IMG/VR virus record: IMGVR_UViG_3300001533_002283
Span: 1 to 64,000 of that record
DNA: 64,000 nucleotides
Reading direction: 5' to 3' (one strand)
Source: a virus
Shown: positions 1-64,000 of the stretch, in pieces
Layout: each line of letters starts with the position of its first letter
Position numbering within the stretch: the first letter of the stretch is position 1
The notes under the pieces: model-generated
Database searches by the model: none
The model's input: only the letters and a program-made list of their open reading frames with translations
Told to the model about the DNA's origin: nothing
Made by a program: the position numbers and the translations under genes

Positions 1-182
1 GCAGATGAAAATGGACCAGTTTCGGATTTATATAGACCAGCTCTTCCCCCGCCGCCCCCTCCGCCGCCCAAATCGGATTTTTCCAAAGGGCGAAAGCCCC
101 CTGTTTCCAAATCCTTTATATACATAATCGAAGGTTCGGCGCGACCAGCATTGGGAACTGAATTGTAAATTGGGTCAGACAT
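1..182 (-). CDS. Gly-rich protein, N-terminal part (gene runs off the window)
   Basis: The minus-strand frame opens with MSDPIYNSVPNAG at 182 and stays open to the window edge, so only about 60 residues are visible. It carries a YIKDLETGGFRPL segment followed by eight consecutive glycines. Short N-termini of this form, a charged segment then a poly-Gly linker, are common in phage virion decoration or tail-associated proteins, but the visible part does not prove that role. The gene is probably the first of the leftward structural or late region lying outside the window. Confidence 0.7.
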   Translation of the reverse strand, partial: MSDPIYNSVPNAGRAEPSIMYIKDLETGGFRPLEKSDLGGGGGGGGRAGLYKSETGPFSS

Positions 183-291
183 AAAGGTTTTTAATTAACT
201 AGCTTGACATGTAATACAGTTTTTAAGTCATTTTTTGAAAACAAAAACAAGCTTTTTATATATTAGCCTTGCCTAATCTTTTTGACTCTCC

Positions 292-801
292 CTAAATTTT
301 CTCGCCGCGACAATATCCCAACACTTTCCACTCGTTCTTCCCCGCGACGAATCTCACTAGGGAAAACAAATCTTGGAAGATTCCGATAGTACCAACTTTT
401 GCACAATTTTCCTCGGTGAGATCAAAACCTTCATTTTTCATCCATTTGACGCGGGCCTGATCCAAAAACATGAGTGTTATTTTTGGAATGTTTTGTGCCG
501 CGCTGGAATACTTCTCCTTGACGCGCCCCACATAAGTTTTAAGGCCGTTGGATGAGTTGCTGATAGTGTAAAAATAACCGGTTGCGCCAACGTCTTCGGT
601 GATGTCAATGGAAGATTTTAAACTGTGAGAGTAGAATAACACGAACTGAATAGACCGAATGATGTTGTAGAGTTCTTTGTCGGTTTTTTCCGATTTGAGT
701 GTCACGCCAAAAATTTCAGTTAGTGGGGTGGAGCCTTCGCCGCCACCTTTAAAGTAGAACGGGGGAGTATCGTCGCTATCGTGATTGTGGAAGTCGCTCA
801 T
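292..801 (-). CDS. Hypothetical protein, 169 aa
   Basis: It starts MSDFHNHDSDDTPPFYF and has a short GGGEG stretch near residue 20, resembling in style the Gly-rich N-terminus of the neighbouring gene at 1-182. The middle is mixed alpha/beta with no recognisable catalytic motif and no membrane segment. I do not recognise the family. The shared N-terminal style and adjacency suggest the two are co-expressed, possibly virion-associated (inference). Confidence 0.7.
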   Translation of the reverse strand: MSDFHNHDSDDTPPFYFKGGGEGSTPLTEIFGVTLKSEKTDKELYNIIRSIQFVLFYSHSLKSSIDITEDVGATGYFYTISNSSNGLKTYVGRVKEKYSSAAQNIPKITLMFLDQARVKWMKNEGFDLTEENCAKVGTIGIFQDLFSLVRFVAGKNEWKVLGYCRGEKI

Positions 802-1170
802 TCCGGTATAATGATACAGGTTTTATCATCTTTTTGGAAAGAGGCGGGGAGAAATATATTGGGAGTTTTTACCATGCCATACGCGATATGGCAAACCGAA
901 TTGGTTAAGTTTTATCCCCGTAGTAAGAAAAACAACTTTTCACCATAACACCTCGGGGAATTTTTTGGATTGAAGTGGGGAAGAGGCGGGGCGAAAGTTT
1001 TAAATTTTTCCAAATTTTCCCGCGCACAATGTTTTATACGTGAGTCATTATCTATGTTTAAGGTATCATATATGATACTTTGAGTTTCTACTGGGTAGAG
1101 ATAAAAAAAAACAAAACACCTTTTCAGGTATAACACCGGGGATATTTTAAAAGGAGGTGGAAATAAAGCC
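802..1170. other. Gene-poor spacer with a short hairpin
   Basis: No convincing gene. A 74-codon minus-strand frame (912-1136) has low-complexity composition and no start context. The hairpin GCCATA-CGCG-TATGGC lies near 874-892, and a TATAAT-like box sits at about 812 on the plus strand with no gene behind it. Confidence 0.4.
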
Positions 1171-2826
1171 TTATTCTTCTATCAGTGGCTCTAACTCTAA
1201 TTTCACAAGGGATTCATTTACAACTCTTTTTAGTTCCAACGGGTCTTCCCTCCTTAAAATTCGCGCCGACACCCCATTTTCCATCCTATCACTTTTTACA
1301 CCGTTACAATTATTAAACTCTGGTTTTAAGTTTTTATAATTCCAGCATCTATTTATGTGTTCTTGATTAGAGTGGTCAAACGCGGCGCAGGGGATTATAT
1401 GATCTATACACCATAAGGTGTTATAATTCGACCAAGACATGTCCCTTTGGAATTGAGATTCTAGGTGTTGTTTTAGGAAGGAAGGGGTGCAACCTAGCGT
1501 TTGTGAAAAAGGGTTGCTTTTCTTGTGGGATTTTAAATCCATAAATTCCATCATGCGCCTTCTTAACTTATTCCTTATTTTTACTTCTGGTTTAGCTAGA
1601 TGTTTTCTTCTAGACTCTCTTACCTTTTCTTTGTTTTGACTCGCCCATTTTAAAGTCTTTTTAAGAGCATTTTCTTTGTTTACATATTTTTGATAGGCGC
1701 ATGATTTACAGATATATTTCTTTTTATTTCTAGCTCTTTCTTGATAACTAAACAAATCAAGCGATTTTTCTTTTTCGCAACAAATACAGGTTCGCGCCCA
1801 ATTCGTTAATTCATATTTTTCTAATTCACTATTATCTTTCTTTTTTACGACTCTTTTAGTTTTTCTTCTTTCTGCCATTTCCGCTTCCCAAAGTCGCTTT
1901 TTCTCGTATTTGGCTTCCTGTTGTTTTAACCTGATTCTGTTTTTCTCTTCTTTCTTGAGCCTCAGTTGCACCTCTTTCTGTTTTTGAGCGGCCACCTTTT
2001 TCAAAGCTTTAAGTTCTTTTTGTTTGTTTTTATTTTCCTTTTCCAAAATCCTTGATTCGGTAGTTTTTGCGTTAATGATAGAATTGTTTATGTTTTCATT
2101 TTTTGAAACGCGGATGCTTTGTAAAATCTCTTTCGTTGCTTGTCCAGAGTTGACTTTTAAAAGGTTTTCGTAGAACTTTTCGCCGGTAATCCTAAACATT
2201 TCTTTCGTAATATCATAACTTTCTTTTTTCTTTATTCTGATGCCTTTTGTTTTAACTTTACCGACCATAGTAACCTCTATATTAAGAGATTTAAAGATGT
2301 TTCTATATGATATTATGTCTTTTTCAAAAAACACGCTTTTAAAAAACACGGCAGCAGATTTATCGACCGGATTGCTTTCTATTATATGGTAGGCAAATTT
2401 ATCTTTAAAATAATTGATTAAATAAAACGGGGGCTCTTGGCCAGTTATTTCGGCGGGTGAACCGCTCTTAATCTTTAACTCCTCTTTGTTAATTCTCCTT
2501 TCGCAAAAGTCAATATAGATTGGAATTAAATTCTTTTTTGCGTAGCAGTAGTTATTTACTATGTTAAACAAACTAAGAGACTTTTCTTTTCTTAGATAAA
2601 CAAAATAAGACTTTGATAAAAACCCTATGGAACCATTGCTATATTTTTTAATTAAAAGAGCGTCAGATTGATTTTTCACAGTAAAATGTGTTTGTATTCT
2701 CTTCCCATTCGCTTTAACCCCACAATGGTTATCAAATAAATAACCTAATCTATATAGCTCTTCCTCTTGTAGTTGATAATCGGTTTTTGGCGAATTGCAG
2801 TCCGGGATATTTTTAAAAAAGGTCAT
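1171..2826 (-). CDS. HNH endonuclease with long coiled coil and zinc-finger region
   Basis: 551 aa. The C-terminus (about residues 455-525) is an HNH nuclease of the phage type: CTPSFLKQHLESQF, then WCIDHIIPCAAFD (catalytic His in DHIIP) and a late NLKPEFNNCNGVKSD segment. Before it is a Cys4-like cluster (CICCEKEKSLD ... CKSC, about residues 350-380). A very Lys/Glu-rich coiled coil spans about 255-335. The N-terminal third contains LGYLF and KANGKRIQTHF, faintly reminiscent of a LAGLIDADG or other DNA-recognition module; that is inference. HNH genes of this kind nick or cut DNA and often spread as free-standing homing endonucleases. The length is much greater than a simple HNH gene. A 7-bp hairpin (TAGGTAG/CTACCTA) lies just upstream of the start. 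Confidence 0.85.
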   Translation of the reverse strand: MTFFKNIPDCNSPKTDYQLQEEELYRLGYLFDNHCGVKANGKRIQTHFTVKNQSDALLIKKYSNGSIGFLSKSYFVYLRKEKSLSLFNIVNNYCYAKKNLIPIYIDFCERRINKEELKIKSGSPAEITGQEPPFYLINYFKDKFAYHIIESNPVDKSAAVFFKSVFFEKDIISYRNIFKSLNIEVTMVGKVKTKGIRIKKKESYDITKEMFRITGEKFYENLLKVNSGQATKEILQSIRVSKNENINNSIINAKTTESRILEKENKNKQKELKALKKVAAQKQKEVQLRLKKEEKNRIRLKQQEAKYEKKRLWEAEMAERRKTKRVVKKKDNSELEKYELTNWARTCICCEKEKSLDLFSYQERARNKKKYICKSCAYQKYVNKENALKKTLKWASQNKEKVRESRRKHLAKPEVKIRNKLRRRMMEFMDLKSHKKSNPFSQTLGCTPSFLKQHLESQFQRDMSWSNYNTLWCIDHIIPCAAFDHSNQEHINRCWNYKNLKPEFNNCNGVKSDRMENGVSARILRREDPLELKRVVNESLVKLELEPLIEE

Positions 2827-3217
2827 AATGTAGGTAGGTTGATCTACCTAATATACAGGAAAAGGCCCCCTAGTTGAATAAATACTTTTTGATGCAGGGG
2901 AAATAAGTTTGCACGCCCACCCGCCAGCCGCGCGCCTACGTAGTTCTACGTATCTTTAAAAAGCCACCCACCCTTGGCACGTATCCTGCGCACGCTCCAT
3001 TTTAATACAAGCGCACGAAAAAACCCGCCCGTGTTTTATACAAGGGCGGACTCGATTTGATACAAGGTTTATATACTAGGCTATAGAATCGTAACCAATA
3101 TAAAAGCCGTGATTGCTACAAGGACTATATCCATGAGGGAAAGAAGATTAAAGGTTAATGAAGAGAGAAAAGGACGTTTGATACAATCTCGCGCCCCTTC
3201 ACTTTATCAAATCGCCT
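2827..3217. other. Gene-free spacer with inverted repeats and TACAAG repeats
   Basis: No ORF is supported. Visible structure: TAGGTAG-ATCAAC-CTACCTA hairpin (2828-2848); TACGTA inverted pair (about 2938-2953); a GC stem CCGCCC...GGGCGG around 3031-3053; and five loosely spaced copies of ATACAAG or close variants between about 3005 and 3190. Function unknown. Confidence 0.4.
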
Positions 3218-3667
3218 TTACTCCTTCTCCGCCACAAGTTGACCCTTGGTCGGTTTGATATCCGCACAGAGATTGTAAATGGTGGTGTAACTCGTGCCGA
3301 ATTCGTCAGCAAGGGCGGTGATCTGCTCGCCCTTGGCGCGGCGCGTGCGGATGGTCTCTTTTTCGTCGTCGCTGAGGCTCACGCGTTCCTTGCGGGGAAG
3401 GCCGGTGGACGAAACACGGACCTTGGAAAGGTCATTATCCTTGATAATGGCAAGGAAGCCATCACTAAGGGTCTTATACATGGCGTTGCGGTTGGCGGTC
3501 TCCGTGTCTCCGTGCTCGCGAGCCTCGGCGGTAATTCGCTTGGCATACTCAAGCGGGCTTTCCTTGGTAGGCTCAAACGCAGGCACGACGTAGGCGGGCG
3601 CATCGGCGAGGGTTTCAACAGACTTTGCGAGGGAGCGGAGGGCGGAGGCAATGGTTTTCTTGTTCAT
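3218..3667 (-). CDS. HTH (resolvase/transposase-like) domain protein, GC-rich
   Basis: 149 aa from ATG at 3667. I chose this start over one five codons upstream because AACACC lies two bases before it, matching the start context of other genes here. The C-terminal part (KGEQITALADEFGTSYTTIY) reads as a helix-turn-helix of the Hin-recombinase or transposase type, so DNA binding is likely. No catalytic domain is visible. The base composition is clearly more GC-rich than all neighbours, which leaves several shadow frames open and suggests recent transfer. It sits beside the repeat zone at 3.7-4.6 kb, so it could bind there (inference). Confidence 0.7.
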   Translation of the reverse strand: MNKKTIASALRSLAKSVETLADAPAYVVPAFEPTKESPLEYAKRITAEAREHGDTETANRNAMYKTLSDGFLAIIKDNDLSKVRVSSTGLPRKERVSLSDDEKETIRTRRAKGEQITALADEFGTSYTTIYNLCADIKPTKGQLVAEKE

Positions 3668-4210
3668 ATGGTGTTTTCCCATTTAACGCGGCAGGGGAGC
3701 GGAGAGACTCGGCTTTAATGCCTTGCGGCTTGTCTCTCTTTAACCGTTTGCCGGACGAATCCGGCGAGTGAGTTGGATTGTGTCGTCGGGCGTCGTGCCT
3801 TTCAACAGTTACGAATCAATCACTTCGCCTTTTTCTCGTCAAATAAAACTTTGTTTTTTCTTTAGAGTTTTTTCTAAGCATTGAAACGCAACGACTTATG
3901 AAAGCACCAAAAAGAGACGTTTGCGCGGTCAGTGTGCTCGAAAACGTGTCAAACACATAATGTGTAAAAGGAATGTAAAAAAGCCTGGGTGCCTGGGGCG
4001 AGTTTTTCCGCATCCCTTAGTGTGACGCGCGGGGGTGCGTGCGTGCGCGCGGATATGAAAGCGGAGCACAAAGGCAAATTTATTCATCTAGGTAATTCTA
4101 CGTAGAGAAAAAGTGAAAATTGGAGATTGACGGGAAACGGCAAACCATGCCAGAATTTACCCACGTTGAAAAACAGTGACCCTATGGGGCGGGGAAATAG
4201 AGGGGTATGT

Positions 4211-4354
4211 GTAAAAAAAGTGTAAAAAGAAATTTTGTGCTTGCTCTCTCACTCCGCTCTGCTAGGCGCGTAAAAAAAGTGTAAAAAGGTTTTTGGGAGT
4301 TGACTTTGTGAATCATCCTGCCATGCTTCCTCTCACTTGTAAAAAAAGTGTAAA
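4211..4354. repeat. Three exact copies of a 16-bp direct repeat
   Basis: GTAAAAAAAGTGTAAA occurs at 4211-4226, 4270-4285 and 4339-4354, spaced 59 and 69 bp, in otherwise unrelated sequence. Internally each copy is a GTAAA(A) doublet. The arrangement is iteron-like; binding protein unknown. Confidence 0.65.
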
Positions 4355-4432
4355 GGGTAGCTGGCTGGCGCGTGCTCTTTTCCGATGAATAAAATTCATA
4401 ACACCTTTTTCTTTCCCTCTCTTTTATTTGCA

Positions 4433-4580
4433 AATATTTGGCTAAAATTTAGTATTATTTGGGTTTTATTTAGTATTATTTAACATTTATTTTGAAAAGT
4501 TTAGTTATTATTTGGGTGTTATTTAGTAAAAATTATTTGGACCCTCCCCTTTATTTCTCACTTATTTGGAAAAATTTGCA
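4433..4580. repeat. AT-rich direct-repeat block
   Basis: TTTAGTATTATTT occurs exactly at 4448-4460 and 4469-4481 (21-bp period), with a third degraded copy after 4500. ATTTGG recurs five times across the block. AT-rich short-period repeats next to the 16-bp iteron-like set resemble a DNA-unwinding element of an origin. Confidence 0.5.
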
Positions 4581-4581
4581 C

Positions 4582-4611
4582 AAAAAAGCGACCCCGTTTA
4601 AAGGATCGCTT
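4582..4611 (-). terminator. Intrinsic terminator
   Basis: On the minus strand AAGCGATCC...GGGTCGCTT is followed by a T run. It lies just downstream of the gene at 4639-4824. Confidence 0.75.
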
Positions 4612-4638
4612 GGTTTATTGAATTTTATTTATCTTATT

Positions 4639-4824
4639 TTATAGAGCACCCAAAGCCCGCCCCACCATATAAACCGTATGGTGATTTTTAAAATCTTCGA
4701 CGGAAAAACTCTCTTTAAAAGTGATTGAGCCTCTCGTTTGAGTTTCAATCTCACCAAGGGAAACTCCCGAAGTTTTGAGAAAAAGAGTTTTGGAAAGGTG
4801 ACAGTTGAAGAATAGGGTTTTCAT
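4639..4824 (-). CDS. Small hypothetical protein, 61 aa
   Basis: Starts MKTLFFNCHLSK and is preceded by ATAACACCTATG, the recurring start context of this genome. Last gene before an intrinsic terminator. No domain recognised. Confidence 0.65.
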   Translation of the reverse strand: MKTLFFNCHLSKTLFLKTSGVSLGEIETQTRGSITFKESFSVEDFKNHHTVYMVGRALGAL

Positions 4825-4878
4825 AGGTGTTATTTACAATAGTTAAAGCAACAGAATGGGGCGAAAAATCAAGAGGTT

Positions 4879-5121
4879 TTATACAAAATCGCCTTTAAGT
4901 AAAACTTTTGGTATCTCCACTTTATACTTTTTCAAAGTTTTACAACTCACGGTTGAGCCCTCGCAATGTTTAATATTTCCATTTTCATCTCTCAAATCCT
5001 TTAAAAGATTAAATAACATATAATCCTCACAATATCCCGCGCAATTTTGCCAACCAACAAACACGGCGGTTTTATCAGAAGGGGGCACGCGCGGGGCGGG
5101 TTTTTTATTTAAGGCTTTCAT
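4879..5121 (-). CDS. Small hypothetical protein, 80 aa
   Basis: Starts MKALNKKPAPRVPPSD; contains four scattered cysteines (NCAGYCEDY, HCEG, SCKT), not spaced as a classical zinc finger. TCACCGATG precedes the start. Function unknown. Confidence 0.65.
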   Translation of the reverse strand: MKALNKKPAPRVPPSDKTAVFVGWQNCAGYCEDYMLFNLLKDLRDENGNIKHCEGSTVSCKTLKKYKVEIPKVLLKGDFV

Positions 5122-5130
5122 CGGTGAAGA

Positions 5131-5445
5131 TTAAACTTTCACCAAGTCAATTTGCCGTTGCATGCAGCGAAATTGGTTTTTCTTTCCGTGGCTTACGATA
5201 TATTTCCAATAACCGTTTTCTTCATAAGCCTCTTCGATTTTTACCCTCACACCTTTAACAAGTGAGGCTTTTTCATTCGTTTCGCAAACGTCTCCAATGT
5301 TAAACAATTGTTTTTCTTTTCCGCTTGGAGTATTGCAAATCATTGCGTCATAATATGAGCGGTTCTTTTCCATTTCTTTAAATTGCTTTTCAGCAATAAC
5401 GTCAAAAACGGCGCGCATGGCAGGTTTGATAGATTGAGTTTTCAC
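5131..5445 (-). CDS. Hypothetical protein, 104 aa, GTG start
   Basis: The frame begins with GTG at 5445; no upstream ATG fits. Mixed charged protein with a C-terminal VRVKIEEAYEENGYWKYIV segment that looks like a small beta domain. It sits 9 bp upstream of the 80-aa gene, so the two are probably co-transcribed. No family recognised. Confidence 0.65.
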   Translation of the reverse strand: MKTQSIKPAMRAVFDVIAEKQFKEMEKNRSYYDAMICNTPSGKEKQLFNIGDVCETNEKASLVKGVRVKIEEAYEENGYWKYIVSHGKKNQFRCMQRQIDLVKV

Positions 5446-5489
5446 AATAGTTAAGGTAACACTTTGCCGCGCAAAATCAAGATTTTTTA

Positions 5490-5987
5490 TTAGATATTTT
5501 GTAACACTCTAACATAATCCCGCCCGCGTTGTCCAGTTTGGTGAAACCATTTACTGTTTTTTAACTCGGCAGATGCCACCTTATAATTTCTACCTTCTAT
5601 TGCGGCGCGAAATTTTTTAAACTTACTTGCCCCGCCCTCTCCCACGTTAAAGCAAAAACTCACAAGTATTATTTGGACCTCCTTTGGTTGAGAATTAAAC
5701 GAGGGGAAAACTCTCTTCGCAGCACCCTCTGCCTTTTGCAAATCACTGGCGAAAAACTTATCAATCGTTGCCTTATCAATTTTTTGCCCTACCCTATATT
5801 TCCCCCCAAGACCTTTCGCTTCTATATTACTACCAATTCCCAAAGTTTTATAACCAGCAGGGCAAATGTAAACGGTGTTACGCACCCCCTCATATTTAAC
5901 TAAATGAAGGCGCATTTCAGAGAACGAAGGCGCGGCGAAGGAAAGAGAGGAGAGCGCGAGAAAGAGAAAAGCCGATTTAATTTTCAT
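5490..5987 (-). CDS. Lysozyme, GH24 family (endolysin), secreted type
   Basis: 165 aa from the MKIKSAFLF start; an upstream GTG would place seven extra residues before the signal sequence. Residues 1-20 form a signal peptide or signal-anchor (positively charged, hydrophobic, ending SFAAPS). The catalytic stretch KYEGVRNTVYICPAGYKTLG has Glu, then Cys at +9 and Thr at +15. This is the E-(D/C)-T triad of T4/P1-type lysozymes, which cleave the MurNAc-GlcNAc bond of peptidoglycan. Later FCFNVGEGGASKFKK and GRDYVR match the family's second half. The Sec-type leader suggests SAR-endolysin or signal-peptide export, independent of a large holin. A divergent paralogue lies at 10929-11423. Confidence 0.92.
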   Translation of the reverse strand: MKIKSAFLFLALSSLSFAAPSFSEMRLHLVKYEGVRNTVYICPAGYKTLGIGSNIEAKGLGGKYRVGQKIDKATIDKFFASDLQKAEGAAKRVFPSFNSQPKEVQIILVSFCFNVGEGGASKFKKFRAAIEGRNYKVASAELKNSKWFHQTGQRGRDYVRVLQNI

Positions 5988-6001
5988 AAAAGGTAAAATA
6001 A

Positions 6002-6045
6002 AACCCACCTATCAACATATAATGATACATTGATAAGTGGGTGTT
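6002..6045 (-). terminator. Intrinsic terminator between the JAB and lysozyme genes
   Basis: A near-perfect 14-bp inverted repeat (AACCCACCTATCAA against TTGATAAGTGGGTGTT), followed on the minus strand by TTTTATTTT. It separates the gene at 6066-6455 from the lysozyme, which then starts almost directly behind it. Confidence 0.8.
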
Positions 6046-6065
6046 ACTCAAAAGAAATAAAAAAA

Positions 6066-6455
6066 CTATAAATGATCGTGAAAGTGAATATCTAAAACCT
6101 GCGCGGCTTCTCTTAAAACTCTGGTGATTCTTAAATCGGCGGAAGAAGGTTCGGTTTGGCCCGAAGGATGATTGTGTGAAATTATGAAAGAAACTCCGCC
6201 ACAAAGTAAAACTTGACGAAGAACATCTTTTGGGGAAACTAAAACTTGGCTTTCAATTCCAACGGTAAGAATCTTGGTTGTTAAAACATAACCCTTGTTA
6301 TTTAAAACAGTAAGGAAACAATATTCGCGAGTGGGGTCGGTTACGTTTAAAGAAAAGAATTCGCGCAAGTGGGGGAGAATGTCGGTCGGACTTTCAATTA
6401 AAAGAGCGGGGATTTCCTTGCGGGAATAAGTGATGACTGGTTCGTGAATAATCAT
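6066..6455 (-). CDS. RadC-like JAB (MPN) domain protein
   Basis: 129 aa. The JAMM metal-binding motif is visible near the C-terminus: SHNHPSGQTEPSSADLRIT, with an upstream acidic residue in the central strand region. This matches the RadC/YkfG-type JAB domain fold. The N-terminal UPF0758 helix-hairpin-helix of full-length RadC is absent and the protein ends right after DIHFHDHL, so it is a stand-alone JAB domain. RadC proteins are widespread in mobile elements; their biochemical role is unsettled despite the old 'DNA repair' name. AACCACAAAAATG precedes the start. Confidence 0.85.
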   Translation of the reverse strand: MIIHEPVITYSRKEIPALLIESPTDILPHLREFFSLNVTDPTREYCFLTVLNNKGYVLTTKILTVGIESQVLVSPKDVLRQVLLCGGVSFIISHNHPSGQTEPSSADLRITRVLREAAQVLDIHFHDHL

Positions 6456-6477
6456 TTTTGTGGTTGGTTCGACTAAG

Positions 6478-6505
6478 AGAATGACAGGGTGAGGGGAAAA
6501 AGCAA
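6478..6505 (-). promoter_or_regulatory. Probable promoter for the JAB gene
   Basis: TTGCTT, 16 bp, CATTCT; the -10 box is weak but the spacing and the upstream AAAACCCC match the other promoters here. Confidence 0.45.
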
Positions 6506-6547
6506 GGGGTTTTATAGGGATTTTTTAAAAAATATAAAATAAAAGGA

Positions 6548-6579
6548 AAAACCCCTGAGTGATTAAACCCAAGGGTTTT
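6548..6579 (-). terminator. Probable intrinsic terminator
   Basis: AACCCTTGGGTT...AGGGGTTTTT on the minus strand, just behind the gene at 6598-6990. Confidence 0.6.
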
Positions 6580-6597
6580 GTTTTCAACTTTTAAATT

Positions 6598-6990
6598 TTA
6601 ACGCTCGGCAAATCTTTCAATATATTTCACCAACTTTTCCGGCGAAACTTCGCGGCGAAACTTAATCACTTTTGTCACCTTGGGCGAACCTTTACGCCGG
6701 ATATTTAACTGACGAGTTTCCAAATTAAAACAGGCAATGTCTTTAATTGCAACATACTTGCAAGGGAATTTATCAGAGTGGAAGGTGATATAAGAAGAGC
6801 TGACACCCACTTTCAAATCGGGGCGAATTGTTTTTGTGGAAATGAAAAAATTGTTTAAGACACTTTTCCGCGCGGAAACTACCCGGTGAAACATTTCCGC
6901 TTCTTTCTTCGCATATTCTTTTTTCATCTTTTCATATGCGAACATTGCAACGCGGTTTTGCGCGGGTAGGGAATAGATGGAGGCGTTCAT
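6598..6990 (-). CDS. Basic hypothetical protein, 130 aa
   Basis: Starts MNASIYSLPAQNRVAM; a helical N-terminal half, then a beta-rich, Arg/Lys-rich C-terminal half (LNIRRKGSPKVTKVIKFRRE). The charge suggests nucleic-acid contact, but no family is recognised. It has its own promoter (7039-7066) and a leader carrying AACCACA. Confidence 0.7.
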   Translation of the reverse strand: MNASIYSLPAQNRVAMFAYEKMKKEYAKKEAEMFHRVVSARKSVLNNFFISTKTIRPDLKVGVSSSYITFHSDKFPCKYVAIKDIACFNLETRQLNIRRKGSPKVTKVIKFRREVSPEKLVKYIERFAER

Positions 6991-7038
6991 GTGATGTGAG
7001 TTTTCTTTTTTTTGTGGTTGGTTGAACTAACTTTTAAT

Positions 7039-7066
7039 AAGATACCACTTTGCGGGGCGAAAGCAA
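7039..7066 (-). promoter_or_regulatory. Promoter, consensus type
   Basis: TTGCTT (7061-7066), 16 bp, TATCTT (7039-7044), preceded by AAAACCCC. It drives the gene at 6598-6990. Confidence 0.75.
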
Positions 7067-7129
7067 GGGGTTTTATTCATATTTTGAATATTTAATAGCC
7101 AATTTTTTACTATAATTTAATAATATGCC

Positions 7130-7618
7130 ATGTTATCAAAAAGTGAAGATGAGATCAATGATATGCTCGCGGCCTATATTCAAAATTGCAAAAGAAGGCC
7201 CGCCGTCAGGGAATTTAAATTTTTGTCAGGACAAAGGGCTGATTTAATCTCTTACGATAGAGACGGAAATCTTATTTTAATCGAATCTAAAAAACTCGGC
7301 GACCCAAAACACCTGAAGCAATCAATAGAATCAGCTTTTGGACAAATCGTGCGTTATTGCTCGCAGAATACTTTATTAAGCCTTAATAATTCAACAATTA
7401 ATATTATTTCTGTTGACCCACCACCTTATCACCAAGTTATGAGTTATGTTAACTTTTTACGCGACAGTTTCGGGGTTCAAGTTGTTTTTTTATGCCATCA
7501 AGATATAGAAAAAATAGAAGATAGGCTTTTCCAAGGCTATAAAATCAACAAAAAGTTTATCTCCTTTCTTTCCAAAGGAAATGTCAACGCGCGGAAAATT
7601 GTATTCCAGTCAGAGTAA
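7130..7618 (+). CDS. PD-(D/E)XK-type nuclease, plus-strand island
   Basis: 162 aa. RADLISYDRDGNLILIESKK gives the Asp ... Glu-x-Lys core of the PD-(D/E)XK fold, preceded by VREFKF. The later helix AFGQIVRYCSQN is the usual companion helix. This fold occurs in restriction enzymes, VSR, Holliday-junction resolvases and NERD-like proteins; the exact substrate cannot be read here. It is the first gene of a three-gene plus-strand island, opposite to nearly all neighbours. TATAAT lies about 20 bp upstream of the start. Confidence 0.7.
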   Translation: MLSKSEDEINDMLAAYIQNCKRRPAVREFKFLSGQRADLISYDRDGNLILIESKKLGDPKHLKQSIESAFGQIVRYCSQNTLLSLNNSTINIISVDPPPYHQVMSYVNFLRDSFGVQVVFLCHQDIEKIEDRLFQGYKINKKFISFLSKGNVNARKIVFQSE

Positions 7619-7682
7619 GTGTTTTTTTCTTTTGTTTTATAGGGACCACCTTCCATCCTATACCTCAATACTGTCCCCTTTC

Positions 7683-7711
7683 TTGACAGTTTGGCGGCCA
7701 GATTGAATAAT
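7683..7711 (+). promoter_or_regulatory. Promoter for the palm-polymerase gene
   Basis: TTGACA (7683-7688), 17 bp, AATAAT (7706-7711). It overlaps a possible TTG start at 7691, which is why the start is placed at the ATG at 7721. Confidence 0.65.
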
Positions 7712-7720
7712 AAGGGTAAT

Positions 7721-9130
7721 ATGGCGAGAAAAGGCATCAACTTATGGCGACAGGTTAAAACTAGAAATTTATTTGTTCTCAAGTTGGAGTGTATGGGGAT
7801 TCCAGAGAATCGTATAAAAAACACAATAGCTATTCTTCACCAGATAGTATCCCTTAAAGAGTATAATAAAAAAGGTGACAAGGTTTTTCTGAATAATGAT
7901 GGGAATGAGGTTTTTAGATTTTCTAGTAGAATTTTTAAAAAATATTTAAAAGATGATTATCCATTTATAGTTAAAACCCTGATCGACAATGGATACTTAT
8001 ATAATCACGAGTATTTTTCAATCGACGCCAAGATTCCCAAGGGTTACGGCCCAACGCATAAACTCCTATACGAAATTGAAAATTTCCAAGAGGAATATCT
8101 TAACGACTTAATCAAATCAAAATATGGAATCGCCCTCTATAAAGCCAATAAAGAGAAAAATTCGCAAATTCTTAAAACCCATGATTTTGATGACCCATTG
8201 GTTAAAAACGAATACATGGGCGAAACCGAAATAGATTTTTACACCAATTGGCCGAAAATTGAAAGGATGTTAAATCTCTTACATAAGAACAAAGCTGTTT
8301 CTAATCGAGGACATATCATAAATCTTATAGAGGGCGAGATTGATAAGAAGCGGAAAAGGAATGAGAAAACAGGCAGAATCTACACAACGTTTAATTGTAT
8401 CTCAAATATAATCCGGCGGCAGGTTAAAATCGCGGGAAAAAGTTTTGCCTTAGATATTGATATGCGGGCGTGCCATCTTTCGTTTCTAGCCGATTACCTA
8501 TATCATAAAAAGCCTAGTGAAAAACTGAGAGGGGAAAGGGATTTATGGAGAAGTATTTTTGAGAAAGACCAAGACCCGCGCGAATGGTTGGGTGTTCAGG
8601 CTGGGATAAAAGGAAGTGATTCCATATCACAAAAAAGAAAAAAACGGTTTATGAATAGCTGGATCAATGGCGGGAAATATCCGGTTTTTGATAATTACAT
8701 GAGAAAACACTGGTCGGTTCTTTATAAGGCGTGGAAAGGGTTAAATTGCAAGGTGGTAGGCAATGATATATCCCTTCACTTTGAATCGGTAATTTTCCGC
8801 TCTGATTGGCTTATAGAGCTACAAAACAAACACGATGTCGTCGCCCTCTCTACTCATGACGGCTTTTGCGTTTTTGGCGATAAAACGGCGGCAAACATAT
8901 TCTTTGAAGAGTTTCAAACGAAGGCGCGCGAGATTGCGGGGTGGGGAGTATATTTTACCAAAGACGAAGGAATCGAATTGAATATCAAAAAAGAATTGCA
9001 ATCTTTTGACATTAAGGCTTTAGACTTTTGTGATAAAAATTTACCAGAAAGGGCAGATGAGATTAAGTCTCAAAAGGAAGAATACCTCAATCGACTTGAC
9101 AAAAATGGGGTAAAACCTGATTATTCTTAA
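7721..9130 (+). CDS. Family-A-like (single-subunit) polymerase palm protein
   Basis: 469 aa from ATG 7721. The C-terminal half has three palm motifs in order. Motif A is ALDIDMRACHLSFLADY (Asp about 245). Motif B-like is KRKKRFMNSWINGG (about 305-318). Motif C is LSTHDGFCVFGD (His-Asp about 379-380). The lead-in GRIYTTFNCISNIIRRQV also matches a group of plasmid and prophage proteins related to DNA polymerase A or T7-type RNA polymerase palms. No 3'-5' exonuclease domain is visible and the N-terminal 240 residues are unassigned. It could be a replicase, primase-polymerase or RNA polymerase. It is separated by about 100 bp from the nuclease gene and abuts the next gene (TAAATG). Confidence 0.7.
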   Translation: MARKGINLWRQVKTRNLFVLKLECMGIPENRIKNTIAILHQIVSLKEYNKKGDKVFLNNDGNEVFRFSSRIFKKYLKDDYPFIVKTLIDNGYLYNHEYFSIDAKIPKGYGPTHKLLYEIENFQEEYLNDLIKSKYGIALYKANKEKNSQILKTHDFDDPLVKNEYMGETEIDFYTNWPKIERMLNLLHKNKAVSNRGHIINLIEGEIDKKRKRNEKTGRIYTTFNCISNIIRRQVKIAGKSFALDIDMRACHLSFLADYLYHKKPSEKLRGERDLWRSIFEKDQDPREWLGVQAGIKGSDSISQKRKKRFMNSWINGGKYPVFDNYMRKHWSVLYKAWKGLNCKVVGNDISLHFESVIFRSDWLIELQNKHDVVALSTHDGFCVFGDKTAANIFFEEFQTKAREIAGWGVYFTKDEGIELNIKKELQSFDIKALDFCDKNLPERADEIKSQKEEYLNRLDKNGVKPDYS

Positions 9131-9478
9131 ATGACAAAGAAGATCAAAGCGTATTATATTGAAGACGTGGACTTCATGGCTCGCGTTGATTTTAATGGGA
9201 AAGTCTTTTTTGAATATGAGTATGATGAGAACAATCCTTGTATAAAGGCGATGACTCATAAAAAGTTGGTAACGATTGAGGATGGTTTTGATGATGGGGA
9301 TTTAACCGTGATGGAGCATTATCGGAATATTCTTCAAGCTTCATCGGTGGCGAAAGATGAGATTAAGAGAATTTATAACAAGTTATCTCCAATTGGGAAA
9401 AGGCGCGCGGATGGTGAATTAAAAAGAATCGAAGAGATGGTCGGAGAATATCTGAAAAGTTTTAAAAAAAGTGAATAA
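9131..9478 (+). CDS. Small acidic hypothetical protein of the plus-strand island, 115 aa
   Basis: The start ATG directly follows the stop of the polymerase-like gene, so the two are translationally linked. Asp/Glu-rich first half (IEDVDFMARVDFNG, YEYDENNP), helical second half ending in a Lys-rich tail. No domain recognised. By position it is a likely partner or accessory of the palm protein (inference). Confidence 0.7.
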   Translation: MTKKIKAYYIEDVDFMARVDFNGKVFFEYEYDENNPCIKAMTHKKLVTIEDGFDDGDLTVMEHYRNILQASSVAKDEIKRIYNKLSPIGKRRADGELKRIEEMVGEYLKSFKKSE

Positions 9479-9484
9479 AAAAGC

Positions 9485-9658
9485 TTGTTTTCCCGCCTCA
9501 CTCTGCTATCTTTTACTCATCGAAGGGGCTTGCCAGCATTGCTCCCCCTGAAGAGTTGCGGAGATGAAACTCCTAGAGGTAGGGATTCGACCCTACGCGG
9601 ATTTTTTTAAGCGCGAGCCCGTTTGGATTAGTATAACATATTTTTTGATAAAACGCAA
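9485..9658. ncRNA. Structured element A with facing promoter-like boxes
   Basis: Plus-strand boxes are TTGTTT (9485-9490), 16 bp, TATCTT (9507-9512). Minus-strand boxes are TTGCGT (9653-9658), 17 bp, TATACT (9630-9635). Between them are a GGGG...CCCC stem, a GGAG-ATGAAA-CTCC hairpin and the perfect hairpin GTAGGGATTCGACCCTAC. The order and several loops are shared with element B at 10328-10490. The last hairpin is tRNA T-arm-like but has a 6-nt loop and no acceptor stem, so this is not a tRNA. Either strand, or both, could be the RNA. Confidence 0.5.
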
Positions 9659-9776
9659 GAGTTTTTTTAAAAAAATAAAAAAATGTTATAACGCAAAAAA
9701 TCCCCAACTGACATGTTTTTTATTACACGCCAGAAGGGGAAATATGTTATAAGATAAAATCTTTTAACTTAACATC
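9659..9776. other. Spacer, no gene seen
   Basis: AT-rich sequence containing an inverted match CCCC-AACTGAC...AGAAGGGG and two ATGTTATAA-like motifs. No ORF with start context. Confidence 0.4.
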
Positions 9777-9968
9777 TTACACTTTTGACTCTTTCAAAAA
9801 ACACCAGTAGCCGGTGAGGGGATAAAACTTTTTGATTTTCATCAAATCCGCTTTTGTGCGACCAACCAATATTTTTGAAGGGATAGTGAAATTCTGAAAA
9901 GTTTTTCCGCTTGGCAAAGTGAACCCGCCGCCGGATTTATGAGGGAGAATTTGTTTTGAGTTTTTCAT
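9777..9968 (-). CDS. Small hypothetical protein, 63 aa
   Basis: ATAACACCTATG start context. Starts MKNSKQILPHKSGGGF; basic and aromatic, ending YPLTGYWCFLKESKV. The basic, short, Trp-containing layout is similar to the small proteins at 33351-33506 and 37936-38121. Function unknown. Confidence 0.65.
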   Translation of the reverse strand: MKNSKQILPHKSGGGFTLPSGKTFQNFTIPSKILVGRTKADLMKIKKFYPLTGYWCFLKESKV

Positions 9969-10003
9969 AGGTGTTATATTTGATTTGTTTTTAAAACAAA
10001 AAC

Positions 10004-10192
10004 TTATTCGGGAAGAGTCATCAAACGAATTTCCCGCATGCGAATGTAAACTTCTTCCGCTTGGATTTTAGTATCGGTGTGAAATTTAGAGGAGTTAAGA
10101 TAAACCATAAAGAGGGAAATTTCCTGATTAATGTTCGCCAGTTGTTTTTCAAGCCGCGCGTTCTTTTCCTGAAGCTGTTGGATATAATTCAT
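10004..10192 (-). CDS. Small coiled-coil phage protein, 62 aa
   Basis: MNYIQQLQEKNARLEKQLA is a leucine-zipper-like start, followed by EISLFMVYLNSSKFH and a helical end (VYIRMREIRLM). Small proteins of this plan recur in tailed phages, where they have no assigned function. AACCACAAAAAAAG lies in the leader. Confidence 0.75.
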   Translation of the reverse strand: MNYIQQLQEKNARLEKQLANINQEISLFMVYLNSSKFHTDTKIQAEEVYIRMREIRLMTLPE

Positions 10193-10327
10193 TTGAGTGA
10201 GTTTCTTTTTTTGTGGTTGTTTATTGATTACCCCATTACCTTAACACCTTGCCCAAACAAATCAATCTTTTTTATTTAAATATTTTCATTCCTCTTTCGA
10301 CCAAACAAAACTTTTTTAAAAAAACTC
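10193..10327. other. Leader and spacer region
   Basis: Holds the AACCACA leader of the gene at 10004-10192; otherwise AT-rich with a TTTTTTAAAAAAA tract also found beside element A. Confidence 0.35.
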
Positions 10328-10490
10328 TTGTAATTTTTATCCAGCCTGCTACCTTTTAACCATCGCAAAGGCTTATTCCTTTTGCTGAGTTGAGGGATAA
10401 AACCCAAGAGGTAGGGATTCGACCCTGCAAGTGTTTTGCCGCGCGCGGGAACATTTGGAAAAGGGTAGCACAAAATTTTATAAAAGTCAA
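10328..10490. ncRNA. Structured element B, paralogue of element A
   Basis: Plus-strand boxes TTGTAA (10328-10333), 16 bp, TACCTT (10350-10355). Minus-strand boxes TTGACT (10485-10490), 17 bp, TACCCT (10462-10467). It shares with element A the CATCG start, a first stem (GCAAAGG...CCTTTTGC), CTGA...GTTG, a GGG-ATAAAA-CCC hairpin and AGAGGTAGGGATTCGACCCT. Stem sequences differ while pairing is kept, which supports an RNA structure. Confidence 0.55.
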
Positions 10491-10928
10491 GAGTTTTTTT
10501 TAAAAAAGTTTCTTTTCCCTATTTTATTGTTGCAAATCAAGATTTTATAACATATGGAGATAATTAACCATAATGGGCGAAATCGGGGTATTATATCAGA
10601 TTATAGGCCAAAATCAAGCTATTTTTCCCATTTTATTTTACCCTTTTATTTCAATTTTTATTCCCAAATCTGTATAACACCCTGTTCTTTTAACACTCCC
10701 GGCTCTTTCAATCCTTAACATGACAGGCTATCATGCCTTAACATGACAGTTCGAGAAAAAGAAAAGGTAGATTTAAAAAAACTGAATCAATTCACGAATC
10801 AATGCTGAACCCTGTTATTATTCAGGGTAGAAAAATAAGCGGAGGTAAAACTTCACCTATACCTTAAAACGGTTCTATTTTTAGAACGACGGTTTTAGGG
10901 AAAAATTGTTTCTATTTTTATAAAAAAC
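10491..10928. other. Gene-free spacer with hairpins
   Basis: No ORF supported. It contains ACCCTG-TTATTATT-CAGGGT (about 10809-10829) and an inverted repeat AAAACGGTTCT...AGAAC(G)ACGGTTTTA (10865-10898) that may terminate minus-strand or plus-strand transcripts, plus the direct repeat listed next. Confidence 0.45.
10713..10749. repeat. Two exact 14-bp direct repeats, 23-bp period
   Basis: CCTTAACATGACAG at 10713-10726 and 10736-10749. The spacing is about two helical turns, as for a tandem operator. No adjacent regulator gene is identified. Confidence 0.55.
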
Positions 10929-11423
10929 TTACATCTTCTCAATTTCCGCCGCAAAAGTGTTAATCATAGCGCGATTAATTAACCGATAAGGAAAATAACG
11001 GAGTTCAACCGCCGCTTGTTTGTAATTTTTTGCATTAATTGCGGTGATAAATCTACTCCGATTTTTTACCACATTTTCGCCTTCTAGCACTACAAGGGTG
11101 ACAAGAATTATTTTTAAATTATGAGAGTGAGAATCGAAATTTGTAAAGATTTTTTTAGCCTCACTTTCCGCTTTTTTCACTACACTAAATGTTATATTAT
11201 CAATTTGTGAAATTGCTAAATTTTGCCCAACTTTAAATTTGTCCCCCAAACCATGTTTATCTAAATTAATTCCCGCCCCAATGGTTTTATGACCCTCCCT
11301 ATTTAACACCACAGAAGTGGTCATTTTTTCATGTTTTTTCAACGAATTATAGTAATCCGTGAAGGTTGCAGAGTGAAGATTTGCAACGGAAGCTAGCACA
11401 AAAAGAAGTATTCGAAGTTTCAT
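10929..11423 (-). CDS. Divergent GH24 lysozyme homologue, likely inactive
   Basis: 164 aa with a signal peptide (MKLRILLFVLASVANLHSA). It aligns with the lysozyme at 5490-5987: HEKMTTSVVLNREGHKTIGAG against YEGVRNTVYICPAGYKTLGIG, then GLGDKFKVGQ against GLGGKYRVGQ. The Glu and Thr of the E-(D/C)-T triad are kept, but the middle residue is Asn, and the second-half GEGG and GRDYVR motifs are degraded. This suggests loss of hydrolase activity with retention of fold, or a changed substrate. It could serve in the periplasm as a decoy, inhibitor or exclusion factor (inference). The very short leader (-10 box ending six bases before ATG) suggests a nearly leaderless mRNA. Confidence 0.8.
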   Translation of the reverse strand: MKLRILLFVLASVANLHSATFTDYYNSLKKHEKMTTSVVLNREGHKTIGAGINLDKHGLGDKFKVGQNLAISQIDNITFSVVKKAESEAKKIFTNFDSHSHNLKIILVTLVVLEGENVVKNRSRFITAINAKNYKQAAVELRYFPYRLINRAMINTFAAEIEKM

Positions 11424-11429
11424 TACACA

Positions 11430-11457
11430 ATACTACCTTTTCATAGGAGAAATGCAA
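11430..11457 (-). promoter_or_regulatory. Promoter of the second lysozyme homologue
   Basis: TTGCAT (11452-11457), 16 bp, TAGTAT (11430-11435); only six bases then separate the -10 box from ATG at 11423. Confidence 0.65.
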
Positions 11458-12074
11458 GATTTTTTAATGGAAAAATGGGGGAGTTTTTAGAGAGATTAGG
11501 ATGAAAGAAAAAAGAGTATGGCATATAGTATGGCAATTTTTTTCTTTGGAATAAATAAAGGTGATGGACCTACCAAATCAAACGTCCCCAAAATAATAAA
11601 CCTCATCTCATTCTTTCTTTTCTTCTGTTCTCTATATATGTCCCTACGTTTCTCATATGTTTTTACGTCTTTTAAAATAACGTGTTTTACCTCTGAAAAC
11701 AGGGGTAAAAATACCCTTGGTTTTAAAGGTGTTATTAAAAATTATTCAAACTCTACCTTTTATTATTTCTCCCACCTCACGCATAAAACCCTAGTCGTTA
11801 CTAACTTTATTAAATTCTCATAACAAAATTAGTCTCACCTATATTATACTTTCTTTTATTCAATTACTTGTTTTCTCACTCCTTCGCTTCATTCCATCCA
11901 CTTTTTCCCACCCTTGCGGGCGATTCTAAGCGGTTTTAAGCCCATTTAAATGGTTTTACCTAGGGCAGAGCGGGGGGGAACGTGGTTTTCGCTATCCGTA
12001 GCGAGTTGAGACTAATTCTCAATAACACCTCTTTATTTATTTGTTATATCCCAACCTTCATTTATCAAAACACG
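11458..12074. other. 0.6-kb spacer without a convincing gene
   Basis: A 101-codon plus frame (11518-11823) is Phe/Ser/Leu-rich with no start context or recognisable features, so I leave it out. Hairpins CGCTA-TCCG-TAGCG and TTGAGA-CTAAT-TCTCAA lie near 11980-12025. Confidence 0.4.
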
Positions 12075-12112
12075 AAAAAGCCCCGCTGATAGTTAGTCAA
12101 ACGAGGCGGGGG
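12075..12112 (-). terminator. Intrinsic terminator
   Basis: CCCCGC...GCGGGG stem followed on the minus strand by CTTTTTC; behind the gene at 12132-12428. Confidence 0.75.
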
Positions 12113-12131
12113 AATTTATTAAAATTTACCC

Positions 12132-12428
12132 TTAAAGCATCTTAAAAACCTTTTTCAAGGCAGTTTCAAGGGTAACATCATTTGTGTCGTCTGGATAAAG
12201 CGGAAAATGCCAATCAAATTCTAAAACTCTCTTTCGGTCTTTAAATCGCGGGTGATTATCATCAAACCGCTTTTCATCACAAATATGATGCCAAATAGTC
12301 CACATATTAGAAGTTGAAACTTCGCCTTTTTTATCTTGAATTTCTTTTAAAACTTCGGGAAAACGTGCGTTAAGATAAACGCGAATATTTTCCACTATCA
12401 TTTTAATTGTTTCGGATTTTGCTTTCAT
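12132..12428 (-). CDS. Hypothetical protein, 98 aa
   Basis: Starts MKAKSETIKMIVENI; helical, with a WTIWHHICDEKRF segment and an aromatic acidic centre (FDWHFPLYPDD). Own promoter (12462-12489) and terminator make it a one-gene unit. No family recognised. Confidence 0.7.
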   Translation of the reverse strand: MKAKSETIKMIVENIRVYLNARFPEVLKEIQDKKGEVSTSNMWTIWHHICDEKRFDDNHPRFKDRKRVLEFDWHFPLYPDDTNDVTLETALKKVFKML

Positions 12429-12461
12429 GTTTTTGTGTGGTTAGTTGTTATCTACTCTTAT

Positions 12462-12489
12462 AAGATAACAAAACCCAATAAGAACGCAA
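12462..12489 (-). promoter_or_regulatory. Promoter, consensus type
   Basis: TTGCGT (12484-12489), 16 bp, TATCTT (12462-12467); AACCACACAAAAACATG follows as leader and start. Confidence 0.75.
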
Positions 12490-12520
12490 GGATTTTTATT
12501 GGGTTTTATCTTTTTTATTC

Positions 12521-12745
12521 TCAGTAATGGAAATCTTCCACCACGAAAATCTTTTTCATCTCAATCCCCTTTTGAGAAAAGAGATCGAAGATTTTGTTTC
12601 TCACTTCTACGTTATGCGAACTTTTGCAAGTCCAGAAGTTTTCCGCGTGATTTTTGTTGGCGAAAGACAAAAGGTGGTGTTTTTTGCCTTTAGAGTCTTC
12701 CATCCAGACTTGCCAATTGATGTCGAATTTGATTTTGTTTTCCAT
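12521..12745 (-). CDS. Hypothetical protein, 74 aa
   Basis: MENKIKFDINWQVWMED start; small alpha/beta protein ending KKIFVVEDFHY. Longer-looking plus-strand frames over the same DNA lack start context and are treated as shadows. A 9-bp inverted repeat precedes the start. Confidence 0.6.
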   Translation of the reverse strand: MENKIKFDINWQVWMEDSKGKKHHLLSFANKNHAENFWTCKSSHNVEVRNKIFDLFSQKGIEMKKIFVVEDFHY

Positions 12746-12752
12746 TTTATAA

Positions 12753-12785
12753 TAGAATGTAGAGCGGAATTGCTTTTACATTCTA
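12753..12785 (-). promoter_or_regulatory. Inverted repeat upstream of the 74-aa gene
   Basis: TAGAATGTA (12753-12761) and TACATTCTA (12777-12785) form a perfect 9-bp inverted repeat ending 8 bp before the ATG. It overlaps a TTGGCT-N16-TAAAAG promoter-like pair, so it may be an operator or an mRNA hairpin hiding the start. Confidence 0.5.
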
Positions 12786-12855
12786 CTATGTAGGAGCCAA
12801 GAAGGATATTTTTTCATAAATTTAAAGTTTAAAACTCAAACGTTTTCTTCATTCT

Positions 12856-13116
12856 TTAACGAGATAGAGCATTTTGACTGCGATTATAATCACTTACTGT
12901 TTTTTGAGCCTCGTTCTGATTTACAGGATCGCGTCCAAGAATAGTTTTGGCGTTTTGGAACTGAACCTCAAACCAAAACATCGCCTCTTCAGCATTAACC
13001 ATCCACTCCTTTTGTTTTTCTGTGATTGGAAAGTCTGCGCTTTGACCCGCTTTGATAAAATTTATTTGACCCCGAATTATGTCAGCGTTTTCGTTTGTTT
13101 CTAATTTAATTTTCAT
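12856..13116 (-). CDS. Hypothetical protein, 86 aa
   Basis: Starts MKIKLETNENADIIRG; mostly helical (EKQKEWMVNAEEAMFWFEVQ), acidic start, Asn/Gln-rich end. Leader CAACCACATG. It has its own promoter. Function unknown. Confidence 0.7.
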   Translation of the reverse strand: MKIKLETNENADIIRGQINFIKAGQSADFPITEKQKEWMVNAEEAMFWFEVQFQNAKTILGRDPVNQNEAQKTVSDYNRSQNALSR

Positions 13117-13138
13117 GTGGTTGATTGATTACTCTTAT

Positions 13139-13166
13139 AAGATAACAGAGTGTGGCCAAAAATCAA
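13139..13166 (-). promoter_or_regulatory. Promoter, consensus type
   Basis: TTGATT (13161-13166), 16 bp, TATCTT (13139-13144). One of the best matches to the window's consensus. Confidence 0.8.
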
Positions 13167-13191
13167 GAATTTTTATCTAAATTTTAAATTG

Positions 13192-13455
13192 TTATTCTGC
13201 AACCTCAAACCATCCACCATGCCCATCTTGCCATTTTTTATCACCCCTCATCGGATAATCAACGTCTAAACAAATAGCCTCACGAATATCATTTTCGGCC
13301 AAAAGAGTTGGTTCGTCAAAAGTAATATCAAAATGAACTTGATCGTTGTTTCCATAATATGGGCGGCGGCCAGTAATAACACCGGAATAACTTTTGCCCA
13401 AAATGTGCTTACCGATAACTTTTTGGCCAACTTCAGGAAGAGTTTCGTGTTTCAT
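13192..13455 (-). CDS. Small beta-rich hypothetical protein, 87 aa
   Basis: MKHETLPEVGQKVIGKH...SGVITGRRPYYGNNDQVHFDITFD reads as a small SH3-like or barrel fold (inference from alternating strands). First visible gene of a downstream unit; upstream are three small genes reaching to 14243. Confidence 0.65.
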   Translation of the reverse strand: MKHETLPEVGQKVIGKHILGKSYSGVITGRRPYYGNNDQVHFDITFDEPTLLAENDIREAICLDVDYPMRGDKKWQDGHGGWFEVAE

Positions 13456-13486
13456 GACCTAGACAATGACAGAAGGAGCGCGAAGA

Positions 13487-13702
13487 TCAAGGATTTTTAA
13501 TGGAAAATAATGGTTCTGCGCGAAAAAATTCCGTTTGAATAACAGAAGAAGAGTCAAAACATTTGTTATATGCTTCAAATTCGTCCTTGTCTTTGGTATC
13601 ATTTGCTGTTTCAAGAATGAAAGATTCGCCGGTTTTTAAATTCATTAAGCGAATATTTGCCATGATGTTTCCGCGCCGACCTATAAAAATAGGATTATTC
13701 AT
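13487..13702 (-). CDS. Small hypothetical protein, 71 aa
   Basis: Its ATG overlaps the stop of the upstream gene (ATGA), supporting start 13702. Beta-rich (ANIRLMNLKTGESFILE). No family recognised. Confidence 0.65.
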   Translation of the reverse strand: MNNPIFIGRRGNIMANIRLMNLKTGESFILETANDTKDKDEFEAYNKCFDSSSVIQTEFFRAEPLFSIKNP

Positions 13703-13905
13703 ATGAATAAAAACGCTTTAGGGTTGTAAAAATTATATCCCGCCGCGTCAATTGCTTGAATTTCTGTTTCTTTTATCGCAAGCGGCACGTTTCGCCCTTC
13801 ACAAATCCCCATTCGGATTTTATACCCGCGCCGCTCCAAAGACCGACACATTTGTTTTTGAATATCAGTTTTATATTCAAGGGGAAGATTGGAATATTGA
13901 ATCAT
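13699..13905 (-). CDS. Small hypothetical protein, 68 aa
   Basis: MIQYSNLPLEYKTDIQ start; basic centre RRGYKIRMGICEGRNVPL. Translationally coupled to the 71-aa gene through a 4-bp overlap. Confidence 0.65.
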   Translation of the reverse strand: MIQYSNLPLEYKTDIQKQMCRSLERRGYKIRMGICEGRNVPLAIKETEIQAIDAAGYNFYNPKAFLFI

Positions 13906-13934
13906 TGAGTTTTATTTTAATAGTTTATAAAACT

Positions 13935-14243
13935 TTAAACTTTCCCATCTTCTATAACCCGTTTAACACTCCGCGCCAAACCAATTTCGGTTTTATCACC
14001 CCACAGAGTAGAATAAAAATTACGCCCCTCCCCATCGGTTTTAACCGGAGTGAGGTTTAACATCGTGACAATCGCCTGACCTTTTATAAAATCCTCTTTA
14101 TCTTCCTTCCCGATGTTATAACCAGATGCAAAATCCTTGCGAGAAATATCATCGGCTGTTGTTTCATCATATGGAAAAAGATAAGGTTTTTGTGCAAAAC
14201 CTAGGGCGTAACCTTGATCGAAGAGGGAAATGTTATTATTCAT
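13935..14243 (-). CDS. Hypothetical protein, 102 aa
   Basis: Start context ATAACACCCATG. Starts MNNNISLFDQGYALGFAQKPYLFPYD and repeats the theme in FASGYNIGKEDKEDF; the (Y)xxGxxxG pattern is seen in small phage proteins of unknown role. It lies directly downstream of the tRNA gene, which may be processed from the same transcript. Confidence 0.7.
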   Translation of the reverse strand: MNNNISLFDQGYALGFAQKPYLFPYDETTADDISRKDFASGYNIGKEDKEDFIKGQAIVTMLNLTPVKTDGEGRNFYSTLWGDKTEIGLARSVKRVIEDGKV

Positions 14244-14264
14244 GGGTGTTATTCTTTATTAAAT

Positions 14265-14350
14265 TGGTGTGCGCGGCGGGAGTCGAACCCGCACGCTTTT
14301 AAAAGCAATCGGGTTTAAGTCGATTATGGCTGCCATTACATCACGCGCAC
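14265..14350 (-). tRNA. tRNA-Leu (UAA anticodon)
   Basis: Minus strand: acceptor GTGCGCG (14350-14344) pairs with CGCGCAC, the discriminator is A, and CCA is encoded (14267-14265). D-arm around AATGGCAGCC. Anticodon loop CTTAAAC gives UAA. The long variable arm GCTTTTAAAAGC marks a class II tRNA, and the T-arm is GCGGGTTCGACTCCCGC. It reads UUA, a codon favoured in AT-rich genomes, and so may support phage translation. The last base pair of the anticodon stem is A-C, a small irregularity. Confidence 0.93.
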
Positions 14351-14373
14351 GAAAGTTTTTAGTTTTACCTTAT

Positions 14374-14553
14374 TTATTTAATAATCTCAAAGCGAACAAA
14401 ACCAATATCAACATTGTTCTCATTCGCTATTTCAACAGAGAGCTTTGCGGCCTCTTCTATACCGCAAGAGTCTTCAGGAATATCAATTGCGCAGCGCGCA
14501 TGATGAATAATTCCATTGATAAATACATTGACGAATATGCGTTTGTTTTTCAT
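14374..14553 (-). CDS. Small hypothetical protein, 59 aa
   Basis: The start is set at MKNKRIF because the promoter -10 box (14577-14582) lies inside the longer frame. Beta strands IFVNVFINGIIHHARCAIDI, then a helix; ends VDIGFVRFEIIK. Function unknown. Confidence 0.65.
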   Translation of the reverse strand: MKNKRIFVNVFINGIIHHARCAIDIPEDSCGIEEAAKLSVEIANENNVDIGFVRFEIIK

Positions 14554-14576
14554 TTGATTGATTGGTTGACTCTTAT

Positions 14577-14604
14577 AAGATAGCAGAAAGGGGAGATAAT
14601 TCAA
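14577..14604 (-). promoter_or_regulatory. Promoter upstream of the 59-aa gene and tRNA-Leu
   Basis: TTGAAT (14599-14604), 16 bp, TATCTT (14577-14582). Confidence 0.75.
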
Positions 14605-14618
14605 GCGTTTTTATTCAA

Positions 14619-15920
14619 TTATGAGTGAATATCAAAGTCAAATTTGCTACCAAACGGGGGGCGAAAATCATTATACGCAACGGTAATTCCCCAAAAAACG
14701 GGATAATCAGGAATAATATTACCAAAATTCCAGCAATAGCCATCGCTAATGACAACACATGCATCACACTTTAAATCGTTCTCATTGATATATTTAAAAA
14801 TAGGTGCATAATCAGTTCCCCCACCCCCTTTTGGATTTGGTTTAACATCCGAACCGCCTTCAAAAACCTCCATACCTTGAACCGTATGATCGAAATAAAT
14901 TACAGTAAGAGTTGCTGAATCTTTATCCTCACTCATAATATCTAAGCAATGGCGAGTTTCTTCTACAATGGCGCGAACCTCTTCCAAGTTAACTGATCCG
15001 CTAGTATCAATCGCCACAATAATGTTTGCGGGTGCTTTGGAATAAAAATCAGGAAGAATGAAGCCATTTTGTAAAAAACGGCGGTCGGGGTTTTCAAAAG
15101 AATAGTCCTTTTGGGTAACTTCCGAAACGAATTGATTAATAATTTCCCGCCAGTTAAACTTTGGCTTATAGGAATTTTCTATCATTTCAATAATAGAATT
15201 TCCGGGAAGTTCGCCCGCCGCCTTTGCAATGGAAACCGCTTGTTTGGATTGAATTTTAGCCGTTTCTTCCGCGCTTTCTTCCGTAGCGGGCCGAACCTCG
15301 CCGAAAGTTACGGGTTTTTCTTCACCTTTTTCATCATCACTTTCAAAAGAATCAGAATTATTCTCTTCCCCATCCTGATTTTCCTGATTTTCAGAATCAG
15401 AACTTTCACCTTCGCCGGAATCACCAGCGCCATTTTCGGAATCAGAATTAGAATCTTGAGATTTTTCTTTCTTCTCATTTTTCTTATCCTGCTCATTCTG
15501 CTTTTTAACCTCCTCCATAAACAAAATACGGTAAACCTCTTCCGCATTCATTCCGTCAAAACGGGAATTAATAAGAACCCCTTTAGGAAGTTTAAATCCG
15601 CTCTTAATCAACTCTGCGTTTATGCAGTAATCGCAAGCCTCATTATAAATTCGGGCGTCACGTTTTCCCATTCGGCAATGATGAAGCAAAACAAGGTGCA
15701 TCACCTCATGAACCAAAACCCCTTTGCATTCATCAAAAGAAAGAGAATCGGCAAAGTTAGAATTATAAGCAAGGCGCTTACCATCAACATAAAAGGTTGG
15801 GTTTTTATCGCTATTATCTTCAATAATTTCTTGTTGAAGAAGAATAGAAGCATAAAAAGCGTGGTTCTGAATGATGTTGTTAACAGCATCGCGAACTTTT
15901 TTGTGAGGGATTGTCTTCAT
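14619..15920 (-). CDS. VWA-like protein with N-terminal metallopeptidase-like domain
   Basis: 433 aa. The N-terminal domain has the zincin motif HEVMHLVLLHH (about 71-81). A highly acidic Ser/Glu/Asp linker spans about 140-205. The C-terminal von Willebrand A-like domain begins VAIDTSGSV (MIDAS DxSGS, about 303-310), with a later GGGGTDYAP and SDGYCW. This is the architecture of the DUF2201 pair (PF13203/PF09967). Such proteins work with MoxR AAA ATPases, here the next gene upstream (16022-17029), probably in metal-dependent remodelling or activation of a target protein. The acidic linker resembles CobT-type subunits. It is transcribed from its own TTGTTT/TAGATT promoter. Confidence 0.88.
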   Translation of the reverse strand: MKTIPHKKVRDAVNNIIQNHAFYASILLQQEIIEDNSDKNPTFYVDGKRLAYNSNFADSLSFDECKGVLVHEVMHLVLLHHCRMGKRDARIYNEACDYCINAELIKSGFKLPKGVLINSRFDGMNAEEVYRILFMEEVKKQNEQDKKNEKKEKSQDSNSDSENGAGDSGEGESSDSENQENQDGEENNSDSFESDDEKGEEKPVTFGEVRPATEESAEETAKIQSKQAVSIAKAAGELPGNSIIEMIENSYKPKFNWREIINQFVSEVTQKDYSFENPDRRFLQNGFILPDFYSKAPANIIVAIDTSGSVNLEEVRAIVEETRHCLDIMSEDKDSATLTVIYFDHTVQGMEVFEGGSDVKPNPKGGGGTDYAPIFKYINENDLKCDACVVISDGYCWNFGNIIPDYPVFWGITVAYNDFRPPFGSKFDFDIHS

Positions 15921-15928
15921 CTAGGTAT

Positions 15929-15956
15929 AATCTAGCAGGTTGGGCGCGGAAAACAA
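15929..15956 (-). promoter_or_regulatory. Promoter of the VWA gene
   Basis: TTGTTT (15951-15956), 16 bp, TAGATT (15929-15934), with a TATAATCTA overlap; short leader. Confidence 0.65.
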
Positions 15957-15970
15957 GAAAAAACACAAAA

Positions 15971-15997
15971 AGGGCTAAGATTTTTAGTCTTAACCCT
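15971..15997 (-). terminator. Intrinsic terminator behind the MoxR gene
   Basis: AGGGTTAAGA-CTAAAAA-TCTTAGCCCT followed by TTTTTG on the minus strand. Confidence 0.8.
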
Positions 15998-16021
15998 GTT
16001 GAGTTTAAATAACTTAACTTT

Positions 16022-17029
16022 TTAAACCACCACGTCTTGATTTTCAACGTGCCAGTTAATGTAAACAGAAGTCTCCCTCATCTTGGGATTCTTTGTCACA
16101 ATCATTTTAACAGAAAAGGCTTCATATTCCTTGGGGAGCCGCTTGAGATAAATCAAAACCGAGTTGAAAGTTTTTTCGTCCTTGGATTTATTAGAAAGAG
16201 CGGTCAAAACAAAATAAAGAACATCGGGCTTTGCGGGAATTTGAGCTGTGGACGGATTTGCAATAATTTCAGCGGGGAGATTTGCAATTGACTTACAGAT
16301 TTTGTAATAAGCCATGAATTCCGTTGCAAAAATTTCCCCTACGGAGCCAGACCAAACCTCATGATTAACAATTCCAAGATTAATCCACTTACCAAGATTT
16401 GCAATCGTGCGCGGGCAAGCAAAATTTTGAATAGATTTGTTTTTTGGATCAAAAGTTGAAAGCATAGAGGGTTTGGCGCGAATATATGCAATCAATTCGT
16501 TTGGCATATTATTCTTTATTGCCCAATCAATCCAAGAATCTCCATCAACTTCTATTTGAAAAATTCCGGCAAAACGCGAAAGAAGCGGGGTGATTAATCC
16601 AGAAACACCCGCGTTATCAGTTTTATCATTTGTGGCAGCAATAAAACGAACCTTTGGAGAAATTTTCTTTCCATTGATCTCGCGAGCCAAAATAATTTGC
16701 ATCACGCTCGCCTGAACACTTTGAGGAGCTTGCCCTAAATCATCAAAGAGAACAACTAAATCATTTTGAGTCTCAATCATTTTTTGTAAATCTCCGTAAG
16801 GAATAAAATCGGCGGTCAATTTATCATTAACCATACCGGAAACGGGCAAACCTTTAAAGTCGATAGGGTTTGAAACAATAGGATGTTGAATCATAATTTC
16901 CATCCCCATGTTTTTAACAATGTCGCAAATAACATCGGATTTTCCTACGCCGGGCGCACCTTTCAAAAGAATGTTTAAATTATTTTGAATTGCGATAGGC
17001 AAAACATTATAGAGTTCGGTGATTTTCAT
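16022..17029 (-). CDS. MoxR-family AAA+ ATPase
   Basis: 335 aa. Walker A GAPGVGKS (24-31), Walker B LVVLFDDLGQ (about 90-99), and sensor 1 region FIAATNDKTDN followed by LITPLLSRF (arginine-finger area). MoxR ATPases pair with VWA-domain proteins to remodel or load metals into partner proteins; the VWA partner is immediately downstream and a DUF3150-like protein upstream. The presence of all three in a phage, each with its own promoter or terminator, points to a dedicated module whose target is unknown. The leader carries CAACCACAACACATG. Confidence 0.9.
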   Translation of the reverse strand: MKITELYNVLPIAIQNNLNILLKGAPGVGKSDVICDIVKNMGMEIMIQHPIVSNPIDFKGLPVSGMVNDKLTADFIPYGDLQKMIETQNDLVVLFDDLGQAPQSVQASVMQIILAREINGKKISPKVRFIAATNDKTDNAGVSGLITPLLSRFAGIFQIEVDGDSWIDWAIKNNMPNELIAYIRAKPSMLSTFDPKNKSIQNFACPRTIANLGKWINLGIVNHEVWSGSVGEIFATEFMAYYKICKSIANLPAEIIANPSTAQIPAKPDVLYFVLTALSNKSKDEKTFNSVLIYLKRLPKEYEAFSVKMIVTKNPKMRETSVYINWHVENQDVVV

Positions 17030-17115
17030 GTGTTGTGGTTGGGTTGAGGACTATAGAGTGCCAGAAACGCAGCAAGAATCAAGCTATTTTTTTCAAAAAA
17101 GTGATTTAAAAATTA

Positions 17116-17149
17116 AAAACGGGGTTCTCAATTAAGAAAACCCCGTTTT
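17116..17149 (-). terminator. Intrinsic terminator behind the DUF3150-like gene
   Basis: AAAACGGGGTT...AACCCCGTTTT. A second hairpin, CCCAAGTG...CACTTGGG (17170-17198), lies between it and the gene. TTTGTCAACCACAACAAAC sits between the two hairpins; a matching block follows the terminator at 18266-18297. Confidence 0.8.
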
Positions 17150-17204
17150 ACTTTGTCAACCACAACAAACCCAAGTGATTGTCAATAAACCACTTGGGAA
17201 AATG

Positions 17205-18110
17205 TTAGAAAGAGAAGTCTGCCATAGTATCGGAAATTTCTTTGATAGATTCTTTCGTTTTTTCCATCGCAACGTTGCGCGCTCTTCCGCTATTACGAAT
17301 ATTTTCCGCATCAAGTCCGCAAATGTTGTTCTCGATTACGGAAATAACTTCGGAAAGTTTTTCGTTATCATTGATATTCAATTGCTTTGCTTCCTGCAAA
17401 GTTTCGCAAAGATTGGTGATATTAGAAGTGTGAAACTTAGAATCACTATCCGAAAGACGAGAAGAAAGATGAACCAGTTTTTCATTTATGCGATGCAAAA
17501 CATCCATTTCCGCACCCTTGATTGCATCCTCAATTCTTTCTTGAATAGAATTGTTAATTTCCGCAATTTCTTCATTTGAAAGATTGTTTGTGCGAAAATC
17601 AGAATTTTCTACGGGTTTAACATTAACCCGCGCATAAAAAGAAGAGCGAAAAGCAGAAATAGAGGGATAATCGGCGCGAGAAAACATTGAACCGAGAGAC
17701 TTTCTTTCAAATTCAAAGTCACCATCAATAATTTCCTGATATTCCGCACAAGCCAAATCCACCAATTCGTAAAACTTACGAACGTTGTCTTCCAACTCGG
17801 ATTTAATTTTAGCATAGTTTGCAATTTTAACAATGCGAAAACCATCCGAACCCCAAGGGGCGGTCTTTTGATAAAAATCTAGCCGCATTTTTTGAGAAAA
17901 AGAGAGAACGGCAGCGGTTGCTTTGTTTTTCAACAAACTTTTATTAACACGGATGTAATCTACACTTCCGCCAACATCAGCGGCGGTTTCAGAAGATTGT
18001 TTCTTATCCTTTTTGTTAACAGAGAAAGTTCCAATGTTAATTCCAACAAGGATTGCTTTTTCAGCAAGATTCTTAACTTTAATAACAGACTTAATCGTGT
18101 CGGCGTTCAT
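17205..18110 (-). CDS. DUF3150-like protein, 301 aa
   Basis: Helical protein: LAEKAILVGINIGTFSVNKKD at the N-terminus, KTAPWGSDGFRIVK near residue 88, then a long helical body and a Ser/Thr-rich C-terminal half. I recognise this plan (short N-terminal beta segment, then a helix bundle) as DUF3150, a family found near MoxR/VWA genes in proteobacterial and phage genomes. The assignment rests on pattern and context, not on a search. It probably acts as the third subunit of the MoxR-VWA module. Leader TCAACCACAAACAAAACAC. Confidence 0.65.
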   Translation of the reverse strand: MNADTIKSVIKVKNLAEKAILVGINIGTFSVNKKDKKQSSETAADVGGSVDYIRVNKSLLKNKATAAVLSFSQKMRLDFYQKTAPWGSDGFRIVKIANYAKIKSELEDNVRKFYELVDLACAEYQEIIDGDFEFERKSLGSMFSRADYPSISAFRSSFYARVNVKPVENSDFRTNNLSNEEIAEINNSIQERIEDAIKGAEMDVLHRINEKLVHLSSRLSDSDSKFHTSNITNLCETLQEAKQLNINDNEKLSEVISVIENNICGLDAENIRNSGRARNVAMEKTKESIKEISDTMADFSF

Positions 18111-18158
18111 TTTTGTGTTTTGTTTGTGGTTGAGTTAGCTCTTTTTGAGCATGTTTAA

Positions 18159-18186
18159 AATATAGCATAGAGACGGGCGAACGCAA
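18159..18186 (-). promoter_or_regulatory. Promoter of the DUF3150-like gene
   Basis: TTGCGT (18181-18186), 16 bp, TATATT (18159-18164). Confidence 0.75.
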
Positions 18187-18265
18187 GCGTTTTATTCAAA
18201 TATTTAAAAGATTTTTTATCCAAACGGTTTAACTTAATACAAATCACTATCACTTTTAAAATTAA

Positions 18266-18297
18266 AGGCGGGGCTCTCACTTAAGAAAACCCCGCCT
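18266..18297 (-). terminator. Intrinsic terminator, near-copy of the 17116 terminator
   Basis: AGGCGGGGCT...AACCCCGCCT with the same loop (CTCACTTAAGAA) as 17116-17149, followed on the plus strand by TTTTGCCAACCACAGCAAAC and a small CTCGG...CCGAG hairpin. Confidence 0.8.
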
Positions 18298-18347
18298 AGT
18301 TTTGCCAACCACAGCAAACTCGGAATCTTAATCCCGAGAAATTAGTT

Positions 18348-18647
18348 TTATGTTTTTTTTACCAGAAGTTTCCCGCCTTCCAAAATATAAAATGGGGAGA
18401 AAATCTCTGTCCTGATATCGGGCTGGCTTACAATTATTTTATGAATCTCTTCAAAATAAGGCGTAAAACCCCGTGCAATAACTTTCCCCGCCTTCGCCTC
18501 TAAATATTCCGCGCAATCCTCTGAGTTGGAAAAGGTGGCGCGAGTATTAACCCGTAAACTTTGCAGACTTATTTCCTGAATCAATAAAGAATAACCTATT
18601 GAGGAATTGTAACTTAGGGAAATGTAATTTGCATTAACTTTTTTCAT
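18348..18647 (-). CDS. Hypothetical protein, 99 aa
   Basis: MKKVNANYISLSYNSSIGYSL start; beta-rich, ends GGKLLVKKT. Overlaps the upstream gene by 4 bp (ATGA), so translation is coupled. No family recognised. Confidence 0.65.
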   Translation of the reverse strand: MKKVNANYISLSYNSSIGYSLLIQEISLQSLRVNTRATFSNSEDCAEYLEAKAGKVIARGFTPYFEEIHKIIVSQPDIRTEIFSPFYILEGGKLLVKKT

Positions 18648-18862
18648 TTCTTATCCTCCATACTCTTTTTCGCATTTCTCGCCATTTCATTTAAAACATT
18701 CAGAGAGTCTCTATATTCAAACGAATTAGCATGGGACGAAATTAAATTGAGAAACAAATCCGCCATGTTTCCAACTCCCAATTCATAATCAGTCTTTCCA
18801 TCTTTAAAACGGAGTTTTCTGAGTTGAACGAGAGCGGCTTGAATTTTTTCTTTATCTTTCAT
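18644..18862 (-). CDS. Hypothetical protein, 72 aa
   Basis: Start MKDKEKIQAALVQL is chosen because a TTGCTT-N17-CATTCT promoter-like pair lies inside the longer frame. Helical, ends NAKKSMEDKK. Function unknown. Confidence 0.6.
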   Translation of the reverse strand: MKDKEKIQAALVQLRKLRFKDGKTDYELGVGNMADLFLNLISSHANSFEYRDSLNVLNEMARNAKKSMEDKK

Positions 18863-18933
18863 TTGGTTTTTGTTTACTCGTTTAGAATGCTCCTTCTTTA
18901 GGTTGAAAGCAAGATAATTTATTTTATTTCTTA

Positions 18934-19167
18934 TCAATACTGAGACAATTCCTTTATCATCTCACCGACTTTTAATCGCGCCGATTTAATCAAATTACGA
19001 TTCACTTGATAAGGTGTGAACTTTTTACAATTTTGTTTAAACTCTTCGCGCTCAAACATTAGAGCGAACTTTTTAATTAAAATTGTTTGGCCGTGAGGCA
19101 TTAAATTATAACCCTTTTTTAGCCAGTAATTTCTGCCTTTGATAATTATTCTTTCGGCGAGATTCAT
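18934..19167 (-). CDS. Basic hypothetical protein, 77 aa
   Basis: MNLAERIIIKGRNYWLKKGY start; Lys/Arg-rich throughout, suggesting nucleic-acid contact. Probably first in a short unit with the two following genes. Confidence 0.65.
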   Translation of the reverse strand: MNLAERIIIKGRNYWLKKGYNLMPHGQTILIKKFALMFEREEFKQNCKKFTPYQVNRNLIKSARLKVGEMIKELSQY

Positions 19168-19214
19168 AAAATTTAGTTTTTTCTAACAAGGGAATGACAC
19201 AACCGCCCCACAAA

Positions 19215-19577
19215 TCAACCATTTTCTTTCAAAAACTTCTCAATTTCTTTCATCCGATCGCGCCGAAAACCTTCAAATAAATCAATTTGCCAACGTTCGC
19301 TTGCGCCCGCATAATATCGTTTACCCTCCGGCCAAGCAATAACACGATCAAAGAATAAATCGGCAACTTCCTCTTTGAAATTACTTTCCGTGATTTTTCC
19401 GGTAAATTCCCGTAGAAGTTTATTAAACGCGCCGCGATTATTCTCTTGAAGAAAAACCAAGATTTGCCGCAAAAATTTCTTATCAATCTCATTGTTAAGA
19501 TATTCAGGGGTATCTTTAACGCTTTTGCGGCATCCTGCTTTATAGCAGAAAAAGGGGTGATATTTGATTTTAGCCAT
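19215..19577 (-). CDS. Hypothetical protein, 120 aa
   Basis: The start is set at MAKIKYHPFF, just after the upstream stop, rather than the longer frame that overlaps the upstream gene. Contains CYKAGCRKSV near the N-terminus and a helical centre (FLRQILVFLQENNRGAFNKL). No family recognised. Confidence 0.65.
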   Translation of the reverse strand: MAKIKYHPFFCYKAGCRKSVKDTPEYLNNEIDKKFLRQILVFLQENNRGAFNKLLREFTGKITESNFKEEVADLFFDRVIAWPEGKRYYAGASERWQIDLFEGFRRDRMKEIEKFLKENG

Positions 19578-19581
19578 AAAT

Positions 19582-19806
19582 TTACGATATTTCACTCGCA
19601 TAAGATTCGTCAATTTCAAAATCTTCCGTGAGATAACCGATTTCTTGCAAAACCACTTCAATATGGAAAATAAAATCATTTAATTCATTCCCCATTTCCA
19701 ACCCAGCGGTTTCAAACGCTCGGCGAATATTAATAACGTGTTCGTGAGCATCGGAAGGATAACCCTCGTAAGCGAATCCCTTTGAACTGAATTTAATCGT
19801 TTTCAT
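19582..19806 (-). CDS. Hypothetical protein, 74 aa
   Basis: MKTIKFSSKGFAYEGYPSD start; helical amphipathic body (AFETAGLEMGNELNDFIFHI), acidic C-terminus. Four bases separate its stop from the next start. Confidence 0.65.
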   Translation of the reverse strand: MKTIKFSSKGFAYEGYPSDAHEHVINIRRAFETAGLEMGNELNDFIFHIEVVLQEIGYLTEDFEIDESYASEIS

Positions 19807-19860
19807 GTTTTTTTGTTAAAATTTAAAATTAAGTTAGCAACAAACAATCTCTCTCCTCAT

Positions 19861-20166
19861 TCACATAATACCCGCCGTAAATAGACTTATCCCCTTGGAA
19901 TTTATACCGTAGGAAGCGATTAAATTATTATAATCGTCAATTTCCTTTTGTTTTTTAATTTCTTCTTGGCGCACACTCTCCAATTTGTATTCCGCTCGTT
20001 TAATCTCCAACTCCTTGTGTTTAAACGCTTCAACAGAATCATTGAAAATATACCCGCCCTTGTTTCCATTGGAATCACACCAAGATGGAAGCATAAACCT
20101 GATTGGATTTTCACCAATTTGACAAGGAATGGATTCGCGAAGCTCTTCTAAGGTAAAGTCTTTCAT
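19861..20166 (-). CDS. Hypothetical coiled-coil protein, 101 aa
   Basis: AAAACACCATG start context. A Lys/Glu helix (KHKELEIKRAEYKLESV, then EEIKKQKEI) suggests a coiled coil. Function unknown. Confidence 0.65.
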   Translation of the reverse strand: MKDFTLEELRESIPCQIGENPIRFMLPSWCDSNGNKGGYIFNDSVEAFKHKELEIKRAEYKLESVRQEEIKKQKEIDDYNNLIASYGINSKGISLFTAGIM

Positions 20167-20172
20167 GGTGTT

Positions 20173-20427
20173 TTAAAAAGTTTCGGTTTTGCCGCCGAGA
20201 GCAACCAACCTTGATTTATAAACAGCAATTTTGTAATTAGCCTCAGAGTAAATTTTCTTATAATTTTCAAGGTTAACTTCTTTTTCTGCCTTGAGTTGTG
20301 CCAAAGTATTTATCAGTTGAGGAATAATTTCAGAGTTATCAGAATTACATTCATTTCCATAAATATCAGTAACTCTTTTGAGTCCAAGTATTACTTTAAC
20401 TTCTTCTAGTATTTCTTCGTTTGTCAT
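20173..20427 (-). CDS. Hypothetical protein, 84 aa
   Basis: MTNEEILEEVKVILGLK, then a C-terminal helix with NYKKIYSEANYKIAVYK. First gene of the unit behind promoter 20458-20485; leader CCAAACCCACAACATG. Confidence 0.65.
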   Translation of the reverse strand: MTNEEILEEVKVILGLKRVTDIYGNECNSDNSEIIPQLINTLAQLKAEKEVNLENYKKIYSEANYKIAVYKSRLVALGGKTETF

Positions 20428-20457
20428 GTTGTGGGTTTGGTTTAACTAACTTTTATT

Positions 20458-20485
20458 AAAATAGCAAGATGAGCGAAAAAATCAA
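20458..20485 (-). promoter_or_regulatory. Promoter, consensus type
   Basis: TTGATT (20480-20485), 16 bp, TATTTT (20458-20463), preceded by AAAACG. Confidence 0.75.
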
Positions 20486-20502
20486 GCGTTTTTATTCAAT
20501 TT

Positions 20503-20940
20503 TTATCGGCTTACAACTATGCAAAATCCAGTTACAGACTCCGCTCCATTTTCCAAAAGTTTTTTAGCCGCGCAAACCATAGACGCGCCGGTTATAGAAT
20601 AATCGTCAACGAGAAGAATTTTTCCAGCGACCCTCTTAGATTGAAACATTTCCGCGCTCTTTTTGTGTCGCAAGTTAACGGGGATTTTGGAAATCCTACC
20701 ATTTTTAACCAAAGTATCAAAATCTGAAACTTTAATCCCGCTCAAACGGTTTATTCTATTCGCAAAGTTTGCCACAAGTTTTTTACTACTCGGCATGATT
20801 ACAACCGAGTCAAATTCACCTTCGGGAATTGAAAAGTTAAAATTAACGATTCCCTTTCGCTTGAAAGTGATGAGACCTCCAAATTTATTCTTCTTTTGAA
20901 GGGCCCGAATTTTAACCCCGTTTCGGTTACGATAATACAT
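20503..20940 (-). CDS. Phosphoribosyltransferase (PRTase) domain protein
   Basis: 145 aa from ATG 20940; an upstream TTG lies on the promoter -10 box. The PRPP-binding signature ILLVDDYSITGAS (hydrophobic strand, DD, then T-G) is near residue 110, followed by AAKKLLENGA, as in type I PRTases. FDSVVIMPSSKKLVANFA supplies the earlier conserved strand. Substrate is unclear: ComF-like, purine or pyrimidine salvage are all possible. In a phage it probably recycles nucleobases for replication or alters host nucleotide pools. Confidence 0.8.
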   Translation of the reverse strand: MYYRNRNGVKIRALQKKNKFGGLITFKRKGIVNFNFSIPEGEFDSVVIMPSSKKLVANFANRINRLSGIKVSDFDTLVKNGRISKIPVNLRHKKSAEMFQSKRVAGKILLVDDYSITGASMVCAAKKLLENGAESVTGFCIVVSR

Positions 20941-20962
20941 AGTAGTGTGGTTGACTATGGAC

Positions 20963-20990
20963 AAGGTAACAGAGTGCGGGCGAAGGTCAA
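20963..20990 (-). promoter_or_regulatory. Promoter of the PRTase gene
   Basis: TTGACC (20985-20990), 16 bp, TACCTT (20963-20968); leader has CAACCACACTACTATG. Confidence 0.75.
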
Positions 20991-21523
20991 GGAGTTTTAT
21001 TCAAAATCTCGTTAAGCCTTTTTTCGCAATAATCAACGTTTTGTTGCGCGAAATAGGTTTGGCTATAACCCTTTGCCGCATTTAATTCCTTCCGCGCCTC
21101 TTCCAAACACTCTTTTGCCTGTTTAATACTAAATTCCCTGTCCTCTTCTTTGGTATATCCCGCCCATTCTCCACGATAACCTCGCGCCCGCAAATTTTCT
21201 TTACTTAAAACGCGCGGTTCACCGTAAATTTTAATCAGTCGGGTAAACTCCTCAATGTCAGCAATTACTGATTTTTCATAAGATTCAACGTTAAAATCAA
21301 TCGTCGCTTGTAAAGAGCAATGCCCAATCATTCTATTGTGATAGAACTTATGCTCTAATCCATCGACCCATGAAAAAATCTTGTCAGAATCGCCGCCAAG
21401 AGGAAATTCCTCCCGCACGTCAAAATAATGGCCGGTTTCCGTGATTGAAGAATAAGCGAGTTTTAATGCAAGGTTATATGCCTCATTCATTAACTCCTCT
21501 AGGCTTTTTTCTATAGTTTCCAT
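20987..21523 (-). CDS. Hypothetical protein, 178 aa
   Basis: METIEKSLEELMNEAYNL start; helical with an acidic N-terminus, a GYRGEWAGYTKEEDREF loop and a C-terminal helix repeating A/E/L. Runs into the PRTase promoter. Family not recognised. Confidence 0.65.
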   Translation of the reverse strand: METIEKSLEELMNEAYNLALKLAYSSITETGHYFDVREEFPLGGDSDKIFSWVDGLEHKFYHNRMIGHCSLQATIDFNVESYEKSVIADIEEFTRLIKIYGEPRVLSKENLRARGYRGEWAGYTKEEDREFSIKQAKECLEEARKELNAAKGYSQTYFAQQNVDYCEKRLNEILNKTP

Positions 21524-21525
21524 GA

Positions 21526-21945
21526 TTAAAAGTTATCAGCAAGACTTTTTAATTCATCTACTGTTGCCTCTACCCGCTCAATCTTTTCAACGATTTTATC
21601 CTTAGCCGTAAGATATTCCGCCGTTTGCGCAGGAAGAATCTTTTTATCCCATTGAATTTTACGGGCGTTTTTATTCTCAAGATATTCCCTATCCCAAGTG
21701 AAAAATTGCCGTTTGTGCATCCATGTTGTCAGAGGGTTGTCTTGATAGTCTATTTGACAAGATAGATAATAAGTGGCGCGATTTGGTTGATAATGGATTT
21801 TATTATTCTGAATGGTATATTCGCCATCCTCAACATAATTAGTTATAGCAAAAATAATGGGAACGTTCTTTTCGGCCCCACACATTACTTCAAGAACGTC
21901 GCCAATTTTATACAAAGGCTCGTCAATTTCAATTTCAAGTTTCAC
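21526..21945 (-). CDS. Hypothetical protein, 139 aa
   Basis: Beta-rich first half (LYKIGDVLEVMCG, SCQIDYQDNPLTTWMHKRQFF), helical C-terminus with VEKIERVEATVDEL. Two bases separate it from the next gene, and it overlaps the upstream gene by 4 bp. Function unknown. Confidence 0.7.
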   Translation of the reverse strand: MKLEIEIDEPLYKIGDVLEVMCGAEKNVPIIFAITNYVEDGEYTIQNNKIHYQPNRATYYLSCQIDYQDNPLTTWMHKRQFFTWDREYLENKNARKIQWDKKILPAQTAEYLTAKDKIVEKIERVEATVDELKSLADNF

Positions 21946-22256
21946 TTCAAAACCTCCAAGCCAGTAGATTTTTCAATCTTGTAAATAATATCGCCCAGCT
22001 TCATCGCTCGGGGAGCAAATTCACACAATTCACCGCAAAGCTTCTGTCGTTCGGGACGATTACGAATTTTCTCATCTTCCGACCAAGCCTTAATAAAAGC
22101 GTCGATTGATTTTGTGAATGCTTTGTAATTTTGCAAAACTTGGCGCAAATTTTCTTCCGCGCTGTAAATAATTTCGTGTGGTTCGCTCATTGGATACGTT
22201 GATTCTTTTTGGTTTTTATAATGTTCGGCAATTAGTTTGATGGGAAAACGCTTCAT
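21942..22256 (-). CDS. Hypothetical helical protein, 104 aa
   Basis: MKRFPIKLIAEHYKNQ start; body has EHYKN, YSAEENLRQVLQNYKAF and a Cys pair in GELCEF. First gene after promoter 22273-22300; 4-bp overlap with the next gene. Confidence 0.7.
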   Translation of the reverse strand: MKRFPIKLIAEHYKNQKESTYPMSEPHEIIYSAEENLRQVLQNYKAFTKSIDAFIKAWSEDEKIRNRPERQKLCGELCEFAPRAMKLGDIIYKIEKSTGLEVLK

Positions 22257-22272
22257 GCGGTGAAGTAATAAG

Positions 22273-22300
22273 AGATTAGACTAAGGTGGTTTAAAGTCAA
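22273..22300 (-). promoter_or_regulatory. Promoter, consensus type
   Basis: TTGACT (22295-22300), 16 bp, TAATCT (22273-22278), preceded by AAAACCCC. Confidence 0.75.
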
Positions 22301-22315
22301 GGGGTTTTATATGTT

Positions 22316-22663
22316 TTATACATAATTCAACGCACTCATCCCCGCCCGCTTTCTATTCCGTTCAATAATTTTCATCCCCTCTTTATACCCAATTTTGTCG
22401 AATTTTCTTTGCGCCCAAGGTAATTCTGAATAACGAAAACACTGCCAGAATCTTGTATAAGCAAGTGTTAACTTTGACCCGCGATCAAAAGCGTTTTCGC
22501 AAGCCTGAATTGAATAACCGGCGCGAATCATATAACAGATTGCCTCACGCTTAGGTAGAGAATACCAGAGGTAGGAAAACTTAACGTGTTTCCAATCTTT
22601 GTTCGCGGCCTCGGGATGTAACCAATTGCAGAGAGCCTCAATATCAGAATTTATAAAACCCAT
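22316..22663 (-). CDS. Hypothetical protein, 115 aa
   Basis: The start is set at MGFINSDIEALC, immediately after the upstream stop. Two Trp-rich stretches (LCNWLHPEAANKDWKHVKF, WYSLPKREA) and a basic C-terminus (MKIIERNRKRAGMS). It looks like a small helical DNA-binding protein, but no motif is decisive. Confidence 0.65.
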   Translation of the reverse strand: MGFINSDIEALCNWLHPEAANKDWKHVKFSYLWYSLPKREAICYMIRAGYSIQACENAFDRGSKLTLAYTRFWQCFRYSELPWAQRKFDKIGYKEGMKIIERNRKRAGMSALNYV

Positions 22664-22667
22664 GATT

Positions 22668-22859
22668 TTATTTCTTGATTGTTTTTTTAAAATCGGGCAT
22701 CTCCGATAAATTAATCTCCGCGATTCTAAAATGTCCATAGCCGTCCTTCCCCGCCAGTTCCTTCACCTTTTCAAAATACTCTGGCATGGAACAAAGAATT
22801 TCTTCCTCCCACTCTTCAGAGTTCAACTTGCGACCGTATAAGAGAGTTTCGTTTTTCAT
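22668..22859 (-). CDS. Small hypothetical protein, 63 aa
   Basis: MKNETLLYGRKLNSEEWEEE start; its ATG overlaps the stop of the 56-aa gene upstream. Function unknown. Confidence 0.65.
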   Translation of the reverse strand: MKNETLLYGRKLNSEEWEEEILCSMPEYFEKVKELAGKDGYGHFRIAEINLSEMPDFKKTIKK

Positions 22860-23026
22860 GAGTTTTTAATTACCTCATCGGAAAAAACAACCCAATTAAT
22901 CCAAGCTAGTTTATCCCAAAGTGCGTGGCAAACAGGTGGCGGGTTGAATTTGTAATTCCCTTCATCATAGGCTTTTAAGACGATGACTGGCACCTCTTCT
23001 AGGGTTTTATAAAATTGCTTTTTCAT
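22856..23026 (-). CDS. Small hypothetical protein, 56 aa
   Basis: Short frame MKKQFYKTLEEVPVIVLKAY...INWVVFSDEVIKNS, overlapping the next gene by ATGA. The coupling and protein-like composition (Trp, Pro-Pro-Pro, Cys-His) support it as real. Confidence 0.65.
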   Translation of the reverse strand: MKKQFYKTLEEVPVIVLKAYDEGNYKFNPPPVCHALWDKLAWINWVVFSDEVIKNS

Positions 23027-23035
23027 ATTCCAATT

Positions 23036-23194
23036 TTACATTTTGCTGATATGAACATCTCGGCCAAGACTAATTAATTCTTTTGCCAGATCCACAGAAA
23101 TTCCGTGGTGCTCGGCAATTTTTTCAACAGTCAGATAATTATTAACCCAATCAAGATAAAAAGCATGGGCGAATTCTTTAGCGGATGTATTCAT
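23036..23194 (-). CDS. Small phage protein, 52 aa
   Basis: MNTSAKEFAHAFYLDWVNNYLTVEKIAEHHG... with a short HTH-like helix pair (VEKIAEHHGISVDLAKEL). AAACACCATG start context. Small proteins with this sequence plan are frequent in phage genomes without known role. Confidence 0.75.
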   Translation of the reverse strand: MNTSAKEFAHAFYLDWVNNYLTVEKIAEHHGISVDLAKELISLGRDVHISKM

Positions 23195-23242
23195 GGTGTT
23201 TTTTTGTTTAACCTCTATACACTAGCGCAAATCCCGCACAAA

Positions 23243-23419
23243 TCAATCAAAATATTCGGTAATCGTGGTGATTTTTTTAATAGTGAACTTCCAATTGGGA
23301 TAAACTCTCAATAAATCTTTTTTAGTTTTACGGGCTTCTTTTAGATCGGGTTCGGATCGCCAATGTTCTACATCATGATTTTCATAAATACGACAAACAA
23401 TGTATTCGTATTCTTTCAT
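23243..23419 (-). CDS. Small hypothetical protein, 58 aa
   Basis: Start MKEYEYIVCRIYEN lies two bases after the upstream stop; upstream in-frame ATG would overlap the previous gene. Basic centre KEARKTKKDLLRVYPNW. Confidence 0.65.
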   Translation of the reverse strand: MKEYEYIVCRIYENHDVEHWRSEPDLKEARKTKKDLLRVYPNWKFTIKKITTITEYFD

Positions 23420-23421
23420 AA

Positions 23422-23679
23422 TCAATTTTCCGAATAAATTTTTAGAGATTCCCAAGAAGGGAGTTGGTAAGCGCGACCTTGTTTGATTTCGCCGCGCCGG
23501 TATGCCATTTCTTTTTCATAAGACTTGCGCGAGACTAGAATATTTCCGTCAGAGGAATAAGGCAGATAACGCATTTCGGAACAAGAAACACCAAAATCAT
23601 CAATGAATTTATTTAGAGAGTTTTTCCAATTTTGCTTTGCCTCCTCTTCCTCTTTCACAATATCATTAATAGTTTTCAT
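23422..23679 (-). CDS. Hypothetical protein, 85 aa
   Basis: MKTINDIVKEEEEAKQNW start, placed just after the upstream stop. Acidic helix, then SCSEMRYLPYSSDGNILV. Function unknown. Confidence 0.65.
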   Translation of the reverse strand: MKTINDIVKEEEEAKQNWKNSLNKFIDDFGVSCSEMRYLPYSSDGNILVSRKSYEKEMAYRRGEIKQGRAYQLPSWESLKIYSEN

Positions 23680-23680
23680 T

Positions 23681-23893
23681 TCAATTTTCTCCCTTGATAT
23701 AAAACTCCTCTTCCTTCCCATTAAGTGTCACCCCGTCCCGCCAAGTCAAACCGATATAGTTTTCCCCGCGACCCCCGATGTTATAACCAATCAGGTAGCC
23801 ACCAGATTTGGTTTTAATAACGCGGTAAGCCTCATTTGCCCAACAAACGGTTTTACCTTCTTCAATGGCTTGTTTAATTTGTTGTAGATTCAT
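23681..23893 (-). CDS. Small phage protein (MNLxQIKxAI family), 70 aa
   Basis: MNLQQIKQAIEEGKTVCWANEAY...IGLTWRDGVTLNGKEEEFY: a widespread small phage protein type with a helical start and beta-rich rest. Role unknown. A 17-residue remnant with the same N-terminus lies at 24134-24187. Confidence 0.75.
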   Translation of the reverse strand: MNLQQIKQAIEEGKTVCWANEAYRVIKTKSGGYLIGYNIGGRGENYIGLTWRDGVTLNGKEEEFYIKGEN

Positions 23894-24132
23894 AGTGTAA
23901 AATTTTCGTCAACCATTAAGATTTTAACTGATTTATACTTCCAAACATCAAATTCCTCTTCAGTTCTAAATAAATAAGATGAAATTTGTTTGGGAGATAC
24001 TTCTGTTATGACTTCTAAAATTTCGCCATCTCCAGAATCGTGATTTACATAAACAATTATTTTATTAATGCCGTCAGGAATATCTCTAAAAAAGTCTTCT
24101 GGAGATTCCCTTTTTTTGATTTTCTTTTTCAT
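23890..24132 (-). CDS. Hypothetical protein, 80 aa
   Basis: Start taken as MKKKIKKRESPED (ATG 24132); a TTG nine codons upstream would read through the remnant ORF. Beta-rich (INKIIVYVNHDSGDGEIL). 4-bp overlap with the next gene. Confidence 0.65.
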   Translation of the reverse strand: MKKKIKKRESPEDFFRDIPDGINKIIVYVNHDSGDGEILEVITEVSPKQISSYLFRTEEEFDVWKYKSVKILMVDENFTL

Positions 24133-24133
24133 A

Positions 24134-24187
24134 CTATTCGGCTCGACAAGCTTCTTCAATGGCGGATTTAATTTCGGCGAGATTCAT
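24134..24187 (-). pseudogene. Truncated copy of the MNLxQIKxAI protein, 17 aa
   Basis: MNLAEIKSAIEEACRAE then stop. It matches the N-terminus of the gene at 23681-23893 (MNLQQIKQAIEEGK), has a normal ATCACCATCATG start context and lies in the same operon, so it looks like the stub of a deleted duplicate. Confidence 0.5.
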
Positions 24188-24198
24188 GATGGTGATTA

Positions 24199-24462
24199 TC
24201 AAAGTGTGTTTTTGTATTCTTCACAATACTCAGCCGGAATATTAATCCCGTAATAAGTCAAATCGTGGGCTAACATACTATCTTTGAAGCCCGTTTTCTT
24301 TTTTACGTATTCCCGCCAATCAATCCAAAAGCGATAACTATCATCATTTCCGCACGCCGTTGAATTTCCAACAATAGAGCCAGCGGGAATAACAATATCC
24401 CAGCCGTTAAAATTTACAGAGTATTCTTTAATTGTTTTCGCTTGTTTGTAAGATGTTTCCAT
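24199..24462 (-). CDS. Hypothetical protein, 87 aa
   Basis: METSYKQAKTIKEYSVNFNG...IVIPAGSIVGNSTACGNDDSYRFW: strand-rich with a Gly/Asn/Asp loop, ending YYGINIPAEYCEEYKNTL. No family recognised. Confidence 0.65.
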   Translation of the reverse strand: METSYKQAKTIKEYSVNFNGWDIVIPAGSIVGNSTACGNDDSYRFWIDWREYVKKKTGFKDSMLAHDLTYYGINIPAEYCEEYKNTL

Positions 24463-24516
24463 TTTGTTTAACAGTTAAGATAATAGAGGAAAATAAACGA
24501 AAGTCAAGGTATTTTC

Positions 24517-24813
24517 TTAAAATCCCGAACAAATGCGCATTGCTTCGGAATTGTTTCTCATCCCAAAAATATAAGAAACATTATTCGGAAGGGGTTTTGA
24601 AAAAACTATTTTACAAAGAGTGTTTGCAAAACCGTGGTGGTTTGGAGTTGCTTCAATGGGTGTCGCCCAATCATTATTTTCTCCATGATATACGGTGGCA
24701 AATCTTTTTTCTGAAACGGCTTTTTCCCATTCGGGTTTTAAAACAAACTCGGCGTGAAAAACAGGACCGAAATCCCGTTGCAGTTTTTTGAAAGTTATTC
24801 CTTTGTTTTTCAT
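24517..24813 (-). CDS. Hypothetical protein, 98 aa
   Basis: MKNKGITFKKLQRDFGPVFHAEFVL start; aromatic and basic, ending MRNNSEAMRICSGF. Probably monocistronic with the promoter-like sequence upstream of 24813. Function unknown. Confidence 0.65.
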   Translation of the reverse strand: MKNKGITFKKLQRDFGPVFHAEFVLKPEWEKAVSEKRFATVYHGENNDWATPIEATPNHHGFANTLCKIVFSKPLPNNVSYIFGMRNNSEAMRICSGF

Positions 24814-24857
24814 TACGAATAAGACAATAACAGACGGCGCGGGGAAAGCAAGAGAAT

Positions 24858-25046
24858 TTATTTATTTTTTCCAGATAAAACCGATTCTTTTCCGATGTTT
24901 CTCAAATCCATCAGAGCCAAAGATATAGCGGGAGGCAAATCGTATATTTCGTTCTCTGTGAATGTTTTATAGATTTCAATGCACCGTGCTCCCGCAAAGG
25001 TTTTTAAATCTTCCTTGCTGAATTTATGGTTATTTGTAGGGATCAT
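24858..25046 (-). CDS. Small hypothetical protein, 62 aa
   Basis: MIPTNNHKFSKEDLKTFAGARCIEIYK start; helical. No close neighbour overlap. Confidence 0.6.
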   Translation of the reverse strand: MIPTNNHKFSKEDLKTFAGARCIEIYKTFTENEIYDLPPAISLALMDLRNIGKESVLSGKNK

Positions 25047-25070
25047 GTGGGTGGATAGTTTTTTGTAATT

Positions 25071-25295
25071 TTATTCAATATTTATAGATTTTTCAACATC
25101 AGAAATTAAAAAAGACGTTCCACACGCGGAATTTTGCCCCATCTTGGCGAGTTTAACAACTCCCTGATTGTGCAAAACAAAATTAGAAACTACCCAAAGG
25201 CGGTCCCCGGTTTTAAATTGGCGGAGACGTTTACTCTCACCTTTGAAGAATATCGGGGTTTTAACCGTGATTGTTTGACCTTGGGAGAAGTTCAT
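25071..25295 (-). CDS. Small beta-rich hypothetical protein, 74 aa
   Basis: MNFSQGQTITVKTPIFFKG...FKTGDRLWVVSNFVLH: alternating strands consistent with a small barrel. Function unknown. Confidence 0.65.
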   Translation of the reverse strand: MNFSQGQTITVKTPIFFKGESKRLRQFKTGDRLWVVSNFVLHNQGVVKLAKMGQNSACGTSFLISDVEKSINIE

Positions 25296-25307
25296 CGGTT
25301 TAAAAAA

Positions 25308-25454
25308 TTATTTTTCAGATATAACTTCACTAAATTTTGCGAAAGGAATTTTTATTTTCATAAAATCAGATATAATCGCGTGCCTCTCATTAATAGAACG
25401 GTGCAATAAACGTTTGTTTATATTTTTTATTTCGTTGATTTGTTTTGTATTCAT
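25308..25454 (-). CDS. Small basic protein, 48 aa
   Basis: MNTKQINEIKNINKRLLHRS...FAKFSEVISEK; start context CCACACCATG, stop 12 bp before the next gene. Lys/Ile-rich helix. Confidence 0.6.
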   Translation of the reverse strand: MNTKQINEIKNINKRLLHRSINERHAIISDFMKIKIPFAKFSEVISEK

Positions 25455-25519
25455 GGTGTGGTTTCTTCTTAATTCGGTTAAGAATCTAGTGTTAACGGGG
25501 TGAAATCAAGAGATTTTAT

Positions 25520-25828
25520 TCAACATTCGTCCGCATCAATCAAAACCGCACTCGCCCCATGATTCTCATTATACCATTTTACGAAAAATTCCGCATCTTG
25601 ACGAGAAACGAACCAAATTTTATCCTCCGACCACTGATTTTTATAATCGGGTAAAAGCATCACACCTTTAACATTCCTTCCCTTAATCACCCAATCATAA
25701 TCATACCAACGGAAGCAATCAATTTTCGCCCTGTCTGGAATATCGCAGGAATGTCCTTGCCCGAAAATATAAGTTTTAATTTGCGGGTCAGTGTTTCTTT
25801 CTAAAAATTCTCGTCTTTTTTTATTCAT
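25520..25828 (-). CDS. Hypothetical protein, 102 aa
   Basis: MNKKRREFLERNTDPQIKTYIFGQG start; Trp/Tyr/Asp-rich with YDYDWVIKGRNVKGVMLLPDY, then WFVSRQDAEFFVKWY. It lies right behind a conserved-looking stem structure (25837-25946) that could control it. Confidence 0.7.
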   Translation of the reverse strand: MNKKRREFLERNTDPQIKTYIFGQGHSCDIPDRAKIDCFRWYDYDWVIKGRNVKGVMLLPDYKNQWSEDKIWFVSRQDAEFFVKWYNENHGASAVLIDADEC

Positions 25829-25836
25829 AAATATTT

Positions 25837-25946
25837 TTCAGAGGAGCGGGCTACTGTCGATCTTAATGGGTATTGATTGATACTATCTTTCTCAAGGTTT
25901 CAGATTTCCCGCTCGGTCCCAAACCTTTTTTCCTTTTCTCTGAAAA
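25837..25946 (-). promoter_or_regulatory. Structured leader candidate upstream of the 102-aa gene
   Basis: Nested inverted repeats: TTTTCAGAG with CTCTGAAAA closes a 110-nt domain, and GAGCGGG with CCCGCTC lies inside it. The minus-strand RNA would present an A/G-rich internal loop (GGTTTGGGACC, TACCCATTAAGATCG). It fills the whole gap between two genes. No known riboswitch class is recognised. Confidence 0.5.
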
Positions 25947-26339
25947 TTAAATAAAGACAATCTCTTTTTTATACTTGTCTTCTAGGTCGCACCATTTCCT
26001 CCGATATTCAAAAACGCTCATTTTAATTTCACCATCAGGGGTGTAAACAGTTACTTCACCATCTTTACTTTTCGCGCCCATTTCCCCTTCTTTTAATTCA
26101 ACTGGAATAGGTTGAAAACAGGCCGCAACGCCAATCAAATGTTTAACCGCCTCTGTTTTGGTTTTAAAAAACTTATTCTGAGTAATATCGGGCGGAAAAT
26201 ATGCGAGCCAATCATTACCCCAATTCAAATGATAATTAACCTCACCGATTTTCTTCTCATTTTGAAAAATGGAAGACTCTTCTTTGTTGTGCGTAACAAC
26301 CTTAATGTTTTCGGGATAGGGAGATATGGAGTGTTTCAT
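25947..26339 (-). CDS. Hypothetical protein, 130 aa
   Basis: MKHSISPYPENIKVV start; a WGNDWLAYFPPD segment then a helix (KTEAVKHLIGVAACF) and a beta-rich end with EVTVYTPDGEIKM. Followed by the structured leader of the next gene. Function unknown. Confidence 0.7.
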   Translation of the reverse strand: MKHSISPYPENIKVVTHNKEESSIFQNEKKIGEVNYHLNWGNDWLAYFPPDITQNKFFKTKTEAVKHLIGVAACFQPIPVELKEGEMGAKSKDGEVTVYTPDGEIKMSVFEYRRKWCDLEDKYKKEIVFI

Positions 26340-26380
26340 GATTTAAAACATAACACGAATAAGGGCGAATGCAAGGATTT

Positions 26381-26689
26381 TTATCCTGTTTTATGTTTAA
26401 TCCTCAACTCTTTAGCCAAAGCATTAACATCTCTAACATGAGAATATTTCAAATAGATTTCTTCCCAACTAACAGGAAAACCTAATGGCCCTAATTCCCG
26501 CCAATTTTTAACAATCGCCTGTTTAAGTTTGTCATTTTTAAGTGCGCGCCTCATTAGCGCGACAATAACTGCGTCACCGTCAAACATTTCAAAACAGTTG
26601 TCGAAATTGCGCGATTTAATATTTTTAAGGAAGCATTGAACGGCGTAGTTAACGCGATATTGAAAAGCTTCTGGATCAGTTGTCTTCAT
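26381..26689 (-). CDS. Hypothetical helical protein, 102 aa
   Basis: MKTTDPEAFQYRVNYAVQCFL start; Leu/Arg-rich helices, ending VNALAKELRIKHKTG. Nine bases from the upstream gene's stop. Confidence 0.65.
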   Translation of the reverse strand: MKTTDPEAFQYRVNYAVQCFLKNIKSRNFDNCFEMFDGDAVIVALMRRALKNDKLKQAIVKNWRELGPLGFPVSWEEIYLKYSHVRDVNALAKELRIKHKTG

Positions 26690-26698
26690 TTTGTTTTT

Positions 26699-27004
26699 TT
26701 ACTCCTTAATCTCCAAAACTTCTTTAATCGCTCGGTTTAAATTGTGTTCCTGTTTATTGTTAATGACATACGTGGGCCACAATCCCGGCCAAATAACAGA
26801 AATGCCGATTGATTTAAGAATATTTTCAACTTCATCGGTTAAACCCTGATATTTCTTTTCATATTCCGCCCGCTCTTTTTCAGGAATTTTCCCGTCATTG
26901 GCTTTTTCGTAATTTTTAATGGACTTTTCCAACTTTCGATTTACAAAACCAATAAATTCAACACGTTTCCAAGGATCGCGGAGAGAGTCTTTTGTGATAA
27001 TCAT
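26699..27004 (-). CDS. Hypothetical protein, 101 aa
   Basis: Start set at MIITKDSLRDPWKRVEF (ATCACCATG context); a coiled-coil-like stretch (ENYEKANDGKIPEKERAEY region), then SIGISVIWPGLWPTYV. No family recognised. Confidence 0.65.
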   Translation of the reverse strand: MIITKDSLRDPWKRVEFIGFVNRKLEKSIKNYEKANDGKIPEKERAEYEKKYQGLTDEVENILKSIGISVIWPGLWPTYVINNKQEHNLNRAIKEVLEIKE

Positions 27005-27058
27005 GGTGATTAGGATTAAACTATAGATCAAGCCAGCCGCTAATTCAAGTCTTTTCTT

Positions 27059-27283
27059 TCAAAATTTCCTGATTTTTATACGGAATACAATCTTCTTTTT
27101 ATACGGAATACAATCTTCTGACATATTATAAATCATATTGGAAAACTCCCCCATCTTAATTCGCGCGTGGTATCCCTCTCGGCGCAAGTCGGAATCAATA
27201 GACAGTTCTTGTTCAATATCGAAAATTAATTCAGAGGCTTGCTGAATTTTCTTCCGCATTTCTTCTTTGGTTAGGTTTTTCAT
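27059..27283 (-). CDS. Hypothetical protein, 74 aa, C-terminus altered by a tandem duplication
   Basis: MKNLTKEEMRKKIQQASELI start; helical. A 23-bp tandem duplication (27073-27118) lies in the last codons. As it stands the end reads DCIPYKKKIVFRIKIRKF; removing one copy would give DCIPYKNQEILKEKT and a stop 13-15 bases further on. The mutation therefore looks recent. Confidence 0.7.
   Translation of the reverse strand: MKNLTKEEMRKKIQQASELIFDIEQELSIDSDLRREGYHARIKMGEFSNMIYNMSEDCIPYKKKIVFRIKIRKF
27073..27118. repeat. 23-bp perfect tandem duplication
   Basis: Units 27073-27095 and 27096-27118 are identical (core TATACGGAATACAATC). The length is not a multiple of three, so it shifts the frame of the host gene. 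Confidence 0.9.
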
Positions 27284-27286
27284 AAA

Positions 27287-27535
27287 TCAACCCTTATAAA
27301 CAATTTTGTCATCTTCTTCAAGAATACTCATGTCAATCAAATATTCTATTAATCCGCTCATATCCGCGTTATGCTTCATAAAACCATCCTCTATAATCCT
27401 CAAGGGTTCGATATTCCCATCCTCATCCTCATTGGAGATTTCAAAAACAGTTTTTCCGGTATCTGCATTTTCAACATGCGCTTTATAAGTCCCGCGCTCG
27501 TCTAAATCGACAATATAATAATAGGTTGTTTTCAT
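27287..27535 (-). CDS. Acidic hypothetical protein, 82 aa
   Basis: MKTTYYYIVDLDERGTYKAHV start; beta N-terminal half, then acidic helix ending ILEEDDKIVYKG. Typical of small phage proteins interacting with host targets, but no motif is decisive. Confidence 0.65.
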   Translation of the reverse strand: MKTTYYYIVDLDERGTYKAHVENADTGKTVFEISNEDEDGNIEPLRIIEDGFMKHNADMSGLIEYLIDMSILEEDDKIVYKG

Positions 27536-27578
27536 GATTAGTGGGATTAACTAAAGAGTGACAGAAATCTGCTAAAAA

Positions 27579-28133
27579 TCAAGCCTTTTCTTCCGTATTT
27601 TTTAACAAATCTTCCTCATTATATTCAACCAACGTCCGATCAATCTTGCCAAAATCACGCGGGTTAAAATAAACGGAAACCCCATATTTGTTATTCTGAC
27701 TATACGCATATTCATATCCCAAAACGGGCCACTTATATTTTTTAAATTCCTCCTCTTCGACTTCAATCCCAATGGAGAAACCAACTTTGCCAAACCCATT
27801 ATATCGACGCTCTTTTTCTTCATAATCAAAACGCAAAGCCTCTTCGTTCGCCTCAATTTCTGGAAAGAAAAAGTTAGCTATCACTTCATCAGTCCCGCCG
27901 CCCGAAGTTGAGGAATGGCCGTTGAAACGAGGATATTTAATTAGATAACCACGGTCTTTCTCATCGTTTAATTTCCAACTGGCATTCACAATCAACCAGT
28001 TTTCTTTCGTGATTTGCATGGAAAAATGGGTGATTTGAAACCCCATATCTTTTTCCATGATATCTTTGGAGTCGGCATCCCACTCAAAAAACGGGTGAAT
28101 TGATTCTACGGGGATTATAACTTGTGTGTTCAT
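27579..28133 (-). CDS. Hypothetical protein, 184 aa (paralogue of 45592-46068)
   Basis: MNTQVIIPVESIHPFFEWD start. Shared with the 158-aa protein at 45592-46068: TKENWLIVNASW against TSENWLVLYASW, FFPEIE against CFPELK, and VSVYFNPRDFGKI against VSVYFSPRGFGKI. Beta-rich with repeated aromatic motifs. The duplication implies a phage-specific family with divergent targets; function unknown. Confidence 0.75.
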   Translation of the reverse strand: MNTQVIIPVESIHPFFEWDADSKDIMEKDMGFQITHFSMQITKENWLIVNASWKLNDEKDRGYLIKYPRFNGHSSTSGGGTDEVIANFFFPEIEANEEALRFDYEEKERRYNGFGKVGFSIGIEVEEEEFKKYKWPVLGYEYAYSQNNKYGVSVYFNPRDFGKIDRTLVEYNEEDLLKNTEEKA

Positions 28134-28135
28134 AA

Positions 28136-28399
28136 CTAATATAGGTTTTCAGAAAATAACTGTGTTTCATCGCCGCCGACCCGCCTCTTTATTTGTCCAT
28201 TCTGTTTTGCGACGACAAGGGCATCTTCTCTAGTGTAAAAATTCCCCCTCTGATCTATAAAACCTTGTTCGCACCCTTTCCACCAATCCGGTCCTTCGCT
28301 TGCCTTAATTTGTGCCCGCATGATTGAATCGTAATGCCGCGCCCCGCAAACGATACGGTTTTCTTTTCGGTTGGCCGCGCAAACTATGAATGGATTCAT
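28136..28399 (-). CDS. Conserved phage protein, 87 aa
   Basis: MNPFIVCAANRKENRIVCGARHYDSIM...QGFIDQRGNFYTREDALVVAKQNGQI...LFSENLY. I recognise this as a recurring small protein of phages and gut bacteria with GARH, QGFIDxRGxFxTRE and SENLY signatures; it has no settled function. AACACCAAATG start context. The IS607-type element lies directly upstream, so its native promoter is probably displaced. Confidence 0.75.
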   Translation of the reverse strand: MNPFIVCAANRKENRIVCGARHYDSIMRAQIKASEGPDWWKGCEQGFIDQRGNFYTREDALVVAKQNGQIKRRVGGDETQLFSENLY

Positions 28400-28492
28400 T
28401 TGGTGTTAAAAACATTTATTTGAATTATTAGTTTTCATAAGTTTTTATCAATTTTTATTTCACAATCTTGTTATTTTTATGTATTAGTGAAT

Positions 28493-29065
28493 ATGAAATT
28501 AAGTGGATGGGCAAAACAAAAGGGAATTCATTATCAAACAGCTTGGAAATGGTTTAAGGCTGGAAAGATAGAAGGGGCTTATGCTACTAGTGATGGGACT
28601 ATATTCGTGGAATCTTTGGAAGAAGTCAAGAAAAAAGAAAAATTTTGCATAGTTTATGCGAGGGTTTCTAATTTTTCCAGAAAAAAGGAATTGGATTATC
28701 AAGTAAAAAGATGTGAAGATTTTGCTTCTAATGCCGGAATAGTGGTTGATAAATCCTTAAAAGAAGTTGCCTCTGGGATGAACGAAAATAGAAAGATTTT
28801 TTGGAAAATGTTAGAGTCCAACCCCTCTCTTATAATTGTTGAGAACAAAGACAGGCTTTCGCGCTTTGGATTCAGCTACATCGAAAAATTACTTAAAAAA
28901 CATGGGTGTGAAATTTTGGTTATTAACAAAGCGCAGGAAGATCAAGAGGATTTGGTAAAAGACCTAGTTTCTATTATTTACTCTTTTTGCGCAAGACTTT
29001 ATGGAATGAGACGGGCGAAAAATAAAGCGGATAAATTTAAACAAATTTTAAAGGCCAATGATTAG
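28493..29065 (+). CDS. tnpA: IS607-family serine recombinase TnpA
   Basis: 190 aa from ATG 28493 (MKLSGWAKQKGIHYQTAW); a GTG two codons earlier is less likely. N-terminal MerR-like HTH (WKWFKAGKIEG), then the serine-resolvase catalytic domain: IVYARVSNFSRKKELDYQ with the nucleophilic Ser in ARVS, and IVENKDRLSRFGF with the conserved Arg. It catalyses excision and insertion of the transposon through a circular intermediate. It overlaps tnpB by 8 bp. Confidence 0.92.
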   Translation: MKLSGWAKQKGIHYQTAWKWFKAGKIEGAYATSDGTIFVESLEEVKKKEKFCIVYARVSNFSRKKELDYQVKRCEDFASNAGIVVDKSLKEVASGMNENRKIFWKMLESNPSLIIVENKDRLSRFGFSYIEKLLKKHGCEILVINKAQEDQEDLVKDLVSIIYSFCARLYGMRRAKNKADKFKQILKAND

Positions 29066-30329
29066 AGCGGTAAAATTAACTAATAAGTTTGCGAATCGTG
29101 GGAAAAACGATTCGTTGAATGCTTTTCTTCGTGAATATCGTAGAGTTGCGAATGAACTGGTTGATTTTTATTGGAAAAACGGACTGTGTTTCGACGGAAA
29201 AGTTTTTTGCGTGGAGCATCAGGAATATAGCTTTCCAACGATGCTAGACAAAGATCAACTTCCTAAGGGTCTAAATTCTTTTCTTTCTGCGCGAGCTATA
29301 AAATGTTTGTCTACACAGGTTTGTGGCATCATAAATGGACTGTTCGCAAAAAGAAAAAAGCAAATTTTTATCAGAGATAAACTAATAAAAGAAGGAAAAA
29401 GAGTTCCAGAAAAGCTTTTAAAAAATATCAATGGATTATTATCGAAACCAGATTGCTCCAAGATTAACGCCGAACTAAATTCTATTTGTTGTGAATTTGA
29501 AAAATCCGAAAAGACTTGTTTTGATGGGTTTTTAACTTTGTTTAGCTTACGCAACGATATAAGAGGGTCAAAAATAATTATTCCAATAAAATTTCATAGG
29601 AATTATAATAAGTGGGCGGCGAGGGGGACTCTTTTAGCTTCGTTTCTTATTTCAGAAATAAATTCTCAATTTAGGTTTCAACTAAAAACAAGCAAAAAGG
29701 AAAAAGGTGTCACTGTTGGAGCAGACCAAGGATTAAAAACCGTTCTAACCCTTAGTAATGAAAAAGTTACACCTAGAGAAAATAAACACGGGCAATCCCT
29801 AGATAGTATTATTGATAAGTTAGCAAGAAAAAAGAAAGGATCGGGCGCTTTCGGAAAGGCTCAGGCACACAGAAAAAACTTTATTAATTGGTCAATAAAT
29901 CAATTAAATTTTAGCGACATCAAACAAATAAACTTGGAAAAAGTCGTTAATATAAACTTTGGCAAGCGGGTATCTAGAAAAATGCAAGCTTGGACAAACA
30001 CGGGCATCAGAGACAAAGTGATTAGTAGGGCGGAAGAGCATGACGTTCATGTTGTTTTGCAAGACTGCACTTACAAAAGTCAAAGATGCAGCGCCTGCGG
30101 ATCGGTTCGTAAAGCCAATCGTAAGGGGAAGAGATATGAGTGTAAAAATTGCGGAAACGCAATAGACGCGGATTTAAATGCCGCGAAAAACCACGAAATA
30201 TCTTTACCCCCGTTGCCTTGGGGAATACGAAATAAAAAGCTAAATATGAAAAACGGTTTCTTTTGGAGATCGGATGGAATATTTAATTTTAATGGAGAGG
30301 CACTTACAGTTCCTTTTTCCGAAAAATAA
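29058..30329 (+). CDS. tnpB: RNA-guided nuclease TnpB of the IS607-type element
   Basis: 423 aa. RuvC-like triad visible: VGADQGLK (Asp), INLEKVVNI (Glu) and DADLNAAKN (Asp). A zinc ribbon lies between the last two (CSACGS...CKNCGN). TnpB uses an RNA from the transposon's right end to cut empty target sites and so promotes transposon retention. All catalytic residues appear intact, so the protein may be active. Length is typical. Confidence 0.92.
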   Translation: MIRAVKLTNKFANRGKNDSLNAFLREYRRVANELVDFYWKNGLCFDGKVFCVEHQEYSFPTMLDKDQLPKGLNSFLSARAIKCLSTQVCGIINGLFAKRKKQIFIRDKLIKEGKRVPEKLLKNINGLLSKPDCSKINAELNSICCEFEKSEKTCFDGFLTLFSLRNDIRGSKIIIPIKFHRNYNKWAARGTLLASFLISEINSQFRFQLKTSKKEKGVTVGADQGLKTVLTLSNEKVTPRENKHGQSLDSIIDKLARKKKGSGAFGKAQAHRKNFINWSINQLNFSDIKQINLEKVVNINFGKRVSRKMQAWTNTGIRDKVISRAEEHDVHVVLQDCTYKSQRCSACGSVRKANRKGKRYECKNCGNAIDADLNAAKNHEISLPPLPWGIRNKKLNMKNGFFWRSDGIFNFNGEALTVPFSEK

Positions 30330-30356
30330 AGAAATTGATATTTACTTATCAAATTT

Positions 30357-30458
30357 CTAACTGTTGGTAATTCTATATGGAGATAATTTAACTTCACGAA
30401 AACCCAATTGAGAGGAAGTTTCGGCGAGAGAAAAAGGTGGGGCGAGTTTGTCACTCAT
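30357..30458 (-). pseudogene. Truncated gene at the transposon edge, 33 codons
   Basis: MSDKLAPPFSLAETSSQLGFREV... starts six bases after the upstream stop, in normal operon position, but ends almost at the TnpB gene in sequence not resembling a natural C-terminus (SPYRITNS). It is probably the N-terminus of a gene interrupted by the IS607 insertion; the other half is not found in the left flank. Confidence 0.55.
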
Positions 30459-30462
30459 TTTA

Positions 30463-30687
30463 TCAAATACCACTATGCGAAACCAAGTATTTATTCATCT
30501 TTTCTCTGACAGAATCAGAGTTTCCCTTAAGCCAACAAAGAAAAATAGATTCCCCGGTCCGTTTAATTCTGTAAAAAGAATGGCCTGTTTTAGTGGGATA
30601 AGCCCAAATTCGGTCAAAAAGATTTGCGTAATGACCGTTACAAGTTCGGCGGTTTCCCGAATCGTAGCAAAAAGATTGTTTCTTCAT
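30463..30687 (-). CDS. Small hypothetical protein with Cys-rich start, 74 aa
   Basis: MKKQSFCYDSGNRRTCNGHYANLF, then a basic centre (RIKRTGESIFLCWLKGN). Cys-x8-Cys-x2-His is zinc-finger-like but incomplete. Immediately upstream of the truncated ORF. Confidence 0.6.
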   Translation of the reverse strand: MKKQSFCYDSGNRRTCNGHYANLFDRIWAYPTKTGHSFYRIKRTGESIFLCWLKGNSDSVREKMNKYLVSHSGI

Positions 30688-30691
30688 AAAA

Positions 30692-30904
30692 TTAAAGCCA
30701 TTCTACACTCCAACGATAGCAATTCATCATCACGGTTTTATTGCGCTTGGTTGGTTTGTTGGAATAATACCAAGGCCAGCGACACGCGACTTCCGTTTTC
30801 CCTTGATCGCGATATGCTACCACATCATAAATGATTTTCTTAAAATCTTTCGCATACCAATCATTCGTCGGGACTTTTTCAAGATATAGGGTGAGGAGGC
30901 TCAT
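30692..30904 (-). CDS. Small basic hypothetical protein, 70 aa
   Basis: MSLLTLYLEKVPTNDWYAKDF...VACRWPWYYSNKPTKRNK: Trp/Tyr-rich and basic. Five bases from the next gene. Function unknown. Confidence 0.65.
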   Translation of the reverse strand: MSLLTLYLEKVPTNDWYAKDFKKIIYDVVAYRDQGKTEVACRWPWYYSNKPTKRNKTVMMNCYRWSVEWL

Positions 30905-30916
30905 TTGGATTTTTAT

Positions 30917-31090
30917 TTAATTGTTTTGATAAAAACTTTGCTGGAATCTTCCTTCTTCCAGTCCCCTACCATACTCCCGCGAGAGTAGTTCGTCAAGAGC
31001 TTTTTTCTTAAATTCTTTGCCTTTAAAATCGGAGGTTAAAAGTTCAAGTTTCAACTCTTCCTCGGTGTAATCTTCGATGTGTTTGTTCAT
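30917..31090 (-). CDS. Small acidic protein, 57 aa
   Basis: MNKHIEDYTEEELKLELLTSDF...LSREYGRGLEEGRFQQSFY. Overlaps the upstream gene by 4 bp (ATGA). Helical, acidic N-terminus. Confidence 0.65.
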   Translation of the reverse strand: MNKHIEDYTEEELKLELLTSDFKGKEFKKKALDELLSREYGRGLEEGRFQQSFYQNN

Positions 31091-31479
31091 TGTTCGATAT
31101 CCCTTTTTCTATTTAAATAAAAACCTGATTTACGGCGAAGAGCGATTAAATGAAACCTATCATCAAATAAATTAGAGGAAATAATTTCTTTCACCCTTTC
31201 TTTTATCATATTTTGCCCAACAGAATCTCTTTTCAATTTCCTCCACAAACCAGCTAAGTCAGACAATTCGCAATTTTCCAAATGCCCCGGCCAATCATAA
31301 AAATCCGTAATATTATATTTTTTAGAAGTGTGATGCCATTCAGTTGACCGCATCGTTTCGCGCACTAACTTTGCCGATTTAAAACCGTAAACCTGCGCGC
31401 ATTTAGTTGCCGGATAACGCCCTTGTGACTCGGCATAAACGGCATTGTTAGATTTAGAATAATTGAAATAACCGGCCAT
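31087..31479 (-). CDS. Hypothetical protein, 130 aa
   Basis: MAGYFNYSKSNNAVYAESQGRYPATK start; helical core with LVRETMRSTEWHHTSK, ends YLNRKRDIEQ. Basic; no family recognised. Confidence 0.65.
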   Translation of the reverse strand: MAGYFNYSKSNNAVYAESQGRYPATKCAQVYGFKSAKLVRETMRSTEWHHTSKKYNITDFYDWPGHLENCELSDLAGLWRKLKRDSVGQNMIKERVKEIISSNLFDDRFHLIALRRKSGFYLNRKRDIEQ

Positions 31480-31481
31480 AA

Positions 31482-31904
31482 TTAAAACCTTTCGTCCCTA
31501 ACCAAATTACCCCCCGAATCGGAATAAAACATTTTCTTCGGCCCGCCGCCAAACATTGTCAACGTCCGGGCGCAATTTACACAGGCTTTTGACATATTTG
31601 GATTTCCATTGTTATCAATGCGGATATTGAGAAAAGTATAATCTGAAATATCTTCCTCCCCCAGCTTTACCAATGCGCTCAGTTCTGAATGAACACAGGG
31701 GCGATATTCGCTTTGAAAACCTTTCCAATTTTCGTATTTACCAAAACGATTTGCGTTATGTAATTTGTTGTAATTGTTGGTCGCGATACAAACCATTTTG
31801 GATTTATGATAAACCAAGGTAGTATGCGCGGATTTTCCAGTCTGGACTTTTGGCTTAAGTGCGCGGCTAATTTCCACGGCTCGTTCGTAAATTCGGGCGT
31901 TCAT
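31482..31904 (-). CDS. Cytidine/deoxycytidylate deaminase-like protein
   Basis: 140 aa. Zinc site visible: PCVHSELSALVKLG (His and Glu of the HxE motif) and MSKACVNCARTL (two Cys of the CxxC pair). Fold order matches the cytidine-deaminase superfamily: strand-helix, HxE helix, then CxxC helix. The first ligand motif is HSE rather than HAE. Substrate may be dCMP, cytidine or a base in nucleic acid; in phages dCMP deaminase supplies dUMP for dTTP. With dUTPase and dNMP kinase elsewhere it would complete a pyrimidine route. Palindrome 31913-31930 overlaps its promoter. Confidence 0.8.
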   Translation of the reverse strand: MNARIYERAVEISRALKPKVQTGKSAHTTLVYHKSKMVCIATNNYNKLHNANRFGKYENWKGFQSEYRPCVHSELSALVKLGEEDISDYTFLNIRIDNNGNPNMSKACVNCARTLTMFGGGPKKMFYSDSGGNLVRDERF

Positions 31905-31912
31905 GAGTGTTA

Positions 31913-31930
31913 TTCCCTAAATTTAGGGAA
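31913..31930 (-). promoter_or_regulatory. 18-bp perfect palindrome on the deaminase promoter
   Basis: TTCCCTAAATTTAGGGAA covers the -10 region of TTGATT-N16-CTAAAT and ends 9 bp before the ATG. Position and symmetry fit an operator for a dimeric repressor. Confidence 0.6.
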
Positions 31931-31964
31931 ACGAGAAAGAAAAATCAAGAGATTTTGTTAAAAA

Positions 31965-32186
31965 TTATTCCTCACTCAACACATGAAACCCCTGCTCAAT
32001 AACGCTAAATTTATTTTTACCGAATAAACGATAAGAGTTTTCTTTATCTGGAATAGGAATACTTTTAAAAACCTTCTCTTTATTCAACTCCCATTCTTTC
32101 GTTTCCCCATCAAACCATAAATAATAACCCTCTCCTTCCAACCAATTAAGTTTATCACCAAGGGAGTTTAAATAATTTTGTTGCAC
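31965..32186 (-). CDS. Hypothetical protein, 73 aa, GTG start
   Basis: GTG start preceded by ATAACACCC, matching the usual leader with G for A in the start codon. QQNYLNSLGDKLNWLEGEGYYLWFDG; mixed helical, Trp-rich. Confidence 0.65.
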   Translation of the reverse strand: MQQNYLNSLGDKLNWLEGEGYYLWFDGETKEWELNKEKVFKSIPIPDKENSYRLFGKNKFSVIEQGFHVLSEE

Positions 32187-32205
32187 GGGTGTTATAATTT
32201 AAAAT

Positions 32206-32478
32206 TCACGCCGCCTCAGACTCAATCCGTGCGCCCTTACCCTTGAAAAAGTTAAAGCAGTCTCGCGCCTCTACCTCACTATAGAAATAACTAGGGCGGT
32301 TGATAAGATCATAGCGTTTTGCCCCACCGACTTTACCCCCGAATAAGTCTCCCACCTTGACAGAGAACTTCATCCGGTTGTTAAAACTCAAATTTACATC
32401 AAAGTCTTTCGAGTCAAACTCGGCAAAGATATCCTTGTGGGACTTAACATGGGGCTTGGACCTAATGAATGTTTTCAT
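32206..32478 (-). CDS. Hypothetical protein, 90 aa
   Basis: MKTFIRSKPHVKSHKDIFAEF start; beta-rich (DVNLSFNNRMKFSVKVG), ends with a helix FNFFKGKGARIESEAA. First of a chain of small genes to the right. Confidence 0.65.
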   Translation of the reverse strand: MKTFIRSKPHVKSHKDIFAEFDSKDFDVNLSFNNRMKFSVKVGDLFGGKVGGAKRYDLINRPSYFYSEVEARDCFNFFKGKGARIESEAA

Positions 32479-32481
32479 ATT

Positions 32482-32538
32482 TTATAGAGCTAAAAGAATA
32501 GGAGTGAAGACTAGTATAATGATTAGGATTTCGGGCAT
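32482..32538 (-). CDS. Tiny hydrophobic peptide, 18 aa
   Basis: MPEILIIILVFTPILLAL: a single short membrane segment. It begins 4 bases after the upstream stop and ends 3 bases before the next ATG region, so it sits in normal operon position. Could be a regulatory or toxin-like peptide; not proven to be translated. Confidence 0.4.
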   Translation of the reverse strand: MPEILIIILVFTPILLAL

Positions 32539-32542
32539 CAGA

Positions 32543-32692
32543 TTAGGCACAAAGGTCTCTCATGTCAATCTCTTTTGCGTGCTCCCGATCAATTTTTTCC
32601 TTCTTTTTTACCTTAAACTTAATAGTCGGCGGGGCGATTGGTTTGCGAGTTTTAAGTTGGCCAAGTTTCTTTTTTAACTTTTCGGTTTTCAT
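32543..32692 (-). CDS. Small Lys-rich protein, 49 aa
   Basis: MKTEKLKKKLGQLKTRKP then IKFKVKKKEKID; strongly basic. Between the 28-aa and 18-aa membrane peptides. Confidence 0.6.
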   Translation of the reverse strand: MKTEKLKKKLGQLKTRKPIAPPTIKFKVKKKEKIDREHAKEIDMRDLCA

Positions 32693-32697
32693 GGGGG

Positions 32698-32784
32698 TTA
32701 TTGTAGATATGAGATTAATTTAGATAGGAGAATAGAACCAATGACTATGAGCGAAACTAATAAGAATGTAATTCTGAATTCCAT
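32698..32784 (-). CDS. Tiny membrane peptide, 28 aa
   Basis: MEFRITFLLVSLIVIGSILL... then a short polar end: a single transmembrane helix with a charged N-terminus. Start follows AAAAACCT. Operon position supports it; function unknown. Confidence 0.5.
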   Translation of the reverse strand: MEFRITFLLVSLIVIGSILLSKLISYLQ

Positions 32785-32802
32785 AGGTTTTTACACTACC
32801 AG

Positions 32803-32976
32803 TTAATCTTCGAAACTCAAGGAAATTTTTCCAGTGGTTTTATCGAAGATTTTACAAACGACCAGTTCACCGTCAAACGGCCCATGTGTTCTCGTTTCGG
32901 GCGGAACTGTATCAAGAAACTCGATTAAATCGCCGACCGTTTGGAAATTTTGTTGGGAAAGGATAGTGTGGGACAT
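32803..32976 (-). CDS. Small hypothetical protein, 57 aa
   Basis: MSHTILSQQNFQTVGDLIEFLDTVPPETRTHGPFDGELVV...; AATAACACTTATG context. Acidic; ends SLSFED. Protein-like throughout. Confidence 0.65.
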   Translation of the reverse strand: MSHTILSQQNFQTVGDLIEFLDTVPPETRTHGPFDGELVVCKIFDKTTGKISLSFED

Positions 32977-32981
32977 AAGTG

Positions 32982-33119
32982 TTATTCTTGGTTTTTAACG
33001 AAACTTTCTCCGAATAATTCTAAAGATGCGTATTCCCTTGAATCACTTGAGCTAAGTCCCGCGTTTATTCCTGCGAGCCAGAGTTCATAGAACTTAATTT
33101 TTATAATTGGGTCAATCAT
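32982..33119 (-). CDS. Small hypothetical protein, 45 aa
   Basis: Start MIDPIIKIKFYELW overlaps the upstream gene by 8 bp, ruling out the longer frame. Ends ASLELFGESFVKNQE. Function unknown. Confidence 0.6.
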   Translation of the reverse strand: MIDPIIKIKFYELWLAGINAGLSSSDSREYASLELFGESFVKNQE

Positions 33120-33345
33120 TTGGAAAGTCCAGATAAGTATGGTAAGCAATTCCAACCTCGTCATCCTGCACGCATTCCATAAGAATTGCAACAGAAAAAC
33201 CATAAAGTTCTAACAACATATCACTCAACTTCCCGCCCTTCCCCTTAAATTCTTCATAATCCTTTCGAGTTATAAAAAATACAAACTGGTGGCGTGTGGT
33301 GCCCTCAATCGGGAAAAAGGCGGGAGGCGAGGGAGATTTTTTCAA
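33112..33345 (-). CDS. Hypothetical protein with TTG start, 77 aa
   Basis: No ATG precedes residue 43, so translation probably begins at TTG 33345, five bases after the upstream stop. GTTRHQFVFFITRKDYEEFKGKGGKL... then MECVQDDEVGIAYHTYL. No family recognised. Confidence 0.6.
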   Translation of the reverse strand: MKKSPSPPAFFPIEGTTRHQFVFFITRKDYEEFKGKGGKLSDMLLELYGFSVAILMECVQDDEVGIAYHTYLDFPND

Positions 33346-33350
33346 GGGAG

Positions 33351-33506
33351 TTAAACCTTAATTACTTGGAACCCTTTAGATTGGAGTAGTCCCCGATCCG
33401 ATTCGTTTTTAGCACCAAGTAGCTTCCAAGTCTTATTTGACGTAGGCGCGGAAATGTCTAGGCGCGTGTCGTTATGTTTTGCGGTCCAGTGGGTAGTTTT
33501 ATTCAT
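33351..33506 (-). CDS. Small hypothetical protein, 51 aa
   Basis: Start set at MNKTTHWTAKHNDTRLDI, where ATAACACCTATG precedes it. Trp/Lys-rich, ends GLLQSKGFQVIKV. Confidence 0.65.
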   Translation of the reverse strand: MNKTTHWTAKHNDTRLDISAPTSNKTWKLLGAKNESDRGLLQSKGFQVIKV

Positions 33507-33550
33507 AGGTGTTATATTTGTTTTTTTTCTGACAAAATTTGTGTTAAAAC

Positions 33551-34666
33551 TTAAACTTGATACCAATCATTATACTGGCGGAAGAACTTGCGGGATTTTC
33601 CATCACCTTTTTTAACCAGACCCGCGCTCAAAGATTGTAGGTCCGCGCCTTGTTTGTGGAGTTCATACGCGCGGTTACTTCCAACTTTAACTCCATTGGT
33701 GGGAATAACGCCCGTTTCTTTCGCAACCTGCCAGTTTTTATATTGACGGAAGAAAGAACGGGGCTTTTTATCCAAAGTATTAACAATAACCACTTTACCA
33801 AAAGAATCTTCGCCCTGTAGAGAAATTTCGCCCTTACGGTGAATTTCATAAGCGCGGTTTGCGCCCATAATGGTAGAGTCTTGAATGTTTTTTGTAACAC
33901 TATTACCCTTAACATGATTCGAGGTAAAATCCTCAACATTTTCTGCTTCTCCGGCAATTCCTACCACTTTATATTCGCAAACCCGCATTTTAGCACAGTT
34001 TGCATCGTTAGGAATGCTAATTACATTTTGTGGATTTACTTTAACGAGAATAATCACGGAACCACTTCCCCCAAAAGAACTTACATAAGTGAACGCGCCA
34101 ACATGCAATCCGAAGTGGCAGGCGCAATTTGCATCATCGCTTACCTTATTGCGCGGAACTTTAACAATCTTTCCAACACTATTGTCAATGGTTTGGGTAT
34201 GATGATCCAAAAACCTATCTGTTACTGACTTAAAGGCGAGAAAATCTCCGTCCTCGTTAATTGCCAAGTTATAACGTTCCAAGTAGCCGAAAAGTTGTTC
34301 GCGGCTTCGTTCGGAAGGATTCAACATAAGTTTATCCAAAAATTTTACAAGATGTTCAAAAGGATAATCTTGCGAGATAAATTCAAAAACTCTTTTTGTC
34401 ACACTATTATGAACTGGCTTTCCGTCATAATGAATTTCATTCTCAAATACCTTTACCTTGCCCACTCCATATTTTTCGATGGTCTTGGCCGCGTTAAGAG
34501 CAGATTCTAGTTGTGTCCAAGCACCCTTGGAGATTACCTTGCGCAAGTTATGAAAACGGGCATCGCCCTGATAAATAGTGTAAGGCTTCCCATTGTGAGT
34601 TACCACGATGAAATCTTCCCCAAGAATGTAGTGAGGGGTGAGTTTGGATTTAAGTTTAGTTGGCAT
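33551..34666 (-). CDS. rIIB-like protein
   Basis: 371 aa. The conserved rIIB core is visible: HNGKPYTIYQGD near the N-terminus, then DGKPVHNSVTKRVFEFI, LVKFLDKLMLNPSERS, ERYNLAINEDGDFLAFKSVTD and DDANCACHFGLHVGAFTYV. In T4, rIIB with rIIA controls lysis timing and host exclusion through the membrane. The C-terminus carries an internal duplication: NRAYEIHRKGEISL...SFFRQYKNW and NRAYELHKQGADL...KFFRQYNDW. The rIIA homologue lies directly upstream. AACACCATG context; promoter-like TTGAAG-N17-TAACCT precedes it. Confidence 0.88.
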   Translation of the reverse strand: MPTKLKSKLTPHYILGEDFIVVTHNGKPYTIYQGDARFHNLRKVISKGAWTQLESALNAAKTIEKYGVGKVKVFENEIHYDGKPVHNSVTKRVFEFISQDYPFEHLVKFLDKLMLNPSERSREQLFGYLERYNLAINEDGDFLAFKSVTDRFLDHHTQTIDNSVGKIVKVPRNKVSDDANCACHFGLHVGAFTYVSSFGGSGSVIILVKVNPQNVISIPNDANCAKMRVCEYKVVGIAGEAENVEDFTSNHVKGNSVTKNIQDSTIMGANRAYEIHRKGEISLQGEDSFGKVVIVNTLDKKPRSFFRQYKNWQVAKETGVIPTNGVKVGSNRAYELHKQGADLQSLSAGLVKKGDGKSRKFFRQYNDWYQV

Positions 34667-34694
34667 GGTGTTAGGTTTTATGACTGTGTTAAGG

Positions 34695-36875
34695 TTATGC
34701 GGTTACGGGCGAAACTTCAAGAGAATTTTTAGAATTTTTCTCATCAATTAGGGTAATATATTCAAGATAGTGTTGAATCATATTTGTATATTCCCAGCGG
34801 TAATAATTTACATCGGCAAAAATAGGATAGGATTTCATAAATTCTTTGGCCAAAGCATTTAAATTGTTAGTTAATTTTTGTATTTCTCTGCTTTTTGTTG
34901 TAACTTGAAACTCACTTGCCAAGTCCTCAAAAGGATCGGTTAGTGATTTTGAGAAGTCAATTTGGTCTAAAATATGGGATAGTTTTTCAGATGGGACGAA
35001 TTTACCCTTATTGACCTGATTGTAAATAGCCGTGAGTGGGTAACTAATACAACTACTACTATCCAATTCATTAATACTAACTTTTTCCGGCGCGGGTTTG
35101 TCATAATGTGTGGTGAGTAAACCGAGTAAGACTTCCCCGATGCGTTTAAAATTAGGGGTAATCTTATCCTTATTTTTGACTGGAACGATATAAATAACGG
35201 GGTTATCCGCATAGTCCGGCGCGACGTGTTTTAGGAATTTATGAATGTTTGATAAGGAGCAATTAACATCTTTGAATCCTGCATCATAATAATACTTGTT
35301 ATAGTGGGAGAAAATATAATAAGCGTTTTCTACCTTGGAAAAATCTAGGTCGAGAGTTAAAATTGGCTCGCCGTCATGTTCGTCTACAATTTCATCATCT
35401 ACTTCCCCATACTCATCATCTAAATCATAGATTTTACAATTACCAGATGCGGGATTCCGCTTGGTTTTATCCCGAACTTTCTTGGGGAGAACGATTGCCT
35501 CGTTAATATTTTGAAACACTCCGAAATCAATTCCGGTTTTCTCGCAATATTTCTTTAGAGTGTCAAGACTCCCTATCTGCACGACATAAATCATTTGATA
35601 CTCCCCAAGATTTCCCTCGTTGAAGTAATAACGGCAAAGATTCTTCACTCGGCCATTTTTACTCCGCTTTAAGTCATAAAACAAACAGCGTTTCTCAGCC
35701 TTTTCCGCCTTAAAATAATGAAAAAATTGAGTTTCGTCAAGGCGAACGCGCAGATTATAAGATCGGTCACGCTTGCGGGAGACTTCTAAAAGAGTAATGT
35801 TATCCTCCTTTTGAATTCGAAAAAAGTCTTCTACAATGGGAGCGCCGTTCACCACAATCTTAATATCCTTTTTTACTAAATCGGCAATAACACTCAACTC
35901 CCCCAAATCAGTAAAGATGTTACGAAAGAATCGCCGACCATCACACTCGGTTTTAAGAGAATCCAATTTTACTTTAACCTCATCAATAATCTCCTTTTCA
36001 ATCTCACGGATTTTATTTTGAAGAAATTTAATGGTTTTAGGGGTGTAAGAAATAGACTCGCGGGAAGCTTGCAAAGTAACATCGCCAATCCCTACAAAAA
36101 TTACCATACCCTTTTTAAGTAGGTTACGTTGAATGTCGGTTAAATCGGGAATTTGGGTTTGATCTAGGGAATAAGCGATTGGGCCAGAAACAACAGAGGT
36201 AGAACCGTCTTTGGTAAAACCCCAGCGGTTTGGCTTCAAAAGATGATATTCCACCACTTCTTTTTCGTAATCTTCGCAATTATGAATAATGGGGTAGGTT
36301 GGCCAAAAACGAAATACTTTTTGACAGGCAATTTTAAAACTTTCAATATCAGCGGGCTTTACACCAAAAGAAACTTCCGTGCCTGTTTTTTCATCAGTTT
36401 CGCCCTCGAAAATCAAATCAATTTGGTCAATGTTTTGTTCGTTGACGTAAATTGTGTAGATTCGCTTATAACCATTTTGAATACAGGTGAGTTGAAACGC
36501 GGGAGCAATACAAAGAGGGGATAATTTCCCAATGCCAAACCCGCCGACAGCTTGATTGGAAGTTCGTTTTGTGGATTTGCCGTAATAAGAATAAATATCA
36601 CGAACAATTTCATCACTCATACTCTTTCCATAATCACGAACCTTAAATACGGGTTCAAAAAGTGATGGAAGAGTGACTTCAATAGGAGTTTCTGAAATTC
36701 CCGCTTCGGTGTGCGCGTCCAAACTATTGCAGCAACATTCGCGGCATGCAGCCTCGGCTTTACGCGAATAAAGAGAGTTGCGCAAAATAGATAATACACT
36801 CACATCCACTTTAAATTCGTGATGGGTAAAATCGTCAGAGCGGATAATACGTTTTTCTTCGTTATTGATAATCAT
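34695..36875 (-). CDS. rIIA-like protein with GHKL ATPase domain
   Basis: 726 aa. N-terminal GHKL/HATPase fold: N box with Glu46 and NSLDAH (50-55), G1 box VRDYGKSMSD (Asp81), G2 GGFGIGKLSP (111-120). T4 rIIA has the same domain and acts with rIIB at the membrane. The rest is long and acidic in places (EVDDEIVDEHDGEP, about residues 492-505). It is directly upstream of rIIB and expressed from a consensus promoter. Length is near that of T4 rIIA. Confidence 0.9.
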   Translation of the reverse strand: MIINNEEKRIIRSDDFTHHEFKVDVSVLSILRNSLYSRKAEAACRECCCNSLDAHTEAGISETPIEVTLPSLFEPVFKVRDYGKSMSDEIVRDIYSYYGKSTKRTSNQAVGGFGIGKLSPLCIAPAFQLTCIQNGYKRIYTIYVNEQNIDQIDLIFEGETDEKTGTEVSFGVKPADIESFKIACQKVFRFWPTYPIIHNCEDYEKEVVEYHLLKPNRWGFTKDGSTSVVSGPIAYSLDQTQIPDLTDIQRNLLKKGMVIFVGIGDVTLQASRESISYTPKTIKFLQNKIREIEKEIIDEVKVKLDSLKTECDGRRFFRNIFTDLGELSVIADLVKKDIKIVVNGAPIVEDFFRIQKEDNITLLEVSRKRDRSYNLRVRLDETQFFHYFKAEKAEKRCLFYDLKRSKNGRVKNLCRYYFNEGNLGEYQMIYVVQIGSLDTLKKYCEKTGIDFGVFQNINEAIVLPKKVRDKTKRNPASGNCKIYDLDDEYGEVDDEIVDEHDGEPILTLDLDFSKVENAYYIFSHYNKYYYDAGFKDVNCSLSNIHKFLKHVAPDYADNPVIYIVPVKNKDKITPNFKRIGEVLLGLLTTHYDKPAPEKVSINELDSSSCISYPLTAIYNQVNKGKFVPSEKLSHILDQIDFSKSLTDPFEDLASEFQVTTKSREIQKLTNNLNALAKEFMKSYPIFADVNYYRWEYTNMIQHYLEYITLIDEKNSKNSLEVSPVTA

Positions 36876-36896
36876 TGGGTGGTTAGTTCGAGATAG

Positions 36897-36924
36897 AAGA
36901 TAGCATTCGGAGGGAGGAAATCAA
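36897..36924 (-). promoter_or_regulatory. Promoter of the rIIA/rIIB pair
   Basis: TTGATT (36919-36924), 16 bp, TATCTT (36897-36902), then AACTAACCACCCAATG. The -35 box overlaps the stop of the YopX gene. Confidence 0.8.
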
Positions 36925-37271
36925 GAAGATTTTTCAAAAATATTACCAACTACCTCAATTTTATAAAAATCAAAGGTATATGGCTCTAAGCAAGATTTTA
37001 GCATGTCTCCAATACGAAAACACCCACGAAAAAACTCTACAGGATGAAAAACGTGCGCCCCATTTCCTAAATTTATCTTCACAACGTCCCCCTCATAAAT
37101 CTCTTTCCCATTTTTGTCAAGGAGACCGGTGAATTGTTGTGGAATTAATCTTTGTTTGAACCCAGCCAAAGCAAAAAACGCCCCTAAATCTGTCATATCT
37201 TGAGGGCAATGAAACATCTTTTCTGTTTCATTCCAAAACCTAAATTTAATTTCTCGATTAATTTTATTCAT
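36921..37271 (-). CDS. YopX family protein
   Basis: 116 aa. REIKFRFWNETEKMFHC, QQFTGLLDKNGKEIYEGDVVK and a C-terminal VVGNIFE are the hallmarks of YopX (PF09643), a small beta-barrel protein frequent in phages and prophages; its function is not established. AATAACACTTTATG start context. Confidence 0.92.
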   Translation of the reverse strand: MNKINREIKFRFWNETEKMFHCPQDMTDLGAFFALAGFKQRLIPQQFTGLLDKNGKEIYEGDVVKINLGNGAHVFHPVEFFRGCFRIGDMLKSCLEPYTFDFYKIEVVGNIFEKSS

Positions 37272-37285
37272 AAAGTGTTATTTCC

Positions 37286-37762
37286 CTATTCTTTTTCCGC
37301 ACAAATACTTCCCTGCCTATACTCCGCATTAGGATAATATCCACCCTCATATTCAAGTAAATTCTTATATTCCACTTTTTCCTTTAAAAACTTTTCAACC
37401 CGCTCCTCCGCCAAAACTTCCACCTTTTCTTCCTCCCACACCACATCCTCCCCATCCACACTCTTAATATACTTTTTCTCTACCTCTCCGCTCATCTTCA
37501 CCTCATTTTTAAAAAACTCTCGCAACCCTTTCCTTAGTCGGTCAGGGGGCGTCAAAACATAAAAGGAAGTATCTCCATAAGAGTGAACTTTACCTGTTTG
37601 TAAAATCCCATAGTTTATACACAAGTTAATACAACGATTTTTAAAATCTTCATCACCTTGAAAGAAAAAGCCGATGTAGCCATTGCCGGAAATTGAGATT
37701 GTAAAGGTGCCGGTTTCGGCGAGAAGAGAGGGGGGAGGGGTTGAAATAAAATTTGGCGACAT
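37286..37762 (-). CDS. Hypothetical protein, 158 aa
   Basis: MSPNFISTPPPSLLAETGTFTISIS start; HSYGDTSFYVLTPPDRLRK in the middle, acidic Glu/Val/Lys-rich C-terminus. No family recognised. Confidence 0.65.
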   Translation of the reverse strand: MSPNFISTPPPSLLAETGTFTISISGNGYIGFFFQGDEDFKNRCINLCINYGILQTGKVHSYGDTSFYVLTPPDRLRKGLREFFKNEVKMSGEVEKKYIKSVDGEDVVWEEEKVEVLAEERVEKFLKEKVEYKNLLEYEGGYYPNAEYRQGSICAEKE

Positions 37763-37771
37763 AAAAAGCTG

Positions 37772-37936
37772 TTAGAAATTAAGAGTGAGTAAGCGAGCTG
37801 TGAAAATGATTAAAGAAAGGAGAACGATAGATAAAGATATACCTATAGCAGCGTCCTTATCTTTTACGGACGAACCTATTAATATCCCAAGAAAAAGGAT
37901 GAAAATATAAAAGTTGATATAGTCAAAGATTTGCAT
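37772..37936 (-). CDS. Small membrane protein, 54 aa
   Basis: Two hydrophobic segments (INFYIFILFLGILIG and IGISLSIVLLSLIIF) separated by SSVKDKDAA. Its ATG overlaps the upstream stop (TAATG), so it is translationally coupled. Could be holin-like or a superinfection-type peptide (inference). Confidence 0.65.
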   Translation of the reverse strand: MQIFDYINFYIFILFLGILIGSSVKDKDAAIGISLSIVLLSLIIFTARLLTLNF

Positions 37937-38121
37937 TAGATTGAAATGATAGATTTGATGTTAGACTTAGAGAGGACGCCCGAGTATTTCACTTCGTAGG
38001 TAGCGTTTTCCACGCGCGGTAAATCAGAAAGGTTACGCTCATTCAGTTCTTTGCCACTTAAAAAAGTGGTTTTCCAGTAGTTTTTACCGCTAACTCGGAC
38101 GTTTAAATTAGGTTTATTCAT
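37936..38121 (-). CDS. Small hypothetical protein, 61 aa
   Basis: MNKPNLNVRVSGKNYWKTTFL start; beta-rich and basic, ends SGVLSKSNIKSIISI. Confidence 0.65.
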   Translation of the reverse strand: MNKPNLNVRVSGKNYWKTTFLSGKELNERNLSDLPRVENATYEVKYSGVLSKSNIKSIISI

Positions 38122-38130
38122 AGTTTTATT

Positions 38131-38361
38131 TTATTTGCGCAAGAAACTATTAATTTTATTGTTCAACTCTTGGGACTCTTCATTTGTGATGTTTAATGAT
38201 GCGGTCAATGATGAACCACTTTCATACTCCTGTCCAGAATAAAAGAAATAAATATCGGTGTTGTTCCCCTTTTGTTGTAAAGTTCCTTGTAAGAATTCCC
38301 CGCGAAAGTTAAAGCCAAAAGAGCGGGGGAGGGTTCTAGAGTGAGAAAATGATTCGCTCAT
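38131..38361 (-). CDS. Small hypothetical protein, 76 aa
   Basis: MSESFSHSRTLPRSFGFNFRG, then GTLQQKGNNTDIYFFYSG. Adjoins the next gene (1-bp overlap), so coupled. Confidence 0.65.
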   Translation of the reverse strand: MSESFSHSRTLPRSFGFNFRGEFLQGTLQQKGNNTDIYFFYSGQEYESGSSLTASLNITNEESQELNNKINSFLRK

Positions 38362-38702
38362 TACTTCTTTTGTGCCGCAAGATTTCGATAAAGACGGTGG
38401 AGAGCCTTGGAAAGGCCAACGCGCTTTTCGAAGGGGTCATTAACTGAGCATTCTGCGATTGCGACGCTCACTGGTTGAATCTCGGGGTTGTTTCTAACAT
38501 TAATTGCATCTTCCTTAGTTTTATAGGCCAAAACGGCAGTTCGCGCACGAAGGGGCTTGCCGTAAGCGGAAAAACCCGGATTCTTTTTGTCAAATTGGGT
38601 GTGGTGAACCTCTAGAAAAACTCCAAATTTTTGATTAATGAGAGATTCAAGATAAAGATGGATGTTTTTCTTGGCGGGCTTGTTGTTTGTGATGTTTTTC
38701 AT
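38361..38702 (-). CDS. Basic hypothetical protein, 113 aa
   Basis: MKNITNNKPAKKNIHLYLES start with AAAACACCATG context; Lys/Arg-rich with AYGKPLRARTAVLAYKTKEDA. No family recognised. Confidence 0.65.
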   Translation of the reverse strand: MKNITNNKPAKKNIHLYLESLINQKFGVFLEVHHTQFDKKNPGFSAYGKPLRARTAVLAYKTKEDAINVRNNPEIQPVSVAIAECSVNDPFEKRVGLSKALHRLYRNLAAQKK

Positions 38703-38747
38703 GGTGTTTTATTTACAATTGCTAACTTAACAAATTTTTGACTAAAA

Positions 38748-38951
38748 TCAAGAGATTTTAATAATATTTTTTGGAACTTGAAAAGATGAGTAATTATTGT
38801 GAATTAAAAGATAATCTTCAAACATATCAGGGGTGATTGCCATGTTGGGTAGCTCGTCACCCCGTTTATATTGAAATTGTTTTATTTTCTGGGATTTGCC
38901 ATCCCAAAAGGCGACACTTGCTAAAAAACCTTCAACAAAAACTATTTTCAC
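38748..38951 (-). CDS. Hypothetical protein with GTG start, 67 aa
   Basis: The longer frame overlaps the upstream gene. A GTG at 38951, just after the upstream TGA, gives KIVFVEGFLASVAFWDGKSQ...DMFEDYLLIHNNY. Function unknown. Confidence 0.6.
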   Translation of the reverse strand: MKIVFVEGFLASVAFWDGKSQKIKQFQYKRGDELPNMAITPDMFEDYLLIHNNYSSFQVPKNIIKIS

Positions 38952-38952
38952 T

Positions 38953-39249
38953 TCAATAACTTTGAACAAAGATAGGGCCGGAGGGGTCTTCATAGTCCGC
39001 CCAAAGTTCGCCACCATACTTTTGCAAGTTACTGATAGCCTGTTGAAGAGACTTGGTAGGGAGAAGGGCGTCAAGCGCGCAATTATAACTAGTGTAAATT
39101 GGTTCTTGATAACCGTCATCGTGAGTGAAAATTTGCTTAACAGTCCAACGAATCGGACGATGTTCAAATTTATTCATTTTGTGAATTGGATTGAACGAGG
39201 TGAAGGAATTGCGGCGGGAGTTGCCAGCGTTGGTGTTGTTTTTAGACAT
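38953..39249 (-). CDS. Hypothetical protein, 98 aa
   Basis: MSKNNTNAGNSRRNSFTSF start with ATACACCATG context. Aromatic, polar; ends GPIFVQSY. Confidence 0.65.
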   Translation of the reverse strand: MSKNNTNAGNSRRNSFTSFNPIHKMNKFEHRPIRWTVKQIFTHDDGYQEPIYTSYNCALDALLPTKSLQQAISNLQKYGGELWADYEDPSGPIFVQSY

Positions 39250-39284
39250 GGTGTATTATAATTTGATTTTGATTTAATCTTGCT

Positions 39285-39503
39285 TTAGTTTAACTTGCTA
39301 ACAAAAAATTCAACTTCCTCTGGATATTTATCCCCGTCCCAAATTCCAATTCCATGAACGGGGCGTTTGGCATCGCCACTTTGAGAATAAACCAGTTGGG
39401 TTTTCGGAGCGCGTTTAAAAGATTTGAGAAAGTCAGCATTGAGCCGCGCAATGTCGGTGAATGCTAACGTGTGTTCGGTGTAGGTTTTAAGTGTTGTGGA
39501 CAT
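39285..39503 (-). CDS. Hypothetical protein, 72 aa
   Basis: MSTTLKTYTEHTLAFTDIARLN start; GIWDGDKYPEEVEFFVSKLN end. No family recognised. Confidence 0.65.
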   Translation of the reverse strand: MSTTLKTYTEHTLAFTDIARLNADFLKSFKRAPKTQLVYSQSGDAKRPVHGIGIWDGDKYPEEVEFFVSKLN

Positions 39504-39511
39504 ATTGTGTT

Positions 39512-40012
39512 TTATTCAGTTTTTTCAATCAAAAAATATTCTTTGTCACTGTAAGCGGCAATTAGCTTACCGGTATTCACACAACGTTTAATAGTTGCCT
39601 TGTTTTTTCTCGCTCGCAAATTCTCTATCTCTAGTTCCATTTTGCGGAATCGGTCAAGGTAGTTTGCGCAAGTGGTTTTATAGGTAGTCAGTTGTTCCGC
39701 CTGCCACTCATTCCGCTCGATTAAATCCCCGATGGTGTCAGTGGGGGAAATTTCGTAAGAGTTGAGGATTTCCTGTGCTTTTTCCAACTCTTTTCCCACG
39801 GAATCCAGTTTCTTTTCCGCTTCTTCTTTTTCCTTTTCCGAATCTTTGAGAAACTTTTCAGCGTTTTCCAAGTCAGACTTAACCCGCTCTAATTCACTCT
39901 GGTCAGTGTTGAAAAAGATGTTTTCTCCCTCGATGGAAACGGACTCTACGTTAGTAAAAGTCCATTTGTTAGGATTCTTGGGAAGTTCGGCAAGAAGGTG
40001 GATGAGGCGCAT
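39512..40012 (-). CDS. Coiled-coil protein, 166 aa
   Basis: MRLIHLLAELPKNPNKWTF start, then a long Glu/Lys/Leu coiled coil (about residues 40-125), ending in a small globular tail (CVNTGKLIAAYSDKEYFLIE). A structural or scaffolding-like role is possible; there is no specific motif. Confidence 0.7.
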   Translation of the reverse strand: MRLIHLLAELPKNPNKWTFTNVESVSIEGENIFFNTDQSELERVKSDLENAEKFLKDSEKEKEEAEKKLDSVGKELEKAQEILNSYEISPTDTIGDLIERNEWQAEQLTTYKTTCANYLDRFRKMELEIENLRARKNKATIKRCVNTGKLIAAYSDKEYFLIEKTE

Positions 40013-40081
40013 GAGTGAGAGAGTAGGAAGATTGGTGAAAAAATCAAGTTTATTTTATAAAAAAAGTAAAGTTTGTAAAGT

Positions 40082-40654
40082 TTAACCGAAATATTTTTGA
40101 TAAAACTGATTAACAATTGGGCGGAGAGTTACAAGTGAAGGATCGGTGTGCCAAAAGATATGTTCGTCGGCTAATTTTGCAACTTCTGGCCCGTGGATTT
40201 TTTCCTCGTCGGTCGGTTCTGGCGCGCCTTCTCGATTAATATTAACAAATAACATACTCTCTCCATACATTTTCTTAAAATAATGATACTCGTTGAGATG
40301 CCTTAAATCTGTAAGAACATAAATAACATCATTGTTTGCCGTCATGGAATCATAAATGTCAATTTGTTCAAACGTTTCCTTACACCAAAAATTAATATCG
40401 ACCGAACGGGCAAGTCGGCCAGCCTCAATCAACAACGGACGAAACATTTCTTTTTCTTCCGGGGTGAGTTTTTCAGGCATTTTGCCAAAAACATTAAAAC
40501 AGAACCCGCTCATTTTAGATTTTAACGAGTCAGCAAGGGCCACTCTTTTAAAATTAGGATTAAGTTCTTTTAAGAGAGAAAAGAAAGTATCTTTACCTGT
40601 TTGTCTGCAAGTTCCTAAAGTCAAAAGTTTAATTTTATTTTTGTTGTTAATCAT
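40082..40654 (-). CDS. Deoxynucleoside monophosphate kinase-like protein
   Basis: 190 aa. P-loop LLTLGTCRQTGKDTFFSLL near the N-terminus, then RVALADSLKSKM and RSVDINFWC, and a late YVLTDLRHLNEYH. This layout fits the T4 gp1-type dNMP kinase family, which phosphorylates dTMP, dGMP and modified dCMP. It probably feeds the phage dNTP pool with dUTPase (61502-62095). Confidence 0.8.
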   Translation of the reverse strand: MINNKNKIKLLTLGTCRQTGKDTFFSLLKELNPNFKRVALADSLKSKMSGFCFNVFGKMPEKLTPEEKEMFRPLLIEAGRLARSVDINFWCKETFEQIDIYDSMTANNDVIYVLTDLRHLNEYHYFKKMYGESMLFVNINREGAPEPTDEEKIHGPEVAKLADEHIFWHTDPSLVTLRPIVNQFYQKYFG

Positions 40655-40666
40655 TTTTTTATAAAA

Positions 40667-41239
40667 TTACAGTTTCTTTAATTTAATTTTCCCATCTTTC
40701 ATCACCGCATAACTCCCCTGTTGTATCGCCCCAATGGACCAAATTTCAGTGTCAGTGTCAACAAAGTTTTTAACAAAAGGTGAATGATTATGACCGATTA
40801 CCACGGCGCGGATGTTATCAGTTGGATAAACGTCAACAAATTCCCGTTCAGTAATTTCCTTATCTGTGAAATCCCAAAAACTATCGGGGCGAGAGTGGTA
40901 GAGCATGAGAATTTCCCCATTGGGTAACACCACCTTGACCTGTTTTGGGTGACAAGCTAATTCCCAAGCAAAATCATAATCTATGTTAATTAAACTCTTG
41001 GCGGTTACGCTGTCGTGATTACTTTTTACAAATGTTACAAACTTATGTTTATTCTCCTTATACCACGCCTGCGTCTCCCTATTCTTATTAAATACGGGTG
41101 CGTCAAAACAAGTTAAATCCCCCAAATGAAACCATTCAGTAATTTCAGGGTGTTTAGATAAAACTTTATTTATTCTCTCGTTTTGATTGTGGGAATCGGA
41201 TATGAATCCAATATTTGGGCTTTTTGTGTGGTAAATCAT
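40667..41239 (-). CDS. Calcineurin-like metallophosphoesterase
   Basis: 190 aa. Metal-ligand motifs in order: FISDSHNQNE (DxH), FHLGDLTCF (GD), FVKSNHDS (NHD) and VVIGHNHSPF (GHxH). Typical for a small soluble phosphoesterase; substrate unknown. It overlaps the next upstream gene by 4 bp (ATGA). A second enzyme of this class lies at 51232-51960. Confidence 0.85.
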   Translation of the reverse strand: MIYHTKSPNIGFISDSHNQNERINKVLSKHPEITEWFHLGDLTCFDAPVFNKNRETQAWYKENKHKFVTFVKSNHDSVTAKSLINIDYDFAWELACHPKQVKVVLPNGEILMLYHSRPDSFWDFTDKEITEREFVDVYPTDNIRAVVIGHNHSPFVKNFVDTDTEIWSIGAIQQGSYAVMKDGKIKLKKL

Positions 41240-41724
41240 TCGGAATACTCCGCCCCACGATCTTTCAATATAGATTTAATAATTCCCCGCGTTTCTTCTA
41301 CAATGTGAGATTGGGTGTCAAGAATCGCAATGAGATGACTTGTATCACATTCACACAAACATTTTGTTTTTCTCGGACCTTTACCGTCAATCCCATAGGT
41401 TCCCCAAAGGGTATATTTTTTAAATTCGGAGCTGTTTTTGTCAATCTGTTCTTCTTTTGGGATGATTTTAACATTCTTGGCCTCCTCGGGAGAAATCTTA
41501 CCAAGTTTATTTATTCTATAATTCCAGTCGTCGTAAGCTGCTCCATACGAATAAGGAAGTTCAATAACGATAGGGGTTAAGCCAGAATAGCGAAAGTAAG
41601 GGGATAACTGGCCCCCATCCATGAAATTACCTTCGCTATCTGTGATAAAATCATGTTGAGCGCGGGAGTAAATAATCTCTCCCGTCTTTTTATTTAATCC
41701 GGCGATATATTGATAATTTTTCAT
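41236..41724 (-). CDS. Hypothetical protein, 162 aa
   Basis: Start set at MKNYQYIAGLNKKTG, since the upstream gene ends at 41729. Beta-rich first half, then a Cys-rich stretch (KCLCECDTSHLIAILDTQ). No family recognised. Confidence 0.65.
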   Translation of the reverse strand: MKNYQYIAGLNKKTGEIIYSRAQHDFITDSEGNFMDGGQLSPYFRYSGLTPIVIELPYSYGAAYDDWNYRINKLGKISPEEAKNVKIIPKEEQIDKNSSEFKKYTLWGTYGIDGKGPRKTKCLCECDTSHLIAILDTQSHIVEETRGIIKSILKDRGAEYSE

Positions 41725-41728
41725 TAAC

Positions 41729-42181
41729 TTAACTAAAATCAAATTCCGCCTTCTCCGCCACAACAATTCTCACGGGCTGTTTGCTAACATTCTTAACCCC
41801 CGCGCCTTCGACCTTGTGATTCTTAGACTTGATAAAGCCGAAGTAGTCGGCAATGGTGTGAATCTTGCCTCGTTTTCGCACACTCCGGTTCTGCTCCAAC
41901 GCCCCAACCTTCATCCGCTCAAGAACTGTCCCTTGGTCAACTTCCTCCGCAGTTTTTGCAATAAACGCCTCAGTATTCTCCAGCGTATCCTTAATCGCGG
42001 GATTATCCGAACGAACAATGATGGTGTAGTTATATTTGGATTTCTTGCCCGCAGGCTCCTTTTCCGCTTTCTTATCTTCTTCTAGTGCCCGCGCTTCTTT
42101 AAGAATAGTGGAGCGAAGATTGTTATCTTTAACTCCCGCTTGCAGGAGAACGTCGTTCAGTTCATCAATTGTAAGGCTCAT
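41729..42181 (-). CDS. Hypothetical protein, 150 aa
   Basis: MSLTIDELNDVLLQAGVKDNN start; helical N-terminus, Lys-rich centre (EDKKAEKEPAGKKSKY), YNYTIIVRSDNPAIKDTLE in a second domain. Ends in a Ser/Val-rich tail. Function unknown. Confidence 0.65.
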   Translation of the reverse strand: MSLTIDELNDVLLQAGVKDNNLRSTILKEARALEEDKKAEKEPAGKKSKYNYTIIVRSDNPAIKDTLENTEAFIAKTAEEVDQGTVLERMKVGALEQNRSVRKRGKIHTIADYFGFIKSKNHKVEGAGVKNVSKQPVRIVVAEKAEFDFS

Positions 42182-42226
42182 AGTATTATATGTTGTTTTG
42201 TTTTTGTTTAATTTTTCTATCTAAAT

Positions 42227-42430
42227 TCACTTTTTCAACTCAAGACGAAGAGTTTTGAGAGAAATATCGCCGTAAAGATAAGTCAAGATTGATTCGACGT
42301 TAAAATCCGTGAGTGATTCTTTTCCAAGAATTTCCTCCGCATCCCGCGCAATCCAATCAAGAGCCTTTAGAGCGTCCTGAAACTCGGTTTTTAATTCTAC
42401 CAATTGTTTATTTTGTTCTTTGATACTCAT
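42227..42430 (-). CDS. Small helical protein, 67 aa
   Basis: MSIKEQNKQLVELKTEFQDALK; helix-rich with an Asp/Glu centre. ATAACACTTATG context. Possibly a chaperone-like or regulatory helix. Confidence 0.65.
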   Translation of the reverse strand: MSIKEQNKQLVELKTEFQDALKALDWIARDAEEILGKESLTDFNVESILTYLYGDISLKTLRLELKK

Positions 42431-42446
42431 AAGTGTTATGCCGAAA

Positions 42447-42650
42447 TTAGTTGTCGAACCGGTTTAGAACTTCCCTCAGATCATAAATCATTTCCTTTGG
42501 AACGGCGATTACATTCTTGTCGTCTCCCGTGGAAATTTTAAGCCAATCGGAGTTATCAGGATGATCTTCAATTATAAGTTTGGTATAAACACTCTCATGC
42601 GCTTCTCCGCAAGTTAAAACTGTTTTGTTAGATTTGATGATTTTGGTCAT
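42447..42650 (-). CDS. Small hypothetical protein, 67 aa
   Basis: MTKIIKSNKTVLTCGEAHESVYTKL; beta-rich, acidic. First gene of its unit, behind a TTGACT-N17-CACTCT promoter-like pair at about 42706-42734. Confidence 0.65.
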   Translation of the reverse strand: MTKIIKSNKTVLTCGEAHESVYTKLIIEDHPDNSDWLKISTGDDKNVIAVPKEMIYDLREVLNRFDN

Positions 42651-42790
42651 AATTTTTTACAAATTGGGCGAATTGAAGGGGGAGGATGACGTTGGAGGGG
42701 ACGGAATAGTTGGTCTAGAGTGGGATCTTAATGGGATCGAGTCAAGTTTTTATTTCTAATTTTGGTAAAAAAGCTGTAATATGGTTTAGC

Positions 42791-43726
42791 ATGTATAAAG
42801 TTAATCCTATTCCGTTTACAGTTGGGTTCAGCCCAATAACTTCATATATCCTCGGCTTGTTGTGGGCGGATGGATATATCAATAATCATTTGGACAAAAG
42901 AAGGGGAACGTATCATCAGCAGATTATATTAAAAACTCAACTAAAAGATCATTTATATTTTAAAGAAATATTCAAAATGACGGGCGATTGGGCGTGTAAA
43001 GAATATCCAGAGTATGTATCTTTAAAAGGACAAAAACATGGTGCCTATGGCAAGATATCGACACATAACAAGGAGCTAATGTCTTTTCTTAAAGAGAATG
43101 GATATCAGGTAAAAAGCTGGGAGTCTGCTGATAAAATCTTATCTAAGATTCCCAAACATTTACACAGATTTTGGTTTTTAGGATTGGTAGACGGAGATGG
43201 GTGTTTTAATAAATCAAAAGATAATGATCTTATCAAAAAAATTGCTATCTATAGCGGAATAAATCAAGATTGGTCTTATTTAAAAAGATTTTTGTTTGAA
43301 AACGAAATAAAATGTAAAATTACAACAAGTTCTTCCGAATCGGGCTCTAGAAGCGAATTATATTTTCAAGGAATATATCAAATTGAAAAATTCATAAAAC
43401 TAGTATATGACAAAAATTTACCTATTGGGCTTCCTAGAAAAAAAATAATTGCAGAAAAATTTCTTAGTTACTTAGAACAAGAAAGAGTCAAAAATAATGA
43501 TAAATTTATTTTTGAATATACCAATAAACATAAGTCAAATACTTATTCCGTTTTATTTAAAAAATTTGGAATTAAAAAATATATAGGAAAAATTAAAACG
43601 AGAGAAGAGGCTGTTAGTAAAAGAAATAAATTATTTTTTGATACTTTTGGTAAAGACGGGTTCAAGAATTTTTTTGGTTTTGAGTATGCTCCTGAATCCA
43701 ATTATGTATCTCAAACGGAAGGATAA
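42791..43726 (+). CDS. LAGLIDADG homing endonuclease
   Basis: 311 aa from ATG 42791 (MYKVNPIPF); an upstream ATG would put the TGTAATATGG box inside the gene. Two LAGLIDADG helices: YILGLLWADGYIN and FWFLGLVDGDGCF. A two-motif monomeric enzyme that cuts long asymmetric sites. Plus-strand insertion in a minus-strand region, with its 3' end overlapping the macro-like gene by 65 bp. No intron or intein boundaries are visible, so it appears free-standing. Confidence 0.9.
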   Translation: MYKVNPIPFTVGFSPITSYILGLLWADGYINNHLDKRRGTYHQQIILKTQLKDHLYFKEIFKMTGDWACKEYPEYVSLKGQKHGAYGKISTHNKELMSFLKENGYQVKSWESADKILSKIPKHLHRFWFLGLVDGDGCFNKSKDNDLIKKIAIYSGINQDWSYLKRFLFENEIKCKITTSSSESGSRSELYFQGIYQIEKFIKLVYDKNLPIGLPRKKIIAEKFLSYLEQERVKNNDKFIFEYTNKHKSNTYSVLFKKFGIKKYIGKIKTREEAVSKRNKLFFDTFGKDGFKNFFGFEYAPESNYVSQTEG

Positions 43727-44096
43727 CGTTTTCGGGAATATCTTTGTTTAAAAACAAACCTGCTATTTGATCCAAATTGTATCCCGCAAGACCCATCCCG
43801 ATCTTCGTAACCAAGAACTCATACTGTGGATTTTTCTCCGCAAAGTCAAGAAATTCTTTGATGTTTCTTTCAATATCATAGAGTGGTAGAGTTTCAATGT
43901 CAAAATCTTTGGTGGGAAGTGCGTAAGTTTGCCCCTGAAGTCCGCGCCCAACTCCCCACTTTGCGCCAAATTTTTTAAAGGCAAGTTTTGCGGCTCCTGC
44001 GCCGTGAACGCCCCGAGTATTGCTCCCTACTACAATGGCCTGATTTGGTTCAAGACTTTGAATATTTTCTGGTGTGTATTTGATAGTTTTGTTCAT
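43662..44096 (-). CDS. Macro-domain-like protein
   Basis: 144 aa. AIVVGSNTRGVHGAGAAKLAF has the N-x-x-G-x-H-G-A-G loop type of macro/ADP-ribose-binding folds, and YEFLVTKIGMGLAGYNLD a second Gly-rich loop. Likely binds ADP-ribose or a related nucleotide; hydrolase activity is not implied. Its last 65 bases run antisense to the homing endonuclease. Recognised by pattern only. Confidence 0.65.
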   Translation of the reverse strand: MNKTIKYTPENIQSLEPNQAIVVGSNTRGVHGAGAAKLAFKKFGAKWGVGRGLQGQTYALPTKDFDIETLPLYDIERNIKEFLDFAEKNPQYEFLVTKIGMGLAGYNLDQIAGLFLNKDIPENVILPFEIHNWIQEHTQNQKNS

Positions 44097-44119
44097 AAAT
44101 TTATCTGCAAAAGAATATT

Positions 44120-44611
44120 TTACTCCGCCTCAAACTTCAAGCTATTTTTTAGAAAATTTGGGCGTTCTTGTTCAATGATAATTAAAGTGTTAAAGACGAG
44201 TGATTTGTTAAAAACTTTCTCGTAACTCTCCCCGCTCATTTCCCTCTCTTCAGATGGATCAAACACCATGCCGTCACAAATTAAAATTGCATGATTTCTT
44301 TTTCTATCCCGCCCTTTGGAAAAATGCCGGTCTTTAAACTCCCCACAAACATAAATGGGAAATTTAAGGGAAGTTTTAATTAAGTTGGAAATTGAGTCGT
44401 GGTAATCCTGATTCAAGGTAACATAATGGTGAGTGATACCGGTTTTATTTAAAAATTCAGATACGTTATACGAAGCGGTCCCACTCGCCTTTGTCTTAAC
44501 TTCCTTGCGGATTGTCTTTTCATCTGCGCCGAATAACATAGCAATTGATGCCGCGCCGCAAGAATACGGGAGTTGTTGGCGGCGATGAGTGATCTTGGGT
44601 TGGGTTTTCAC
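44120..44611 (-). CDS. C39-like papain-fold peptidase
   Basis: 163 aa. Catalytic Cys in QQLPYSCGAASIAML, His and Asp in RNHAILICDGMVFDPSEE. Peptidase_C39_2-type fold; typical targets are Gly-Gly leaders or other short sites. In a phage it may process a phage or host protein. Basic N-terminus; separate from an export ATPase, so a secretion role is unlikely. Confidence 0.75.
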   Translation of the reverse strand: MKTQPKITHRRQQLPYSCGAASIAMLFGADEKTIRKEVKTKASGTASYNVSEFLNKTGITHHYVTLNQDYHDSISNLIKTSLKFPIYVCGEFKDRHFSKGRDRKRNHAILICDGMVFDPSEEREMSGESYEKVFNKSLVFNTLIIIEQERPNFLKNSLKFEAE

Positions 44612-44617
44612 CAGAGT

Positions 44618-44815
44618 TTAATAGGAATCAGATGTGAACATGAGAGAATAAGTCAAAAACAAAGATATAATCGCGGCGGCAAAATAAGCAAGAACTAATT
44701 TCCGATTTTTCGGATTATCTGTTTCCTTGGGGTTAGCGAATAGCCGAATCATTAAAAAATAGGTGAGTCCTCCACTTAGAAAAGTGAGAAGGAGATGATA
44801 AAATAAGGGATTCAT
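44618..44815 (-). CDS. Small membrane protein, 65 aa
   Basis: Two predicted membrane helices (LLLTFLSGGLTYFLMI and LVLAYFAAAIISLFLTYSL) joined by a Lys/Asn loop. Size and topology fit a holin-like or other membrane-active peptide; no direct proof. Confidence 0.65.
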   Translation of the reverse strand: MNPLFYHLLLTFLSGGLTYFLMIRLFANPKETDNPKNRKLVLAYFAAAIISLFLTYSLMFTSDSY

Positions 44816-44821
44816 AAAATC

Positions 44822-45547
44822 TTAATTCAAACAAAGTTGCCCCATTAATGGCCGCGCTATGTTAGTTGCATATCCAGAGGAGAATCCGACTTGTGAAGCA
44901 TTTCCGCCATAAAGAGGAAGACGCACTGACTTTATATAACGGAGTTTTTCATACTTCTTTTTAACAAAATTCTCGCGCTCTTCCTTCTCATTCTGAACCA
45001 CCAGCGCATATTTATTCCTAGAATCTTCCTGAATTTCCGGAGCCAAACCAGAGAAAGATTCATCCTCTTGCTTCTTCTTGGCTTCAGTTAATTTAACATT
45101 CAATCCACGGGCAAAACTTTCAAGAAATGTAGCGCGATGAGAAACGGGCGCGTCGTTCAACTTCTGATAATATTGCCAAGATGACATCATGTGATGTTTT
45201 AGGAAAGATTGGGCGTAGATTGCAAAGTCAACATCCCCTTTTCTACCTAAAAATAGAATCTTTCGGCCATAGAAACGCGAGCCTGAATAAATGATTTTAA
45301 CATTAAAGTGTTCGGAGAGAATGTTGGAGATGAACCGCTGGGCGACACCCTGCCTCTTTCCCTCAATGAATTCTCCCTCAACAAACTCTTCCTTAACTGG
45401 TTCTTCTACAACGGCTAGGGCAAGATCAATGTTGTGCTGGGTGGCAAGAGCTTGGGCTTTTTCTAATGCAAGGTCGGATTCTGCGCCGGTTTGCCCTTTG
45501 TGGAGTTGGAGTAGCTTCTTCAGCTTTTCGAGGATGATGGTGTTCAT
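44822..45547 (-). CDS. DUF2786-like protein, 241 aa
   Basis: N-terminal segment KLKKLLQLHKGQTGAESDLALEKAQALATQHNID is the DUF2786 signature. Then an Ala/Glu linker, a middle IIYSGSRFYGRKILFLGRK and helices. DUF2786 proteins are common in phages and prophages; their function is unclear. Preceded by consensus promoter 45568-45595 and ATCACCCATG. Confidence 0.8.
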   Translation of the reverse strand: MNTIILEKLKKLLQLHKGQTGAESDLALEKAQALATQHNIDLALAVVEEPVKEEFVEGEFIEGKRQGVAQRFISNILSEHFNVKIIYSGSRFYGRKILFLGRKGDVDFAIYAQSFLKHHMMSSWQYYQKLNDAPVSHRATFLESFARGLNVKLTEAKKKQEDESFSGLAPEIQEDSRNKYALVVQNEKEERENFVKKKYEKLRYIKSVRLPLYGGNASQVGFSSGYATNIARPLMGQLCLN

Positions 45548-45567
45548 GGGTGATTAATTCGGAAGTA

Positions 45568-45595
45568 AAGATAGTAGAAGTTTGGCGGAAATCAA
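45568..45595 (-). promoter_or_regulatory. Promoter, consensus type
   Basis: TTGATT (45590-45595), 16 bp, TATCTT (45568-45573). Confidence 0.8.
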
Positions 45596-46068
45596 GCACA
45601 TTTTTCCATATTTTTGCCAAAATTATTCCAAAACTCTTCGTTTCTCCAAGATGTTAATTTCGTTTGAATTTTCCCAAAACCGCGCGGAGAAAAATAAACG
45701 GAAACATCTCGCTTGCTGGGTTGAAAATGACTGAGACGATAAAGATCAGTTAAACCCGTATTCCAAGACAAACCGCATTCAATGGAAAAATTCGTGCGGA
45801 ATCTTTTGCCACCGGAATAATAATTGTGTTTTAACTCTGGAAAACACAACATCTGTGTTTCAGTGCGATTTCCATGCATGGAACCATCGTCCGCACAATA
45901 TTTAACTTTGTAATAAAAATCATCTTTTGCGGTCCAACTAGCGTATAACACCAGCCAATTTTCACTTGTTTGATGCAAACTATAATCGGTAAACTCAAAT
46001 CCGATTTTCTTAGCGAAGTTTTCAGAAAGCGGAGAGATTCGGACAATGGGCGTGAAGATGGGTGACAC
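45592..46068 (-). CDS. Hypothetical protein, 158 aa (paralogue of 27579-28133)
   Basis: MSPIFTPIVRISPLSENF start. Shares ENWLVLYASW and DVSVYFSPRGFGKI with the 184-aa protein 18 kb to the left. The shorter copy lacks the acidic insert. Family unknown. Confidence 0.7.
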   Translation of the reverse strand: MSPIFTPIVRISPLSENFAKKIGFEFTDYSLHQTSENWLVLYASWTAKDDFYYKVKYCADDGSMHGNRTETQMLCFPELKHNYYSGGKRFRTNFSIECGLSWNTGLTDLYRLSHFQPSKRDVSVYFSPRGFGKIQTKLTSWRNEEFWNNFGKNMEKCA

Positions 46069-46111
46069 GAAGAAGAGAGTAGAGCGAGTTTAGAAAAAGT
46101 CAACGAATTTG

Positions 46112-46528
46112 TTAATAAATTTTAGCTTTATTAATTTCTTGCGTGACTTTCTCAATAATCAAATTCTTCAGCTCTGTTTTTGCCCAAGGATATTCGGGCA
46201 TATCTCCCCCCGACTGGCCCGAACAGCGAGTTTCACCCCGAATAGTTTTACAACAGGTTGGCCAATAATTTTTCATAATTTCACTTCTTAAATCTGCAAT
46301 CTCCCGCGAATCAGAATCATTTGTTTCCTCATAAACGTGTTCAATTTCGGCCTCTAACGCATCTATTTCCGGCTGGTGTGTTTCCTGCCACTCATCGCCC
46401 CAAATGTCAGAAGAGTCGTTCCGGTAAGAAACGGAGTAGGAATTATATTCGATAAAACCGTTTTCCACCTTGAATTCAAATAATTCTCGGCAGGTTTCAG
46501 ATTTCGTGTGGATTAGGGTGATATTCAT
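46112..46528 (-). CDS. Hypothetical protein, 138 aa
   Basis: Start set at MNITLIHTKSETCR because a TTGACA-N16-TCATTC promoter-like pair lies inside the longer frame. Acidic centre (IDALEAEIEHVYEETNDSD), Cys-rich CCKTIRGETRCSGQ. Function unknown. Confidence 0.65.
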   Translation of the reverse strand: MNITLIHTKSETCRELFEFKVENGFIEYNSYSVSYRNDSSDIWGDEWQETHQPEIDALEAEIEHVYEETNDSDSREIADLRSEIMKNYWPTCCKTIRGETRCSGQSGGDMPEYPWAKTELKNLIIEKVTQEINKAKIY

Positions 46529-46573
46529 AAACGTATGAATGAGCGATAGAATCGTTTTTGTCAAGGGGTTTTC

Positions 46574-46927
46574 TTAGTCAAATGCCCACGGATCGACCTC
46601 TTTCACCCTCTGCCCCTCCGGAATATCATCAAACTTCTCCGTCTTAATTAAATCCCGTTGCGCGGCGCGGTCAATTCCATTGGTGAGTTCCTTCACGGTC
46701 TTTTTCCAGCTCTTCCCTTTCTCAAATTCAATTTTATACGCGCGGGAAATTTCCCGATTGGTGGTTAGTCGGGTAGGTTTCGGCTCACCAAAAATATGAA
46801 CCCAAAGGGGATTATCCGCATTTTTCTTTTCATGTGACATGATCCACCCACCTTTACGCTCTTCAATATAGTAGCCAATTGAACGGAGTTTTTCGATTTT
46901 TTTGGTGATTGTTAGGTGGGAGGACAT
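46574..46927 (-). CDS. Basic hypothetical protein, 117 aa
   Basis: MSSHLTITKKIEKLRSIGYYIEERKGGW start; Lys/Arg-rich, winged-helix-like spacing at the N-terminus but no firm motif. TTATAACACTTATG context. Confidence 0.65.
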   Translation of the reverse strand: MSSHLTITKKIEKLRSIGYYIEERKGGWIMSHEKKNADNPLWVHIFGEPKPTRLTTNREISRAYKIEFEKGKSWKKTVKELTNGIDRAAQRDLIKTEKFDDIPEGQRVKEVDPWAFD

Positions 46928-46932
46928 AAGTG

Positions 46933-47055
46933 TTATAAAAAATGGTATTCGCCGGAAGTAACGCTCTCCAGTGCCTCTCTATCCCGAGCTTGTTTTATGA
47001 GGAAATCCTTAGAACGGATTTTCGGGGGCGGCGAACATAAAGTCTTAATTCGCAA
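46933..47055 (-). CDS. Possible small protein, 40 aa, TTG start
   Basis: Minus frame LRIKTLCSPPPKIRSKDF...REALESVTSGEYHFL is strongly protein-like and ends just before the next gene's leader. No ATG is available; TTG 47055 is the likeliest start and overlaps the CTTAATTCG/CGAATTAAG inverted repeat (47044-47074). Confidence 0.45.
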   Translation of the reverse strand: MRIKTLCSPPPKIRSKDFLIKQARDREALESVTSGEYHFL

Positions 47056-47109
47056 ACGCTTACAACGAATTAAGAAAAGTGAGAAAGAACAAAAGTTATT
47101 GATATAGAA

Positions 47110-47311
47110 CTAGTTCTATTTTGATTTTTTTCAAAGCCGTGGTGTTTCAAGTCGAAGCCTCAGAATTTATCCGCGCAGTCAATTCGGCGCGAGGGATTTC
47201 AACAGTCCCCAAATTGATTTAGTTATTTAACGGGCGTCTAAACCAAGAAAGATTACCCGGAAATTGTCTGAAAGAACGGTCAGGCGGGTGAACCCTCACC
47301 TGACTCTCTAC
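47110..47311 (-). ncRNA. Candidate structured noncoding RNA
   Basis: A consensus promoter (47312-47339) points into about 200 bp with no ATG on the minus strand. The RNA would begin with a GTCAGG...CCTGAC hairpin enclosing GGG-TTCA-CCC and contain GGGGACTGTTGAAATCCC. It ends near a TTTGAAAAAAATC tract. No known RNA family is recognised, including tmRNA and 6S. Confidence 0.45.
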
Positions 47312-47339
47312 ACTTTACACTTTTTCTTGCTTTCGTCAA
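47312..47339 (-). promoter_or_regulatory. Promoter for the candidate ncRNA
   Basis: TTGACG (47334-47339), 16 bp, TAAAGT (47312-47317), preceded by AAAAACGC. Confidence 0.7.
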
Positions 47340-47451
47340 GCGTTTTTCTTCAAAAAGAACAAAAATTTTTCGGAAAGTTGATTAAACTTCATGAGGCGAT
47401 CCGCCCAAGAATTACCCGAAGGAACCCCCTTCGTGATTCAGTAACTCACAC
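47340..47451. other. Spacer between ncRNA promoter and small ORF
   Basis: Only an 18-codon minus frame (MKFNQLSEKFLFF...) is visible; a GAAGGGGGTTCCTTC hairpin near 47419-47433 may terminate the small ORF transcript. Confidence 0.35.
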
Positions 47452-47577
47452 TTATATTAACCAACTTTTATTCCGGGTGATTTTATAACGATTATTCGCC
47501 CGCCTTTCAGCAGCAATATTAGGAACCAACCAATATTCAAAAACGCGAGATTTAAGATTATCCCGAACTATACTCAT
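47452..47577 (-). CDS. Small basic protein, 41 aa
   Basis: MSIVRDNLKSRVFEYWLVPN...RRANNRYKITRNKSWLI: Arg/Lys-rich and well composed. It lies about 80 bp behind promoter 47657-47685. Probably DNA- or RNA-binding. Confidence 0.55.
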   Translation of the reverse strand: MSIVRDNLKSRVFEYWLVPNIAAERRANNRYKITRNKSWLI

Positions 47578-47656
47578 CCCGCCCTATCGTTTAGAGGTTT
47601 GAATGAGAAGAATGTGAAAAGAACAAAGGTGAGGCTTTCCCCGACCTGATTTAACC

Positions 47657-47685
47657 ACTATGCGGGATTACCCCGATGAAGTCAA
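47657..47685 (-). promoter_or_regulatory. Promoter upstream of the 41-aa gene
   Basis: TTGACT (47680-47685), 17 bp, CATAGT (47657-47662). Confidence 0.55.
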
Positions 47686-47705
47686 CAAGTTTTATTCAAA
47701 AAATT

Positions 47706-48029
47706 TTATCCCTGCGCGTAAAATACCTTAACCGCCCGCTTCTTCACCTCGTCAAATTTAATACCTTCATTCTCAAATCGCCCGTCATATTCCCGGAGAA
47801 CATAAAGATCAAAGTTTAGTTCATTTGCCACGTCCTGCAACTTATCATTATCCAACGTCAAATCTAAATCGCCATACCAGATTTTTCCCTCGGCGTTAAA
47901 AACATTGGCGTTAAAAATCACCTGATTCTTAGGGTGTTTATTAACATAACCGGATTTTGAACCAGAGATCATTCGGCCAAGATTGAAACCATGTTTGGTG
48001 AAAACGTTTAGAATTTTTTCTTTATTCAT
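47706..48029 (-). CDS. Hypothetical protein, 107 aa
   Basis: MNKEKILNVFTKHGFNLGRM start; beta-rich centre VIFNANVFNAEGKIWYGDLDL. Small phage proteins with a WYGDLDL-like motif are common; role unknown. Confidence 0.7.
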   Translation of the reverse strand: MNKEKILNVFTKHGFNLGRMISGSKSGYVNKHPKNQVIFNANVFNAEGKIWYGDLDLTLDNDKLQDVANELNFDLYVLREYDGRFENEGIKFDEVKKRAVKVFYAQG

Positions 48030-48035
48030 AAGTTT

Positions 48036-48515
48036 TTAATCCGAATAAATGTATTGGGGCGTTACTTGCATATTTCCAATCAATTCAATTAATTCTTTCC
48101 AGTCAAGCGGGAATTTTGCCCGTTCGTTGATGAAAATCACCCCGCGAAGGAAACCGTTCCATTCATTAGTGCCAATGTAAATACTAGGGTATTTTTTAAA
48201 CTCCTGCATAAACTCATCATAGGTAAGAACTTGCAAAGGTTGCTCATAATAGCGAATTTCCCGATCCTTCACAAGACCCATCCAATCCTCCCAATTTCCA
48301 CCCGACTTGTTCCTCTGTTTGACGAAAATGTCGATAGACTCCTCTTCGGGGTCATAAACAGGGATAAACTCCCCACCGACATTATCCAACAGTTGAATGT
48401 TTGACTTAATGTTTAATGCAGCTTTATTTTTCTGCACCAGATATTCCTCCGCTTCTTTTTGGGAATTGAAGGAAAGACCTTCTATTTTATACACTTCTGA
48501 TTTTTGTATTTGCAT
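48036..48515 (-). CDS. Hypothetical protein, 159 aa
   Basis: MQIQKSEVYKIEGLSFNSQKEAEEYL start; mixed alpha/beta with a YPSIYIGTNEWNGFLRG segment. GAATAACACTTATG context. Family not recognised. Confidence 0.65.
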   Translation of the reverse strand: MQIQKSEVYKIEGLSFNSQKEAEEYLVQKNKAALNIKSNIQLLDNVGGEFIPVYDPEEESIDIFVKQRNKSGGNWEDWMGLVKDREIRYYEQPLQVLTYDEFMQEFKKYPSIYIGTNEWNGFLRGVIFINERAKFPLDWKELIELIGNMQVTPQYIYSD

Positions 48516-48537
48516 AAGTGTTATTCGTTATTTTGTT

Positions 48538-48702
48538 TCAACTCACACCATATTTGTATGCCGATTCTAACTCACCTTCTTCAATATCTGTATAAAGAAT
48601 GTTTAATTTTGCGCGCTCAGACTTGGTATAATCCATTTCGGAATCACGAATTTTGATGATATGTTTGCTCAAATCAGTTTTAATTTCCTTGTATATTTTC
48701 AT
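48538..48702 (-). CDS. Small helical protein, 54 aa
   Basis: MKIYKEIKTDLSKHIIKIRDSEM...LNILYTDIEEGELESAYKYG. Too short for a standard ORF cut-off but protein-like and in operon position. Confidence 0.6.
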   Translation of the reverse strand: MKIYKEIKTDLSKHIIKIRDSEMDYTKSERAKLNILYTDIEEGELESAYKYGVS

Positions 48703-48712
48703 AATTTATATT

Positions 48713-48910
48713 TTAAATGCTCTTAAATGGCCCATGAATATCAACATATCTCCAATGGTCACTTATACTTTCGATAAAATCAAATGCCTCTTTTTCGCTT
48801 TCAAATACCTTAAAATTGTCATCCCATTCTCCCCCGCCCATGTGATCACGTTCAAAAAAAGAAGAATATAAAACCAGACATTGATTTTGGGTTAGCTTAG
48901 GAATTTCCAT
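48713..48910 (-). CDS. Small hypothetical protein, 65 aa
   Basis: Start MEIPKLTQNQCLVLYSSF follows the upstream stop; longer frame overlaps the upstream gene. Contains DHWRYVDIHGPF near the end. Confidence 0.65.
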   Translation of the reverse strand: MEIPKLTQNQCLVLYSSFFERDHMGGGEWDDNFKVFESEKEAFDFIESISDHWRYVDIHGPFKSI

Positions 48911-48923
48911 AAAAATTTTTTTC

Positions 48924-49190
48924 TTAATGATATTGAACGCAAATCGCACACTTCTTCCCGCGAAAATCAACGAGGTAGCACTTATAGTCGTAACTGCCCG
49001 ATTCTAAAATCCGTTCCAGAGTATAATCAGTGGGTCTTAATTCCTTCTCTTTGGTTTTCCAGTGTTCTTTTTCCTCTAAAATGTCGGGCTCTCCAATTAT
49101 GGCAAAATTCCAATCGTCAAGACAAACGCCGACCGACCAGAGATAATCAGTTTCTTCCTTGGAAAATTCTGTGAGTAGTTCAAGTTTCAT
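48924..49190 (-). CDS. Acidic hypothetical protein, 88 aa
   Basis: MKLELLTEFSKEETDYLWSV start with AATAACACCCATG context. Ends FRGKKCAICVQYH. Function unknown. Confidence 0.65.
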   Translation of the reverse strand: MKLELLTEFSKEETDYLWSVGVCLDDWNFAIIGEPDILEEKEHWKTKEKELRPTDYTLERILESGSYDYKCYLVDFRGKKCAICVQYH

Positions 49191-49222
49191 GGGTGTTATT
49201 CAACCAGTTCCGCGCCGCCTTG

Positions 49223-49432
49223 TCAACCCTTTTCGTCAATTTTCCCAACTTTTTCTACCCAATGATCCAAAAATATCAATCCGGCAATTAACAGACCAAA
49301 CAAACTTCCAACTAAATATAGCCCGAATTGTTCAAAAATCTTCTTTTTGTTGAACTTGACGGCCCAAGCGAGGGAGAAAAGGCCAGAGACATACCAAAGG
49401 GTAGTAAAAATAATTGTATAACTGTTAATCAT
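49223..49432 (-). CDS. Small membrane protein, 69 aa
   Basis: Two hydrophobic stretches (IIFTTLWYVSGLFSLAWAV and FGLYLVGSLFGLLIAGLIFL) with a basic loop (KFNKKKIFEQ). Holin-like or membrane-inserted peptide; overlaps the upstream gene by 4 bp. Confidence 0.65.
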   Translation of the reverse strand: MINSYTIIFTTLWYVSGLFSLAWAVKFNKKKIFEQFGLYLVGSLFGLLIAGLIFLDHWVEKVGKIDEKG

Positions 49433-49704
49433 AATTTTTTCTTATGAAGGTGCTTGTGCTCGCTCCAGAATTTCTCCCCAGTATAATAATCGTGCAGTTT
49501 TTGAATGTCGGGCGGAACAAAACTATCTATAATTTTCCCATCTCGTTCATTTGCAAAATAGGTGTCATCTTTGTTTAGTTTTTCAATAATGGTTTGAATA
49601 ATTCCTAATTGCGGCTGAATTTGTTTAGCGTGCCAATATTCTTCTAAGGTAACTAAAAGGTTTGTAATGATATGGCGCTCAAGTTGTGATAATTCTACTT
49701 TCAT
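49429..49704 (-). CDS. Hypothetical helical protein, 91 aa
   Basis: Start MKVELSQLERHIITNLLVTLE overlaps the upstream stop (ATGA). Helical, ends HLHKKKL. Function unknown. Confidence 0.65.
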   Translation of the reverse strand: MKVELSQLERHIITNLLVTLEEYWHAKQIQPQLGIIQTIIEKLNKDDTYFANERDGKIIDSFVPPDIQKLHDYYTGEKFWSEHKHLHKKKL

Positions 49705-50045
49705 TCTTTTTCCTCCCAAAGTCCAAACACTCTTAGAAATGCCTCTGCCTTTTGCGCCGCCGTTGCGTGGAAAAGAAATTTTGTTCCGCCCTCGTCTAAA
49801 AACCCCTCATATTTTAACCAATTGTCAATATAACCCAAGCATTCTTCCATTTTGTGAGTTGCATTTAAGTTGTTTACGTAGTCTGGAACCGGACGAATGG
49901 AAAACGGTTGGTCTTTCAGTTCTGGAGGAGTTCCCCTTAATTCATATTCACACGAAGCATCCGAGCCGTAGTCCGTTCTAACAGATTTTACATTAATCCA
50001 GCCACAAATTTGGGCGATTAAAAGGTTTTGTTTTTCTGGTGACAT
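49701..50045 (-). CDS. Conserved phage protein, 114 aa
   Basis: MSPEKQNLLIAQICGWINVKS...PVPDYVNNLNATHKMEE...FLFHATAAQKAEAFLRVFGLWEE: a recurring small phage protein of unknown role, with the IAQxCGW N-terminus and a helical C-terminal AxQKAEAFLR segment. Confidence 0.7.
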   Translation of the reverse strand: MSPEKQNLLIAQICGWINVKSVRTDYGSDASCEYELRGTPPELKDQPFSIRPVPDYVNNLNATHKMEECLGYIDNWLKYEGFLDEGGTKFLFHATAAQKAEAFLRVFGLWEEKE

Positions 50046-50055
50046 ATTTAACCCC

Positions 50056-50286
50056 TCATCTTGTTTTCAATCCCGCAAAATGTTTGTTTGATTTTACGCT
50101 ACCCATACCAACCATAAGTGATTTAATCAGAATGGTTTTAGTCATTTTGTCATGCTTCACACCCCAATAAGAACCAATATCGCGTAACTCGTCAAGGGAA
50201 AAACGCTCCAACAAGCGAAAAATTCGGGTCTCCGCGCGATACCAGTCGGAAAGAGTGGCGGGTTGATAGGATTTAATTACGCGCAT
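50056..50286 (-). CDS. Hypothetical protein, 76 aa
   Basis: Start at MRVIKSYQPATLSDW, since the upstream gene's stop lies at 50294. Helical with a basic C-terminus (VKSNKHFAGLKTR). Confidence 0.65.
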   Translation of the reverse strand: MRVIKSYQPATLSDWYRAETRIFRLLERFSLDELRDIGSYWGVKHDKMTKTILIKSLMVGMGSVKSNKHFAGLKTR

Positions 50287-50293
50287 ACAAATC

Positions 50294-50668
50294 TCAGAAA
50301 ATGATCCTCTTGATAGAGGAGACGGGGAAAAAACAGCCAACATCCCTCTTCCCATCCCTCCCGATTATTGAGCAATTATAGTGCTCCTCGCCCGTATCCC
50401 CTATCCACATCGACTGATTTTCTGGAAATTCATCAATGATTGCCTCCCCTTTATATGCCGCCCAAGGACAATCTTCATCAGAAAAATCAATAAAAACCTT
50501 GGTCCCGTTAGGAATCGCCCCGTTCTTAATTGAAATAATTTTCGAATGAAGGTATTCCTGAATTTCTTTAAGAATCTTTTCATCAGAAATTGATTCAATA
50601 CGAGTTACGCAATTCTCAATCAGGGTTTGAACCCGCTCCCGTTTAGATTTATTTTTTGTTTTTACCAT
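50294..50668 (-). CDS. Hypothetical protein, 124 aa
   Basis: MVKTKNKSKRERVQTLIENC, a helical N-terminal half and a beta-rich C-terminal half with TKVFIDFSDEDCPWAAYKG and MWIGDTGEEHYNC. Overlaps the phosphatase gene by 7 bp. Confidence 0.65.
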   Translation of the reverse strand: MVKTKNKSKRERVQTLIENCVTRIESISDEKILKEIQEYLHSKIISIKNGAIPNGTKVFIDFSDEDCPWAAYKGEAIIDEFPENQSMWIGDTGEEHYNCSIIGRDGKRDVGCFFPVSSIKRIIF

Positions 50669-51228
50669 AGAAGAATATCCTCTTCCTCTCCGCCCTCAAT
50701 GTCAAGATGATTTTTCAACGGCGCGAGCATTTTATATCCCCGTTTCATCAAAACATCCGCTAATTTTACCATCAGCGGATTAGGCCCGGCGATTGATCGT
50801 TTATTTTCTACTAGAGCTAATGCATCCCTCTCGTTCCATTCGCCAAGTAAATAACACAAAATGATGTAACATGCTGCGGTTGAGCGACTTTTGCCAGCTT
50901 GACACGCACAAAGCAAGTTAATTTTCTCGCCTTTTTCCAACCTATCCTCAATTATAATCGCGCTATCAATAATACCCGCAACTAAATCTTGGTCGGGCAT
51001 TTTATAGCCAGTTTTTTTATGCTCTTGAGTCCACACGTCATGGACTTCATGGGTGTTAAAATATTCAATTTCTCCCAAGACAGAAGACACTCCCTTGTAA
51101 GAATACCTTTCTTTTTTAATCTGGCCGGGGTGATTAAATCCAATGAAATAATTAATATTTTTATCCGCGAGATATTTTAGCTCGTCGCGACCGGAGATAT
51201 AGAAGGTGAAATTGTTAGGGAGTGGCAT
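50662..51228 (-). CDS. Dual-specificity / tyrosine phosphatase-like protein
   Basis: 188 aa. Signature CACQAGKSRSTAACYIILCYLLG contains the HC(X5)R-type loop in the form C-QAGKS-R with an Ala before the Cys, plus an upstream Asp in VWTQEHKKTGY... region. Substrate could be protein, phospholipid or RNA 5' end; phages use such enzymes to undo host modification. Neighbours are a phosphoesterase and RNA-repair genes, so an RNA role is possible (inference). Confidence 0.8.
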   Translation of the reverse strand: MPLPNNFTFYISGRDELKYLADKNINYFIGFNHPGQIKKERYSYKGVSSVLGEIEYFNTHEVHDVWTQEHKKTGYKMPDQDLVAGIIDSAIIIEDRLEKGEKINLLCACQAGKSRSTAACYIILCYLLGEWNERDALALVENKRSIAGPNPLMVKLADVLMKRGYKMLAPLKNHLDIEGGEEEDILLW

Positions 51229-51231
51229 AAG

Positions 51232-51960
51232 TCAATGATGCCCTTCTGATTTATATGCTTTTTTATTCATAAATTTCTTTAGTTTTTCAAGAGAAATCGG
51301 CGCTCCATCATTATATTTCAGCAAATTCTCATAACCAACATCCGCGATTTTCCCACAATCCGTTGTCACCCAATCAGATTCACGACTAGAGCAATGCTCG
51401 TGAGAATGCAACATCCAGCTCTGCCGCACCATTTTGTTCCAGCTACGGATAGCATAGTGACAAATTGAGATTTGCAAACCATTAATATCTAATTCAGCAT
51501 AGTTTGGGATATAAGTTAGAATTTTCTCATTCAAAGACACCTCGTAAGTTGAACTCATATCGTCTAAGGGATAAACCTCGGCCAAAATAGTCCCATCCAA
51601 CATCACCAAATCAGGATATTTCCAAGATAGCGAACTCCGATAATTCTGCAACCATCCGCTAAAATGATTTCCGGGTTGGACGAAGACTTGTTTGAAATTA
51701 AGTCGGCGGAAGAGATTTTGAAATTCATTTCCCTTGGGGTCGTTAAAAATAATATCCCCAAGAAGAAAAATAATAGAATTTTTGTCGCAAACTTTATTCC
51801 ATGCTTGAATTTGAAATTCGTCATGCTCTTCACCAGATTCAAACCCGCGCATTTTCCATAAGGGGTTGTCCCACATTGGCCTATGTCGGTGATGCATACA
51901 CCCAAGAAAGAAAAAATTCTTGTCCTCTCCTTTGAATTTTAATGTTTTAAGCATAATCAA
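51232..51960 (-). CDS. Calcineurin-like phosphoesterase, 242 aa
   Basis: Metal-ligand motifs: FFFLGCMHHRH, IIFLLGDIIFND (GD), VQPGNHFSGW (GNH), ISICHYAIRSW and LHSHEHCSS (HxH). Similar class to 40667-41239 but longer. It may act as a phosphodiesterase or 2',3'-cyclic phosphatase, fitting its place beside the kinase and RNA ligase. It overlaps the next upstream gene by 4 bp. Confidence 0.8.
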   Translation of the reverse strand: MIMLKTLKFKGEDKNFFFLGCMHHRHRPMWDNPLWKMRGFESGEEHDEFQIQAWNKVCDKNSIIFLLGDIIFNDPKGNEFQNLFRRLNFKQVFVQPGNHFSGWLQNYRSSLSWKYPDLVMLDGTILAEVYPLDDMSSTYEVSLNEKILTYIPNYAELDINGLQISICHYAIRSWNKMVRQSWMLHSHEHCSSRESDWVTTDCGKIADVGYENLLKYNDGAPISLEKLKKFMNKKAYKSEGHH

Positions 51961-52169
51961 TCAATCGTTTTCTTTTCTTGTTCCCCCGCTATTTTTGCTT
52001 CCTCCCAAGTCTCCAACGTATCAATCAATTTTGAACCAACAAATAGGTCAAATACTTTTACATCATAAACTTCCGTATCACCCATCGCACGGAAAACACC
52101 ACCGACTTCCAGTCGAGGACGGATTTTCACTCCTTTACCAAAATCATATTCGCGGAAGAATTTGCTCAT
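51957..52169 (-). CDS. Small hypothetical protein, 70 aa
   Basis: MSKFFREYDFGKGVKIRPRLEVGGVF start; beta-rich, ends in a Lys/Glu-rich helix. ATGA overlap with the upstream gene. Confidence 0.65.
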   Translation of the reverse strand: MSKFFREYDFGKGVKIRPRLEVGGVFRAMGDTEVYDVKVFDLFVGSKLIDTLETWEEAKIAGEQEKKTID

Positions 52170-52333
52170 TTATGATAATAAAATTGCTGTTCACCATTCT
52201 TGTCAAGATAAACGCAACAAAAAGCAAGATGAACTTCCTCCCAAACGCCTAATTCTTTAGAAAGCGACTCTATTTTATCTGAATAAATTTCGCACGCTTC
52301 AACGGCGGATTCAAGATTGGGATGGATTTTCAT
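52166..52333 (-). CDS. Small acidic protein, 55 aa
   Basis: MKIHPNLESAVEACEIYSDKIES...VYLDKNGEQQFYYHK; overlaps the next gene's start by 4 bp and the upstream gene by 23 bp. Confidence 0.65.
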   Translation of the reverse strand: MKIHPNLESAVEACEIYSDKIESLSKELGVWEEVHLAFCCVYLDKNGEQQFYYHK

Positions 52334-52559
52334 CTAGAATAAAATTTAATGCCTTATAAGTTCCCAAAACAACAGATTGGTATTCAAAGAGTTTTGCTTC
52401 TAATTCTTTTTTATCCATTTCATATATTTGATCATGATTTGTCGAATAGATTTTGTATTCACCAGAATCATCTTGCTCTACCCAGCCCTCATTGTCTGAG
52501 TCCCAGCCGTCATGAAGAATGCGAAAGCGAAAAACGGTTTTATTTTTGTTCGGGTTCAT
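52311..52559 (-). CDS. Hypothetical protein, 82 aa
   Basis: Start at MNPNKNKTVFRFRIL, just after the kinase stop (52561). FHDGWDSDNEGWVEQ-type aromatic acidic centre; helical C-terminus. Unknown function. Confidence 0.65.
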   Translation of the reverse strand: MNPNKNKTVFRFRILHDGWDSDNEGWVEQDDSGEYKIYSTNHDQIYEMDKKELEAKLFEYQSVVLGTYKALNFILDENPSQS

Positions 52560-52560
52560 T

Positions 52561-53005
52561 CTAACAAACATACAAGATTTCCCCGCCCTCGTCAAGGGGA
52601 ATAGTCAGATTTTCATGCTGGCGGCGAATCACATCAATGGGCACCTTTCTCGCCCGCTTCTCATTATTTAAAATACATTGGTCAAGACTTGTTTGAAAGA
52701 CAACCCAAGTTTTCTGATAGCCATGCGCGGTTGCCAAACGATTCCAAATCAAGCGGTTTTTACGATTATAGTTAGTTTGGTCAATGAGTATGTTCTTCCT
52801 TAGAATCATGAAATAACCAACCATATTTTCCAAAGTTTGGAATACATGATGATTCCGATCTTGATTGGATTCATCTCCGGTCATGCATAACCGCATTGTA
52901 TCCGCATTTAAATAGATATAGTCGGGATTCTGTTCTAGGAATTTTCGCGCCCAAGTGGATTTTCCACAGCCAGCGGGGCCGATGGTCAGAACAATTTGTT
53001 TGTTT

Positions 53006-53013
<8 letters not shown>
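52561..53013 (-). CDS. Polynucleotide kinase-like P-loop kinase
   Basis: 150 aa. Walker A LTIGPAGCGKSTWA near the N-terminus, YLNADTMRL, then QTNYNRKNRLIWNRLA and RARKVPIDVIRRQHENL (lid Arg residues). The kinase half of T4 Pnk has the same plan: 5'-OH phosphorylation of RNA or DNA. The T4 phosphatase half is missing; the phosphoesterase at 51232-51960 may supply it. Pairs with the RNA ligase two genes upstream in an RNA-repair module. Confidence 0.8.
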
Positions 53014-53616
<603 letters not shown>

Positions 53617-53617
<1 letters not shown>

Positions 53618-54903
53618 TAAGCGGCCTCCTCCATGTCAACTTGATTCTCGTCAGACTTAATAATACCCTCGCCGACTTTAAAATAAAATCCTTTTTCTTT
53701 CAGGAATTTAACAGTATTTCCGACCGCGTATCTAACAATTACCCCTTCGGAGTAGTGACGATTATCTTCTGGATCGGCTTTATCCAAATATGACTTAACT
53801 TTCTCATAAAGCGCCTCTTTATTTCCGTCGTAAATAAACTCTGGTTCAAACTCGTGTGGCGCTTTCACACCAATATTTTTGGCCAATTTCTTAACTTCTT
53901 CTAAGGATAGTCCGATAGAATGACCATCCTCATTTGTAAACGTCGCATGATACAGCATGAATGAATGTGCACCTTCCGTGTCTTCGTAAGAGAAGAACAT
54001 GGGGCTATTATATTGATTCTTAATCTCTTTAAATTCTGGTTTATTTAAATCATGTGGGGCCATAATCGGTTTTCCATTCGCCCAGCCCGTGATTTCGCCA
54101 TACAGAGTGTAACCAAAAGGAATTTTATCTTTGATTAGTGGGAGAATTTCATAACGGAAGGATTCCGAGCCGTGAAAACCCTCCTTGTTTGTTTCGTGTG
54201 GCAGTAACACCACGCGGCGAGTCCCCAAAAGATACTCTCTCTTAGATTCCGAGAAAACCTTAACAAATTTATTAATAAATCGTTTAAACTTATTGAGTTC
54301 GATAATTTGCGAAACATACCCTGCCCGAAAGCTCGTTCCGTGACGCTTGTTTTGGAGAGAAATTAATGCTCCTTTGGGAATTTCCCCGATCATATAGCGT
54401 AATTGTTCGGTGTCTGCGTGCTCTTTCAGCATTTTGCTAACGGGCTGTTTCTTTCCTTGTTTTGCGGCGTTGGCCTGAGCTTTTAAAGTAGCTGGCGTAT
54501 AATATTTCTGACAAATCTTTACCTTGTTCAATTCAGTAAACTTATCGCCCACTTTTAGCTTGGAAACGTTAACCCCTGTGTATTCTAAGCAAGAAATCGG
54601 GGACCAAAAACCACAAGATTTAACTCCTTTGAACTTCTGCGAGCGGATTCGGGCCTTGCCTTTTGTAAAAAACCCGCCGCCAATTCGTTTGCCGTCTTTA
54701 TCTAAAGTTGGGAACAACCCGTTCTTTTCACAAAATTCATCCTCGAAAATACCATCTTCGGGGAAAAATACTCCAATGTCACCAATCTTGGTATTAACAG
54801 AAACAACAACCCCACTGTTTAACACCGTGGCGGCAACAATGCGGTCGGCACCCTCGATAGGGCGAATAGAATCAATTTTTGCGATAATAGCTTCGTAACT
54901 CAT
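53617..54903 (-). CDS. RNA ligase (DRB0094 / Rnl5-like)
   Basis: 428 aa. N-terminal OB-like domain: IRPIEGADRIVAATVLNSG, then DIGVFFPEDGIFEDEFC. Nucleotidyltransferase motif I ISLQNKRHGTSFRAG (catalytic Lys in K-x-x-G), then YGEITGWANGKPI and motif IV EGVIVRYAVG. C-terminal motif V-like FLKEKGFYFK. Ligases of this group join 3'-OH and 5'-P ends of RNA after host tRNA or mRNA cleavage. Followed by the methyltransferase and kinase genes in the same orientation. Confidence 0.9.
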
Positions 54904-54949
54904 AGATTAGTTAGTTTGTTCGTTCTCGGTCAAAAATCAAGAGAATTTT

Positions 54950-55141
54950 TCAAGTTTTCCAAATAATTTCAGGTCGCTCCGTCTTAACTTCAGGCCCTTC
55001 CCACGAAACACCATCGGCCATTGCTTTAACAAATTCGGCGTTTAATTTTTGTCGGTGTTCATTCGCGGCAAAGGCGTCAGAATTAGGGCCAAAATACCAA
55101 TTATTAATATAATCTCGTTTAATTTTAGATAGAGTTCTCAT
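54950..55141 (-). CDS. Small hypothetical protein, 63 aa
   Basis: MRTLSKIKRDYINNWYFGPNSDAF start; Arg/Lys-rich and Trp-containing. Follows a 138-aa gene by two bases. Confidence 0.65.
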   Translation of the reverse strand: MRTLSKIKRDYINNWYFGPNSDAFAANEHRQKLNAEFVKAMADGVSWEGPEVKTERPEIIWKT

Positions 55142-55143
55142 AA

Positions 55144-55560
55144 TTAAACCTCCACCAACTTCTTAAATTTCTCAATCTTTTCCAATTCTTCCTGCTTTAC
55201 TTTTTCCGCCCGTTCCCGTTCCAACTCCATTCGCCGCGCCTTTTCGGTCTCAATTTCCGCTTCAAAACCTTTCATTAATTCGCCAACTTTCGCCACCCAA
55301 GGCCCATCAACTTGAAAACCTAGTTTTTTACCATCGTTATTAAATTCGTAAAATGATGAATACCAAGAGTCTAAATTGTAAATTTTCAGTCTTTCTCCAT
55401 CGGGCGCGACCATATAGACGGTTAGTGAACAGCCGGTTGAGTGAGAGTGATAGTCAAACATGTATAAACCTTCCGTAAAACAAAAGGTGTATCCCCACCG
55501 TTCGGTTTTGCGGAGATTCAGACGATATATTTCTTCAATGATTTTTGTGTATGAGTTCAT
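55144..55560 (-). CDS. Hypothetical protein, 138 aa
   Basis: MNSYTKIIEEIYRLNLRKTERWG...GLYMFDYHSHSTGCSLTVYM, then a long Glu/Lys/Arg helix (METERARRME-like) at the C-terminus. Probably an effector-like fold with a coiled-coil tail. Family not recognised. Confidence 0.65.
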   Translation of the reverse strand: MNSYTKIIEEIYRLNLRKTERWGYTFCFTEGLYMFDYHSHSTGCSLTVYMVAPDGERLKIYNLDSWYSSFYEFNNDGKKLGFQVDGPWVAKVGELMKGFEAEIETEKARRMELERERAEKVKQEELEKIEKFKKLVEV

Positions 55561-55569
55561 GGTTAAAAT

Positions 55570-55959
55570 TCAAATTCCCTTCGGTATTAAATGAAAACAA
55601 TCTCGCGGCCAAGCGTGATAAAGGGCAAAATATTTGTCGGAATAAATCTTCACCTGCTCTTCCTTATTTTTCGCAAAGAGTTTTAGTCTATCAATTTCTT
55701 GTCTCGCAACCTCCGGCGCGAGTTCAATTACTCGTTTGCGGGCTAAATCCAGCGGAGCATGTCCTTCAACTGCATAACTTGTCCCACCCGAATAACAATT
55801 TTCGGTCCAACCAGTCAAGATTTGATCGGCGACATGTTTAATGATCGTGTCTTGACAAGCAAGGGTTTCAATCAATTCGATTTTATCTTCGGGAGATAGT
55901 GAATCAAGAAGATTGGAAATGTCGATGGTTAGTTGGCCTTTATTTAGTTTAGCGTTCAT
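55570..55959 (-). CDS. Hypothetical protein, 129 aa
   Basis: MNAKLNKGQLTIDISNLLDSLSPED, CYSGGTSYAVEGHAPLDLARKRVIELAPEVARQEI; helical, of a kind seen repeatedly in phages and gut bacteria. Role unknown. Confidence 0.7.
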   Translation of the reverse strand: MNAKLNKGQLTIDISNLLDSLSPEDKIELIETLACQDTIIKHVADQILTGWTENCYSGGTSYAVEGHAPLDLARKRVIELAPEVARQEIDRLKLFAKNKEEQVKIYSDKYFALYHAWPRDCFHLIPKGI

Positions 55960-55963
55960 GATT

Positions 55964-56203
55964 TTATTCCTCCATTAAAGTTTCCCACGCCTCTTGATTT
56001 GTAAAAATAAATTCAAAAAGTTCGTCTTCTGCACCTTCGGGCCAAAGAATGGCGCGATAAAAATCTTCATGGGAAATACGCGCAGGCTCAACCTCAATAT
56101 AGTCAAACTTTGCGCTAGTTAGCCGCTCCACATTATCGCAAAACGCCTGAAAATCGTGATAGTCGGGCGCGGTTAGAATCGTTGGTTTCACATTAATATT
56201 CAT
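55964..56203 (-). CDS. Small acidic hypothetical protein, 79 aa
   Basis: MNINVKPTILTAPDYHDFQAF start; WPEGAEDELFEF near the end. Function unknown. Confidence 0.65.
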   Translation of the reverse strand: MNINVKPTILTAPDYHDFQAFCDNVERLTSAKFDYIEVEPARISHEDFYRAILWPEGAEDELFEFIFTNQEAWETLMEE

Positions 56204-56214
56204 GGTTAAAAATC

Positions 56215-56607
56215 TTATTCTCCGTCATTATACAAATCCGTTCCAAGTTCACTAGCTTTATTCCGAATCACATCCATAACAGAAGTCAATCGCCGAATCT
56301 CATATACGGAATTCTGTGTCTTAACCTCCCAGCCAGAACCATCCGGTAAAACCTCGAATGACTGAACGATTGAACTGCGAAACCACCCATGTTTCCCCAT
56401 TGGGTTAGACTGATTTGCCAAGCGGGTAAAAATAATCGGTTCACCAACCTTGAGCATTCGCGGGTCAAAAAATCCAATCAGCCAATAGTTGTTAGGGATA
56501 TTTCCCGGATTAATCTCACTTTTTTTCTCTAAACTCCAAAAAATATCACTTGGATAATTCTTCCGCATTAACTCGGCGGATTGTTGAAGTGTTAGTGGTT
56601 GGCGCAT
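56215..56607 (-). CDS. Hypothetical protein, 130 aa
   Basis: MRQPLTLQQSAELMRKNYPSDIFWSLEKK start; NNYWLIGFFDPRMLKVGEPIIFTRLANQ; ends NKASELGTDLYNDGE. Preceded by a TTGACT-N17-CAATCT promoter-like pair. Confidence 0.65.
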   Translation of the reverse strand: MRQPLTLQQSAELMRKNYPSDIFWSLEKKSEINPGNIPNNYWLIGFFDPRMLKVGEPIIFTRLANQSNPMGKHGWFRSSIVQSFEVLPDGSGWEVKTQNSVYEIRRLTSVMDVIRNKASELGTDLYNDGE

Positions 56608-56648
56608 GTGTAGAGATTGCTAGATTTGGGCGGAAAAGTCAAGAAGTT

Positions 56649-56888
56649 TTATTTCTCCACCGGTTTAAAAAACCCCCAATTCAACATTTCTTTTTCATGT
56701 CCCACCAAATATACGGCGACCCAAGATGAAAGCACATCCACATGGGAGAGTTCATAAGTTTCTCCCATGACCAAATTATTTTTACAAAAATTCTTCATGG
56801 ATAGAAACATAGGGTAATAAAAATCGGGGACGCCAACAAAAATTACTTTATCCCCCGCTTTGGGCCAGATTGGTTGTGTGTTATTCAT
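56649..56888 (-). CDS. Small hypothetical protein, 79 aa
   Basis: MNNTQPIWPKAGDKVIFVGVPDFYY start; SH3-like beginning (GDKVIFVG), then VAVYLVGHEKEMLNWGF. Overlaps the upstream gene by 4 bp. Confidence 0.65.
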   Translation of the reverse strand: MNNTQPIWPKAGDKVIFVGVPDFYYPMFLSMKNFCKNNLVMGETYELSHVDVLSSWVAVYLVGHEKEMLNWGFFKPVEK

Positions 56889-57235
56889 GGTTCGTTAATA
56901 ATTTCATTCACACTAAAATACCTTTTTAGCCCAATTTCAATCTTTTTCTTTAAAAAGTGTTCTGCATGAACGATAAAATCCCGCGCTATTTCATTATCCT
57001 TACGCCTTTTCAACTCTTCAATCCCAACTAAATAAAACTGGGTAAGAAATTCTGGCGTATGCTCAGGACGGGCCAAATTCCAGTGGATGAGATCACCGAA
57101 GGGGTTGCGTGGCATCAGGTGATTATTGAATATCATTTTGACGGTGTTGTGTAAATAACCCGTCTCCATTTCATCCAAAGGGATTTTTTCCCCGAAACGA
57201 TTATACCAATGGGTGATTTGATTTGTGGTGCTCAT
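56885..57235 (-). CDS. Hypothetical protein, 116 aa
   Basis: MSTTNQITHWYNRFGEKIPLDEM start; helical with a basic C-terminal part (FLKKKIEIGLKRYFSV). No family recognised. Confidence 0.65.
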   Translation of the reverse strand: MSTTNQITHWYNRFGEKIPLDEMETGYLHNTVKMIFNNHLMPRNPFGDLIHWNLARPEHTPEFLTQFYLVGIEELKRRKDNEIARDFIVHAEHFLKKKIEIGLKRYFSVNEIINEP

Positions 57236-57243
57236 AAAATCTT

Positions 57244-57777
57244 TTAACTCCGCACCTTAATCCCTGTCAATTCACAAAATCCTTCTGAATAATAAACGGG
57301 ATCGCCGCCAAATGAAAAGGCTGAACGATTGATCTCTTCGGTTTTTTCTAATGATTCTGGATTTACAAATGGAACAAAATCTTTTAGCTTTTGATTTTTC
57401 TTCTGGTTCAGTTCTTCTATCTTTTTATTCAATTGATAAATCTCCCCGTCGATTTCCTCAATTTCCTCAATCAAAGCGGTGTTATCCTCCTCAATGATTT
57501 CAAAATTCTCAGGATTCAACGCTTTGTAATTATTACTCCAAGTGTAACTATATCGGTCGGAAAAAGTTACCTTAAAAACCCCATAGTATGAGTGCCAAAT
57601 TCGACCTAGCTTCCCCTCGGTTTTTACAAGTGTGCCGTTAATTTTCTTGAGATTATCCCTCATAGAGTGAACCTCTTCCCTATATTTCTCCGCTTCGGTT
57701 TTGCTATCAGTAGTTTCGCGTAGCTTGTCTAATTGGGCGGCGCGTTTCACCAGTTCGTATTTTTGTTGTGTGTTCAT
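57244..57777 (-). CDS. Coiled-coil hypothetical protein, 177 aa
   Basis: Start MNTQQKYELVKRAAQLDKL is chosen because the upstream gene ends at 57780. Glu/Lys helices at both ends (EKYREEVHSMRDNL; EEIDGEIYQLNKKIEEL), a small central domain YGVFKVTFSDRYSY. Function unknown. Confidence 0.65.
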   Translation of the reverse strand: MNTQQKYELVKRAAQLDKLRETTDSKTEAEKYREEVHSMRDNLKKINGTLVKTEGKLGRIWHSYYGVFKVTFSDRYSYTWSNNYKALNPENFEIIEEDNTALIEEIEEIDGEIYQLNKKIEELNQKKNQKLKDFVPFVNPESLEKTEEINRSAFSFGGDPVYYSEGFCELTGIKVRS

Positions 57778-57779
57778 AT

Positions 57780-57995
57780 TTATTTGTTTTCCAACCATTC
57801 GTTAAATTCCACCCAAGTAATTGTATCTACAACGTGCATTCCTTCCCAAGCAATGTAATAAAATCGGATATTTTCAGAGCCGAACCAAATGCCATTCAGT
57901 CCGAGTATAGTATCCTCAGTGACAAAATGCTTAAGAAACGATTCTTCGCGGGCATTCACTTGATCCTCTAATCGTTTGAGTTGTTCGATAATCAT
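57780..57995 (-). CDS. Small acidic protein, 71 aa
   Basis: MIIEQLKRLEDQVNAREESFL start; ends VDTITWVEFNEWLENK. Two bases from the next gene; helical. Confidence 0.65.
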   Translation of the reverse strand: MIIEQLKRLEDQVNAREESFLKHFVTEDTILGLNGIWFGSENIRFYYIAWEGMHVVDTITWVEFNEWLENK

Positions 57996-58039
57996 AAAAT
58001 TATCCCATCAGATTTCGCCCGAATCGTCAATCTAATTCC

Positions 58040-58936
58040 TCAAATTCGCCCCATGATTTTGAATATTGCGCGATCCTTACCTTTCAGTTCGCAATCCCAG
58101 AAAACATCTCGTCCAAAAGATTGTGGTTTTCCGTTTGGCATATCCGCATGTTTTCGCGTCCCGTCCGCACTTTCCGAATAGTGAAAAATAGGAATGAAGT
58201 TTCCCCAAGTTGAGTAAGCAAGGTGGAAATCTTCCTCCTCTGTTTTTCCATGATTGAGGAAAGTCCGATGAAGAGAATCAAAAGTTACGGGGATGCCAGC
58301 GGTTAAGTAGAAATATTTGTGCAAATTAGTGATGGACCAATCGCCATTTGCGTTGTCATTCACCTCAAAAACCAAACGGGAGCGGACTGATTCTGAGAGT
58401 TTACCAACATTTTTTAAAACGGTTTTCGAAATCAAATTAACATCCCCGTCTTTCCTCACATGAATGTTAATGGGTGAATTGTAATTCTTTGGCAAACCAA
58501 TCCTCTCATAAAGTTCCCCGTGCGATTCCAAATCTCTGATTGAGTTTTGAGAAACCGATTCTGATTCAGAGGAGAGACTAACATATTCCGAAGGATGGCT
58601 AGAAATTCGGACCCCAGTTTCTTCTATCGCCGCGCGAATAACACCTAAAGCCCGCTGGATTTCAGAAAAGTTTGGCAAGTCTTCTAAGTGCAAGTCGATT
58701 GCAGGATGGTCTAACAAGGGAATTAAACTAGAACTCATTCTATAACCAGAAATGCCATTTTGCCCACAAAAGCGAATTGTTTCCGCCGTGAGTAGAAGGT
58801 TGTGCAAAATTCTCTCTGAAAGAATTGGCAGGGCTTTTTCTTTCCCGAGTTGGGAAAATCTTGAATAGGTCATCGTCTGGAACTTTTTTCCAGAGTCAGA
58901 GAGTGTGTTACTGATGCAGCAGAGGGAGAGGTTCAT
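58040..58936 (-). CDS. UV-damage endonuclease UvdE/UvsE homologue
   Basis: 298 aa. The family's TIM-barrel signatures are visible: CCISNTLSDSGKKFQT start, GYRMSSSLIPLLDHP, VRISSHPSEYVSL, INIHVRKDGDVNL, LVFEVNDNANGDW and TFDSLHRTFLNHG, then PIFHYSESADGTRKHADMP. The metal ligands (His, Glu, Asp) expected of UvsE appear in these segments. It would nick DNA 5' to UV photoproducts and other lesions. ATP-independent repair of this type is uncommon in phages. Promoter-like TTGATT-N16-CACTCT upstream. Confidence 0.9.
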   Translation of the reverse strand: MNLSLCCISNTLSDSGKKFQTMTYSRFSQLGKEKALPILSERILHNLLLTAETIRFCGQNGISGYRMSSSLIPLLDHPAIDLHLEDLPNFSEIQRALGVIRAAIEETGVRISSHPSEYVSLSSESESVSQNSIRDLESHGELYERIGLPKNYNSPINIHVRKDGDVNLISKTVLKNVGKLSESVRSRLVFEVNDNANGDWSITNLHKYFYLTAGIPVTFDSLHRTFLNHGKTEEEDFHLAYSTWGNFIPIFHYSESADGTRKHADMPNGKPQSFGRDVFWDCELKGKDRAIFKIMGRI

Positions 58937-58984
58937 GGGGTGAGAGTGGAGATTCGTGAGGAAAAATCAAGATATTTTTTAAAA

Positions 58985-59881
58985 TTATCCCTGTTTAAAC
59001 CTAAAAAGAAACTCACTACTCTTACTCATCTCGGCAATTTTATTAACTCTCTCCCACTTTTCCCTCTGTTGCTCTCCAATTTTTTTGCAGTTTTCCATGT
59101 TGAGTTTGTTTAAATCAATATGGGTAACGGGCCGACTGGTGGGGACAATAGCGATGCGCCCGTATGCGCGCAATTCCCCACACAGGGCAACGTGTTCGCT
59201 ATCCCCAAAGGTAGCCCACTTTTCTTTGTCGAACGCCCATGAATCAAACAGGCAAAATCCGCCAAATGCCGAGTTGACTTCAACCGGAAGCATGTTTTGA
59301 AAATTTTCCTTATCTTCCTTTCGGTAAAATGGAGTGTCGGCGAAATAAACTCCTCCAAGACCGATTTTATCTCGAAATGCGTAAACATCGTAGAATGAGT
59401 CACTTGCCTCATTAAATGTAAGATCGGGGACGTTTTGACGGCAATTTGAGGTGGCGGCGACAAAATTCTGATTCTCCTCCATGAAGTCATAAAGTGCGAG
59501 GAAATCGCTGTTACCCCACACTAAATCGGTGTCAATCACAAGAGAGTAATCAGAGGGGGTGTCTTTCCCCATTTCTTTATTCTTATTGCGATAATAGGAA
59601 AGAAGTGAAACCCGAATTTCGCTCTCTACACTTCCAAACTTAGGCGCATTTAACTCTTCATAGAGTAGTTTGCCCCCATAGAGAGCGCACCAATCTTGGA
59701 GAATTTGGCGAGTATTGTCGGTTGAGTCGTTGCAATAATAGTAGAAATTAAACTCAAAACCGGGCAATGTGGTTAAGTTGGAGATTTGCTCTAATGTCCG
59801 GTGAATATTCTCCTCCGAGTCACGGAAAAGCGCGTATACATTAATCTTTTTAATTTCTACCTCTTGTAATATATCGCTCAT
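58985..59881 (-). CDS. GT2-like glycosyltransferase
   Basis: 298 aa from ATG 59881, chosen because the upstream gene ends at 59883. GT-A fold cues: INVYALFRDSEENIHRTLEQ, FNFYYYCNDSTDNT and LVIDTDLVWGN with the DxD (IDTD) metal and nucleotide-sugar motif. ATSNCRQNVPDLTF and FGGFCLFDSWAFDKEKW follow. Family-2-like enzymes transfer sugar to glycans, proteins or modified DNA bases. Substrate is unknown; DNA or host-surface modification are both plausible for a phage. Confidence 0.8.
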   Translation of the reverse strand: MSDILQEVEIKKINVYALFRDSEENIHRTLEQISNLTTLPGFEFNFYYYCNDSTDNTRQILQDWCALYGGKLLYEELNAPKFGSVESEIRVSLLSYYRNKNKEMGKDTPSDYSLVIDTDLVWGNSDFLALYDFMEENQNFVAATSNCRQNVPDLTFNEASDSFYDVYAFRDKIGLGGVYFADTPFYRKEDKENFQNMLPVEVNSAFGGFCLFDSWAFDKEKWATFGDSEHVALCGELRAYGRIAIVPTSRPVTHIDLNKLNMENCKKIGEQQREKWERVNKIAEMSKSSEFLFRFKQG

Positions 59882-59882
59882 A

Positions 59883-60143
59883 TTATTTCCCACCTTTCTT
59901 AAACCCAATGTATTTAAATCGTTTAATAAATTCGCTATACCTGCCTCGCCAAGTTCTTCCACCCTCTTTCTCCATAGGGTCGCTCCAAGTAGTGATGATG
60001 GGTTCATCAATGGTAGCCGCGCCGCCTTCGGATTCTTCCTCTTCAATGAGAACAATCTGATGTTGAACGCCTTTCCCATCTTCGTCTTTTAAAGCAAAGA
60101 ATCGGGAGCGTAAATTTTGATAATTTTTGATGTAGTCTTCCAT
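59883..60143 (-). CDS. Hypothetical protein, 86 aa
   Basis: Start MEDYIKNYQNLRSRFFALKDED chosen at ATAACACTATGG. Acidic centre with VLIEEEESEGG. Function unknown. Confidence 0.65.
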   Translation of the reverse strand: MEDYIKNYQNLRSRFFALKDEDGKGVQHQIVLIEEEESEGGAATIDEPIITTWSDPMEKEGGRTWRGRYSEFIKRFKYIGFKKGGK

Positions 60144-60154
60144 AGTGTTATACC

Positions 60155-60472
60155 TCATTCAGTATCCCACGTTGCCGCCTCAAAAGCAACGCTAAATCTA
60201 TCCCAAGGGCCATTTTCATCCTCACCTTTATAATAATAAATCATAAATCCGCCACTTCCCGTCCAAGTGGAGACTTCTTTCTCATTTTTACGCTTGGTAT
60301 ATAACTCTCTCATATATCTCCTTACATTCTTCCGCATGTCGGCAATTTCCGGCACGGCCATTCCGCCGTCTTCGGTTCCCCACTTCCAATTAAGAAAATT
60401 CATTATGGTTTTCACTTTATTAAAATCAAACCAATCCATAACTTCTTCTATATGCTGATCTAGTGTTTTCAT
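60155..60472 (-). CDS. Hypothetical protein, 105 aa
   Basis: MKTLDQHIEEVMDWFDFNKVKTIM start; DMRKNVRRYMRELYTKRK then STWTGSGGFMIYYYKG. Mixed alpha/beta; no family recognised. Confidence 0.65.
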   Translation of the reverse strand: MKTLDQHIEEVMDWFDFNKVKTIMNFLNWKWGTEDGGMAVPEIADMRKNVRRYMRELYTKRKNEKEVSTWTGSGGFMIYYYKGEDENGPWDRFSVAFEAATWDTE

Positions 60473-60489
60473 AAATTATTTTTATTTTT

Positions 60490-61473
60490 TTAATTAATTA
60501 ACCTTTTAAACAATACCCTAAACGCCTTCTCCGCGACATCTGGAACCACTCCATTACCTAAGAGGATATGTCTGTCCACCCGATGGGAAGTCCCATTAGG
60601 CTTTCCACCCAGTTTAAATTCACCACGGGAAGCAATTCTTTGGTGTTCCCATTCTTTTTGCTCTTCTGCTGGATAACTTGGCCATTTTGATTCTGGTCGG
60701 GCATATAAGACTCCATTGCACTCAATAAATTCAAGTCCGTCCTGAGTGGGTCCATAGCATTCGCAGTCGGCATAGTGAGTTCCGCAATCTTCGCACCACT
60801 CTTCTTCGCAGCACTCGCACTTTGGCAATTCGTCTGCGAATTTAACCCGCCGCCAATTGCAAATATTTGACGGGGAAGCTGATCCACTCTCGTCTTCTCG
60901 TCTTTCCTCATCGAGGTTTGATTGAATGAGTCTTTCCAATCTCTTGAATTGGGGGTTATCCAAAATTGCAAGGATGAAGACTCTTTTTCTTTCATGGGAT
61001 GCGCCGCATTCCGCCGCGCTAAATATTCCCCACGTTGTTCTATAACCCATTTCTTCCAAATCGCTAATGACTGTGGGGAGTCCCATCGTGATGTGCCCTT
61101 CAACATTTTCAAAGAGACAGATGGTGGGCTGCATTTGTTTAATTCCGTCTCTGATGAATGGCCAGAGATGGCGAGGGTCTTTTTCTCCAAGTCGTTTTCC
61201 GACAAGTGCGAAGGGTTTACAGGGATACCCGGCAGAGAGGATATCCACTTTTCCGTAAAATTCTTCGTATGGAAAGTTCGTAACGTCTGTCCAAACAGGC
61301 GCGGCATCCAATTTCCCTTCTTCAATTTTTGCAAGAAGATTTTCGATGACATAGCTTTCTCTCTCACAGTAACAGATTGTTCTAAGATTTGGGATAACTC
61401 GCTTGATTCCAAGGCTAATTCCCTCAAATCCTGAACAAAGGGAGGCGTAATTAATTGTTTGGGTAATATCCAT
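60490..61473 (-). CDS. C5-cytosine DNA methyltransferase (frame A)
   Basis: 327 aa from MDITQTINYASLC. Motif I ASLCSGFEGISLG, motif IV LSAGYPCKPFALVG (catalytic Cys in PC), motif VI LFENVEG and motif VIII ASHERKRVFILA. A family-typical Cys insert follows (CECCEEEWCEDCGTHYADCECYGP), and near the C-terminus WPSYPAEEQKEWEHQRI and RVDRHILLGNGVVPDVAEKAF (motif X). It transfers a methyl group to cytosine C5, in phages usually to evade host restriction. A second open frame over the same DNA also carries recognisable C-terminal motifs of this enzyme family (60558-61478). Confidence 0.9.
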   Translation of the reverse strand: MDITQTINYASLCSGFEGISLGIKRVIPNLRTICYCERESYVIENLLAKIEEGKLDAAPVWTDVTNFPYEEFYGKVDILSAGYPCKPFALVGKRLGEKDPRHLWPFIRDGIKQMQPTICLFENVEGHITMGLPTVISDLEEMGYRTTWGIFSAAECGASHERKRVFILAILDNPQFKRLERLIQSNLDEERREDESGSASPSNICNWRRVKFADELPKCECCEEEWCEDCGTHYADCECYGPTQDGLEFIECNGVLYARPESKWPSYPAEEQKEWEHQRIASRGEFKLGGKPNGTSHRVDRHILLGNGVVPDVAEKAFRVLFKRLIN

Positions 61474-61478
61474 GTCAT
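60558..61478 (-). CDS. Overlapping frame B of the cytosine methyltransferase locus
   Basis: 306-codon open frame, +1 relative to frame A, starting with an ATG five bases upstream of frame A's ATG. The first ~170 codons look like a shadow of frame A. From about 60985 it carries QFWITPNSRDWKDS, TRVDQLPRQIF and, at the end, LNLNWVESLMGLPIGWTD, all familiar from the C-terminal regions of phage cytosine methyltransferases. The same bases encode KLGGKPNGTSHRVDRH in frame A. It may be made by +1 frameshifting near 60960, from its own ATG, or may be the relic of an older single-frame gene. Confidence 0.55.
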   Translation of the reverse strand: MTWILPKQLITPPFVQDLRELALESSELSQILEQSVTVREKAMSSKIFLQKLKKGNWMPRLFGQTLRTFHTKNFTEKWISSLPGIPVNPSHLSENDLEKKTLAISGHSSETELNKCSPPSVSLKMLKGTSRWDSPQSLAIWKKWVIEQRGEYLARRNAAHPMKEKESSSLQFWITPNSRDWKDSFNQTSMRKDEKTRVDQLPRQIFAIGGGLNSQTNCQSASAAKKSGAKIAELTMPTANAMDPLRTDLNLLSAMESYMPDQNQNGQVIQQKSKKNGNTKELLPVVNLNWVESLMGLPIGWTDISS

Positions 61479-61501
61479 TATTTATGGTGTGTTGTGTTAT
61501 A

Positions 61502-62095
61502 TTAAATTGAGTTCCCGCCGCTACTGCCAAAACCACCCTCATTCCGTGCAGTTTCGTCTAACTTGTCAACCAAAACCCATTTAATATCAACGTTTTTTAC
61601 GGGACGAACCTGAAGGATTCTATCTCCCACTTTGTAACACTTGTCCAAATTAACTCGTGCACCCATAACCTCCCAATGAATTTCATCCGCATATGTGTAG
61701 GGTCGAAGGGTCAAATCTGTTGGCTGGATTTTATAACCTAGTCTGATTTTTATTTCACCTCGATAGGGGTTATCTATTGTTGGACAAGAGTTTAATACAT
61801 AATGATTATACTTACTGATACTTGAACGAGGAAGACCCTGAAGCCACCATTTTTCAGGAGGCGAAGTTAACATACTGAAAAGATCGCCCGTTGTGTTTTG
61901 GGTATCTTGTGGAGCGACAAATAAATTCGTTCCATACTCGATATAATCAATTTCGCTATAAATACCCCCACCAACTTCAGTCCCGACAATTTTCGGCCCG
62001 GAAGTGGCATAAATATCATAGGCAGCGTCTAGTGGGTTAAATTTTTCAGGGAGTTTTAGCCCTTCAACGTTTCTAACTTGAATTGTAATTTCCAT
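61502..62095 (-). CDS. dut: dUTPase (trimeric type)
   Basis: 197 aa. Five conserved motifs: DAAYDIYA (1), GLPRSSISKYN (2), SCPTIDNPYRGEIKI with the active-site Tyr (3), VGDRILQV (4) and GGFGSSG (5). Converts dUTP to dUMP and PPi, limiting uracil in DNA and feeding dTMP synthesis. Longer than compact phage dUTPases, with an insertion around YSEIDYIEYGTNLF. Sits immediately upstream of the cytosine methyltransferase; TTATAACACCTTATG start context. Confidence 0.9.
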   Translation of the reverse strand: MEITIQVRNVEGLKLPEKFNPLDAAYDIYATSGPKIVGTEVGGGIYSEIDYIEYGTNLFVAPQDTQNTTGDLFSMLTSPPEKWWLQGLPRSSISKYNHYVLNSCPTIDNPYRGEIKIRLGYKIQPTDLTLRPYTYADEIHWEVMGARVNLDKCYKVGDRILQVRPVKNVDIKWVLVDKLDETARNEGGFGSSGGNSI

Positions 62096-62124
62096 AAGGT
62101 GTTATAAATTAATTGTTTTATATC

Positions 62125-62250
62125 TTAAACTCTTTCCAATTTTCTTAAAATGCTTTCCGGAGTCCAAAGACTCTTTGTTTGTGAAGGAGCAAAGAGACTC
62201 GCGAATTTATTCGTGAAAGGAATTGCGCAGTAAATTATTGCGGTTTTCAT
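62125..62250 (-). CDS. Possible small protein, 41 aa
   Basis: MKTAIIYCAIPFTNKFASLF...SILRKLERV; hydrophobic N-terminal half, basic tail. ORF shorter than usual thresholds; start context weak. Lies between dUTPase and the TnpB gene. Confidence 0.5.
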   Translation of the reverse strand: MKTAIIYCAIPFTNKFASLFAPSQTKSLWTPESILRKLERV

Positions 62251-62313
62251 TAAAAGTTAAAAATCTTTAAAAATCGTTTCTATTTTAGAAGAAATTACTG
62301 TAATATATAATTG

Positions 62314-63453
62314 ATGATATGTTATTCAACCAAATTACTTGCCGAAAGTCAAGAGGATTTTGCGGATTTACGCAAACTTCTTGAGTGGCAGCGTTTGGCT
62401 TTTAACGAAGCATCTAAGGTTCAATTTGGGCAAAAGAAAAATAGCATTGTTTGGTTGCATGGAAATTTTTATAGAAAATTTAGAGATTCAAATCCATATA
62501 TTCCATCTCAGGTAATTGTTCGGGCGGAACAAGAGTGTTTATCTAAATATGCGGGAGCTAAATCGAACAAACATAAACCTGTTAAAGCGCACGAAAAGAG
62601 AAATTTAAGTATACAATTAGACCAACGGATTTATTCAGTTAAAGAAAAATATACGATTGGAATTACCACAGCGAACAAAAGAAAACAATTCAAATATGTT
62701 TTATATCCCAAACTGAAAGAACTCTTAGATAAGGTCGGTCATAAAGATCCATCTATTTTTGAACGAAATGGGGAATTTTATATCAGTTTTCCCTTTGATG
62801 TTAAAGTTGAGCCGGAGAAGCAAAATTTAGCTTTAGGTGTTGATTTGGGCATTCGTGTTGCAGCGGCGTGTTCTGATGGGCGTATAATTAAGGATAAGAA
62901 GTTTAATGCAGGGCAGCGCAAACTTCGCTTTTTGAAGCGAAAACTTAAATCGGCGATTCACACACGAAAATCAAAATCAGCCCGCAAGCATTTGAAAAAA
63001 CTCCGCAGAAAAGAGCGGAATAAAAACAAGAACCAAACTTTCTTAATCGCCAATAAGATTCTCCAAACAAAAGCACAAGTTATTACTTTGGAGAATCTTG
63101 AAGGAATTAAGGCTAAAAAACATAAAAATCAGAATAAAAACAAAATCAGTCAGGTTCCGTTATACGAACTTCGGCGAGTTCTAACCTATAAGGCTCTTTT
63201 ACTTGGCAAACAAGTAATTGTTGTTAACCCCGCATTCACTTCTCAAATTGATTCCATCACTGGGAAACGAGAGGGCGAACGTAAGGGTAGGCGTTTTTAT
63301 TCAAAATCAGGTCTAGTCTATGATGCGGATTTGAATGCCGCCAGAAACATAGGCCAAAGATCAAAACTCCCCGTTTCGTATGGAAACATACTTGATGGGC
63401 AAGCCGTTGTCACCCGGCTAATAGTTGGAAATACTTTAAGTAGAAATACTTAA
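62314..63453 (+). CDS. TnpB-like RuvC nuclease lacking zinc-ribbon cysteines
   Basis: 379 aa from ATG 62314. RuvC triad retained: ALGVDLGIRVAAAC (Asp), ITLENLEGI (Glu), YDADLNAARN (Asp). The usual CxxC...CxxC ribbon is missing: between AFTSQIDSITGK and SKSGLVYDAD there are no cysteines, while the catalytic motifs and spacing are normal. No TnpA gene adjoins. Either a diverged stand-alone TnpB, or one recruited for another role. Its stop overlaps the stop of the minus-strand gene 63450-63674 within a TTAA. Confidence 0.85.
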   Translation: MICYSTKLLAESQEDFADLRKLLEWQRLAFNEASKVQFGQKKNSIVWLHGNFYRKFRDSNPYIPSQVIVRAEQECLSKYAGAKSNKHKPVKAHEKRNLSIQLDQRIYSVKEKYTIGITTANKRKQFKYVLYPKLKELLDKVGHKDPSIFERNGEFYISFPFDVKVEPEKQNLALGVDLGIRVAAACSDGRIIKDKKFNAGQRKLRFLKRKLKSAIHTRKSKSARKHLKKLRRKERNKNKNQTFLIANKILQTKAQVITLENLEGIKAKKHKNQNKNKISQVPLYELRRVLTYKALLLGKQVIVVNPAFTSQIDSITGKREGERKGRRFYSKSGLVYDADLNAARNIGQRSKLPVSYGNILDGQAVVTRLIVGNTLSRNT

Positions 63454-63674
63454 CTTTTTTCTGGCAAGTCCGCAAATTTATTTGCGGGTAAGTGACGGGA
63501 CGATTTCTCCAACTCTTTAAACTCTTTTTCTGTTAATTCCTTGCACTTAATTTCAAAAACGTCCCCATCTTCCATGCAAGAAATCTCCGACATAAAATCT
63601 TCAAATTTATCCGACCAATAACCGGCTTTTTCTTGGTTATGGATAAACCAGATTTTAACTTTTTTGTTTTCCAT
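63450..63674 (-). CDS. Hypothetical protein, 74 aa
   Basis: Start MENKKVKIWFIHNQEKAGYWSDKFED; acidic, ends HLPANKFADLPEKS. Convergent with the TnpB gene, with overlapping stops. Confidence 0.65.
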   Translation of the reverse strand: MENKKVKIWFIHNQEKAGYWSDKFEDFMSEISCMEDGDVFEIKCKELTEKEFKELEKSSRHLPANKFADLPEKS

Positions 63675-63678
63675 AAAA

Positions 63679-63885
63679 TTAATCGGTAAATTCAATTAAA
63701 ACTCGCGGGGCTTGAATCCGAGAGAGAACAATGCGTCGGTTAAATTCTTGTTCTGTAATTAGCTCTTCCATTGATTCCCGAAAATTCTTTAAATCCCAGC
63801 CTTTATGGTCAAGAATAGTAATAGAGCTATACTCTAACTCTTTCAACCAACCATAACTTGATTTTTTAATAATCGTATCGTTCAT
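63679..63885 (-). CDS. Small phage protein, 68 aa
   Basis: MNDTIIKKSSYGWLKELEYSSITILDHKGWDLKNF...ITEQEFNRRIVLSRIQ: a common small phage protein with a helical GWD...F...ITxxEFxRRI pattern. Role unknown. Confidence 0.7.
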   Translation of the reverse strand: MNDTIIKKSSYGWLKELEYSSITILDHKGWDLKNFRESMEELITEQEFNRRIVLSRIQAPRVLIEFTD

Positions 63886-63895
63886 ATTTTTATTT

Positions 63896-64000
63896 TTACT
63901 TTAAAACTACTGCAATTTTATGACTACATCCCCAACTCTTAAATCCCTCATTCACTTTATTAAATTTTTCAATCGCCGCGCTGAGTTCTTCTCGACCTTC
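63896..64000 (-). CDS. C-terminal end of a hypothetical protein (gene runs off the window)
   Basis: Frame EGREELSAAIEKFNKVNEGF...SHKIAVVLK then stop at 63896; 34 residues visible. Helical, Lys/Glu-rich. Confidence 0.6.
   Translation of the reverse strand, partial: EGREELSAAIEKFNKVNEGFKSWGCSHKIAVVLK

What the first reader, a model, noticed from the sequence alone, without database searches (positions are those of the whole stretch)
7130..9478. Plus-strand island: PD-(D/E)XK nuclease, A-family-like palm protein and a small acidic protein
Every other accepted plus-strand gene is a recognised mobile gene (IS607 pair, LAGLIDADG, TnpB). This trio has its own TTGACA promoter, tight linkage (TAAATG) and a nuclease-plus-polymerase composition suited to replication or copying of a mobile element, or to defence. 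It lies next to the twin structured elements (9.5 and 10.3 kb), which could be its RNA or DNA substrates. I cannot place it in a known system.
Basis: partly seen in the sequence, partly recalled or inferred. Interest (0 to 1): 0.7.

Follow-up and report, generated by a model that had tools for sequence, protein, structure and literature searches.

The report
Diverged phage accessory PolA-type polymerase pair
A large tailed phage carries, next to its normal DNA-copying machinery, a very diverged member of a recently described family of small Pol I-like polymerases (divPolA2) that travels with a small acidic protein; its job is unknown, and the neighbouring nuclease is probably not part of it.

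Summary
The three plus-strand ORFs are real coding genes. The window is part of a 172-kb phage record whose own replisome (DnaE-type Pol III, DnaB, DnaG-like primase) lies elsewhere on the minus strand. The palm protein is a remote relative of phrog_4756, the family published in 2024 as divPolA2: accessory A-family polymerases without exonuclease, role unknown. It keeps Pol I-type landmarks (TGR, motif A Asp, motif B Lys, motif C His-Asp). A family representative, modelled with this protein in the alignment, folds like Pol I. The same phage has a second, more typical copy at 110.7-112.0 kb. In the one near relative found, the palm gene is again followed by the small acidic protein, lies elsewhere relative to shared genes, and has no nuclease beside it. 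The unit is therefore palm plus acidic protein, not the trio. No terminal repeats or target duplication were found. The twin elements are two diverged promoter-plus-RNA-like copies on the other strand, with no demonstrated link. A by-product may be new: chromosomal members of the family sit next to site-specific recombinases (12 of 13 independent loci, 0 of 20 controls). Known family, new divergent variant, interesting context.

The parts
7721..9130 (+). divPolA2-like A-family palm protein (469 aa from ATG 7721; ORF open from TTG 7691)
   Evidence: ORF; coding; relation to phrog_4756/divPolA2; TGR, motif A Asp, motif B Lys and motif C His-Asp conserved in alignment A6
9131..9478 (+). small acidic protein (115 aa), conserved partner
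   Evidence: starts at the palm stop codon; homologue directly downstream of palm in L090, E 4e-8 in a search of all ORFs of both phages
7683..7711 (+). sigma70-type promoter-like match TTGACA-17-AATAAT of the palm gene; a CTGTC...GACAG inverted repeat overlaps the -35 box
   Evidence: the same layout precedes palm in L090; upstream similarity beyond most shuffles only (12 of 2000 reach it)
7130..7618 (+). PD-(D/E)XK-like nuclease ORF, neighbour, probably not part of the pair
   Evidence: D-x11-ExK seen directly; HSDR_N E 0.0024 and MmcB-like E 0.0036, both below cut-off; PADLOC PDC-S11 E 3e-4 over a fragment; no homologue beside L090 palm or in its record
9480..9690 (-). twin element 1: sigma70-like promoter plus short structured RNA-like stretch, convergent with the acidic gene
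   Evidence: neighbour only, no shown link
10291..10520 (-). twin element 2, diverged copy
   Evidence: 4 of 16 predicted pairs changed on both sides between the two copies

Best explanation
The palm gene encodes an accessory polymerase of the A-family fold, a strongly diverged relative of divPolA2 / phrog_4756. It is made in addition to the phage's C-family replicase and shows no recognisable proofreading domain. It most likely adds deoxynucleotides to a primer on a DNA template over short stretches, for example filling gaps left by recombination, integration or repair of mobile DNA; it does not copy the phage genome. The acidic protein encoded right after it is its conserved partner, possibly a DNA-mimicking or regulatory subunit. 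The pair has its own promoter-like site and moves as a unit. The upstream nuclease is an independent neighbour. Shown here by comparison: homology to the family, fold of a family member, conserved catalytic residues, the conserved pair, a different genomic place in a relative, presence of another complete replisome. Inferred: catalytic activity, DNA rather than RNA as product, role in recombination-linked synthesis, role of the acidic protein.
For: Profile-profile match to the family over the TGR-to-motif-A stretch (E 4e-5 and 1e-4 for one comparison); it ranks second of all ORFs of the phage under the family HMM, E 0.0069. Five residues are invariant in all 18 aligned proteins including this one and L090: R232, R246, D260, K302, D392 in L115 numbering. 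The model of family member L115 has pLDDT 78, above 90 in most of the palm; all 36 PDB matches at E<=1e-3 are A-family DNA polymerases, VIA Z 12-12.8 for Pol I-type enzymes. hhalign lines up GGR/TGR-R668, Q-N-x-P/LQNIP and D260/D705 of E. coli Pol I (weak, E 0.011). Own replisome: DnaE, DnaB, primase. Palm plus acidic in L090, at a different place relative to shared genes. The position five after the motif A Asp (steric gate E710 in Pol I, Gly in T7 RNA polymerase, from established knowledge) is His, H265 in the family and H252 here, which favours dNTPs. Chromosomal members sit next to recombinases.
Against: This protein itself has no match to Pfam DNA_pol_A or in a plain hmmscan of PHROGs to phrog_4756, and its own single-sequence model is useless; the fold is shown for a distant relative. 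Motif B Arg of the family (R298) is not conserved in the alignment that includes it. Mitochondrial RNA polymerase scores as high as Pol I (Z 12.8), so an RNA product is open, as the 2024 paper also says. The conserved pair rests on a single relative (L090), whose palm gene carries a frameshift. The recombinase neighbourhood was seen for chromosomal members, not for this phage locus.
Confidence: 0.6

Rival explanations
1. The palm protein is a phage RNA polymerase (T7/mitochondrial type) that transcribes particular phage genes or makes primers; the acidic protein would be a transcription partner.
For: Yeast mitochondrial RNA polymerase scores Z 12.8, tied with DNA polymerases; the 2024 paper considers this for divPolA2; RNA polymerases of this type are A-family relatives.
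Against: All 36 Foldseek PDB matches at E<=1e-3 are DNA polymerases; bulky His at the steric-gate position; Pol I-like TGR and Q-N-x-P stretch.
Confidence: 0.2
2. The three genes form one nuclease-polymerase system (anti-phage defence, or an element that cuts and copies itself).
For: Same strand, close spacing; nuclease-like small ORFs also occur within 0.4-0.6 kb of two other divPolA2 genes (L109:5632-6147, L089:10456-11010; pattern seen by eye).
Against: No nuclease beside L090 palm or in its record; the two other ORFs are unrelated to this nuclease by BLASTP and to each other, without Pfam support; the promoter-like site lies between nuclease and palm; no PADLOC system; no terminal repeats or duplication.
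Confidence: 0.08
3. A degenerate or non-catalytic palm protein kept as a DNA-binding regulator (for instance a replication-control or anti-host factor), with the acidic protein as inhibitor.
For: Very diverged; motif B Arg not conserved; in several Vibrio and Aeromonas phages a small HTH gene precedes the family member, as in regulated units.
Against: Catalytic Asp of motifs A and C and motif B Lys invariant in all 18; both L090 and this gene keep them at 51% identity.
Confidence: 0.1

Closest known systems
divPolA2 (Virol J 2024, PMC11348598), = phrog_4756
   Same: A-family palm with motifs A, B and C, no recognisable 3'-5' exonuclease domain, accessory to a regular DNA polymerase, variable neighbourhood, more than one copy per phage; the same phage carries a typical copy at 110749-112044
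   Different: This copy is too diverged for the PHROG profile, has a Lys-rich motif B without the family Arg, and a dedicated acidic protein right behind it; host phage has a C-family replicase, barbaviruses a B-family one
DNA polymerase I (family A; E. coli PolA, Bst, apicoplast Pol)
   Same: Palm fold (shown for a family member), TGR Arg, motif A Asp, motif B Lys, motif C His-Asp
   Different: Shorter, no exonuclease domain recognised, His instead of Glu at the steric-gate position
divPolA1 (same paper)
   Same: Accessory A-family polymerase in 155-190 kb phages
   Different: divPolA1 keeps an inactivated exonuclease domain and a replication neighbourhood according to the paper; not compared by sequence here
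HSDR_N / MmcB-like PD-(D/E)XK nucleases
   Same: D-x11-ExK of ORF 7130-7618
   Different: Only below-threshold partial matches; no ATPase or restriction partner beside it

Membership tests
divPolA2 / phrog_4756 | Detected by the family profile | tested here: inconclusive
   hmmscan PHROGs no hit to phrog_4756; family HMM of 24 members E 0.0069, second of all phage ORFs; hhalign E 4e-5 to 1e-4, probability 57-69%
divPolA2 / phrog_4756 | Catalytic palm residues of motifs A, B and C | tested here: met
   D247, a motif B Lys, H379-D380 aligned with family invariants; motif B Arg replaced or not aligned
divPolA2 / phrog_4756 | Additional to a regular replicative polymerase | tested here: met
   DnaE-type Pol III, DnaB and primase in the same record
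divPolA2 / phrog_4756 | No 3'-5' exonuclease domain | tested here: inconclusive
   469 aa with about 215 aa before the TGR motif and no Pfam hit; N-terminal part not folded reliably
divPolA2 / phrog_4756 | Variable gene neighbourhood | tested here: met
   Different position relative to shared genes in L102/L090; varied neighbours in phages
A-family DNA polymerase | Pfam PF00476 above cut-off | tested here: not met
   No match at E<=10 in the record
A-family DNA polymerase | Pol I palm fold | tested here: inconclusive
   Met for family member L115, not testable for this protein itself with the jobs left (model useless)
A-family DNA polymerase | Template-directed DNA synthesis | not testable with these tools
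   Needs an assay
Anti-phage defence system | Match to a described defence protein set | tested here: inconclusive
   Only partial PDC-S11 (nuclease, E 3e-4) and PDC-M34B (palm, E 0.008) hits, not one system
Transposon or self-contained mobile element | Terminal inverted repeats and target-site duplication around the genes | tested here: not met
PD-(D/E)XK nuclease | Catalytic D and ExK in the core | tested here: inconclusive
   Motif seen directly; profile hits below cut-off; no structure predicted

The most novel reading that the evidence does not exclude
divPolA2-type polymerases belong to the copying or gap-filling machinery of integrative mobile elements that use tyrosine integrases and serine recombinases; phage copies such as this pair are captured or hitch-hiking pieces of that machinery, here with a phage-specific acidic partner.
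Probability: 0.2. Interest if true: 0.6.

Novelty: new variant of a known kind. Interest (0 to 1): 0.4.

Why it matters
A family described in 2024 from phages, with 'repair polymerase or RNA polymerase' as the open question, gets a strongly diverged branch with a small partner gene, a second copy in the same phage, and a chromosomal branch (23 of 398 Pseudomonadota and 4 of 198 Bacteroidota genomes sampled) that sits beside site-specific recombinases. If the recombinase link holds, it points to a role in moving or repairing integrated DNA, and the acidic partner offers a simple handle for biochemistry.

Tried and rejected
Single-sequence scans for each of the three proteins in viral contigs and for the palm in genome contigs found no relative; tblastn in phages and plasmids gave nothing, or chance hits such as Brevibacillus phage Sundance, whose protein lacks the catalytic motifs. 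A hand-made motif A pattern then found L089 and L090. The palm was not found in 50 records that share the phage's DnaE (empty result without positive control). AlphaFold2 without alignment: pLDDT 34, discarded. A ten-member alignment was too diverse for a collection scan. TIR-like arms 7039-7085 / 9466-9512 rejected as chance. Twin element 1: no relative in phage records, and the twins were found only in this phage among the loci held. L090's downstream minus-strand hairpin was not shown to be homologous to the twins. Recombinase enrichment: profiles were built from some of the same loci, so only the 13 loci not used for building count (12 of 13 against 0 of 20).

Full report
What the window is. 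The window is bases 1-64000 of a 172,181-base virus record. The rest of the record encodes terminase, tape measure, ribonucleotide reductase, a DnaE-type DNA polymerase III, DnaB helicase and a DnaG-like primase, so it is a large tailed phage with its own C-family replisome. Eighty relatives by DnaE were found in IMG/VR.

The observation. The three plus-strand ORFs exist at the given coordinates and each looks coding in its own frame only. Their G+C (35-37%) is a little below the neighbouring minus-strand genes. The palm ORF probably starts at ATG 7721. The TTGACA promoter-like match (11 of 12) lies at 7683-7711, between the nuclease and the palm gene. The palm stop and the acidic start are adjacent (TAAATG).

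Finding relatives. Routine searches failed: no Pfam, PHROG, NCBIfam or PADLOC assignment for the palm protein, no phage or plasmid relative by tblastn. A degenerate DNA pattern for the motif hDhDh[KR]xC[HQ] found two loci in IMG/VR. L090 is a near relative (51% identity in the catalytic half, 44% in the N-terminal half); its reading frame is broken near a run of A. L089 is a distant one. L089 led by tblastn to 150 phage records (Rheinheimera barbaviruses, Vibrio, Aeromonas, Pseudoalteromonas); the eight proteins tested all match phrog_4756, 'unknown function'.

Link of the palm protein to that family. Profile-profile comparison gives E 4e-5 and 1e-4 over the stretch from GR-[FY] to motif A, probability 57-69%. 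With an HMM of 24 members, this protein is second among all ORFs of the phage, after a typical member at record position 110749-112044. Motif C (STHDGF) and a motif B-like KRxxxNSWINGG stretch align at the expected places. In an alignment of 18 proteins that includes this one and L090, five residues are invariant: the Arg of GGR/TGR, a second Arg, the motif A Asp, a motif B Lys and the motif C Asp.

Fold. The protein alone could not be modelled. Family member L115, modelled with the 18-sequence alignment, reached pLDDT 78, above 90 in most of the palm. Foldseek found 36 PDB chains at E<=1e-3, all A-family DNA polymerases; VIA-align gives Z 12.8 for apicoplast Pol, 12.3 for Bst Pol I and 12.8 for yeast mitochondrial RNA polymerase. 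hhalign against E. coli PolA lines up GGR with TGR668, the QNxP stretch with LQNIP and D260 with D705, E 0.011, while 30 shuffles of PolA gave much lower probabilities. The N-terminal third is not tested.

Prior knowledge. The family was described in 2024 as divPolA2 (PMC11348598): accessory, no exonuclease, unrelated N-terminal domain, variable neighbourhood, up to three copies per phage, proposed to be a repair DNA polymerase or an RNA polymerase. So the kind is known; this copy is a far-diverged variant.

What the unit is. In L090 the palm gene is followed by a homologue of the acidic protein (27% identity, E 4e-8 among all ORFs of both phages), preceded by the same promoter layout with an inverted repeat at the -35 box (upstream similarity reached by 12 of 2000 shuffles), and there is no nuclease beside it or in the 77.9-kb record. 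The two phages share other genes (33-47% identity): in L102/L090 the pair lies between the homologues of window genes 40082-40654 and 55570-55959, here it lies at 7.7 kb. The pair therefore keeps together while its place changes, with the caution that one relative is one relative. No terminal repeats or target duplication were found.

The twin elements. They are two copies (72% identity over 109 nt) on the minus strand, each with a sigma70-like promoter followed by a short stretch with a constant GGGTCGAATCCC hairpin and two hairpins whose stems differ in a paired way (4 of 16 pairs changed on both sides; single-sequence folding is not better than shuffles). They look like small phage RNAs of unknown family (no Rfam hit). 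Nothing ties them to the polymerase.

Context of the wider family. phrog_4756 is present in 23 of 398 Pseudomonadota and 4 of 198 Bacteroidota genomes. Around chromosomal members Pfam finds 11 resolvases and 11 phage integrases among 93 neighbouring ORFs, two of which come from the phage loci L109 and L089. With profiles for the two recombinase kinds, 12 of 13 loci not used to build the profiles have one within 6 kb, against 0 of 20 segments from the same genomes (Fisher p 4e-8). Aestuariispira (L119) has an integrase, a resolvase and an RNase H next to the polymerase. This suggests a role in mobile-element DNA, and is the most interesting by-product.

Mechanism. Most likely an accessory DNA polymerase filling short stretches during recombination or repair of mobile DNA, with the acidic protein as partner. 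Shown by comparison: family, fold of a relative, conserved catalytic residues, pair, separate replisome. Inferred: activity, DNA product, role.

Noticed in passing
L004:6749-8044 (record 110749-112044, plus strand, outside the window): A second, more typical divPolA2 protein (431 aa) in the same phage, followed by two small unknown ORFs (L004:8044-8505, 8507-8908).
   Followed up: partly
window 9480-9690 and 10291-10520, minus strand: Two diverged copies of a promoter plus short structured RNA-like element with a constant GGGTCGAATCCC hairpin; no Rfam or phage match.
   Followed up: partly
L156-L175, L117, L119, L120: Chromosomal divPolA2 genes lie next to tyrosine integrases and serine recombinases (12 of 13 independent loci, 0 of 20 controls).
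   Followed up: partly
L119:6765-7247: RNase H gene directly downstream of a chromosomal divPolA2 gene, with an integrase after it.
   Followed up: no
L095:3435-3698, L096:3155-3442, L106:3639-3926, L097:2928-3149: Small HTH (Cro/C1 or HigA-like) gene directly upstream of divPolA2 in several Vibrio and Aeromonas phages.
   Followed up: no
L109:5632-6147 and L089:10456-11010: Small ORFs with a possible PD-(D/E)XK pattern near two other divPolA2 genes, unrelated to each other and to the window nuclease.
   Followed up: partly
window 3218-3682, minus strand: Gene with 57% G+C in a 38% G+C window, with a resolvase-type HTH; looks recently acquired.
   Followed up: no
window 6490-6524 and 7051-7085: Repeated AAAGCAAGGGGTTTTAT motif, reads as a shared minus-strand promoter sequence of small phage genes.
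   Followed up: no
L002:7391-8605 and L002:12458-13858: LAGLIDADG ORFs sit within the DnaE and DnaB/primase gene clusters of the phage.
   Followed up: no
L090:3640-3720: The palm gene of the relative is split by a frameshift near an A run; sequencing error or decay not distinguished.
   Followed up: no
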